This document shows, one piece after another, positions 1-34,892 of a stretch of 34,892 nt of DNA. Within the stretch, counting starts at the first letter, position 1; each line of letters opens with the position of its first letter. The notes beneath the pieces are model-generated. The model had not been told where the DNA came from, did no database searches, and saw only the letters and a program-made list of their open reading frames with translations. The DNA lies in contig JAITHB010000099.1 of the NCBI GenBank assembly GCA_031280145.1, positions 1 to 34,892 of the forward strand, read 5' to 3'. The DNA is from Oscillospiraceae bacterium (GTDB lineage: Bacteria; Bacillota; Clostridia; Christensenellales; Aristaeellaceae). Both the position numbers and the translations under genes were made by a program.

Positions 1-4
1 ACCG

Positions 5-1165
5 TCAGCCCGTCAGCAGCCTCCCGCGCATATCCTCCGACGCGTCCGAAACGTCGTCCAGCCGCTTCTCGATAAGGCGCGTCTTCTTCACCGCGTCGTC
101 TATCGATTTGCCCGCCGACTCAATTTTGCCGCGCGCCGCTTCAAGCAAATCGGAATAGCGCGAAAACTCAACCTTCACCGCCGCGAGCAGGCGGAACACT
201 TCGTGCGAACGCTTCTCAATCATCAGCGTATTGAAGCCCATCGACAGGCTTGTGAGCAGCGCGTAAAGCGTGGAAGGTCCCGCAATAACAACCCTGTTCT
301 CGCGCAGCACGCGGTCCGCCGTACCCGACAGCCGAAGCACCTCAAGGAACAGCGCTTCTACGGGAAGGAACATTATGGCGAACTCGGTCGTGCGCGGCGG
401 GTCGAGATACTTTGATATGCGCTTCGCTTCCGTTCGTATCGCGGTATCCAGTTCGCCGAGCGACTGCGCGACCATCTCTTTGTTGCCTTCCGAAGAGGAA
501 TCGATGAGCCGCTGATAGCATGTCAGCGGAAACTTCGAGTCTATCGGCATGAGCAGCTCTTCGTCGTTCTTGCCCGGCATAAGTATTGCGAACTCGACGC
601 GTTCCGCGGAACCCTTTTTTATCTGCACGTTCGTCAGATACTGCGATTCGGTAAGCGTCTGCGTCAGCAGCGCAGAAAGCTGCGCTTCGCCCCATATGCC
701 GCGCGTCTTAACGTTGCTCATTATTTTTGTAAGATCAGTCACGCCCGCCGAAAGCCGTCGCATTTCGCCAAGCCCCAGATAAACCTGTTCCAGCCGCTCG
801 CTTACCAAGCGGAACGAAGCGTCAAGCCGCCTGTCGAGCGTTGCGTCCAGTTTTTCGGAGACGGTGAGACGCATCTCTTCCAGCCGCTTGTCAAGCGTGT
901 TCGCGACGCGGTCCATCTGCAAATCAAAGCCGCCGAGCCGCCGCTCCAGCGACATCTGTATATTGGAAAGCCCGCTGCCGAGCGACTCGTTCTGCATTGT
1001 TATAACCTGTATCTGCCGCTCCTTATCTTCAATCATCATGCTTGACGCGTCGCGCGCAAGCTTTTCCGAGGCTTCGCGAACGCGCTTCACCATCAGCACA
1101 AGCGCGATTGATACGCCGACGGCGGCGCAGGCCGACAAAATTGAAACTATCACCCATGCGTTCAT
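5..1165 (-). CDS. rmuC: RmuC family DNA recombination protein
   Basis: A 386-residue protein with the RmuC layout. A single N-terminal membrane anchor (about residues 3-25) is followed by a long charged coiled coil (about 28-135) and then the conserved RmuC core, with the blocks TRGIWGEAQL, PIDSKFPL and EFAIMFLPVEALF. E. coli RmuC limits inversions at short inverted repeats and its core resembles a nuclease fold, but the biochemical activity is poorly defined. The ATG at 1163-1165 overlaps the stop of the upstream isomerase gene as ATGA, so the two are probably translationally coupled. The stop codon lies only 5 bases from the window edge. Family assignment is firm; a role in this organism is inferred from homology. 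Confidence 0.93.
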   Translation of the reverse strand: MNAWVIVSILSACAAVGVSIALVLMVKRVREASEKLARDASSMMIEDKERQIQVITMQNESLGSGLSNIQMSLERRLGGFDLQMDRVANTLDKRLEEMRLTVSEKLDATLDRRLDASFRLVSERLEQVYLGLGEMRRLSAGVTDLTKIMSNVKTRGIWGEAQLSALLTQTLTESQYLTNVQIKKGSAERVEFAILMPGKNDEELLMPIDSKFPLTCYQRLIDSSSEGNKEMVAQSLGELDTAIRTEAKRISKYLDPPRTTEFAIMFLPVEALFLEVLRLSGTADRVLRENRVVIAGPSTLYALLTSLSMGFNTLMIEKRSHEVFRLLAAVKVEFSRYSDLLEAARGKIESAGKSIDDAVKKTRLIEKRLDDVSDASEDMRGRLLTG

Positions 1166-1965
1166 TCGCGCGGACCATCCTTTAATTCCTCAAATATTCG
1201 GCGAAGATATTCAATCGATTCGCGCATCGCAGTCTCGTCCTGCGCGTGAACGGCGTATGGTTCAAGAATGACGCTGCCGCCGTAACCAACCGCGTCAAGC
1301 TCTCGCTTAAGCTTCGCGAAGTCGGTGACTCCCTTTCCCGGCAAAGCGTGAACGCCGCGAGCGTCGTAATCCATCGCGTGAACGTGCTTCGCGCGGCTTC
1401 CCGCGGCGCGAACAAACTCCGCAGGGTCGCGTCCCGTTTCTATGCACTGCTTTATGTCGATAACAAACCCGATATTCGGGCAGCACTCCGCGGCTTCGCG
1501 CAATCTTTCGGGCGAGTGAATCGCGCACCAGCTCACGGTCTCCCAGCAGAGCAGAATTCCGCGCTCCGTCGCGAGCTCGTTCGCGCGTTCAATATCTTCC
1601 GCCAAAGGCGCGATGGGTTTGTCGGAGCGAATCGTCATCGGACCGTGATAGACATAATACTTTACGCCGAGCTCGTGTCCCGCGTCAAGCGCGCGGCGCA
1701 GCCAGTCGAAGCCGTCCCGCTTCTGCCTGGGACTCTTTCCGAATATATCGGTTTCAAAGTGCTGAGTACGCGCGTGCATCGAAACCGCGCTCATTCCGTT
1801 CAAGCGGCTTTTAACAAGCTTGCCGAAATCGACGCTGTATTCGGAGTATGTTTCCAAGAAGACTTCGCAGCACGATACGTTAAATTTCAGTATTTCACGC
1901 ACCGCGTCTTCGGTTTCCAACAAAGAATAATAACTGGCTGTAGATATTCCGACGTTCACTTTCAT
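1162..1965 (-). CDS. Sugar phosphate isomerase/epimerase, TIM-barrel (AP endonuclease 2 superfamily)
   Basis: About 267 residues of xylose-isomerase-like TIM barrel. It opens NVGISTASYYS and carries acidic and histidine blocks (MHARTQHFETD, YYVYHGPM, LCWETVSWC, FVIDIKQC, KHVHAMDYD, VILEPYA) in the order of the metal-binding residues of this superfamily. Members isomerise or epimerise sugars, inositols or hydroxypyruvate; the substrate cannot be read from sequence. The start is uncertain: GTG at 1968, ATG at 1965 and GTG at 1959 are all in frame. The AAGG-like Shine-Dalgarno is best spaced for the last, and the ATG is taken as a compromise. It is the first gene of a two-gene unit with rmuC, preceded by a good promoter. 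Confidence 0.85.
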   Translation of the reverse strand: MKVNVGISTASYYSLLETEDAVREILKFNVSCCEVFLETYSEYSVDFGKLVKSRLNGMSAVSMHARTQHFETDIFGKSPRQKRDGFDWLRRALDAGHELGVKYYVYHGPMTIRSDKPIAPLAEDIERANELATERGILLCWETVSWCAIHSPERLREAAECCPNIGFVIDIKQCIETGRDPAEFVRAAGSRAKHVHAMDYDARGVHALPGKGVTDFAKLKRELDAVGYGGSVILEPYAVHAQDETAMRESIEYLRRIFEELKDGPRE

Positions 1966-2009
1966 CACCTTGCTTCACATTGAAGAGTACTTCGCGATAC
2001 ATCTACAGC

Positions 2010-2038
2010 AGTATATCCGCAATCCGCATGTTTTGCAA
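2010..2038 (-). promoter_or_regulatory. Sigma-A-type promoter for the isomerase-rmuC unit
   Basis: On the minus strand, TTGCAA (2033-2038) and TATACT (2010-2015) are separated by exactly 17 bases. The predicted transcript start is about 35-40 bases before the isomerase start codon. The TTGCAA hexamer is its own reverse complement, so it could also serve a plus-strand promoter (TATTTT at 2056-2061, spacer 17), but that second promoter is weak and unproven. Confidence 0.6.
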
Positions 2039-2117
2039 TGATCAAGACTATTTACTATTTTATAACAGCAATCATAAATCTAAACTTATCGTTATATAGA
2101 TGTTAGACAACAAAAGC

Positions 2118-2135
2118 TATACTTTATAGAGTATA
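2118..2135. repeat. Short inverted repeat upstream of the DUF3810 gene
   Basis: TATACT (2118-2123) and AGTATA (2130-2135) form a 6-bp dyad with a 6-bp gap in the AT-rich 185-bp divergent intergenic region, 34 bases before the DUF3810 start. It overlaps candidate -10 sequences (TATAGA, TATAAA) for that gene, so it could be an operator. The arms are short enough to arise by chance in AT-rich DNA. Confidence 0.3.
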
Positions 2136-2168
2136 AAAGATGAGTATATTTCGGAATGGCGGTGACAG

Positions 2169-3242
2169 ATGCTTCAGGCAGCGAGAAAACCAAGGATTTC
2201 CATAAAACGAGCCGCGCTGCAATTCTTGCTCGCGTTAACTCCCGCTGCGCTCGCCGTCTCGCTTATGCTCGTCACCAAAACCAACGCGGCTGTTCTCAGT
2301 TACATATATAATACCGCGTCGCGCCTCTCGTACGCAATCTCTCAAGCGGCGTCCGTTATTCCGTTCGCTGTTGCTCCATGGCTCGCGGCCGTGCTTCTTG
2401 TATGGTTCGTCGTCGGATTTGTAGTAGCAATCGCGAAAACCGCCGCGCTGTCCGACTTGCGGTTTTTGGTTCGCTCCATAAAAAACCGTGTGTTCACAGC
2501 AAGCATCCTTTATTTGGCGTTCGTGATACTATTCGGCGTGTCATACAACGCGCCGAAGCTTTCTGTGGCAGCCTTCGCAAGCGTGCGAAGCTCCGTCATT
2601 ACCGCCCGGCGAACAACGCTCTCCGAATCGTGCGAGAACTGGATTCGTCTCGCGAACTTCCTGCGCCCCATCGTTCCTTCGTCTGAAGCGGGAGAAGTGT
2701 TAAACGCCGTGCCGACCGCTTTCGCGAATACGGCGGGAATTTCGGATACGCCGTATTCGCCGAAGCCCTCGGGCATAGACGCGCTGCTTGGCGGCATGAT
2801 GATTGAGGGCATATATGTTCCTTTCACGGGCGAAGCGCTTGTCAACACGAGTATTCCTCTCATCGACCTGCCGTTCGTCGCGTGTCACGAAGCCGCGCAT
2901 TCAATCGGTTACGCGCGCGAGGACGAAGCGAATCTGGTGAGCATGATTGTCTGCGGGTCGTCTCAAAATCCGCTGTTCCGCTACAGCGGCGCGATGGCGG
3001 CCGTCAGATATTCGCTCGCCCGCATTTTACGCACAGATATGTTTGAATACAACAGACTCGTCTCGCTGATGAGCCCCGCCGTATCGCGCGACCTGGGAAG
3101 CAGAAACGCGTATTGGAGCGCGAAGCGCAATTCCTCCGCGGCGGTCTTCGCAAACAGGGTGAACGACTTATTTCTTTCGTACGCGGGGATGCAGGAGAAC
3201 GGCGCGATGTCTTACGAGGGCGTGCTTGACCTCACCGACTGA
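2169..3242 (+). CDS. DUF3810 family membrane protein with HExxH motif
   Basis: A 357-residue protein. Three hydrophobic segments near the N-terminus (about 17-36, 62-90, 108-125) are followed by a soluble domain holding HEAAH at 240-244 and glutamates at 251 and 253 in the block GYAREDEAN. This fits the DUF3810 family, which has no established function. HExxH followed by a downstream Glu is the classic zinc-metallopeptidase arrangement, so a membrane-anchored protease is a reasonable inference but not shown. The blocks GIYVPFTGEALVN and LPFVACHEAAH are typical of the family. A GGCGGTG sequence precedes the ATG. The next gene on this strand starts 105 bases downstream, with no obvious terminator between. 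Confidence 0.8.
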   Translation: MLQAARKPRISIKRAALQFLLALTPAALAVSLMLVTKTNAAVLSYIYNTASRLSYAISQAASVIPFAVAPWLAAVLLVWFVVGFVVAIAKTAALSDLRFLVRSIKNRVFTASILYLAFVILFGVSYNAPKLSVAAFASVRSSVITARRTTLSESCENWIRLANFLRPIVPSSEAGEVLNAVPTAFANTAGISDTPYSPKPSGIDALLGGMMIEGIYVPFTGEALVNTSIPLIDLPFVACHEAAHSIGYAREDEANLVSMIVCGSSQNPLFRYSGAMAAVRYSLARILRTDMFEYNRLVSLMSPAVSRDLGSRNAYWSAKRNSSAAVFANRVNDLFLSYAGMQENGAMSYEGVLDLTD

Positions 3243-3347
3243 CGCTGTACTAATTCTCAATTTTATGCTAATATCGAATTAATAAATCGCCACTGCAAAG
3301 GACTCTTTATCCTTAATTCCCCATTAAACTGACGGTCGGGAGCAAAC

Positions 3348-4760
3348 ATGAAAGATTACGACGTTATAATAATCGGCGCGGGTCCCGCGGGGATTTTCAC
3401 CGCGCTCGAGCTTACCGAGCTCTCCCCCGCGCTTCGCATACTTCTCATCGATTCGGGCAGAACAATATCAAAACGCAGATGCCCCGCGCGCGAAACAGGA
3501 AAATGCGTCGGCTGCACACCGTGCGCCATAATGCACGGCTGGGCAGGCGCGGGCGCGTTCTCCGACGGCAAACTGTCGCTTTCCGACGAAGTCGGCGGAC
3601 GCATAACCGACTACATATCACACGCGGAAGCTGCCGCGCTCATAAAGCGCGCCGACGATATCTACAAGAAATTCGGCGCGGCGGACGAAGTCTTTGGTCT
3701 TAACAACGGCAAGGTTGACGAGATCGCCTACGAAGCAAGCAAGCACAATATCAGGCTCATTCCCTGCCCCGTTCGCCACCTCGGCACGGAGAACGCGGGA
3801 CAGGTTTTGGGCAGTATGTATAATCATCTCGCGGGCAGGATTGACTTTCGCGAACTAACGGAAGCTGTCGATTTGATTTGCGAGGGCTGCGGAACGCCGA
3901 GCACGCGAATCACCGGCGTTACGATGCGCAGCGCGGACGGCGTCGTCGAAAGCGTCAACGCCGCGTATGTAGTATGCGCGCCGGGCCGCGCGGGCGCGGC
4001 GTGGCTGACGAGTCAGTGTCAGCGGCTCGGCATTAATCTCACCAATAATGAAGTGGACATAGGCGTGCGCGTCGAAACGCCCAACTCGATCATGGACGCT
4101 CTGACACGGCACCTTTACGAGGCGAAGCTGGTCTACTATTCCGACACATACGAAAACAAGGTGCGCACGTTCTGCATGAACCCCGGCGGCGTCGTTTCCG
4201 AAGAACACTATGAGGGCGGAATTGCCGTCGTGAACGGTCACAGCTATGCCGATCAGGAGATGCGCACGCAGAACACAAACTTCGCGGTGCTCGTCTCCAC
4301 AAGCTTCACTCAGCCGTTCGACCAGCCCATCGAATACGGCAGATACATAGCCAAGCTCGCCAACATGCTGACAGGCGGGCCGATTATGGTGCAGCGTCTC
4401 GGCGATTTAATCAAGGGACGCAGAACCGACGCGGGTCGGCTCGCGAAATCAACAACACGCCCTACGCTGTGCACCGCCGTGCCGGGCGACCTTTCGTTCG
4501 CGCTGCCGTCACGTCATCTTACGTCAATCATTGAAGCGCTCAAAGCGTTCGACAAGCTTGCGCCGGGTCTCTATGACAAGGATACGCTGCTCTACGGCAT
4601 CGAGGTGAAGTTCTATTCCTCCAAGGTTCAGGTGAACAACAAATTTGAAACCGCGGTGCGCGGACTGTTCACGATCGGCGACGGCGCGGGGATAACGCGC
4701 GGGTTAATGCAGGCTTCGTGTACGGGGCTTGCCGTCGGGCATACAATCGCCAACGAATAA
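3348..4760 (+). CDS. FAD-dependent oxidoreductase (COG2509-type dehydrogenase)
   Basis: A 470-residue flavoprotein. The N-terminal dinucleotide-binding motif GAGPAG (residues 10-15) sits in a beta-alpha-beta fold starting at residue 4. The C-terminal GLFTIGDGAGITRGLMQASCTG is the second FAD contact typical of this family, and VVCAPGRAGAAW lies between them. A cysteine cluster at residues 45, 53, 56 and 59 (CPARETGKCVGCTPC) follows the nucleotide fold and could be a redox or metal site. The family is widespread in anaerobes but its substrate and electron partner are unknown. GGGAG lies 6 bases before the ATG. A hairpin follows the gene at 4770-4791. Confidence 0.88.
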   Translation: MKDYDVIIIGAGPAGIFTALELTELSPALRILLIDSGRTISKRRCPARETGKCVGCTPCAIMHGWAGAGAFSDGKLSLSDEVGGRITDYISHAEAAALIKRADDIYKKFGAADEVFGLNNGKVDEIAYEASKHNIRLIPCPVRHLGTENAGQVLGSMYNHLAGRIDFRELTEAVDLICEGCGTPSTRITGVTMRSADGVVESVNAAYVVCAPGRAGAAWLTSQCQRLGINLTNNEVDIGVRVETPNSIMDALTRHLYEAKLVYYSDTYENKVRTFCMNPGGVVSEEHYEGGIAVVNGHSYADQEMRTQNTNFAVLVSTSFTQPFDQPIEYGRYIAKLANMLTGGPIMVQRLGDLIKGRRTDAGRLAKSTTRPTLCTAVPGDLSFALPSRHLTSIIEALKAFDKLAPGLYDKDTLLYGIEVKFYSSKVQVNNKFETAVRGLFTIGDGAGITRGLMQASCTGLAVGHTIANE

Positions 4761-4769
4761 CAATAGTAT

Positions 4770-4791
4770 GGGCGATCGTCACCGATCGCCC
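4770..4791. terminator. Stem-loop between convergent genes
   Basis: GGGCGATCG (4770-4778) and CGATCGCCC (4783-4791) form a perfect 9-bp stem with a 4-base loop. It lies 10 bases after the oxidoreductase stop on the plus strand and 25 bases after the TPM stop on the minus strand. There is no long T tract on either side, so it may be an RNA-stabilising hairpin as well as a bidirectional terminator. Confidence 0.6.
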
Positions 4792-4815
4792 GTCGTATCC
4801 TTGATAAGTTGTTAA

Positions 4816-5832
4816 TCAGAACTTCCGTCCTCCGCCGCCGCCGCCGGAGCGTCCGCCACCGAAGCCGCCGCCACCTCCAAAACCGCCGCCGCCGCCGAAG
4901 CCGCGACCGCCGCCGCCACCGCCGGAACGTCCGCCGCCGAAACCACCACCGAAGCCGCTGCCGCCGAAAAGTCCGCCTGAAGAATGGCTGCGCGGAGGAG
5001 CGGGACGCGGACCCATCACGGGACCGTGATGCGCGTGATGGTGATGCGTCGGGCGGAACAGTCCCCCGCCGATAATCGGCGGCACAACGTGAACCACCGT
5101 GCGCGGGCGGCGCGTGTATACAACATGCGAAGCCCTGCGGGTAAACCTTGAAATATTAACAATTACGATAATCGCGATAACAATAATAACAAACGCCACA
5201 ATGAAACCTCCAAATCCAAACCCACCGGGGCTGTTATACTGATAGTCGTAGCTGTACTCATAACTGTATCCGGCGTTCTGATTCACATCCGAGCCGCTTC
5301 CGTTTGAACCGCTCGTTCCGCTGAGCGAAACGTTGTAAACCTTCGCCACCTCTTGGCACAACGCTTCGTACGCGCGGCGCATTCCTGTCGAGTAGTCGCC
5401 GTCCGCAAAGTAATCCAGCGCAGCGGCGTCAACAATATCCATTGCGCGTGTTGCTGATAGCTTGCCTTTGAATCCTTCGCCTAACTGAACGTAGTATTCT
5501 CTATCTATCACTGCGAGCAGAAGCATTACGCCGTTGTTCTCCGACGGATCCCCTATGCCCCAACTATTGAACAATTGATTAGCATACTTTTCCGCTGTCA
5601 TTCCGTCCAGACCATCGACGATTACGGCTGAAACCTCGGCTTTTTTCGCCCTGTCTTCAAGTGTCCATCCGATAGAATACATCGCGGAAGCATCGCTTTC
5701 CGACATAACACCTGCGAAATCGTTGACATATTCCTCATACGCGTCCGTCGGCTTTGCGGGAATTGCCGCGAACGCAAGCATGGGAACCAACAGGAGAAGC
5801 ACCGCTGCAATAATAACAATTCTCTTTTTCAC
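4816..5832 (-). CDS. TPM-domain secreted/membrane protein with Gly-rich and His-rich tail
   Basis: With the GTG at 5832 the protein has 338 residues. That start has GGGAGG five bases upstream and gives a clean signal peptide (MKKRIVIIAAVLLLLVPMLA, cleavage near AFA-AIP). An ATG at 5859 overlaps the lemA stop but has no Shine-Dalgarno and would put a charged extension before the signal. Residues about 30-170 are a TPM domain (NDFAGVMSESDASAM, NNGVMLLLAVIDREYYVQLGEGF, YFADGDYSTGM). One membrane segment follows at about 209-227, then a His cluster (THHHHAHH, about 262-269) and a Gly-rich tail (286-338) containing two copies of FGGGRSGGGGGGR. TPM proteins are often encoded next to lemA, as here; the function is unclear. 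Confidence 0.88.
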   Translation of the reverse strand: MKKRIVIIAAVLLLLVPMLAFAAIPAKPTDAYEEYVNDFAGVMSESDASAMYSIGWTLEDRAKKAEVSAVIVDGLDGMTAEKYANQLFNSWGIGDPSENNGVMLLLAVIDREYYVQLGEGFKGKLSATRAMDIVDAAALDYFADGDYSTGMRRAYEALCQEVAKVYNVSLSGTSGSNGSGSDVNQNAGYSYEYSYDYQYNSPGGFGFGGFIVAFVIIVIAIIVIVNISRFTRRASHVVYTRRPRTVVHVVPPIIGGGLFRPTHHHHAHHGPVMGPRPAPPRSHSSGGLFGGSGFGGGFGGGRSGGGGGGRGFGGGGGFGGGGGFGGGRSGGGGGGRKF

Positions 5833-5858
5833 TTTAACCTCCCGGCTTTCGCGCTGCA

Positions 5859-6398
5859 TTAATCAACTATTGGTATAAACGGAGGGTCTGCGAAGGGCTT
5901 CATTAATGTTCCGTTCCATACCTTGCGATACTCCGCGACATTTCTATTGTAATCTTCAGTGTTAACCATTACATTATCTTTTATTATTGCCCACGCGTTG
6001 AACACCGACTTTCGTTCCGTCTCATGCGAACCCAGCGACTCAATCTTGGCGTTAAGCGCAGTCTTTGCGGTATCGAGATCGTCAATTGCTCCCAGTAAAC
6101 TCTGAGCTGAATAGCGTCCGTTGTTACCCAACATTCCCGCGATATTCATAGAATTTTCCAGATTCTCAACCTCCGTACCGGTAAGCCCAATCTGTCCCGC
6201 CAGCGTCAGATAATTCTGCGCCTTCGACGCAAGCTGTGAAGTGTTCTCCCGAATGTCCGCCAGTTCCGCGTACACGCCGACACTCGCGTGAACCAACGCG
6301 TTGCGGTTGCCCAATAAGATTCCGCAGAGTACAAGCAGAACCATAATTACCGCCGCCACTTTCGCATTCATGTTTTTCGTTTTCTTTATGACATTCAC
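5859..6398 (-). CDS. lemA: LemA family protein
   Basis: A 179-residue protein starting at a GTG with a strong Shine-Dalgarno (AAGGAGG, about 8 bases upstream). One membrane segment (about 13-30) is followed by an alpha-helical domain with LemA blocks: ASVGVYAELADIREN, QNYLTLAGQIGLTG, WAIIKDNVMVNTEDYNRNVAEYR and the PF.DPPFIP end. LemA proteins are membrane-anchored helical-bundle proteins without a settled biochemical role, commonly paired with TPM-domain proteins. The telA stop is 37 bases upstream and the TPM start 26 bases downstream, so all are probably on one transcript. The protein is a little shorter and more divergent in the N-terminal half than typical LemA. Confidence 0.8.
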   Translation of the reverse strand: MNVIKKTKNMNAKVAAVIMVLLVLCGILLGNRNALVHASVGVYAELADIRENTSQLASKAQNYLTLAGQIGLTGTEVENLENSMNIAGMLGNNGRYSAQSLLGAIDDLDTAKTALNAKIESLGSHETERKSVFNAWAIIKDNVMVNTEDYNRNVAEYRKVWNGTLMKPFADPPFIPIVD

Positions 6399-6435
6399 TC
6401 AAAACACCTCCTTGAGAATCGCCGCAGTCCCTGTG

Positions 6436-7572
6436 TCAACCTTTCGGCTCCGCAAGAACGTCGACGGGTCGTGTGTTGCGCTGTTCCAACAGCTTGTTCT
6501 TAAGCTCCGTCTCAAGCTGTAGAAGCTGTCTCTCCGCAGCTATGCGCTTTGCGCGGCCTTCCGCCTGAATGTTCGCGACCTCCGACAGACTGTCGATGAG
6601 CGCTTGGTTCGTTTCAACCAGCGTCTCGATATCGACTATTCCGCGCTGGCTTTCCTTCGCCGTCTCAATCGTGCCTATCTTGAGGGCTTGCGCGTTGTCG
6701 CGGAGCATCTTGTTTGTCGCGTCGGTAACATAACGCTGCGCTTCAAGCGCGGCTTGCGAGTTCGCGAGACCGAGCGCGAGAACCATCTGGCTCTTCCACA
6801 GCGGAAGTGTGTTGACCAGCGTGGAGTGAATCTTCTCCGCCATCAGAGCGTCGTTGTTCTGCACGAGACGGATCTGCGGCGCCATCTGAATGCTTATCTG
6901 CCGCGTCAGTTCCAAATCGTAGACTTTCTTCTCGAAGCGGTCTATCGCGTTTGACAGGTCGTTAGCCTTCTGCGCGTCGACAGGTTCGCCCGACTGCTCC
7001 GCTTTCTTCTGCGCTTCCGGCATATCGACGCCGCGCAGCGTTTCAATCTTCTCGCGCCCCGCGACTATATAGAAACAAAGCTGCTTGTAATATTCCACAT
7101 TCTCGTTGTACAGGCGGTCGAGCATAGCGATATCGCGCAACATCTGCAGCCTGTGGTCCGTCAGGTTATCCGCCACCTTCGACACGCTGTTTTCAACCTT
7201 GTCGTAACGCGTCTTAAGGTTCTGGATGGAGTTGCTGGTCTTCTTGAACAAGCCCAGAATTCCGGACTTCTTGCCCGTATCGGGCGCGAAGCCCTGAAGC
7301 TGTCCGACCAGGTCGGTGAGCGTCTGCCCGACCACGCCCGCGTCCTTGTTCTTCACGTTTGCGAGCGCGGTGTCCGCGAACACGGAAAGCTTCTGCTGCG
7401 CAGTCGCGCCGAACTGAAGCGTTTCGGACGCGTTGAGTACGTTTATCTTGCCCGCGTATTCGCGCACCTTCTGCTGGTCTTCAGGCGCGAGCTTGGTGAG
7501 CGTCAGGTCTTCGGGGGCTTTGAATTCCAGAACGTCGGTTGCGGCGAGCGTAAGTTCGGTTGTGTCAGCCAT
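6436..7572 (-). CDS. telA: Toxic anion resistance protein, TelA/KlaA/YaaN family
   Basis: A 378-residue, largely alpha-helical cytoplasmic protein. The start is the ATG at 7570-7572 (MADTTELTL), because AGGAG stands 6-7 bases before it; an ATG six codons upstream is overlapped by that same Shine-Dalgarno. Family blocks include VGQTLTDLVGQLQGF, YNENVEYYKQLCFYIVAG, LPLWKSQMVLALGL and LEAQRYVTDATNKMLRDNAQALKIGTIE near the C-terminus. The family was named for tellurite resistance, but its general cellular role is unsettled. In Bacillota it is usually adjacent to xpaC, as here. The gene sits between xpaC and lemA in a four-gene minus-strand cluster. Confidence 0.9.
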   Translation of the reverse strand: MADTTELTLAATDVLEFKAPEDLTLTKLAPEDQQKVREYAGKINVLNASETLQFGATAQQKLSVFADTALANVKNKDAGVVGQTLTDLVGQLQGFAPDTGKKSGILGLFKKTSNSIQNLKTRYDKVENSVSKVADNLTDHRLQMLRDIAMLDRLYNENVEYYKQLCFYIVAGREKIETLRGVDMPEAQKKAEQSGEPVDAQKANDLSNAIDRFEKKVYDLELTRQISIQMAPQIRLVQNNDALMAEKIHSTLVNTLPLWKSQMVLALGLANSQAALEAQRYVTDATNKMLRDNAQALKIGTIETAKESQRGIVDIETLVETNQALIDSLSEVANIQAEGRAKRIAAERQLLQLETELKNKLLEQRNTRPVDVLAEPKG

Positions 7573-7600
7573 GGCGGTTCTCCTCATCATTTTGTAAATT

Positions 7601-7686
7601 AAGAGTCAAAAGTTAAGAATGAAGAATCAATTATTTAAGACTTAGTATGTACACGAATCGTTCCCAACAAACAACTTTTAACTCTT
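7601..7686. repeat. Imperfect inverted repeat in the xpaC-telA intergenic region
   Basis: AAGAGTCAAAAGTT (7601-7614) is matched with one mismatch by the reverse complement of 7673-7686, 58 bases away. Weaker similarity extends outward, with ATTTT-containing flanks on both sides. In the transcript this would fold into a long, AT-rich hairpin. It could be an intercistronic processing or attenuation structure, or a degenerate small mobile element. It lies between the xpaC stop and the telA ribosome binding site. Confidence 0.5.
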
Positions 7687-7702
7687 ACCTAAAATTCTTC
7701 AC

Positions 7703-8332
7703 TTATTGTACGATCCCGTTGCTCTTAAGCATTCCCTCAAGAACGTCCATCTCCACCTGCACGTCGAGATAGCGGTTCTTCTCAAGCGCGGCAAGCTGAT
7801 TGCGGAACGCTTCGTCGATGAGCGTCAGCATGCGTTCCGTGCGGTCGCGCGTCTGCATCGCTTCGCGCGAAACGGAAGCCCCGCCTTTGCCGGGTTCCAT
7901 CGCGGCCCTTGCGTCCAAAATCTTAACCGTGGTCGGCAGATAGTAGCGCATGAACGTGCGAAGCTGCGAAGCCAGCGCGGGCGACGTCTCTATCCGATGG
8001 AGCAGTTCGCGCGCGGAATTCTCGATAGACTCAATAGTCGCGGACACGCGCTCGTCGGGAATCGCGTCGTTCGCCGCGCGAACCTTCTTTATCGCGTCTC
8101 GCGTTTCGGTGATGAGCGAATTCGCCGTGTCGTCGCCCGTGTCGGGAGCCAGCTCAATCTCAATTATTCTATTCTTAAAGAAGATCTTCGAGACCCAGAA
8201 TACGAGGAACGCCAGAAACAGCAGCGAAATATACTGCCTCGGCGACGCGATGCGCTGCGTCACTCCGTAGAGCAGCCCAACTGCACCTGCGATAAGGAAC
8301 GGGAACGGCGACATTCTCTTGATCTTCTTCAT
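7703..8332 (-). CDS. XpaC-like family (5-bromo-4-chloroindolyl phosphate hydrolysis family) membrane protein
   Basis: With the ATG at 8332 (MKKIKRMSPFPFLIAG, AGAGG eight bases upstream) the protein has 209 residues. An in-frame GTG at 8395 would add 21 residues but overlaps a TATAAT element. Two hydrophobic segments (about 8-25 and 32-50) are followed by a helical, charged cytoplasmic domain ending EKNRYLDVQVEMDVLEGMLKSNG, typical of the XpaC family. XpaC was named from a substrate-hydrolysis phenotype; its real role is unknown. The XpaC/TelA pair is a conserved Bacillota arrangement and here heads the envelope cluster. Confidence 0.8.
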   Translation of the reverse strand: MKKIKRMSPFPFLIAGAVGLLYGVTQRIASPRQYISLLFLAFLVFWVSKIFFKNRIIEIELAPDTGDDTANSLITETRDAIKKVRAANDAIPDERVSATIESIENSARELLHRIETSPALASQLRTFMRYYLPTTVKILDARAAMEPGKGGASVSREAMQTRDRTERMLTLIDEAFRNQLAALEKNRYLDVQVEMDVLEGMLKSNGIVQ

Positions 8333-8386
8333 CTTCGCAACCTCTATCTCTGATTCTGTATTAGATGTTTTCTTCCGCACATTCAT

Positions 8387-8392
8387 ATTATA
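8387..8392 (-). promoter_or_regulatory. Candidate -10 element for the xpaC cluster
   Basis: A perfect TATAAT on the minus strand lies 55 bases before the preferred xpaC start. No convincing -35 hexamer is present at 16-18 bases spacing, so this may be an activator-dependent or weak promoter. Confidence 0.35.
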
Positions 8393-8471
8393 CACAAATG
8401 AGGCGCAAAAGAAAGGCTACTTTTAATCTTTCACCCAATATGAATGTTTTCTAATCTTTTTATAAAGAAAG

Positions 8472-8489
8472 GGCGGAAATCATTCCGCC
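8472..8489. terminator. Stem-loop flanking MITE-like copy 1 (left)
   Basis: GGCGGAA (8472-8478), loop ATCA, TTCCGCC (8483-8489): a 7-bp perfect stem ending one base before the element's terminal repeat. Its stem resembles that of the palindrome on the other side of the element (GACGGAA...TTCCGTC), as if one hairpin had been duplicated and then diverged. Confidence 0.5.
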
Positions 8490-8490
8490 T

Positions 8491-8651
8491 CAGACTGTCG
8501 ACAAAAGCCCACAGGCGTTGTAAAGGGCGGGCGACCGAGGCGGTCGCCCCTACAGGGTGTATGCTATCGGTATACAGGAACTCGATATGCTGTAGGGGCG
8601 AGCCCCTGGCTCGCCCGCTCGCATACAAAACAATCGTTTGTCGACAGTCTG
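8491..8651 (-). repeat. MITE-like palindromic element, copy 1
   Basis: A 161-bp non-coding element bounded by perfect 15-bp terminal inverted repeats, CAGACTGTCGACAAA (8491-8505) and its reverse complement (8637-8651). Inside are two GC-rich hairpins, GGGCGACC...GGTCGCCC and GGGCGAGCC...GGCTCGCCC, separated by an AT-richer centre bounded by CTACAG and CTGTAG. It is in the opposite orientation to the copies at 14286 and 34790, with which it is nearly identical apart from scattered substitutions. No ORF is present, so it would be non-autonomous if mobile. Confidence 0.85.
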
Positions 8652-8673
8652 AGACGGAACGCGTTCCGTCTCA
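8650..8673 (-). terminator. Perfect palindrome downstream of GH94
   Basis: A perfect 24-bp palindrome (arm TGAGACGGAACG) begins 22 bases after the GH94 stop on the minus strand and abuts the MITE-like element. It can form a stable stem-loop and is the most likely transcript end for GH94, although no T tract follows it. Confidence 0.55.
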
Positions 8674-8695
8674 CATAATTATTCCCTATATACAA

Positions 8696-11143
8696 CTACA
8701 GAACCACAACAACATCATGCGCCCCGCCGTCAAACGGCGCAATAACGTTCCCCGGCACCCGTACGCCGTCCACGATAACGCTCTTCACCCCCTTGCAGAC
8801 ACAGCTCTCGTTGCGCACCTGAATATTGTAGACCGCGCCGCGGAATCTGCGCGAAACCTTGTAGCCCTTCCATGAGGACGGGATGCACGGGTCGATCGTG
8901 AGACCATCGTAATCAGGCTTGATTCCCAGAATATATTGGCTGACGACATAGAAGTTCCACGCCGCGGTTCCGGTAAGCCAACTGTTCTTCGCTTGACCGT
9001 GCTTGCCATGCGCCGCCGCGTCGCGCCCCGCAATCATCTGCGAGTAGACGTACGGCTCCGTTTTGTGCAAATCGGAAATCTCTTCGCGGTAAGCAGGCGC
9101 GATCTTCTTATATAAATTGAAGGCGCGGTCGCCATGCCCAACCACTGTTTCAGCTGCGATAATCCACGGGTTGTTGTGGCAGAAAATGCCCGCGTTCTCC
9201 TTATAGCCCGGCGGATACGACGATATTTCACCGAGTTCCAAGTGATACTCCTTATAAGCGGGCTGGTTCAGCATGATACCGTGGTCCGTCTCAAGCCTTG
9301 CGGCGACGCTCGCGAGCGCCTGTTCCGCCTTGCCGCCGTCCGTGCCGATTCCCGCCATTACGCAATAGCCGTTCGACTCGATGAATATCTGTCCGTCCTC
9401 GCATTCGCGGCTTCCGATTTTACCGCCGAACGCGTCATACGCCCGCAGGAACCATTCGCCGTCCCAGCCGTGCGCGAGCGTCGCGGCGCGCATCTGCGCA
9501 ACCTCATTCTCGCAGTAAGCCGCGTCTTCTTCCCGCCCAAGTTTGCGGTAAATCCTCGCAAGCTCGGGACCGATCGAAACGAACATTCCCGCGATAAGCA
9601 CGGACTCCGCCACCCTGTCGTCGGGCGCGTTCGGATTGCTGAACGTCTGGAAGCTCTCGTCAGGCTCCGATGAGAAGCAGTTGAGGTTCAGGCAGTCGTT
9701 CCAGTCCGCGCGGCCGATAAGCGGCAGTCCGTGCGGACCTTTGTTGTTCACGACATGGTCGAACGAGGCGCGAAGGTGTTCGAGCAGCGAACCTGTGTCG
9801 TTCGGGTTTGTGTCATATGGAACTTGTTCCGACAGAACGGAGAAGTCGCCCGTTTCCTTTATGTAAGCCGCGGTTCCCGCGATGAGCCACAGCGGGTCGT
9901 CGCCGAAGCCGCCGCCTATATCGTTGTTGCCCTTCTTCGTGAGCGGCTGGTATTGGTGATAACAGCCGCCGTCGCGGAACTGAATCGCCGCGATGTCGAG
10001 TATGCGCTCCCTCGCGCGCGCGGGTATCTGATGAACGAAACCGAGCAAATCCTGGCTGCTGTCGCGGAAGCCGAGCCCTCGCCCTATTCCGCTTTCAAAC
10101 AGGGAAGCTGACCGCGACATGTTGAACGTCACCATGCATTGGTATGGATTCCATATGTTCACCATGCGCGACAGCTTTTCATCGTCAGTAGTGAGAACAT
10201 AAGCGGACAGAAGCTCATCCCAATATTTGCGCAGAGCGGCAAGCGCGGCGTCAACCTGTTCGTCAGTCTCATACTTCTTGATGAGTTCCTTCGCCGGCTG
10301 CTTGTTGATAACGCCAATCGTCTCAAACTTGCTTTCATTCGGCAGTTCCGCATATCCTACGATATACACGAGCGACTGCGTTTCTCCCGCCGCAAGCGTT
10401 AGATCAGCCTGATGGCTGCCTATTGGCTGCCAGCCCGAAGCGATGCTGTTCCTGCTCTTACCCTCGATGACGGCCGCAGGGCTCCCCAAATCGTTATACA
10501 GCCCCATGAACGACTCAAGGTCGGTATCAAAGCCGTCAATCGGTTTGTTGACGGAGAAGAAGGAATAGTGGTTGCGCCGCTCGCGGTATTCCGTCTTGTG
10601 GTAGATTACGCCGCCTTCAACCTCAACTTCGCCCGTCGAGAAATTGCGCTGGAAGTTCAGCATATCGTCCTGCGCGTTCCACAGGCAGAACTCCACGAAC
10701 GAGAACACTTTGAGTTCTTTCGTTTCGGCGGTGTTGTTCGTAATCTTTAATCGATGAATCTCAACGTTGTCTCCGAGCGGAACGAACGCGGTCTGCTCCG
10801 CCCGCACGCCGTTCTTCTCGCTCGTCAGCACCGTATAGCCCATTCCGTGGCGGCATTCATAAAAGTCAAGCTCGGTCTTCGTAGGCTTCCAACCGGGGTT
10901 GAAAACCGTATCGCCGTCTTTTATATAGAAGTAACGCCCGTTTGAATCGACGGGAATGTTATTGTATCGGTATCGCAGAACGCGGCGAAGACGTGCGTCG
11001 CGGTAGAAGCAGTATCCGCCCGACGTATTGGAAATAAGACCGAAGAAGTTCTCGCTGCCCAGATAGTTTATCCATGGATAAGGAGTGCGCGGCGTATCAA
11101 TCACGTATTCGCGCCGCGCGTCGTCAAAATGACCGTACTTCAT
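8696..11143 (-). CDS. GH94 glycoside phosphorylase, cellobiose phosphorylase type
   Basis: An 815-residue protein, the normal length for cytoplasmic GH94 cellobiose phosphorylases, which convert cellobiose and phosphate to glucose 1-phosphate and glucose. It opens [20 protein letters not shown], followed by the [18 protein letters not shown] block, and contains [21 protein letters not shown] (substrate site) and [10 protein letters not shown]; Asp483 of the RADWND motif (478-483) is the expected general acid. [13 protein letters not shown] and the C-terminal beta domain also match. Specificity for cellobiose rather than another beta-glucoside is inferred from overall similarity. GGAGG precedes the ATG. 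The promoter overlaps a LacI-like operator whose core recurs upstream of the sugar ABC transporter, linking uptake to phosphorolysis. Confidence 0.93.
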
Positions 11144-11171
11144 ATATACCTCCGTGCGTTATCTTTCCATT

Positions 11172-11200
11172 ATTTTACCAGCTTGCTGGCGTTTCCGCAA
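11172..11200 (-). promoter_or_regulatory. GH94 promoter
   Basis: On the minus strand TTGCGG (11195-11200) and TAAAAT (11172-11177) are separated by 17 bases. The -35 hexamer overlaps the operator at 11197-11210, so a bound repressor would block RNA polymerase. Confidence 0.55.
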
Positions 11201-11210
11201 ACGTTTTCGT
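11197..11210. promoter_or_regulatory. LacI/CcpA-type operator at the GH94 promoter
   Basis: Read on the minus strand, ACGAAAACGTTTGC has the AACGTT centre and dyad character of LacI-family operators and resembles a catabolite-responsive element with two mismatches. The 11-base core CGAAAACGTTT is repeated exactly at 15939-15949 upstream of the sugar transporter. The regulator gene is not in the window. Confidence 0.5.
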
Positions 11211-11229
11211 AAATACGCAATCCGGATGC

Positions 11230-11260
11230 TTGCATTAACCTTAACGTTAAGGTTTATAAT
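11230..11260 (+). promoter_or_regulatory. MerR-type promoter with 19-bp spacer for the aldo/keto reductase
   Basis: TTGCAT (11230-11235) and TATAAT (11255-11260) are separated by 19 bases instead of 17. An 18-bp perfect palindrome, AACCTTAACGTTAAGGTT (11237-11254), fills the spacer. This is the hallmark of promoters activated by MerR-family regulators, which untwist an overlong spacer, and its CCTTAA/TTAAGG arms recall SoxR-type operators. No merR gene lies in the window, so the cognate regulator must be elsewhere. Confidence 0.75.
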
Positions 11261-11295
11261 GGAACATATCCGAAATTTACCATAGGAGAATTTCT

Positions 11296-11334
11296 ATGGG
11301 TATAAACAAGCGATATGTTAGGAGAATTTTATGA
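11296..11334 (+). CDS. Putative 12-residue leader peptide coupled to the aldo/keto reductase
   Basis: ATG at 11296 opens a 12-codon ORF (MGINKRYVRRIL) whose TGA overlaps the reductase ATG as ATGA. It has its own Shine-Dalgarno (AGGAG, 11284-11288). The sequence AGGAGAATTT before this ATG is repeated exactly before the reductase ATG, so the leader looks like a duplicated translation-initiation region. It could couple translation or be a by-product of duplication; expression is not shown. Confidence 0.45.
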   Translation: MGINKRYVRRIL

Positions 11335-12251
11335 GAACAATCAAACTCGGCACATCGAATCTGCAAGTTCCGACAATCGCCGTCGGCTGTATGCGCATCA
11401 ACGGTCTTGACGCGAAGGGCGCGGAAGCGTTCGTTAACGGCGCGCTCGAACTTGGCGCGAACTTCTTTGACCACGCGGACATTTACGGCGGCGGAACTTG
11501 CGAAACAATCTTCGGCAAAGCCATCAAGATGAGCCCGAGCGTCCGTCAGAAAATCATTCTGCAAAGCAAGTGCGGCATTCGCCCCGGCGTCGCGTTTGAC
11601 TTCTCAAAGAAGCATATACTGGAATCCGTCGACGGCAGTCTCAAGCGCCTGAAGACAGAATACCTCGACATACTTCTTCTGCACCGCCCCGATCTCCTTA
11701 TAGAACCTGAAGAAGTTGCGGAAGCGTTCGATATTCTGGAAAACGCGGGCAAAGTGAAACACTTCGGCGTATCGAACCAAAACCCGATGATGATTGAATT
11801 GCTCAAGAAATACGTGAAGCAGCCGATCGTCGCGAACCAGCTTCAGCTCTCGATCGCAAACTGCACGATGATAAGCCAGGCGCTGCACGTAAACATGCAG
11901 GACGACAAGGCTGTTAACCGCGACGGAAGCATACTCGATTACTGCCGCCTGCACGACATAACGATTCAGCCGTGGTCGCCGTTCCAATACGGATTCTTCG
12001 AGGGCGTGTTCCTGGGTTCGGACAAGTATCCCGAGCTCAACGAGAAGATTGATGAAATCGCGGCGAAGTACGGTGTCTCCAACACGACCATCGCGATGGC
12101 ATGGCTGCTGCGCCACCCCGCGAAGATGCAGCCTGTCACGGGCACGATGAACCTGTCGCGCCTTGCGGACTGCGTCAAGGCGGCGGAGATTACGCTGTCA
12201 AAAGAGGAGTGGTATTCCATTTATCTGGCGGCGGGGAACATTCTGCCGTAA
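11331..12251 (+). CDS. Aldo/keto reductase (YdhF-like)
   Basis: A 306-residue (beta/alpha)8 NADPH-dependent oxidoreductase. The catalytic tetrad is visible as Asp47 and Tyr52 (FFDHADIYGGG), Lys80 (LQSKCG) and His118 (LLLHRPD). The blocks GCMRI near the N-terminus, KHFGVSNQNP and IQPWSPFQYGFF match the YdhF branch. Substrates are probably aldehydes or ketosugars; none can be deduced. AGGAG is 6 bases before the ATG. The MerR-type promoter suggests induction by a small molecule, metal or oxidative stress. Divergent from GH94 with a 187-bp shared control region. No clear terminator follows. Confidence 0.9.
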   Translation: MRTIKLGTSNLQVPTIAVGCMRINGLDAKGAEAFVNGALELGANFFDHADIYGGGTCETIFGKAIKMSPSVRQKIILQSKCGIRPGVAFDFSKKHILESVDGSLKRLKTEYLDILLLHRPDLLIEPEEVAEAFDILENAGKVKHFGVSNQNPMMIELLKKYVKQPIVANQLQLSIANCTMISQALHVNMQDDKAVNRDGSILDYCRLHDITIQPWSPFQYGFFEGVFLGSDKYPELNEKIDEIAAKYGVSNTTIAMAWLLRHPAKMQPVTGTMNLSRLADCVKAAEITLSKEEWYSIYLAAGNILP

Positions 12252-12413
12252 AAAAAGAGTTAATTGCGGAGGTTGATCTGCGTTACGCAAGGTCGTGCGA
12301 TCTGTACGTTGTAAGCGGGACGTGGGACCAACAAGGCGGTCGATAGGACCCACCTCGGGAAATCGTCTCTACAGGGATTCCCTATCGGCAATCACACGGA
12401 TTTTGCAAAGTTT

Positions 12414-12441
12414 GGGCGACCGAGGACGGTCGCCCCTACAG
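12414..12441 (+). repeat. Solo arm of the MITE-like element
   Basis: GGGCGACC (12414-12421) and GGTCGCCC (12428-12435) form one of the two GC-rich hairpins of the MITE-like element, followed by CTACAG as in the complete copies. The terminal repeats and the second hairpin are absent, so this is a relic or an independent hairpin unit. It lies in the 198-bp gap between the convergent reductase and permease genes, just after the permease stop, where it may act as a terminator. The rest of the gap holds only degenerate hairpin-like sequence. Confidence 0.55.
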
Positions 12442-12449
12442 GTTCTCTG

Positions 12450-13289
12450 CTACCCCTTAATTCCTGTCATCGCCACGCCCTGCACAAACTGCTTCTGCCC
12501 CGCCAAGAATACAATAAGAAGCGGTATCAAAGTCACCGTGCTTGCCGCCATCACCAAGCCGTAGCTTGTATTGTACTGCGAGTTGAACATGCGCAGACCT
12601 ATCTGGATTGTTTTCACGCTGTCGCGCGTGAGATAGATATACGGTCCCAAAAAGTCGTTCCACGTTGTAATAATCGTGAAGATAACGAGCGTCATAATCG
12701 CGGGCTTCGCGTTGGGCAGCATTATGCGCGACCATATGCCGTATTCGGAAAGCCCGTCTATTCGTGCGGCCTCGCACAGCTCGTCGGGAATGCCGAGGAA
12801 GAACTGACGCATAAGGAACACGCCGAACGCGGAGAACGCTTGAAGGAATATCATAGACCACAGCGTATTATTCAAGTGAAAATACTTTGACATAATAATA
12901 AACTGCGGAACCATATACGCCTGCCAAGGCACCGCGATTGTCGAGAAATACGCAAGAAAGAGCGCGTTGCGCCCGCGGAAGCGAAGCTTCGCGAAAGCGT
13001 ACGCCGCAAAGCTTGACGTAATCACCTGAAGGAACGTGACCACAACCGCGAGAATTACGCTGTTCTCAACATATTGAAGCAGATTTATACGCGTCCAAAT
13101 ATCCTTATAGTTATGCCAAAGCGGCGTCTTGGGCCACCATATTATCGGATACGCCATTATCTCTTCTTCCGCCTTTATTGAAGAGACGAGCATCCACATA
13201 AACGGAAAGAGCGTCGCGATTGTTATAATGGCAAGGGTTAAATACAGCAGTAACGTTACAAGCCATGATCTCCGTTTTTCGCCGACCAT
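12450..13289 (-). CDS. Carbohydrate ABC transporter permease (MalG-like, CUT1)
   Basis: A 279-residue inner-membrane permease with six predicted membrane segments. The EAA loop that contacts the ATPase is EAARIDGLSEYGIWSRIMLP, in the expected place in the C-terminal half, and the protein ends VQGVAMTGIKG as is usual for MalG-type subunits. The ATG has AAGGAG seven bases upstream and lies 15 bases after the stop of the partner permease, so the two are co-translated. It imports sugars together with the MalF-like permease and the binding protein. No ATPase gene is nearby, as is usual in Bacillota where a shared MsmX-type ATPase serves several CUT1 systems. Confidence 0.92.
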   Translation of the reverse strand: MVGEKRRSWLVTLLLYLTLAIITIATLFPFMWMLVSSIKAEEEIMAYPIIWWPKTPLWHNYKDIWTRINLLQYVENSVILAVVVTFLQVITSSFAAYAFAKLRFRGRNALFLAYFSTIAVPWQAYMVPQFIIMSKYFHLNNTLWSMIFLQAFSAFGVFLMRQFFLGIPDELCEAARIDGLSEYGIWSRIMLPNAKPAIMTLVIFTIITTWNDFLGPYIYLTRDSVKTIQIGLRMFNSQYNTSYGLVMAASTVTLIPLLIVFLAGQKQFVQGVAMTGIKG

Positions 13290-13304
13290 AAGTACGCTCC
13301 TTCC

Positions 13305-14234
13305 TTATTTATTGGTAAATCTCTTTTCGCCGCGGAACTGAATCAGCGTAACTATCAAGACTATCAGGAACAGCACCATCGAGATTGCGCTTGCTCTGCC
13401 GAAGTCGTTGCTGCCGCGAAGCCCCGCGCTGAATATCTCATACACCAGAACCGTCGTCTGTTTTGACAAATTGTTATCCATTCCCGCGAACAGCTGGAAG
13501 AACACATCGTAAACCTTAAACGAACTGACCACCAGCATAATCATTACGAAGAAGTTTGCGGGCGCGATTTCAGGCAGCGTCACATACCTGAAACGACCGA
13601 CGTTCGACGCGCCGTCGAGCGCCGCGGATTCGTACAATTCAGTGTTCACGCCCTGCAACCCCGCCAGGTAGATAACCATGTAGTAGCCCATGTTCTTCCA
13701 TACGGAAAACAGAACGGCCATGAAGTATACTCCCCACTGCTGAACAGTCCACTTAACGGTTACCCCGAACAGCGAGTTGAGAACGCCGTTGGCAAGCCCG
13801 TTGCTGCCGGGTATGAAGAGGAGCTTGAATACAGTGGAAACCGCTATAAGCGACGCGACATATGGAAAGAACGAAATCGCGCGAAAGATATTCCGTCCGC
13901 GTATTTTTGAATTAAGCAGCAGCGCCATAGCCAGCGACGCAAACATTGTGATTGGAACCGTGAGAGCCGTATATATAAGCGTGTTTCTCAAGGCGGGTCC
14001 GAAGGTATCGGAAACTCTGGATAAGTTCTTGAACAGATTTATATAATTGTTGAGCGCCGCCCATTCGGGGGTTTTGCTTCCGTTCCACTTCATAAACGAC
14101 AGCGCGAACGAGAAAAGCACGGGTACGAGGGTGAACACCGCGAAGCCTAAAAAGTTAGGCAGAATAAACGTAAGCGCGACAAGTGTGTTGCGCTTCCCGA
14201 GGTCCATTTTTTTTTTATGCGAGGCGGTTACCAA
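13305..14234 (-). CDS. Carbohydrate ABC transporter permease (MalF/UgpA-like, CUT1)
   Basis: A 309-residue permease with six predicted membrane segments and the EAA loop ESAALDGASNVGRFRYVTLP. The start is a TTG at 14234 with a strong GGAGG about 8 bases upstream; the next ATG, nine codons in, lacks a ribosome binding site. The N-terminal stretch is basic (HKKKMDLGKR), as is usual for these cytoplasmic leaders. It is separated from the upstream binding-protein gene by 265 bp containing a MITE-like element between two hairpins, which may reduce permease expression relative to the binding protein. Confidence 0.9.
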   Translation of the reverse strand: MVTASHKKKMDLGKRNTLVALTFILPNFLGFAVFTLVPVLFSFALSFMKWNGSKTPEWAALNNYINLFKNLSRVSDTFGPALRNTLIYTALTVPITMFASLAMALLLNSKIRGRNIFRAISFFPYVASLIAVSTVFKLLFIPGSNGLANGVLNSLFGVTVKWTVQQWGVYFMAVLFSVWKNMGYYMVIYLAGLQGVNTELYESAALDGASNVGRFRYVTLPEIAPANFFVMIMLVVSSFKVYDVFFQLFAGMDNNLSKQTTVLVYEIFSAGLRGSNDFGRASAISMVLFLIVLIVTLIQFRGEKRFTNK

Positions 14235-14263
14235 TGTTTTCCCCTCCTCAATTCTATAAAGAA

Positions 14264-14285
14264 GGGGTGGGTTTTATCCCACCTT
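14264..14285. terminator. Stem-loop flanking MITE-like copy 2 (left)
   Basis: GGTGGG (14266-14271) pairs with CCCACC (14278-14283), immediately before the element's terminal repeat. It is nearly the same hairpin as the one on the far side at 14445-14467. Confidence 0.5.
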
Positions 14286-14445
14286 CAGACTGTCGACAAA
14301 CGATTGTTTTGTATGCGGGCGGGCGAGCCGGGGGCTCGCCCCTACAATATATTGCGTTCCTGTATACCGATAGCCTGCACCATGTAGGGGAGACCGCCTC
14401 GGTCGCCCGCCCTTTACAATACCGATGGGCTTTGTCGACAGCCTA
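14286..14445 (+). repeat. MITE-like palindromic element, copy 2
   Basis: About 160 bp, same orientation as the copy at 34790 and opposite to that at 8491. It begins CAGACTGTCGACAAA and ends TTTGTCGACAGCC, with GGGCGAGCC...GGCTCGCCC followed by GGTCGCCC-type arms inside. It sits between the binding-protein and permease genes of a sugar transporter, flanked by two almost identical GGGTGGG/CCCACCC hairpins, which may be a duplicated target site. Confidence 0.85.
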
Positions 14446-14467
14446 GGGGTGGGTTTATCCCACCCTT
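14445..14467. terminator. Stem-loop flanking MITE-like copy 2 (right)
   Basis: GGGTGGG (14447-14453) and CCCACCC (14459-14465) form a 7-bp stem, extendable by wobble pairs, 32 bases after the binding-protein stop. A hairpin here is typical of sugar ABC operons, where it stabilises the binding-protein message. Confidence 0.6.
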
Positions 14468-14499
14468 ATTGCTATGCTATGAAAGTTCGCCGGAAACAT

Positions 14500-15783
14500 T
14501 TACTCCAGTCCCGCGAGAACATCGGCAACGCCTTCAGACATGATGGCGAGACCTTCGTCAATAGAAGCGCCTTCCTTCATGATCGCGTTGTTGCCGAGGT
14601 CGAGCGCCGCCGAAAGCTGCGTCGCGCCCGCGAGAATCGGCTGTTCAATGAACGCGATATCAGGAGCGACAGCCTTTTTGCTGACTTCGTCTTGCGGGAA
14701 GCCCGGCGCGGAGAACAGAATATCCGCAACGTTTTCATCTACATACGCGGTGAACGCGCCTGTACCCGCGAGAACCGCCGCGCCTTCGGGGCCTGCGAGC
14801 CATGCCGCGAACTCAAACGCCGCGTCCTTTTTGGTTGAAGCGGAAGCGACCGCGATACCCGTCGCCGTCGCGGGAGTGACCTGCTTGTCAACGCCTTCTG
14901 CTACCGGATAAGAAGTGATACCCCATTCAAACGAGCCGTAGCCTTCTTTGCTTAATATGTTGGTAACGAGCCATGTACCCATGTTGGTCATCGCGAAATC
15001 CTGCGATACGAAGTTATTGTCATAGCGAGCGCCAATAGCAGTCGCGTCAGGCCAAGTAAGCGCGTAGCCGTTTTCCATCTGCGCGAGGATCGCTTCATAG
15101 TACGGACGCAGGAACTCGTACCCCCCCCCCAGGAAGAGTGTGGAGGATTCGCCGTACGGCGTCATTGAGAACATTTGGATAGTCGAACGCCAGCCGTGAT
15201 AGAAAGTGGCTTTCTTTCCCGCGTATGGGCTGTCCGACGGAAGCTGTGCGAGCTTGTCGCCGACTTCTTTAACGAGCGCGTCATATTCGGGGAAGGTTAT
15301 GCCGAGCTTCGGATATTCGACGCCGATCGCGTCAAACATATCCTTATTGTAGAACAGCGCCCACGGGTCGGCGCGCCAAGGAAGCTGATAGAGCTTGCCT
15401 TCGTAAGTGTATGGTCCGTCATACGCCGTGGCATGCCGAACTTCGCTTGCCGCGATATATTCGGTAAGATCGATGATGTGTTCGCCGTCAATCAACAGCA
15501 TGTAGCACGGCGTGTCTTTAACCGAGATGAGGTCGTAGGATTCGCCGCCCGTCAACTGCGTCGTCAGGCTGGCGTTGTAGTCCGCGCTGCCAAGGTCGAC
15601 GAATTCGATCGTGACGTTCGGATTGGCTTCTTTGTAAGCGTCCGCGATCGCCTTGTAATAAGCGGTCGAGTTGTAATCCCACATCGCCCACTTGAGCGTT
15701 ATCGGCTCTTCCGCTGCCGCGCTGAACGAGAACAGTGACGCGACAAGCAGAAGCGCGACTAACAGGGATAAGGTTTTCTTCAT
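14500..15783 (-). CDS. Extracellular sugar-binding protein of a CUT1 ABC transporter (family 1)
   Basis: The start is the ATG at 15783 (MKKTLSLLVALLLVASLFSF), with GGAGG 7 bases upstream, giving 427 residues. The signal peptide appears to be cleaved after an Ala-rich site (SAAA-EEPITLKW). There is no lipobox cysteine, unusual for a Gram-positive binding protein. The mature part has the usual two-lobed fold blocks: YKEANPNVTIEFV, DLISVKDTP, YQLPWRADPWALFYNKDMF, FEWGITSYPVAEG and AAFEFAAWLAGPEGA. A run of ten G (10 C at 15121-15130 on the plus strand) encodes three Gly near residue 218. The sugar is probably a beta-gluco-oligosaccharide, inferred from the operator shared with GH94. Confidence 0.9.
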   Translation of the reverse strand: MKKTLSLLVALLLVASLFSFSAAAEEPITLKWAMWDYNSTAYYKAIADAYKEANPNVTIEFVDLGSADYNASLTTQLTGGESYDLISVKDTPCYMLLIDGEHIIDLTEYIAASEVRHATAYDGPYTYEGKLYQLPWRADPWALFYNKDMFDAIGVEYPKLGITFPEYDALVKEVGDKLAQLPSDSPYAGKKATFYHGWRSTIQMFSMTPYGESSTLFLGGGYEFLRPYYEAILAQMENGYALTWPDATAIGARYDNNFVSQDFAMTNMGTWLVTNILSKEGYGSFEWGITSYPVAEGVDKQVTPATATGIAVASASTKKDAAFEFAAWLAGPEGAAVLAGTGAFTAYVDENVADILFSAPGFPQDEVSKKAVAPDIAFIEQPILAGATQLSAALDLGNNAIMKEGASIDEGLAIMSEGVADVLAGLE

Positions 15784-15864
15784 TTTACTTCCTCCGTTTT
15801 TTATTTTGCGTGGGTTGATGTAACCGAATCGCATATACGCATACCTTTACATCATGTCAGTTAT

Positions 15865-15892
15865 ATTCTATCACGTTCGGAAAGCTTGTCAA
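15865..15892 (-). promoter_or_regulatory. Promoter of the sugar transporter operon
   Basis: TTGACA (15887-15892) and TAGAAT (15865-15870) on the minus strand are separated by 16 bases, with TGA just before the -10 (extended -10). It lies about 80 bases before the binding-protein ATG. Confidence 0.7.
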
Positions 15893-15938
15893 GGTTGATA
15901 ATATTACGCTTTGGGTGCAAGGAATTACGTTTTTTATT

Positions 15939-15950
15939 CGAAAACGTTTT
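15939..15950. promoter_or_regulatory. LacI-type operator upstream of the sugar transporter
   Basis: CGAAAACGTTTT on the plus strand shares the 11-base core CGAAAACGTTT with the GH94 operator. Its centre is about 88 bases upstream of the predicted transporter transcript start, and it also precedes the divergent small membrane-protein gene by about 95 bases. The distance from the transporter promoter is large for simple repression. Confidence 0.45.
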
Positions 15951-16042
15951 AGTTATATCAACCTCGTCCATACCACCCTATTGTTGGAATTATTCGCCCC
16001 GATCGCTCGTTTATATAACATCAACAAGAAGGAATGCGGCAT

Positions 16043-16552
16043 ATGAACACTACCGTTTATCAGAGAATAAAAGATACGCCGACGACGGTTTATGATGAAC
16101 GCGACCTCGCAGCCGTCGACGCGGCATGGCGCAGAAGCCTGATAATCGCAGCAGCCGCGCTCGCACTGTTCATCGCGTCATGCGTCACGACCGTAATTCT
16201 GCGGCAAAAGCTCGCGGCGATTGCGATAAGCGTCGTCTTAGGCTCGCTGTTCATCTTCTTTTGGGGGATGAAGGCGGAACCCGTGCGTCATATGCGCAAG
16301 CACTTAAGGGAGATTCACTCAGGTCTCACGAAGACCACTGTCGGCAGAATCATGTCGTTCGGAAGCGACGCCGTGTCGCGCGAGGGTATTGAATGCTTCG
16401 CGGTTCTGCTGAACGTCGGCGAGACGGGCGACGAGAACGACGAGCGGCTGTTCTACTGGAACGCGGGGCTGGCGGCGCCTCGCGTAAGCGTCGGAGATAC
16501 CGTTTCCGTAATATCACACGGGAACGACATAGTGGGGTTTGCGATTATCTGA
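16043..16552 (+). CDS. Hypothetical membrane protein with two N-terminal TM segments
   Basis: A 169-residue protein not recognised as a named family. The ATG at 16043 has AAGGA nine bases upstream; an ATG three codons earlier overlaps that Shine-Dalgarno and is less likely. The N-terminal 30 residues are polar, two membrane segments follow (about 31-51 and 54-73), then a basic linker (HMRKHLREIH) and a C-terminal domain of about 75 residues. That domain is rich in short beta-like stretches (GIECFAVLLNVG, SVGDTVSVISHGNDIVGFAII) and could be a small beta-barrel. It is divergent from the sugar transporter operon, and its last 8 bases overlap the 3' end of the convergent acyltransferase gene. Confidence 0.7.
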   Translation: MNTTVYQRIKDTPTTVYDERDLAAVDAAWRRSLIIAAAALALFIASCVTTVILRQKLAAIAISVVLGSLFIFFWGMKAEPVRHMRKHLREIHSGLTKTTVGRIMSFGSDAVSREGIECFAVLLNVGETGDENDERLFYWNAGLAAPRVSVGDTVSVISHGNDIVGFAII

Positions 16553-18857
16553 TATATCTCGCGCTCCCATACCCGCGCAAATCCCCGTATACGATATACA
16601 CCCACACGGCGGATTTTGTCGTCTCGTAGTATTCGATGGATTCGCCGTACGAAACTTGCCCGAGATACGCGGAATCCGCGCTTGCGCCCTGGCGGATGTT
16701 CAGCGGATTGCCGTTGGTTTCGATTTTGCCGCGCTTCTTCGACGACACAATCACGTCGGAAGGGAAGCCGTTTTCCTCATTACCCATAACGCGCGCAGCG
16801 TCCGACTTCTGCTCGGGTTCCGTTAAAACGCCTGCGCCGCCGCTCTTGACGGGCTTCAGCTTCGCGACTTCAATCGCTTCGTTTACCACGTTTACATACG
16901 CGTTTACTGCGGAATCGTTCTTGAGATGCACTTTGTCTGATGTCAGCCAATTTATATGGTCGTCTATAAAATCCGCCCAATCGGCTATTGTTATGTAATC
17001 ATATTTGCCGTCGATTGAGCGCAGATACTGCGTCGTCTTATACGACGCCCACGAGGAAGTCCAGCGGCCGTCGTACGGCGTAACGAATATCATCCTGTGA
17101 CCGACAGGCAGAAGCTCGATGATTTCTGTTATGTAGCTCTCGTAGTATCTGTTTCCGTTCGTGCCGAGCGCGATTACGACGCAATCGCCGAGGTTTCCGT
17201 TGCGGATGTATTTCACCATCATATCGGGACCTTGGATAATGTTGCGCGAAACCTCCGCGTCAACCTTGCAGTTCGCCACGCCCTTCTCAAGCGCGCTCTT
17301 CGCGCCGAGGCTTACCGAATCGCCGATAAGCGACACCCTGCCGATCGGAGCCTGCGTAGGCGAAGGCGCGGGCGTATGCGATGGCTGCGGAGTCGGTTCC
17401 GGTACGGTGGTCGGCACAGACTGCGGGAGTTCAATAACGGCGGCAGGCGTGGCTAACGGCACGGGAGTTTCTGTCGGCGCGATCGTCTGCGTTGGTTTCG
17501 GTGTTGCAGATGGCAGCGCAATCGGCTTTTCCGCATTAGCGGCGGCTATCGTAAGCTGTTCCGCGCGCTGCGCAAGAGCGCGCAAGTCGCCCAACAGATA
17601 CTCGTTCGCAAACCTAAGGCTCATCGGGCTGACCGTCGGCGACGCGCCAACCGCAAGCACGCAAAGCAAAACAGACACCGCAAGCAAGCTGCCCGCAAGC
17701 GCGCTGCCCATGCCGCGCAGAATAGTCTTCCTGCCGCTGATAAACGGCTCGAGCACATATTGGCAAAGCGCGGATATAAGGAGCGTCAGCGCAATCACGA
17801 ATACAGCAATATATGTCCGCGCAAGCTCTCCCGGAATCGCCTGCATAAAGCCGAGCGAACCCGCAAGCGTGTTGTTCACGATTATATATATCGGCCAGTG
17901 GAACAGATAAATGTAGTATGACAGGTCTGAAACGGCGGTGAGAAACTTAGGCTCGCCGCTCTTCGGGAACGCGTCGTGCAGCGTTCTTGCGCTGAGTATA
18001 AGTACGCAGGCAAGCCCCGTCGCGGCAAGGAAGCCCCAACGGTATGTCGCTTCGTCCGAATACGCGAGTATGCGCGAGAGGTATATTAGTGCGCCGACCG
18101 AAGCCGCCGCGCCAAGTATGCCGAGCGGTTTCCCCGCCGTCGCCGCAAACCTCTTGAATCGTTTTCCCGAACGAACGCCGAGCAGACACGCCGCCGCCGC
18201 GCCGATGAAGAACGGGAACGAGTGAGAGTGCGTGGCGTAATACGCCGCCGCGGGGTCTGCCGCGGGCGTGAACATCGACTGCATCTGCATATATGAAACC
18301 GCGGCGAATATGATTGCGGAGATTGATACGTACCGCCGAAGCGCCGCGCTCTTCTTATTCTTGCGTTTTGTATATTTTGACAACAGCGCGAGAACAGCGC
18401 CCCACACTATATAAAGCTGCATCTCCACAGACAGTGACCACGTATGCACATACAGCTTCGGAAACAGATTCTCTTCATACGAGCCGCCTTTGACTATCTC
18501 ATAATAATTCCTGATGAACGCGAACGTCGCGGATATTCTTCTGCCGAGCTGCACCAAAAACTCCGCGTCAAGCAGAAGCGCGAACGGCAGCGTGAACAAC
18601 ACGGCTAGCAGAAGCGGCGGAACGATCCGCTTCACGCGCTTGTTGTAGAAATCCAAAACGTCGAACGCGCCATGCTTCATAAATTGGCGAATGGCAAGCG
18701 CGGTGACAAGGTATCCCGAGAACGTGAAAAAAACGTCCACGCCGATGAACCCGCCCGCGAGCGTATCCGGAAAGAAATGGTATCCCAGCACAAGGCAAAC
18801 GCCAAGCGTCCTCACCAATGAGAACCATTGTATACGGCTGTCGTTTTCCTGTCTCAA
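16545..18857 (-). CDS. OatA-like acyltransferase: AT3 membrane domain, SGNH domain and C-terminal SH3
   Basis: The TTG at 18857 is preferred because GAGGT stands 9 bases upstream, giving 770 residues. Another TTG at 18920 would overlap the previous gene. Residues about 8-395 are an acyltransferase-3 domain of about ten membrane segments (GYHF, GGFIGVDVFFTFSGYL, WSLSVEMQLYI). A Pro/Thr-rich linker (about 450-505) follows. The SGNH esterase/transferase domain has Ser514 in GDSVSLGA, GTNGN at 564-568 and Asp641/His644 in DKVHL. The C-terminal 55 residues are an SH3b domain (NIRQGASADSAYLGQVSYG). OatA-type enzymes move acetyl groups across the membrane onto peptidoglycan; here the acceptor could instead be a fucose-containing glycan made by the same operon. 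Confidence 0.88.
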   Translation of the reverse strand: MRQENDSRIQWFSLVRTLGVCLVLGYHFFPDTLAGGFIGVDVFFTFSGYLVTALAIRQFMKHGAFDVLDFYNKRVKRIVPPLLLAVLFTLPFALLLDAEFLVQLGRRISATFAFIRNYYEIVKGGSYEENLFPKLYVHTWSLSVEMQLYIVWGAVLALLSKYTKRKNKKSAALRRYVSISAIIFAAVSYMQMQSMFTPAADPAAAYYATHSHSFPFFIGAAAACLLGVRSGKRFKRFAATAGKPLGILGAAASVGALIYLSRILAYSDEATYRWGFLAATGLACVLILSARTLHDAFPKSGEPKFLTAVSDLSYYIYLFHWPIYIIVNNTLAGSLGFMQAIPGELARTYIAVFVIALTLLISALCQYVLEPFISGRKTILRGMGSALAGSLLAVSVLLCVLAVGASPTVSPMSLRFANEYLLGDLRALAQRAEQLTIAAANAEKPIALPSATPKPTQTIAPTETPVPLATPAAVIELPQSVPTTVPEPTPQPSHTPAPSPTQAPIGRVSLIGDSVSLGAKSALEKGVANCKVDAEVSRNIIQGPDMMVKYIRNGNLGDCVVIALGTNGNRYYESYITEIIELLPVGHRMIFVTPYDGRWTSSWASYKTTQYLRSIDGKYDYITIADWADFIDDHINWLTSDKVHLKNDSAVNAYVNVVNEAIEVAKLKPVKSGGAGVLTEPEQKSDAARVMGNEENGFPSDVIVSSKKRGKIETNGNPLNIRQGASADSAYLGQVSYGESIEYYETTKSAVWVYIVYGDLRGYGSARYIR

Positions 18858-18894
18858 TGCCGGAACACCTCTTTTTTGTTTTTTTATCTCATTC

Positions 18895-19206
18895 CTAATT
18901 AACCAAATCTCCGTCCTCAAAGAAAACCTCGTGGATTGTGCCGTCGCTCGCCTTATAGAAACCCCTGCCGTTCATTCTGCCATCCACAAACGTTCCGATA
19001 TACGACGCGCCTTCGGGCAGTTCGAGTATGCCCGTGCCTGTCGGAATACCGTCCTTCAGATATCCCGTGAAGAGCGCGCCGGGAACGCCGTCGAGCGGCG
19101 CCGCCGTAACCTTCAGCATGGCGCTGTCGCGCAGCGAGTACGCGCCGAGCGCAAACATGACAAAAAGTACGACCGCAAGCAAGACGACGCTTCCCGTCTT
19201 CTTCAT
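18895..19206 (-). CDS. Small membrane-anchored MORN-repeat protein
   Basis: A 103-residue protein with one N-terminal hydrophobic segment (about 6-24) acting as signal anchor, followed by a short region and two to three MORN-like repeats: FTGYLKDGIPTGTGILEL, YIGTFVDGRMNGRGFYK and a degenerate third. MORN repeats are short beta-hairpin units that often bind membranes or partner proteins. The ATG overlaps the manC stop by 4 bases, and the acyltransferase start lies 37 bases beyond its own stop, so it sits inside the GDP-fucose operon. A structural role beside the membrane-bound acyltransferase is an inference. Confidence 0.72.
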   Translation of the reverse strand: MKKTGSVVLLAVVLFVMFALGAYSLRDSAMLKVTAAPLDGVPGALFTGYLKDGIPTGTGILELPEGASYIGTFVDGRMNGRGFYKASDGTIHEVFFEDGDLVN

Positions 19207-20180
19207 TCAACATATTCCTTCAAGTGCGAGCTCTCGCTCTTGCCTGTCACAAGAATGCCTTCGCGGCTCGCCACGATAACCAAATCCTTCACGCCGAGCG
19301 CGATTACGGGAATGCCAAGCTCGTTGATTATCTGCGTGCCGCTCGTGCCTTCGCCCATTGTGGCTTTGCCGATTGCGGGGTTTTCCATCAAGTCTACAAG
19401 CGCGCCCCAAGTGCCCAGGTCTTCCCAATATCCGTTGTATTGCACCACGCCGACCGATTCCGCCTTCTCCACCACCGCGTAGTCGAAGCTGGTTTTAGTG
19501 AATTCGCCGTAACGCGAAAGCGCTTCTCCGAAAGAAGAAACGGCGACGTTACGCCGAACAATATTCAGCATGTAACCAAGCTTGAAGACGAACACTCCCC
19601 CATTCCACAGCGCGCCGCCGCCGGTCAGCATAACCGCCTGCTCGCGCGGCGGCTTCTCCACGAACCTCGCAACCTTGGCGGGCAAGGTTTTGCCGTCGGG
19701 AACGATATAGCCGAACTTCTCCGACGGAAAATCGGGCGTCACGCCCATCAGCATTATTTCCGCGAAATCGCGTTTTGCGAGCTGTTCCATCTTCTGAATC
19801 GTATAGAAATAGGATAGCTCGCAATATGGGTCTATCGGCAGAACGGCGACAATCTCGTCGTCCGCCGCGTTTTTCTCATAACGCAGATACAGACACGACA
19901 GCGCGATTGCGGGGAACGTGTCGCGGCGCGACGGTTCGCGCACGATATCCACTTCGCAGCCAAGCTGCTCGCGAATGAGCGGCACTTGCGACTCGCCCGT
20001 CGCGATCGTCACTTCGCCGCCGATTCCCGATTCGCCAAGCTGGCGATAGACGCGCTGAACCATCGATTCGCAACGTCCCGACGGCGACGGCAGAACCTTC
20101 AGGAACTGCTTGGGTCTATCATTATTGGAAAGCGGCCACAAGCGTTTGCCCGAGCCGCCTGACAGAAGAATTATCTGCAT
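19203..20180 (-). CDS. manC: Mannose-1-phosphate guanylyltransferase
   Basis: A 325-residue nucleotidyltransferase making GDP-mannose from mannose 1-phosphate and GTP. The nucleotide-binding signature GGSGKRLWPLS is at residues 8-18, DRPKQFL follows, and FVEKP and GALWNGGVFVFK are the sugar-phosphate site blocks. It lacks the C-terminal mannose-6-phosphate isomerase domain of bifunctional ManC, so isomerase and phosphomannomutase must come from elsewhere. It overlaps fcl by 10 bases upstream and the MORN gene by 4 bases downstream. With gmd and fcl it completes the route from mannose 1-phosphate to GDP-L-fucose. Confidence 0.92.
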   Translation of the reverse strand: MQIILLSGGSGKRLWPLSNNDRPKQFLKVLPSPSGRCESMVQRVYRQLGESGIGGEVTIATGESQVPLIREQLGCEVDIVREPSRRDTFPAIALSCLYLRYEKNAADDEIVAVLPIDPYCELSYFYTIQKMEQLAKRDFAEIMLMGVTPDFPSEKFGYIVPDGKTLPAKVARFVEKPPREQAVMLTGGGALWNGGVFVFKLGYMLNIVRRNVAVSSFGEALSRYGEFTKTSFDYAVVEKAESVGVVQYNGYWEDLGTWGALVDLMENPAIGKATMGEGTSGTQIINELGIPVIALGVKDLVIVASREGILVTGKSESSHLKEYVE

Positions 20181-21097
20181 TGCCTGAAATCCTCGTATGT
20201 CTTGCGTATTCCGTCCTCAAGCTCCGTCGTATACCGCCAACCCAGCCTTGCCATGCGCGATACGTCAAGCAGCTTGCGCGGCGTTCCGTCCGGCTTTGAC
20301 GGGTCGAACGTAATTTTTCCCTCATATCCCACAATATGGGAGATAAGCCCCGCCAGTTCCTTTATTGCGAGTTCCTTGCCCGTTCCGATGTTCACCGTTC
20401 CCGCGTCGGAATAGTTCCGCATTAAGAACAGACACGCGTCCGCAAGGTCGTCAACGTATAAGAATTCGCGGTATGGCGCGCCTGTGCCCCATATAGTAAT
20501 AGACGGCGCACGCATCGTTTTTGCTTCATGAAAGCGCGCGAGAAGAGCAGGCAGAACATGGGAATTCAGCAGATGGTAGTTATCGCCGGGACCGTACAGA
20601 TTGGTCGGCATACAGCTTATGAAGTCCGCGTTATGCTGGCGGCGCAGGTATTCGCAATATTTGAGTCCCGAAATCTTCGCCAGCGCGTACGCTTCGTTGG
20701 TAGGCTCAAGCGAGCTTGTGAGGAGACAATCCTCGCTCATCGGCTGCGGCGCGAGACGCGGGTATATGCAGGAGCTACCGAGAAACAGAAGCTTCTTAAC
20801 GCCGTTGATGAACGCCGCGCGGATCACGTTCATCTCGATCATCATGTTGTCGTACATGAAGTCCGCGGGATACGTATTGTTCGCGTGGATTCCGCCGACG
20901 CGCGCCGCCGCCAGAAACACATACTCGGGCTTGTTCTCCGTAAAGAATGCAATTACGGCTGCTTGGTTTCGCAGATCGAGTTCGGCGGACGCGCGAGTGA
21001 TTATGTTTGCGTAACCTTGCCGTGTGAGAAGGCGGACGATTGCGGAGCCGACCATTCCGCGATGTCCCGCGACATATATTTTTGCGTCCCTGTTCAT
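20171..21097 (-). CDS. fcl: GDP-L-fucose synthase
   Basis: A 308-residue short-chain dehydrogenase/reductase that epimerises and reduces GDP-4-keto-6-deoxymannose to GDP-L-fucose with NADPH. The cofactor motif GHRGMVGS is at 11-18. Catalytic residues align with E. coli GDP-fucose synthase: Ser108 and Cys110 in GSSCIYP, Tyr137 and Lys141 in EAYALAK. The blocks [13 protein letters not shown] and [13 protein letters not shown] are diagnostic. Its start overlaps the gmd stop by 4 bases and its end overlaps manC by 10 bases, indicating tight translational coupling. Confidence 0.95.
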
Positions 21098-22131
21098 CCC
21101 GCAATCTCCCGCATGTCAGATTCCACCATCATAGATACCAGTTCTTCAAACGAAACCTTGCGCTTCCAGCCAAGCTCGCGCTCCGCTTTGCCGCTGTCGC
21201 CCCAGAGGAACTCAACCTCCGACGGGCGGAAGTAGCGCGGGTTAATCTCGACAAGAACGCGGCCAGTCCTTACGTCGATTCCCTTTTCTTCAATACCTTC
21301 GCCTTGCCAGACTATTTCAACGCCTGCGCAGCGGAACGCTCGCTCCGCGAATTCGCGCACGGAGTGCGTCTCATTGGACGCGATAACGTAGTCGGAGGGT
21401 TTATCCTGCTGCAACATGCGCCACATCGCTTCGACGTAATCGCCCGCGAAGCCCCAGTCGCGCATGGCGTTCAGGTTGCCGAGCGAAAGCTTGTCTTGCT
21501 TGCCCGCCGCAATCGAAGCCACCGCGCGGGTTATCTTGCGCGTGACGAACGTTTCGCCGCGGCGCGGCGACTCATGGTTGAAGAGGATGCCGTTGCAGGC
21601 GTAGACTCCGTAGGATTCGCGGTAGTTCACCGTTATCCAGTAAGCGTAAAGCTTCGCCGCGCCGTACGGGCTTTTCGGCACGAACGGCGTATTCTCGTTC
21701 TGCGGAACCGAATCCTTTAATCCGCCGTACAGCTCCGACGTGGAAGCCTGATAGAAGCGAATCGGCAAGCCGCTTCTGTGGATGGCGTCAAGCAGACGGA
21801 TAACGCCAAGCCCGCTGGTTTCCGCGGTGTATTCGGGTACTTCAAACGAAACCGCGACATGCGACTGCGCGGCAAGATTGTAGACCTCGTCGGGTTTGAT
21901 TGAGGTGATGAGCGAGTTCAGGCTGGACGAATCCGCCATGTCGCCGTAGTGCAGCTTGAAACGGTCGGCGTATGCGGGGTCTTCATATATGTGGTCGATG
22001 CGTTGAGTGCAGATGGTCGAGTGGCGGCGGACCACTCCGTGAACCGAATATCCTTTTGACAGCAGAAGCTCCGCGAGATACGAACCGTCTTGACCTGTTA
22101 TGCCCGTTATGAGCGCGGTTTTGTTTTCCAT
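21094..22131 (-). CDS. gmd: GDP-mannose 4,6-dehydratase
   Basis: A 345-residue NADP-dependent dehydratase converting GDP-mannose to GDP-4-keto-6-deoxymannose. The Rossmann motif [11 protein letters not shown] starts at residue 9. The catalytic residues are Thr131 and Glu133 in STSELYGG with Tyr156 and Lys160 in [20 protein letters not shown] and [16 protein letters not shown] are typical Gmd blocks. AAGGA lies about 6 bases before the ATG. It is the first gene of the five-gene operon gmd-fcl-manC-MORN-acyltransferase and is preceded by a terminator and a candidate promoter. Confidence 0.95.
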
Positions 22132-22153
22132 ATTATTCCTTTATTTCCTTTTT

Positions 22154-22182
22154 ATCATAGTTAATTCGATGTTTTTAACTAA
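22154..22182 (-). promoter_or_regulatory. Candidate promoter of the GDP-fucose operon
   Basis: TATGAT (22154-22159) has a good -10 match on the minus strand, 17 bases from a poor -35 (TTAGTT, 22177-22182). It lies between the opp terminator and gmd, where a promoter is needed. Confidence 0.4.
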
Positions 22183-22203
22183 TGTAATACATAATAAACA
22201 AAA

Positions 22204-22230
22204 AATCAAGCTCGAAAGCTCGATTTTTTT
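22204..22230. terminator. Intrinsic terminator of the opp operon
   Basis: On the minus strand AATCGAGCT and AGCTTGATT pair over 9 bp (one G-U) around a TTCG tetraloop and run into six T. On the plus strand the same stem ends in seven T. It lies about 20 bases after the oppF stop and is the clearest rho-independent terminator in the window. Confidence 0.85.
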
Positions 22231-22245
22231 AGTTTACTTATTCAA

Positions 22246-23196
22246 TTATAAACTAACCTTCAGCTTGAATCGCTCGTACTCACCCTGCGAGCAGTATACG
22301 AAATGGTTCGGCAGAACCTCGCGCATGGATGGCTGTTCCGCGGAATAATCGTGGTCTCGCGCAGGGTCGTAGTCGACGCGGTTGCCTGAAATGCTGTAGC
22401 GCGGGTTGGGTTCGGGTATAGCGGAAAGAAGCGCGCGCGTGTACGGATGAAGCGGATTTTCGTAGAGGTCGGCGGCGTTCGCAATCTCGACCATCTTGCC
22501 GTAGTACATCACGCCGATTCTGTCCGAGAAATACTTCACGACGGAAAGGTTATGCGCAACGAACAGAATCGTCAGCCCAAGCTCCTGCTTGAGGTCGTTC
22601 AGCAGGTTTATCACCTGCGCTTGAATGGATACGTCCAGCGCGGAAACCGGTTCGTCCGCAATGATGAGCTTCGGCTTCACGATGATGGCGCGCGCAATCC
22701 CCACGCGCTGACGCTGACCGCCCGAAAACTCGTGCGGGTAACGCGTTGCGTGTTCCTGCGTGAGACCTACAAGGTCGAGCGTTTCATAAACCAGCTTGCG
22801 CACCTTCGCCTTGTCTTGCTCGCCGCGCACGAATAGACCTTCGCCGACAATCTCTTCAATAGTCATGCGCGGGTTCAGCGACTCTATCGGGTCTTGGAAT
22901 ATCATCGCTATGTTGTCTGAAAGAAACCTGCGCAGCTTCTTGTTCATCGGTCTGCTTATATCCCAGCCGTCGAACAAAACCTGCCCCGCCGTCGGGTCAT
23001 ATAAGCGGATGATGGTTCGCCCCGTCGTGGTCTTGCCGCAGCCGCTCTCCCCCACCAGCCCGAAGGTTTCCTGCGTATAAACTTCAAAGCTTACGTCGTC
23101 GACGGCCTTCACCGCAAGGCGCTTCTTGCCGCGCCCTGTCGTGAAGTGCTGCGAGAGGTTTTTCACTTCCAGAATCGGAGGCTTAAGTTCCGCCAT
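22246..23196 (-). CDS. oppF: Oligopeptide ABC transporter ATP-binding protein (OppF-like)
   Basis: A 316-residue ABC ATPase with Walker A GESGCGKT (49-56), signature FSGGQRQR, Walker B LIIADEPVSALD and the H-loop FVAHNLSVVKYFSDR. The C-terminal region (NPLHPYTRALLSAIPEPNPR) is the oligopeptide-transport extension. The tail ends CSQGEYERFKLKVSL rather than the cysteine-rich form seen in many homologues. Its ATG overlaps the oppD stop by one base. It powers peptide uptake with OppD. Last gene of the operon before the terminator. Confidence 0.93.
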   Translation of the reverse strand: MAELKPPILEVKNLSQHFTTGRGKKRLAVKAVDDVSFEVYTQETFGLVGESGCGKTTTGRTIIRLYDPTAGQVLFDGWDISRPMNKKLRRFLSDNIAMIFQDPIESLNPRMTIEEIVGEGLFVRGEQDKAKVRKLVYETLDLVGLTQEHATRYPHEFSGGQRQRVGIARAIIVKPKLIIADEPVSALDVSIQAQVINLLNDLKQELGLTILFVAHNLSVVKYFSDRIGVMYYGKMVEIANAADLYENPLHPYTRALLSAIPEPNPRYSISGNRVDYDPARDHDYSAEQPSMREVLPNHFVYCSQGEYERFKLKVSL

Positions 23197-24242
23197 CAGA
23201 CAACACCTCCGGTCATTCTGTTAATGCGGTGCCGGAGAATCTCGGGCATATCTACCTTCGGCGCTTTTGGGTGAAGAAGCCACGTCGCCGCCCAGTGCGT
23301 GTCGGATATGCGAATAGGCGGCGGCTCGCGCTCAAAGTCAAGCTTGAGCGCGTACTTATTCCGCACGGCGAACGCGTCGCCTTTGGGCGGATGAATCATG
23401 TTCGGCGGAGTACCCGGTATCGCGAGCAGCTTCTCCTTAGTCTGCATATCGGGAATGGACGAAAGCAATGCCCAAGTGTACGGGTGCGCGGGTCTGAAGA
23501 ATACATCTTCCGCGGTTCCGCTTTCAAGAATCTTACCCGCGTACATCACGTTCACGCGCTGCGCCATGTTCGCGACCACGCCCAAGTCGTGCATGATAAA
23601 GATAACCGACAGGTTGCGCTCTTTCTTTATCTGATTGATGAGGTCGAGTATCTTCGCTTGCACCGTAACGTCGAGCGCGGTAGTGGGTTCGTCGCAGATA
23701 AGTATCTCGGGGTCGCCCGCGAGCGCGATTGCGATTACGATTCGCTGGCGCATTCCGCCTGAAAACTGAAACGGATATTGGTTGAAGCGGCGCTCCGGTT
23801 CGGGAATGCCGACGGAACGCATAAGCTCTATCGCCTGCGTCTTCGCGTCCGCTGTGGAAAGCTTCTTTGTGAGATGCAGAACCTCGGTTATCTGCTTGCC
23901 TATCTTCATTATGGGGTTGAGCGCGGACAGCGGATCCTGAAAGATAAGCCCGATTCGCTTCCCGCGTATCTCGTGGAAGCCCTCTTCGTTAAGCTTGGTC
24001 AAATCCGTTCCGTGGTAATCTATCGCGCCGCCTTCAATCACCGCGTTGCCGGGCAGAATGCCCATAATCGCCTTGATTGTGACAGACTTGCCCGAACCCG
24101 ATTCGCCGACAATCGCGACAGTCTCGCCGCGCTTCAAGTCGAACGAAACGCCGCGCACTGCCTGCACCATTCCGCCGTACGCCTTGAACGAGATAGTGAG
24201 GTCAGTCACCTTTAAGATTGTGTCGTTGCTATCTGTCGGCAT
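23196..24242 (-). CDS. oppD: Oligopeptide ABC transporter ATP-binding protein (OppD-like)
   Basis: A 348-residue ABC ATPase with Walker A GESGSGKS (46-53), signature FSGGMRQR, Walker B ILICDEPTTALD and H-loop IMHDLGVVANMAQRV. The C-terminal extension reads GTPPNMIHPPKGDAFAVRNKYALKLDFEREPP. The positions that in many OppD proteins hold four cysteines for an iron-sulfur site are Asp or Asn here, so that site is absent; this variant is, to my knowledge, common in Clostridia. It ends in an unusual hydrophilic tail (PKVDMPEILRHRINRMTGGVV). The start lies 2 bases after the oppC stop. Confidence 0.93.
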   Translation of the reverse strand: MPTDSNDTILKVTDLTISFKAYGGMVQAVRGVSFDLKRGETVAIVGESGSGKSVTIKAIMGILPGNAVIEGGAIDYHGTDLTKLNEEGFHEIRGKRIGLIFQDPLSALNPIMKIGKQITEVLHLTKKLSTADAKTQAIELMRSVGIPEPERRFNQYPFQFSGGMRQRIVIAIALAGDPEILICDEPTTALDVTVQAKILDLINQIKKERNLSVIFIMHDLGVVANMAQRVNVMYAGKILESGTAEDVFFRPAHPYTWALLSSIPDMQTKEKLLAIPGTPPNMIHPPKGDAFAVRNKYALKLDFEREPPPIRISDTHWAATWLLHPKAPKVDMPEILRHRINRMTGGVV

Positions 24243-24244
24243 CC

Positions 24245-25396
24245 CTATTCCTCCCCTCGGCGCGTCGGGTCAAGCGCGTCGCGAAGACCGTTCGCGAACA
24301 GGTTGAACGAAATCATCAGCACCGATATGAGAACTGCGGGCGCGATCGTCTGATACGGATACTGAAGCAGAACAGACTGTCCGTTCGACAGAAGCACGCC
24401 GATAGACGGGCTGGGCGGCTTTATACCAAGCCCGATGTACGCGAGGAAGGATTCGCTGAATATCGCGCCGGGTATGGCAATCATAGCGCGCGTGATGAGC
24501 GGTCCGATCGTGTTGGGCAGGATGTGGCGGAAGATAAGCTGCCTGTCGGGAACGCCTAGCGTCCGCGCCGCCAAAACGTATTCGCGTCCCTTAAAGCGGT
24601 AGAACTGCGCGCGGATCAGCCGCGACGTGCCGATCCAGCCCGTCACGGTCAGCGCCAGAATAATGGATAACATGCCCGAACCCAGCAGAATCATAAACAG
24701 AATCGTTACCACTATGTATGGCAGACCGTCGAGAATTTCCGCAAAGTGCGTCAGCACATAGTCAACATTTCCGCCGTAGTATCCCGCGATCGAGCCGTAT
24801 ATCACGCCGATAATCACATTCAAGATAACGGAAAAGAACGCGATGAGAAGCGATATTCTCGCGCCCCAAAACAGCCTTGTGCACAGGTCGCGCCCGAGAT
24901 AATCCGTTCCCAGCCAATAATAAGTTCCGTCAGGCACGTTGCTGTACTTGTAGTAGTCTATCACAACGTCAACCATTGCGACGCCGTTTGCGTCGAATTC
25001 GCGCGTGATTTCTATCACGCTGCCTTCGGGATAGCGGTTGGCGTCCGTCAAGCTGTCTTTCTTGCGGTTAACCAGCAAGCGCGTGCCGTCCGCTATGCCG
25101 AGCTTCTCAAGCCCTTGAATCTTCGGCGGAAGGTTCTTGCGCGAAACGTTCTGTTCGGTATATGTGTAGCCCGTGAGGCTCGGCACGATAAGCGCGAGCA
25201 GGATAACCAGAACGATTACGCCAAAAGAAAACATCGTGACGCGGTTCTTGGAGAGCCTTACGAGAGCGTCTTTATAGAAGCCGATGGGCTTCGTGTGCAG
25301 CTTCTCATCCTTTATGTTGTCGGAAGCGACGAGCGCGAAGTCTTCGTCGGGAAGGTTGCGTATTTCAATAGGAAGCTTGTCTTTATCGTATATCAT
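24245..25396 (-). CDS. oppC: Oligopeptide ABC transporter permease (OppC-like)
   Basis: A 383-residue permease. A cytoplasmic N-terminal arm of about 55 residues precedes the first membrane segment (about 56-75). An extracytoplasmic insert of about 90 residues follows (NRKKDSLTDANRYPEGSVIEIT), then GTDYLGRDLCTRLFWGARISL and five further membrane segments. The EAA-type loop is AARTLGVPDRQLIFRHILPN. The insert makes it longer than the roughly 300-residue classical OppC and is probably a periplasm-side domain contacting the binding protein. It overlaps oppB by 4 bases. Confidence 0.92.
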   Translation of the reverse strand: MIYDKDKLPIEIRNLPDEDFALVASDNIKDEKLHTKPIGFYKDALVRLSKNRVTMFSFGVIVLVILLALIVPSLTGYTYTEQNVSRKNLPPKIQGLEKLGIADGTRLLVNRKKDSLTDANRYPEGSVIEITREFDANGVAMVDVVIDYYKYSNVPDGTYYWLGTDYLGRDLCTRLFWGARISLLIAFFSVILNVIIGVIYGSIAGYYGGNVDYVLTHFAEILDGLPYIVVTILFMILLGSGMLSIILALTVTGWIGTSRLIRAQFYRFKGREYVLAARTLGVPDRQLIFRHILPNTIGPLITRAMIAIPGAIFSESFLAYIGLGIKPPSPSIGVLLSNGQSVLLQYPYQTIAPAVLISVLMISFNLFANGLRDALDPTRRGEE

Positions 25397-26343
25397 TGCC
25401 TGCCTCCTATCCTGATTCTGGGGTCGATGATCCCGTAAGATACATCGACAATCAGGATGGTGATAAGCGAAATCGCGGAATAGAAGATGAGCAGCGCGAC
25501 CGTCAGGAAGTGGTCGCCCGCCAGAATTGAATCCACAAGCTGCCCGCCCATGCCGGGAATCGAATACATGCGCTCCACGACAAGCGAGCCTCCGATTATT
25601 CCGGTAATCATCGGAATAATGGTGTTGGCTATAGGCACCAAGGAATTGCGCAAAGCGTGGCGAACCGTCGCCTGCGCGCGCGTCAGTCCTTTTGTACGCG
25701 CGAGAAGCAGATATTCGGAGCTAAGCGTTTCGATGAGTTCGCCGCGCAGATACCTCGCGATCGTCGCGATCGGCCCCAGCGCGAGCGCGGTTATAGGCAA
25801 TACCAGCGAGTTTAGCTTCGCGCCAAGGGTTAGCGCGGTAGAATCGTAAAGCGTCGGAAATATCGGAATCTTGAACGTGAGGAAATACTGCAATGCGGAA
25901 GCGAAAACAAACGACGGTATTGATATAAACAGAACGATCAAAAATGACATGACGACATCTGTTGGTTTGTTGCGCCTTAACGCGGCTATCGTTCCCAAAA
26001 TAAAACCGAGCGGCATCGAGACCAACAGCGCGAGAACGTTCAGCATAACCGTGGGCGGAATTCTGGTGGAGATAATTCGGAACACATCCATGCCGGGGCG
26101 AACCTTAACCGATGTGCCAAAGTCGCCGTGAAGCACGATTCCCTTAAGGAAGTAGTAATACTGCACAACCATTGGTTTATCCAGATGCATTTCAGCTTCG
26201 AGAAGCCGCTGTATCTCGGGAGATACCTCCGGATTTTCAAATATGCTCTTTGGCATCAGCCTGATTATCCAAAACGATAGCGACATCACGAGGAACAGCG
26301 TCAGCAACATTGCGCCGATCCTGCTTAAGGTGTATTTGAACAC
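25393..26343 (-). CDS. oppB: Oligopeptide ABC transporter permease (OppB-like)
   Basis: The start is the GTG at 26343 (MFKYTLSRIGAMLLTLFLV), which has GGGAG five bases upstream, giving 316 residues. Upstream in-frame codons lie in the intercistronic hairpin region and are unlikely to be translated. It has six predicted membrane segments, the typical first block FWIIRLMPKSIFENP, and the EAA-type loop ARTKGLTRAQATVRHALRNSLVP. It ends YGIIDPRIRIG, characteristic of OppB/DppB. It forms the channel with OppC. Confidence 0.93.
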   Translation of the reverse strand: MFKYTLSRIGAMLLTLFLVMSLSFWIIRLMPKSIFENPEVSPEIQRLLEAEMHLDKPMVVQYYYFLKGIVLHGDFGTSVKVRPGMDVFRIISTRIPPTVMLNVLALLVSMPLGFILGTIAALRRNKPTDVVMSFLIVLFISIPSFVFASALQYFLTFKIPIFPTLYDSTALTLGAKLNSLVLPITALALGPIATIARYLRGELIETLSSEYLLLARTKGLTRAQATVRHALRNSLVPIANTIIPMITGIIGGSLVVERMYSIPGMGGQLVDSILAGDHFLTVALLIFYSAISLITILIVDVSYGIIDPRIRIGGRQ

Positions 26344-26400
26344 AGCAACTCCCACCAAAATGCTTATATTTGACAAAGGGCGGACGGAATCACTCGTCAC

Positions 26401-26444
26401 CCGCGGCGGCGTCCCCCTTTGTTAAAGGGAGGATGCCGCCGCGG
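26401..26444. repeat. Long GC-rich hairpin between oppA and oppB
   Basis: CCGCGGCGGC (26401-26410) pairs with GCCGCCGCGG (26435-26444), and inside it TCC/GGA and CCCTTT/AAAGGG continue the stem around a GTT loop. The result is about 20 bp with one bulged A. It lies after the oppA stop and before the oppB ribosome binding site. Its inner part resembles a repeat I recall as common between genes in gut Clostridia. Probable effect: it protects the oppA message and limits read-through into the permease genes. Confidence 0.75.
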
Positions 26445-26462
26445 CTACAGAGGAAATTCGTC

Positions 26463-28229
26463 TTATTCCGTTAAGTCCGCGTAAATATTGCCCCAACCAA
26501 ACCCGGGTATATACGTCTTAACAGGCAACGCCATGCGCTCGCTGAACATTTCGTAATTGACATGCTGCACGACGGGGATATGGATGACATAATCGAGGTA
26601 GATTTCTTCAAGCTTCTTCGTCTCGTCGAGCATCGCGTTATAGTCGCTCTTAAGCTCCGGCGCGTCCGCTATCGCGTACTGCGCGTCAAACGCGTCAACG
26701 TGATAGTTGTTCGGCGAGGAGGAATACGAGCTCAGATAATAATAGAAGGCGGAGTACGGATAGTTGCGCGAGACGCTGCGCGTCCAGTCGTTCGGCGATA
26801 AATCCCACTTGTCGTCGCCGGTGCTCTTCCAATCGCCCGCGCCCATTCCCGCGTAGGTTACAAGCTCAAGCTTCACCTTGCCCTCGAAAATTACGGGCCA
26901 CTGTTCCATAAGATATTCAGCAGTTGCAAGCCACGCGGTGTTATCGCTTTCGGTTGCGAAAATGACAGTTATGACGGTGTCTTCCGGAATACCCGCGGCT
27001 TCATACGCCTTCGCGAGATACTCGCGCGCAAGTTCGGGATTGTAACCTGATGGTCCCCAGCTTTCGACCAACGCGGTGACAGCCTTGCCCTGCTCTGATT
27101 CGCGGTACGTAAGCCCGCTTTCCGAAAGCAGACCCGCCTGTCCGTTGATATATGTGCCTGTCGGAATCATATAGCCGAATATGTCGTTCGCCACAACCTG
27201 GCGGTTGATGGCGTGATACAGCGCCTTGCGGTATTCAACCGTGCCGCTTATCGGGTTGTTCGGGTTCCTGTCGTTGACGTCGATGTGGTAAACCGTCAAG
27301 CTGTCGTAGGTAACGAGGCGCGGATCGTCGATATAGGTTTCTATTACGCTCGAATTCGGCGTCATATAATCGAGCAGCCCTTTTTCCCAAAGCTCGACGC
27401 GCGCGTTCATTTCGGGAACGATGCGCACTTCAACCGAATCCCAGTTGAACAAATCGGAGAGCCAATGGTCGGGGTTCTTCTCATAAACATGAATCGAGCC
27501 GTATTCCCATGTCTTGAACGTGTACGGTCCGCTGCCCATCCAGTTGTCGAGCGTCGTTCCGTAGGTCGTCTCCGTGCGCGACTCGTTCATGCCGGCTTCG
27601 TAGTACGGTTCGTAAACAGGATAAGTGGAGCGGTCCGTGAAGTGGCTGCACACATCGTTTACGGAGTTTGTGTCTATAGTTTTAAGTTCTATTGTGTAGT
27701 CGTCGATTTTCTTAATGCCGACGTCTTCCCAAGCTATTGTGTTGGAAGTACCCTGAAGGGAATATTCTCTGGCGTTGACAATCTTAATGCTCTGATCTGA
27801 CAAGAAGTCTGACATGCTGTTTATCAGAATCGGGTCAAGCAGCATCTTCCATGAATACATAATGGTATCGGCGTTGATCGGGTCGCCGTTCTGCCACTGC
27901 GCTTCCGGGCGAAGCTTGATTTGCCAGGTGTAATCGTCAATCTTGATGGGCAGTTCGGAAGCCAAATCGCCTATCCAGACATAGCCCAAGCCGTTTTCGG
28001 TCGGATAACGCCTGAAGAGCGGCGAGCCGCAATAAAGGAAAGGCGTTTCAAGAGCTATATCAACGTTGTTCTGCCCGTTAAGAGTCGGGCACTCTGCTGT
28101 CATCGAAGTGTGATACACCTTGGCACCGTCCGACGTCGCGCTCGCGCCTGTAACCGGCACGGACGCCGCCAGAAGAATAAGCGCGATAAGTGTTACAAAA
28201 AGACGGGACTTGAGGTTTGTTACCTTCAT
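26463..28229 (-). CDS. oppA: Oligopeptide-binding protein of the ABC transporter (SBP family 5)
   Basis: A 588-residue secreted binding protein. The signal peptide (MKVTNLKSRLFVTLIALILL, cleavage near TGASA) has no lipobox cysteine, unlike most Gram-positive OppA lipoproteins. Family-5 blocks are present: LASELPIKIDDYTWQIKLRPEAQWQNGDPINADTIMYSW in pieces, GSGPYTFKTWEYGSIHVYEKNPDHW, VEYRKALYHAINRQVVANDIF and the C-terminal IHIPVVQH. AAGGAGG is well spaced before the ATG. The ligand is probably peptides; sugars or nickel cannot be excluded. The DUF3899 gene ends 61 bases upstream and no good promoter is visible between them. Confidence 0.92.
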   Translation of the reverse strand: MKVTNLKSRLFVTLIALILLAASVPVTGASATSDGAKVYHTSMTAECPTLNGQNNVDIALETPFLYCGSPLFRRYPTENGLGYVWIGDLASELPIKIDDYTWQIKLRPEAQWQNGDPINADTIMYSWKMLLDPILINSMSDFLSDQSIKIVNAREYSLQGTSNTIAWEDVGIKKIDDYTIELKTIDTNSVNDVCSHFTDRSTYPVYEPYYEAGMNESRTETTYGTTLDNWMGSGPYTFKTWEYGSIHVYEKNPDHWLSDLFNWDSVEVRIVPEMNARVELWEKGLLDYMTPNSSVIETYIDDPRLVTYDSLTVYHIDVNDRNPNNPISGTVEYRKALYHAINRQVVANDIFGYMIPTGTYINGQAGLLSESGLTYRESEQGKAVTALVESWGPSGYNPELAREYLAKAYEAAGIPEDTVITVIFATESDNTAWLATAEYLMEQWPVIFEGKVKLELVTYAGMGAGDWKSTGDDKWDLSPNDWTRSVSRNYPYSAFYYYLSSYSSSPNNYHVDAFDAQYAIADAPELKSDYNAMLDETKKLEEIYLDYVIHIPVVQHVNYEMFSERMALPVKTYIPGFGWGNIYADLTE

Positions 28230-28290
28230 TGGGTGCGCCTCCTTAATTGTCTATCGGTGAAGCGGCAAACCGCCGCAATACCATCTTCTT

Positions 28291-28716
28291 TTATGAAAAA
28301 ACGAGAGCCGTGAGCGCGGATATCATCAGAAACAAAACGGCGAACAAGAACAAAACCGCAACGCCGCCGCGCTTCTTTCTGGAGATTACATAGTCCGCGT
28401 AGTCCGATTCTTCGCCCGGCTTCTTCCTATCGTTCCGCAGAACCTTCATTACGGTTTTCCCGCTGAAAACGACGCTGTTGAACACTCCCAAGTTTGAAAC
28501 GAGACCGAAGAGGGCGGCGAGCAGGAACGTCATGCCGACGGAGAAGAACGCGTTGGACGCAAATACTCCGATTGACGTCGCATATCGTCTCTGCATAATG
28601 ACCGAAACGACAATGCCGATAACGGCGGCGACAGCAATCTTCTTCCATGCCGCACGAATGCTCGCGATAATTCCGCTCAATGCCGTGTTTCCATTTTTCA
28701 TAAATAATATGCGCAA
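28291..28716 (-). CDS. Small membrane protein, DUF3899-like
   Basis: A 141-residue protein with three to four hydrophobic segments (about 26-43, 52-78, 119-140). The loop between the last two is basic and carries SDYADYVISRKKR. The pattern FFSVGMTFLLAALFGLVSNLGVFNSVVF followed by a Tyr-rich charged loop and a last membrane helix fits DUF3899, which has no known function. The start is uncertain: TTG at 28716 has AAGG five bases upstream but lies inside a palindrome, and ATG at 28701 lacks a Shine-Dalgarno. It is directly upstream of oppA and probably on the same transcript. Confidence 0.65.
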   Translation of the reverse strand: MRILFMKNGNTALSGIIASIRAAWKKIAVAAVIGIVVSVIMQRRYATSIGVFASNAFFSVGMTFLLAALFGLVSNLGVFNSVVFSGKTVMKVLRNDRKKPGEESDYADYVISRKKRGGVAVLFLFAVLFLMISALTALVFS

Positions 28717-28722
28717 TTGCGC
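28711..28722. repeat. Palindrome at the DUF3899 start
   Basis: GCGCAATTGCGC is a perfect 12-bp palindrome just after the predicted transcript start and spanning the TTG start codon, flanked by AT-rich TAAATA and TATTTA blocks at slightly unequal distances. It could be an operator or a small hairpin hiding the start codon. Confidence 0.4.
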
Positions 28723-28734
28723 CTTATTTAGTGG

Positions 28735-28763
28735 ATTATATCAGAGTGAAACGCAAAACGCAA
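28735..28763 (-). promoter_or_regulatory. Promoter of DUF3899 and probably the opp operon
   Basis: TTGCGT (28758-28763) and a perfect TATAAT (28735-28740) are 17 bases apart on the minus strand, with TGA directly before the -10 (extended -10). The remainder of the 276-bp gap up to 28992 holds only the flavodoxin terminator and AT-rich sequence without recognisable genes. Confidence 0.7.
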
Positions 28764-28959
28764 TATGCAAAATGAAAAAATGCGAATTTTAGTTCACCGT
28801 CGACCGCGCCGAAACGCGTCGGGCTGCATAGTGCGCCTTGATACAATTCAACATAATTGATTTTTTTGGAATTATCCAATGAATCAAACCGCAAGAATCT
28901 GTTTGAGAAAATGAATCCAAGGCAATATCCGATTGCATTTCGATATGAGATTGATAAAA

Positions 28960-28986
28960 GGAATCCGACGGCGAGCGTCGGATTCC
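28960..28986 (-). terminator. Intrinsic terminator after the flavodoxin-like gene
   Basis: GGAATCCGACG and CGTCGGATTCC form a perfect 11-bp stem with a 5-base loop, followed on the minus strand by TTTTA. It starts 6 bases after the stop codon. Confidence 0.8.
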
Positions 28987-28992
28987 CCGTAT

Positions 28993-29613
28993 TTATCTGA
29001 TGAAGTTCGTCGCAATACGCGGCTCGGGCGGCGGAAACTCAATCCCCGCAAGCTTGCCCGCGTCTATGCATTTAAGCAGCCACGCCATGTTTCGCCCCAG
29101 CACCCGCATAACCTGCAAGCCTTCCTTGTCCTGACGCACTTCGTCAGGCGTGTTCCCGTGGACGCTGTTCCAGTATTGCGAAGATACTACGGGCATCCCG
29201 CAGATAGTCATATATTTGTTCAATCGGTCGAACGCCGCGGAAGCTCCGCCGCGTCTGCACGATACCACCGCGCAGCCGGGTTTTCCCGCGAAGCCGGGAC
29301 CCGCGTACATGAAGCGGTCAAGGAAGCTGCATATCGCGCCCGACGCGCTTGCGTAGTGCACGGGCGAGCCGAACACGAATCCGTCCGCCTTCTCGGCCTT
29401 CTCGAGCGCGGCGTTAACGATTCCGCCGAGCGCGCAGCGGTCGTCGCCTGTGTAACACGCGCCGCAGGCTATGCAGCCCGATATCGGCGCCGCGCCAAGC
29501 CAAAGAATCTCCCACGTGACGCCCGCTTGCGTGAGTTCGCCCGCCATTTCCATCAGCGCGGTGTATGTGCAGCCATGCTCGTGCGGGCTGCCGTTGATCA
29601 TCAATACGTGCAT
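28993..29613 (-). CDS. Flavodoxin-like NAD(P)H-dependent FMN oxidoreductase
   Basis: A 206-residue flavoprotein of the NADPH-dependent FMN reductase / iron-sulfur flavoprotein group. The FMN phosphate loop INGSPHEHGCTYTAL is at residues 6-20, and GSPVHYASASGAICSFLDRF is the isoalloxazine-side block. Cysteines in SGCIACGACY (about 45-54) are spaced as in CxxC-containing relatives, but a full cluster motif is not complete. It probably reduces quinones, nitro compounds or other small oxidants. GAGGGG precedes the ATG. It begins 21 bases after the typA stop and ends at a strong terminator, so it is the last gene of the prfC-typA unit. Confidence 0.85.
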   Translation of the reverse strand: MHVLMINGSPHEHGCTYTALMEMAGELTQAGVTWEILWLGAAPISGCIACGACYTGDDRCALGGIVNAALEKAEKADGFVFGSPVHYASASGAICSFLDRFMYAGPGFAGKPGCAVVSCRRGGASAAFDRLNKYMTICGMPVVSSQYWNSVHGNTPDEVRQDKEGLQVMRVLGRNMAWLLKCIDAGKLAGIEFPPPEPRIATNFIR

Positions 29614-29634
29614 TTGAATCCCCTCTTCTTGTGT

Positions 29635-31458
29635 TTACTGTTTCTTTTTGGACGATTGCTTCATGCGTTGTTCATGCGATAATATGCGCTTTCTGCACCG
29701 AAGATTCTTCGGAGTTACTTCGAGCAGCTCGTCGTCTTCAATGAATTCCAAATTTTCTTCAAGCGACAGAGGACGCACGGACACAAGCTTCATAGAATCT
29801 TCCGCGGCGGACGAGTTGCGCGTATTCGTGACGTGCTTCTTTCGACACACGTTCACAGCCATGTCTCCCGGGCGCGGATTCACGCCGATAATCATTCCCT
29901 CGTAAACCGCATCGCCGGGGGAAATCAATATTGATCCGCGTTCCTGCGCGCCATACAGACCGTAAGTCGTGGCTTCCCCCGTTTCAAACGCTACAAGAAC
30001 GCCCGTCAGCCTGTGCGGTATGTCGCCCTTCATCGGTTCGTAGCGTTCAAACACGGAGGACATAACGCCTTCGCCGTGCGTGTCTGTCAAAAATTCGCTT
30101 CTGTAACCAAACAGACCTCTGGTCGGCACGAGGAATATCAAACGAATACGGTTCTCGCCCGACATGCTTTGAAGGATGCCGCGCCTGCGCCCCAGCTTGT
30201 CGATGACCGCGCCGACATAATTTGAGGGAACGTCGACGACGACGCGCTCGATAGGCTCGCTCTGCTCGCCGTCGATTTCCTTTATCAAGACCACGGGTCT
30301 GCCTACTTGGAATTCATAGCCTTGGCGGCGCATCGTTTCTATTAAGATGGACAGATGAAGCTCGCCGCGAGCGTAGACAAGGAAGCGATCGGGCGATTCG
30401 GTCTCATGAACGCGAAGCGATACGTCGGTTTGTATTTCGCGGAACAATCGCGCGCGAAGATGGCGCGACGTCACATATGGTCCCTCTCGACCCGCGAACG
30501 GGCTGTCGTTCACGGAAAACGTCATACTGACGGTCGGTTCCGAAATCTTGACGAAGTCTATCGGTTCGGGATTGAGCGGGTCGCAGACGGTGTCGCCGAT
30601 AGAAATCTCTTCCATTCCGCAGATGGCGGCTATGTCCCCCGCTTTTACAGATTCTGCGGGAATGCGCTTGAGCCCGTCGAACGTGAACAAGCCTGACAAT
30701 CGGACGGCAGGCGAAACAAAGTCGGTTCCGTATGTGCAGCGAACGGCGGTCATTCCCGCGGAAAGCGTTCCGCGTTCGACCCTGCCGATTCCGATTCTTC
30801 CGATATAATCATTATAGTCAATGGTGGAAATCAACGCTTGCGCACTGCCGTCCATGTCGACGTCGGGCGGCGGAACATACTTAATGATTGCGTCAAACAA
30901 CGCGCGCATATCCTCGCCCGCCTCGTTCTGCTCCGCGCTCGCGGTCCCGCGCCTTGCGGAAGTGAACAGGAACGGCGTGTCGAGCTGCTTCGCGTCGGCG
31001 TTGAGGTCGATGAGCAAATCGAGCGTTTCGGTCACAACTTCGTCCAGACGCGCGTCGGGTCTGTCAATCTTGTTTATGACGACTTGCACGGGCAGATCAA
31101 GTTCGAGAGCTTTGCGCAGAACGAAACGCGTCTGCGGCATCGGTCCTTCAAACGCGTCGATAAGCAGCAGTACGCCGTCCGCCATCTTGAGTACGCGCTC
31201 GACTTCTCCCGAGAAGTCCGCGTGGCCCGGCGTATCGATTATGTTAATCTTGACGCCTTTATAATGAATGGCCGTATTCTTCGCGAGAATGGTTATGCCG
31301 CGCTCGCGCTCAAGATCGTTGCTGTCCATCATGCGTTCCGCCGTCTGCTGGTTTTCGCGGAACGTGCCGGATTGCTTGAGCATCTCGTCTACGAGCGTGG
31401 TCTTGCCGTGGTCGACGTGGGCTATTATGGCGACGTTGCGTATGTCTTCGCGTATCAA
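29635..31458 (-). CDS. typA: Translational GTPase TypA/BipA
   Basis: A 607-residue ribosome-binding GTPase of usual length. G1 AHVDHGKT is at 13-20, G3 DTPGH at 75-79, G4 NKID at 129-132. The BipA blocks [39 protein letters not shown] and [18 protein letters not shown] follow, with the BipA-specific C-terminal domain. It acts in ribosome assembly and stress-dependent translation. The start is a TTG with AAGGAG eight bases upstream. It lies 52 bases after prfC, probably co-transcribed; a short AGACC/GGTCT hairpin in the gap is too weak to call a terminator. Confidence 0.96.
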
Positions 31459-31510
31459 GGGCAGTACTCCTTAGCAAACTATTGGTCGGTTGTTAAACAG
31501 ACCGCAGGTC

Positions 31511-33166
31511 TTATTGAATGTAGCTGGACACGGCTTCGTTTCGGCGGCTGGTTTCAGACAGCGCCAAACCTTTGTTGTTCTCAAGAGCGTAACGAATAGA
31601 CCACTCGTTGCGGAACAGCAGAACTTCGCGGCCGTCGCGGTCAAGCGCGGGCGTGGTCGCGCTCGTCAGCTTCAACTCATCTAAAGGCTGCGGCTTTTCG
31701 TCTATCCAGCGTACAAATCTATATTCCAAAGGCTCGCGCCTTATCTCAACATTATATTCCGAAAGCAAACGATGTTCAAGCACGTCGAACTGCAAAACGC
31801 CGACCGCGCCTATTATATATTCCTCGCCGAACGCATCCAACCGTTTGAATGTCTGAATCGCGCCCTCTTCCGCAAGCTGGGTTATTCCCTTTTGGAATTG
31901 CTTGCGCTTCATGCTGTCCAGCGCGGCGATTCTCGCGAAGTTTTCAGGCGCGAACAGCGGTATGCCCTCGTAGCGGATCCTCTTGCCCGACGATATAGTA
32001 TCACCCAAGCGGAACAAACCCGTGTCAAACAGACCTATTACGTCGCCGGGATACGCTTCGTCCACGCTCTCTCGCTCGTCCGCCATGAACTGCTGCGGCT
32101 GCTTTATCTGCATAACCCTATCGGTTCCGCTGTGCCAGCAGTTGATTCCCTTTGTGAATTCGCCCGAACAAACGCGAAGGAACGCCAGCCTGTCGCGGTG
32201 CGCGGGATTCATGTTCGCCTGAATCTTGAAGATGAAGCCCGTGAAATCTTCATCGTCGGGGCTTATGTAACCCGCGTCGGAGTCGCGTCCCGACGGCGGC
32301 AGCGTCATCTGAAGGAAACGCGTGAGCAGCGCTTCCACGCCGAAATTGGTGATTGCGCTGCCAAAGAACATAGGCGTCTGCGCGCCTTTGTGCACCTGAT
32401 TCATATCGAGCGCGTCGCCCGCCGTGTCTATCAGCTCTATCTCGTCTTTGAGCCTGCTATAGTATGAGTCTGCAAGAATATCGGGAAGGTTCGGGTCGTC
32501 CATCGCGTAAAGCCTTGATTCCGCCTTCGCTTGACCATGTTCGCGCGAAGTAAACAATTCAACCATGCCTGATGAACCAACCAACGGTCTATTATCGTCC
32601 AAAACAGACCTGTGGTATATCCCCTTGAAATCGCCGTCAACACCGATCGGCCAATTCATCGGAACGGCGCGGATTCCCAGAATGTCCTCAAGCTCCTGAA
32701 TCAAGTCGAACGGGTCGCGGCTTGCTCTGTCCATCTTGTTCACGAAAGTGATTATAGGGATGGAACGAAGCCTGCAAACCTTGAACAGCTTTATTGTCTG
32801 CGCTTCTACGCCGCGCGCGCCGTCCATAAGCATAATCGCGGCGTCGGCCGCTACCAGCGTTCTGTATGTATCCTCCGAAAAATCGGCGTGACCGGGAGTA
32901 TCCAAAATGTTTATGCGGTATCCGTCGTAGTCGAAACGCATAACGGACGACGTCACCGAGATGCCGCGCTGCTTCTCAATCTCCATCCAGTCGCTGGTCG
33001 CGTGGCGTTCCGCCTTGCGCGCCTTAACGGAACCCGCCTGACGAATCGCGCCTCCGTACAGCAGAAGCTTTTCGGTGAGCGTGGTCTTTCCCGCGTCAGG
33101 GTGGCTTATTATCGCGAACGTTCGCTGTTTGCTGATTATATCGGATAGTGTGCCTGTCTTTGGCAT
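31511..33166 (-). CDS. prfC: Peptide chain release factor 3 (RF3)
   Basis: A 551-residue GTPase that recycles RF1 and RF2 from the terminating ribosome. G1 SHPDAGKT is at 21-28, G3 DTPGH at 89-93 and G4 NKMD at 143-146. YRTLVAADAAIMLMDGARGVEAQT and NREPLVGS-like blocks separate it from EF-G, and there is no EF-G domain IV. The start is the ATG at 33166 because TGGAGG stands 8 bases before it; an in-frame TTG at 33181 overlaps that site. The leader is unusual, with a start-stop codon pair and a hairpin next to the Shine-Dalgarno. First gene of the prfC-typA-flavodoxin unit. Confidence 0.96.
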   Translation of the reverse strand: MPKTGTLSDIISKQRTFAIISHPDAGKTTLTEKLLLYGGAIRQAGSVKARKAERHATSDWMEIEKQRGISVTSSVMRFDYDGYRINILDTPGHADFSEDTYRTLVAADAAIMLMDGARGVEAQTIKLFKVCRLRSIPIITFVNKMDRASRDPFDLIQELEDILGIRAVPMNWPIGVDGDFKGIYHRSVLDDNRPLVGSSGMVELFTSREHGQAKAESRLYAMDDPNLPDILADSYYSRLKDEIELIDTAGDALDMNQVHKGAQTPMFFGSAITNFGVEALLTRFLQMTLPPSGRDSDAGYISPDDEDFTGFIFKIQANMNPAHRDRLAFLRVCSGEFTKGINCWHSGTDRVMQIKQPQQFMADERESVDEAYPGDVIGLFDTGLFRLGDTISSGKRIRYEGIPLFAPENFARIAALDSMKRKQFQKGITQLAEEGAIQTFKRLDAFGEEYIIGAVGVLQFDVLEHRLLSEYNVEIRREPLEYRFVRWIDEKPQPLDELKLTSATTPALDRDGREVLLFRNEWSIRYALENNKGLALSETSRRNEAVSSYIQ

Positions 33167-33181
33167 TGCGTAATCCTCCAA

Positions 33182-33225
33182 ACATACTGTTTCATCTTTA
33201 CTATTCGGTTTTGAAACAATAATGT
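33182..33225 (-). promoter_or_regulatory. Stem-loop next to the prfC ribosome binding site
   Basis: On the minus strand ACATTATTGTTTC (33225-33213) pairs with GAAACAGTATGT (33193-33182): nine base pairs including one G-U, a bulged T and three more pairs, around a 19-base loop. The 3' arm ends two bases before the prfC Shine-Dalgarno (33175-33179), and the 5' arm begins one base after the start-stop codon pair. When folded it could hinder ribosome access to prfC. Confidence 0.5.
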
Positions 33226-33226
33226 T

Positions 33227-33244
33227 CTACATCGGTGTCTCCTT
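33227..33244 (-). promoter_or_regulatory. Start-stop element (AUG-UAG with Shine-Dalgarno) in the prfC leader
   Basis: AAGGAG (33244-33239), a 6-base gap, ATG (33232-33230) and directly TAG (33229-33227) make a minimal ORF of one codon with a near-ideal ribosome binding site. No other start codon is positioned to use this Shine-Dalgarno. UAG is read by RF1, which RF3 recycles. It lies 61 bases before the prfC start and just upstream of the hairpin. Confidence 0.55.
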
Positions 33245-33267
33245 CGCGTTCTATTGCACAATCCTGT

Positions 33268-33296
33268 ATACTATCAGAACAGTGGACGTTTGTCAA
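33268..33296 (-). promoter_or_regulatory. Promoter of prfC
   Basis: A perfect TTGACA (33291-33296) and TAGTAT (33268-33273) on the minus strand, 17 bases apart, with TGA before the -10 (extended -10). The leader is about 95 bases long. Confidence 0.75.
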
Positions 33297-33315
33297 ATAC
33301 GCCAGCCAAAACGTC

Positions 33316-33348
33316 GGGCGGCAAACCCGTTGCGGGAATGCCGCCCGG
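33316..33348 (-). terminator. Terminator of the pepC gene
   Basis: CGGGCGGC and GCCGCCCG form an outer 8-bp stem, with CCCG/CGGG as an inner stem, starting about 10 bases after the pepC stop on the minus strand and followed by ACGTTTT. It separates pepC from the prfC promoter. Confidence 0.7.
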
Positions 33349-33358
33349 CAAATACTTC

Positions 33359-34690
33359 TTACGCCAAGCTTCCCATCGGGTCCCAAGGCTTCAGCACGAT
33401 CGGCTCGGTCTCCCACGCCGCAAGCTGTTTCTCGGAGAGATACTTCTTATGCACGACTATCTGATAGTTATATTCGGAGAACCACTCGTCCGTCATCAGG
33501 TAATACCCATCCTGCCCGCTGTCTTTGCCCCAACTGTTCTCAACCTTCCAGCGCGTCGGCTTGCCGTCCGCGAGGTTTACGCCAAGAAGAACCATCGCGT
33601 GCGTCATAAGGCTCTGTCCAAAGTCCAAGCGCGACGCCTTATCCTGTCCGAGCGTTATCCCGAGCGACGCGCCATAGTCGAAGTTTTTCATCCCCATAAT
33701 GCCCGTCTTGCGGTCGAGAAGCTTGCCGACGTCGCAGCCAAACCAAACAGGCTCGTTGTCCTTTAGCTGCGCAATCGCGAGCGCCTTCTGCTCGTCTACA
33801 GGCAGATTGAGATATTTCACGGAGCGGCCGCCCTTCACGTTGCCTAGGAGACCTACTGTGAACGTGCGGTAATACGGCTTGTCTTTTGTCGGCGCGTTAA
33901 TTACGCTGATGTAATCGGACAGCGATACGCCGACATATTTATCGAAGAACGCTTTTGGCGTTATTTCAAGGTCTTGTATGAACTTCTTATCCTTATCGCG
34001 CGCTTCAAAGTTGAAAGACTTCGGCGGTTCGCCGAGACTTACGCAAAGAATCCTGTAAACTTCAGAAAGCATCTCTTCCTTAATATTGCGCAGTTTCTCG
34101 TCAGACTTTCCGTCTTCATGTTCCTTGCGCAGAACCTGCGCCCACTCGCGCAGCTTCGCCGTCAGAATCCAATCCATACGCTGTGTGTTCGCGCTGTTAA
34201 ACGATTCGTGGTAAACGCCTTTCGGCACGACGCCGTATTTATCCGCAAGCGCGCAGAACATATCCCACTGTCCGCCGTCTTGAACAGGACCCGAGAGAAG
34301 GTGCGCGATAACGCGGCCGTCGACGGGTTCGTCGAACGTCTCAAGAATGCTCTCAAGGAAGTAATTCGACTTCTCCAATTTGTCCCAGAACATCATCCAC
34401 GCCTGCGAAAGCTCGAATGTCTCGAGATTCAGCTTGCGCATTATCTCAAGGCGCAGCGTGTTGAGCGCGGCGAACAGCCAGCAGCGTCCGCTGTGTTCCT
34501 GATTGGTAATTTTGCCCGTCTCAATCTCAATCGAGAACACCATAGGGTTTTCTGAATACTCGTTTCGCGAAAGCGAGGCTTCGTCGATTCCGACCTTTGA
34601 GACGGCGTTCATGCGCATAATATTGGTTTTGTCGGAGGAGAAATCGTTTTGTATACGTTCGAGCAGCTTTGCGGAAATGTTGTCCGGCAT
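33359..34690 (-). CDS. pepC: Aminopeptidase C / bleomycin hydrolase family (C1B) peptidase
   Basis: The start is the ATG at 34690 (MPDNISAKLLERIQND), with AAAGGAG 7 bases upstream, giving 443 residues, the usual PepC length. The cysteine-protease residues are all present: Cys70 in NQEHSGRCWLFAALN, His364 in MTHAMVL and Asn385 in VENSWG. The C-terminus KPWDPMGSLA matches the tail that in PepC and bleomycin hydrolase reaches into the active site and makes the enzyme an aminopeptidase. It is a cytoplasmic homohexameric peptidase that would process peptides such as those imported by the opp system. It has its own promoter and terminator. Confidence 0.95.
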   Translation of the reverse strand: MPDNISAKLLERIQNDFSSDKTNIMRMNAVSKVGIDEASLSRNEYSENPMVFSIEIETGKITNQEHSGRCWLFAALNTLRLEIMRKLNLETFELSQAWMMFWDKLEKSNYFLESILETFDEPVDGRVIAHLLSGPVQDGGQWDMFCALADKYGVVPKGVYHESFNSANTQRMDWILTAKLREWAQVLRKEHEDGKSDEKLRNIKEEMLSEVYRILCVSLGEPPKSFNFEARDKDKKFIQDLEITPKAFFDKYVGVSLSDYISVINAPTKDKPYYRTFTVGLLGNVKGGRSVKYLNLPVDEQKALAIAQLKDNEPVWFGCDVGKLLDRKTGIMGMKNFDYGASLGITLGQDKASRLDFGQSLMTHAMVLLGVNLADGKPTRWKVENSWGKDSGQDGYYLMTDEWFSEYNYQIVVHKKYLSEKQLAAWETEPIVLKPWDPMGSLA

Positions 34691-34721
34691 GGTTAACTCC
34701 TTTACGCGGCAAATTTTATAC

Positions 34722-34750
34722 ATTATAGAATAACCGAACGGTTTTAGCAA
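34722..34750 (-). promoter_or_regulatory. Promoter of pepC
   Basis: TTGCTA (34745-34750) and a perfect TATAAT (34722-34727) are 17 bases apart on the minus strand. The spacer carries an AACCG/CGGTT dyad with a 2-base centre that could be an operator. Confidence 0.7.
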
Positions 34751-34768
34751 TAGCTTAAGCCGGTCGGA

Positions 34769-34788
34769 AGGAACGCTAAAGCGTTCCT
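34769..34788. terminator. Stem-loop flanking MITE-like copy 3
   Basis: AGGAACGC and GCGTTCCT form an 8-bp stem with a TAAA loop, ending one base before the element's terminal repeat, the same relation seen at the other copies. Confidence 0.5.
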
Positions 34789-34789
34789 C

Positions 34790-34892
34790 CAGGCTGTCGA
34801 CAAACGATTATTTTGTATGCGAGCGGGCGAGCCGGGGGCTCGCCCCTACAGCATATTGAGTTCCTGTATACCGATAGCATACATCCTGTAGG
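34790..34892 (+). repeat. MITE-like palindromic element, copy 3 (cut by window end)
   Basis: The first 103 bases of the element, starting CAGGCTGTCGACAAA, with the GGGCGAGCC...GGCTCGCCC hairpin and the CTACAGCATATTG centre, in the same orientation as the copy at 14286. The second hairpin and terminal repeat lie beyond the window. Confidence 0.8.

Follow-up and report, generated by a model that had tools for sequence, protein, structure and literature searches.

A repeat of about 160 bases occurs three times in a 34,892-nucleotide stretch of DNA from an Oscillospiraceae bacterium (the whole stretch is called the window here), and each time it lies directly against a stem-loop. The locus thus raises the question of whether these stem-loops are parts of the repeat or the target into which it inserted and, in the latter case, which enzyme chooses such a target. 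A sequence-only reading of the window had described the three copies and their adjoining stem-loops, and we found them where they had been placed, with a gap of 0–1 nt between hairpin and terminal repeat (Table 1). As also noted there, both complete copies have a hairpin on either side, and the two hairpins of copy 2 are nearly identical.

Table 1. Copies of the repeat and their adjoining hairpins in the window.
Feature	Position	Strand	Sequence or remark
MITE copy 1 (161 bp)	8491–8651	+	ends CAGACTGTCGACAAA...TTTGTCGACAGTCTG
Duplicated hairpin, left of copy 1	8471–8490 (stem-loop 8472–8489)		GGCGGAA ATCA TTCCGCC
Duplicated hairpin, right of copy 1	8652–8673 (stem-loop 8652–8671)		AGACGGAA CGCG TTCCGTCT
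Degenerate partial relative of the element interior	12390–12452		pieces 72% and 88% identical; without termini
MITE copy 2 (160 bp)	14286–14445	-	inverted relative to copy 1
Duplicated hairpin, left of copy 2	14263–14285		GGTGGG/CCCACC; terminator-like on - strand
Duplicated hairpin, right of copy 2	14446–14467		GGGTGGG TTTAT CCCACCC
MITE copy 3, first 103 bp	34790–34892	-	ends at contig end
Hairpin adjoining copy 3	34769–34788		AGGAACGC TAAA GCGTTCCT; other side beyond contig end

Both hairpins of copy 1 score as terminator-like. The left one does so on the - strand, where it is followed by the tail CTTTCTTTAT, and the right one lies about 23 nt beyond the stop of a GH94 gene (8696–11143, - strand). 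The two sides of this copy agree at 16 of 21 positions, which is a low score, but position, register and structure are all the same. Copy 2 has a solute-binding-protein gene on one side and a permease gene on the other (- strand); of its hairpins, one has a terminator-like score, and its duplication has diverged to 17/21. Copy 3 and its hairpin are found upstream of a C1-like peptidase gene.

The element has inverted termini of 15 bp (CAGRCTGTCGACAAA). The genome-wide search and flank comparison that the sequence-only reading had proposed as a check returned both a large family and, as described below, flanking hairpins arranged as direct repeats. In the 2.19-Mb host assembly, the 11-mer inner terminus CTGTCGACAAA has 77 + 74 = 151 exact matches and its reversed control pattern has none, which marks the family as a MITE of high copy number. 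Twelve complete copies could be aligned with a mean identity of 91%, and conservation ends sharply at CAGA / TCTG. The elements fall into length classes of ~152, 190–197 and 235 bp, plus smaller forms, with an overall range of about 150–240 bp. They are non-autonomous and contain no ORF of note and no coding capacity. The family shares with the bacterial MITEs covered by a recent review (PMC10969869) that it is short, non-coding, intergenic, present in many copies and bounded by terminal inverted repeats; it carries no transposase gene, and 30 measured host copies have a target-site duplication at their flanks.

About half of the host genome was covered by a flank survey, in which element ends were paired and their flanks compared. 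A stem-loop adjoins most copies. Flanking stem-loops of different copies have no sequence likeness, whereas the left and right stem-loops of any one copy are the same. They form direct, not inverted, repeats, and asymmetric loops match in orientation. Identical hairpins on both sides are present in L033 (ATACAACCATTATGGTTGCAT), L114 (AGGCGGCCTTACGGAAGGCCGCCA), L013 (ACGTCGGGGGCATGATACGTCCCCCGACGTT, 31/31 bp) and L021 (AGACCGCCGCGCTTATCGCACGGCGGTCT, 29/29 bp), and matches over 24/24 and 22/22 bp are also among the duplications. Since the hairpins are repeated directly within a copy and unrelated between copies, they represent target-site duplications of a whole palindrome.

For measurement we used 31 clear duplications, 30 from host copies and one from an Anaerococcus IS that is described below. 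They are 16–40 bp long, and 12 of them contain no mismatch. When the target was reconstructed, both feet of its best hairpin were no more than 3 nt away from the duplication ends in 20/31 cases, compared with 55 of 2000 random placements. The centre of the duplication is at most 1.5 nt from the dyad axis in 27/31 cases, compared with 130 of 3000 random placements (4%), and among these 27 dyad-centred copies the length of the duplication follows that of the hairpin (r = 0.65, p = 0.0003). The element thus enters at the base of the stem-loop, and the whole stem-loop is directly duplicated at insertion, over a variable length centred on the dyad. When termini are considered singly, a strong stem ends within 3 nt of 58% of 112 host termini and 80% of 60 termini from other genomes, as against 4.6% and 4.4% of random positions, respectively. 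Roughly half of the host candidate end pairs have no clear long duplication, and many of these pairs appear decayed, chimeric or due to chance. The sequence-only reading had named copies without flanking hairpins as evidence that would speak against it. Taken literally, ~22–42% of termini, depending on the threshold, are of this kind; we read them as mostly truncated, diverged or mismatched-flank copies.

What had been proposed from the window was a mobile element that inserts into terminators and duplicates them. The direct hairpin repeats support insertion and duplication, but the target proved to be broader. In the host, many targets lack a T tract, AT-rich palindromes (ATATATCTTAATCGGATATATC) and other repeats being among them, while many targets on plasmids and in other genomes are classic intrinsic terminators with A/T tracts. 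The targets are palindromes in general, very often intrinsic terminators, and not terminators alone. A gene-sparing target choice had also been suggested; long ORFs are in fact avoided, as 10 of 29 targets lie inside an ORF of at least 150 aa, compared with 507 of 600 random positions.

Once duplicated, the two hairpins diverge unevenly. The two sides differ at 33 of 580 stem positions and at 27 of 167 loop positions, i.e., about threefold less in stems (Fisher p = 6e-5, with no correction for relatedness). The stronger divergence of loops fits continued selection on stems. From copy 1 the hairpins had been described as diverged with their pairing kept. This applies to that copy, which has one two-sided change from G-C to A-T, but not to the diverged pairs as a whole, in which 13 changed base pairs are kept and 17 broken (window copy 1 counted twice). 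Compensatory evolution as a general pattern was rejected on these counts.

We found no match to an IS1182 transposase in the window's own assembly, which is 93% complete, and none to an rve-domain transposase. Likewise, end pairs spaced 0.7–3.5 kb apart with long ORFs, examined as candidates for an autonomous full-length host copy, contained no transposase but only housekeeping-type ORFs between unrelated ends. Several host contigs (e.g., C2, C4, C6, C35, C41, and C93) start or stop in or beside element copies. The element therefore probably contributes to the fragmentation of the genome, which may conceal an autonomous partner.

Other genomes of the family and the class contain the same 15-bp terminus as well, and there, too, it adjoins a hairpin in most cases. 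Most of the elements that bear it there are MITEs of 156–266 bp, several with exact hairpin duplications of 22–28 bp. In Anaerococcus provencensis it belongs to an autonomous IS of 1558 bp, whose left end CAGACTGTCGACAAA is identical to the 15-bp MITE terminus and whose flanks are a perfect 25/25 bp duplication of a terminator hairpin. The reading frame of this IS comprises 494 residues and continues into the right flank. Its product matches the NCBIfam model IS1182 (NF033551) with 438.6 bits at a cut-off of 270 and the Pfam families DUF772, DDE_Tnp_1, and DDE_Tnp_1_6; a search by sequence found no solved structural relative. An IS1182 element on a Staphylococcus arlettae plasmid has the identical left end as well. 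The right ends of both IS differ from the MITE at several positions; that of the Anaerococcus IS reads CAGACTGAAGACAAA inward. The transposase with matching terminal repeats for which the sequence-only reading had called was not found in the host assembly but is present in A. provencensis, with a match at the left terminus only.

IS1182 copies from the window's bacterial family and from plasmids insert in the same way. A transposase survey in that family yielded seven exact whole-hairpin duplications of 20–33 bp (L247, 25 bp; L251, 31 bp; L252, 22 bp; L255, 33 bp; L256, 23 bp; L260, 25 bp; L261, 20 bp), a count taken from the copies that were resolved; others in the survey have two different hairpins. 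The ends of these IS1182 copies (CAGACTGTAGACAAA, CAGACCATCAACAAA, and CAGCCTGTCAAAAAA) are related to those of the MITE. On plasmids, 10 of 12 IS1182 copies are flanked by exact whole-terminator duplications of 19–30 bp: Enterococcus casseliflavus (19 bp), Lactococcus (20 bp), Sutcliffiella (30 bp), Acetoanaerobium (24 bp), Listeria (21 bp), E. faecalis (21 bp), S. arlettae (21 bp), and E. faecium (22, 27, and 22 bp). The two exceptions are L284, which has two different hairpins, and L287, which was not among the resolved copies. L284 shares with L250, L259, and L262 a different hairpin on each side, each adjoining the element, perhaps as a result of recombination between copies. A further IS1182 element, L263 (G127), belongs to another subgroup with GAGACCACTGAAAAAG-like ends, and its 9-bp duplication almost coincides with the loop of the hairpin ggagacag...ctgtctcc. 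This single case is a hint of loop-only duplication (pathway c), of which L243 is possibly another instance.

For seven plasmid sites, the empty state was reconstructed by joining both flanks around a single hairpin copy, and the plasmid collection was searched with this sequence. Empty counterparts were found for four of them, all full-length, ungapped and with one hairpin. The site in E. faecium DO matches NZ_CP102071.1 at 367/367 positions and the Listeria site matches NC_013767.1 at 361/361, and the other two empty sites are 97.8% and 99.4% identical. For L285, L277, and L283 the plasmid collection gave no match. Therefore, in these IS1182 relatives, the hairpin preceded the insertion and was doubled by it. 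The empty sites cover IS1182 relatives only, and the relatives searched included no other genome of the window's genus. At L290, the orthologous site in an Anaerococcus sister species (G753) is unoccupied and has a single terminator with the stem kept but ~50 extra loop bases, so that this site is supportive only.

We consider it highly probable that the MITE owes its mobility to an IS1182-family DDE transposase which acts in trans, accepts any palindrome able to form a stem-loop as target and duplicates the whole stem-loop. The 160-base repeat is apparently a stripped-down relative of IS1182-family elements. Because the window's own assembly contains no IS1182 transposase, the driver of the copies in the window is deduced from the common left terminus and the mode of insertion, which make an IS1182 transposase the likely candidate.

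Alternatively, the hairpins could belong to the element itself as the variable outer stems of a structured RNA or a chromosome-organising repeat, as had also been suggested from the window. The lower divergence of stems, which may still be functional, and the compensatory pair change at copy 1 would agree with this, yet the hairpins are direct repeats down to their asymmetric loops while having entirely different sequences from copy to copy, and the empty sites of IS1182 relatives carry a single hairpin without the element. No Rfam family matches the window at the gathering threshold, and the outer stems lie outside the element. This alternative is hence unsupported, and we regard it as extremely improbable.

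Two other explanations accept the duplication and concern the enzyme. The long duplications of the IS1202 family made it our first candidate for the driver: its long-duplication subgroup generates unusually long target duplications of 16–28 bp, and some of its ends start with TGT (PMC10132070). If such a transposase were at work in the window's species, the IS1182 link would be coincidental. The subgroup, however, uses a TnsB-like rve transposase and has no recognised target (PMC10132070), and the host assembly encodes no such enzyme. The IS that bears this terminus elsewhere encodes a transposase of the DDE_Tnp_1/DUF772 IS1182 type, and full hairpin duplication is found with IS1182 relatives. 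The candidate was dropped, and a role for it is very improbable. An IS1182 transposase might also recognise a protein or process at terminators, such as a paused RNA polymerase or a nascent RNA hairpin, instead of a DNA structure. The frequency of classic intrinsic terminators with A/T tracts among targets in other genomes and on plasmids could be taken in this sense, but the many host targets without a T tract, AT-rich palindromes and other repeats among them, and the centring of the duplication on the dyad axis without directional offset make this explanation unlikely.

Recognition of the palindrome as a DNA structure would account for the pattern. Because the sequence of the target is free and its symmetry constant, the enzyme appears to read structure and not sequence. 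In the mechanism that we propose, the target palindrome would be extruded as a cruciform, whose two 5' feet meet at the four-way junction. The feet would meet whatever the length of the stem, so that joining the 3' ends of the element to these 5' feet, followed by gap repair that copies the stem-loop, would leave the element with a complete stem-loop at either end. Since the host keeps a hairpin at both flanks of the element, in many cases a terminator, the target is a gene-sparing one. In L208 and L286, where the stem runs on into an A:T tract, the cut falls within the paired region, close to where the G+C-containing stem ends; cutting "at the foot" is therefore approximate.

Targeting of hairpins by IS1182 members has been published. 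IS1272 and TnSha1 both have an IS1182-family transposase and, as here, a stem-loop target whose sequence is arbitrary and which in many cases is a confirmed transcription terminator (PMC5678879; PMC4923244). They differ in that the hairpin is deleted or replaced without target-site duplication: IS1272 replaces its stem-loop target (pathway a; Wan et al., 2017, PMC5678879), and for TnSha1 a partial loss of the hairpin is reported (Furi et al., 2016, PMC4923244), whereas the whole stem-loop is duplicated at the sites described here. Duplication of a whole hairpin figures in Wan et al. (2017, PMC5678879) only as the hypothetical pathway b of a model figure. Some IS1182-family members with palindromic targets, and thus alike in both family and target, are attributed to Siguier et al. 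(2015, as cited in PMC5678879 and PMC4923244), who according to a citing paper do not give detailed data on these targets. Insertion into extragenic palindromes is also known from the REP-targeting ISPpu9 and ISPsy8, but these target one specific repeat sequence while the palindromes found here are arbitrary in sequence (PMC1525189). For MITEs, a term search of the review PMC10969869 returned no member that targets or duplicates hairpins or derives from IS1182. In the literature searched, we found neither a demonstration of whole-stem-loop duplication nor a MITE that performs it.

The target duplications of most DDE transposons have a length that is a constant of the enzyme, and ISfinder gives a wide range of duplication lengths for the IS1182 family. 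A duplication length that tracks the target palindrome points to structure recognition. Whether a transposase reads cruciform or hairpin DNA in vivo becomes directly testable, because occupied and empty sites are already available in public plasmid records. More broadly, we see about an even chance that a wide branch of the IS1182 family picks its targets purely by DNA structure (an extruded cruciform or hairpin) and cuts the stem-loop at its 5' feet, so that the target sets the duplication length. Three outcomes would then occur within the family, namely replacement of the hairpin (IS1272), its duplication as a whole and perhaps duplication of the loop alone (L263), and MITEs of this branch would colonise genomes while preserving terminators. 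The terminator left on each side suggests a reason why such insertions are tolerated. For annotation, CAGACTGT-type ends together with duplicated terminators provide a signature of IS1182 members and their MITEs. The IS1182 family also includes IS1272 and TnSha1, by which resistance-related genes are spread in staphylococci.

The structure of the elements and of some targets offers further observations. The interior of the MITE contains two modules, GTAGGGGCGA...TCGCCC, that resemble the interspersed repeat GTAGGGGCGATTTCCAATCGCCCCTAC, and hairpins of this other repeat serve as targets in some cases (L068:18762, L107:3055, and L037). Tiny elements of ~34 bp, scarcely more than two termini, occur at L020 (~1302–1335) and L046 (~1468–1734) amid repeated AGCTAATAGCTATTAGCT hairpins, and a 152-bp copy is nested in one of them. 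In five MITEs from other genomes (L167, L171, L185, L193, and L226), the right end is a strong hairpin, e.g., CAGCGTGTCGACTTTGTCGACACGCTG, so that ends and targets are both palindromic.
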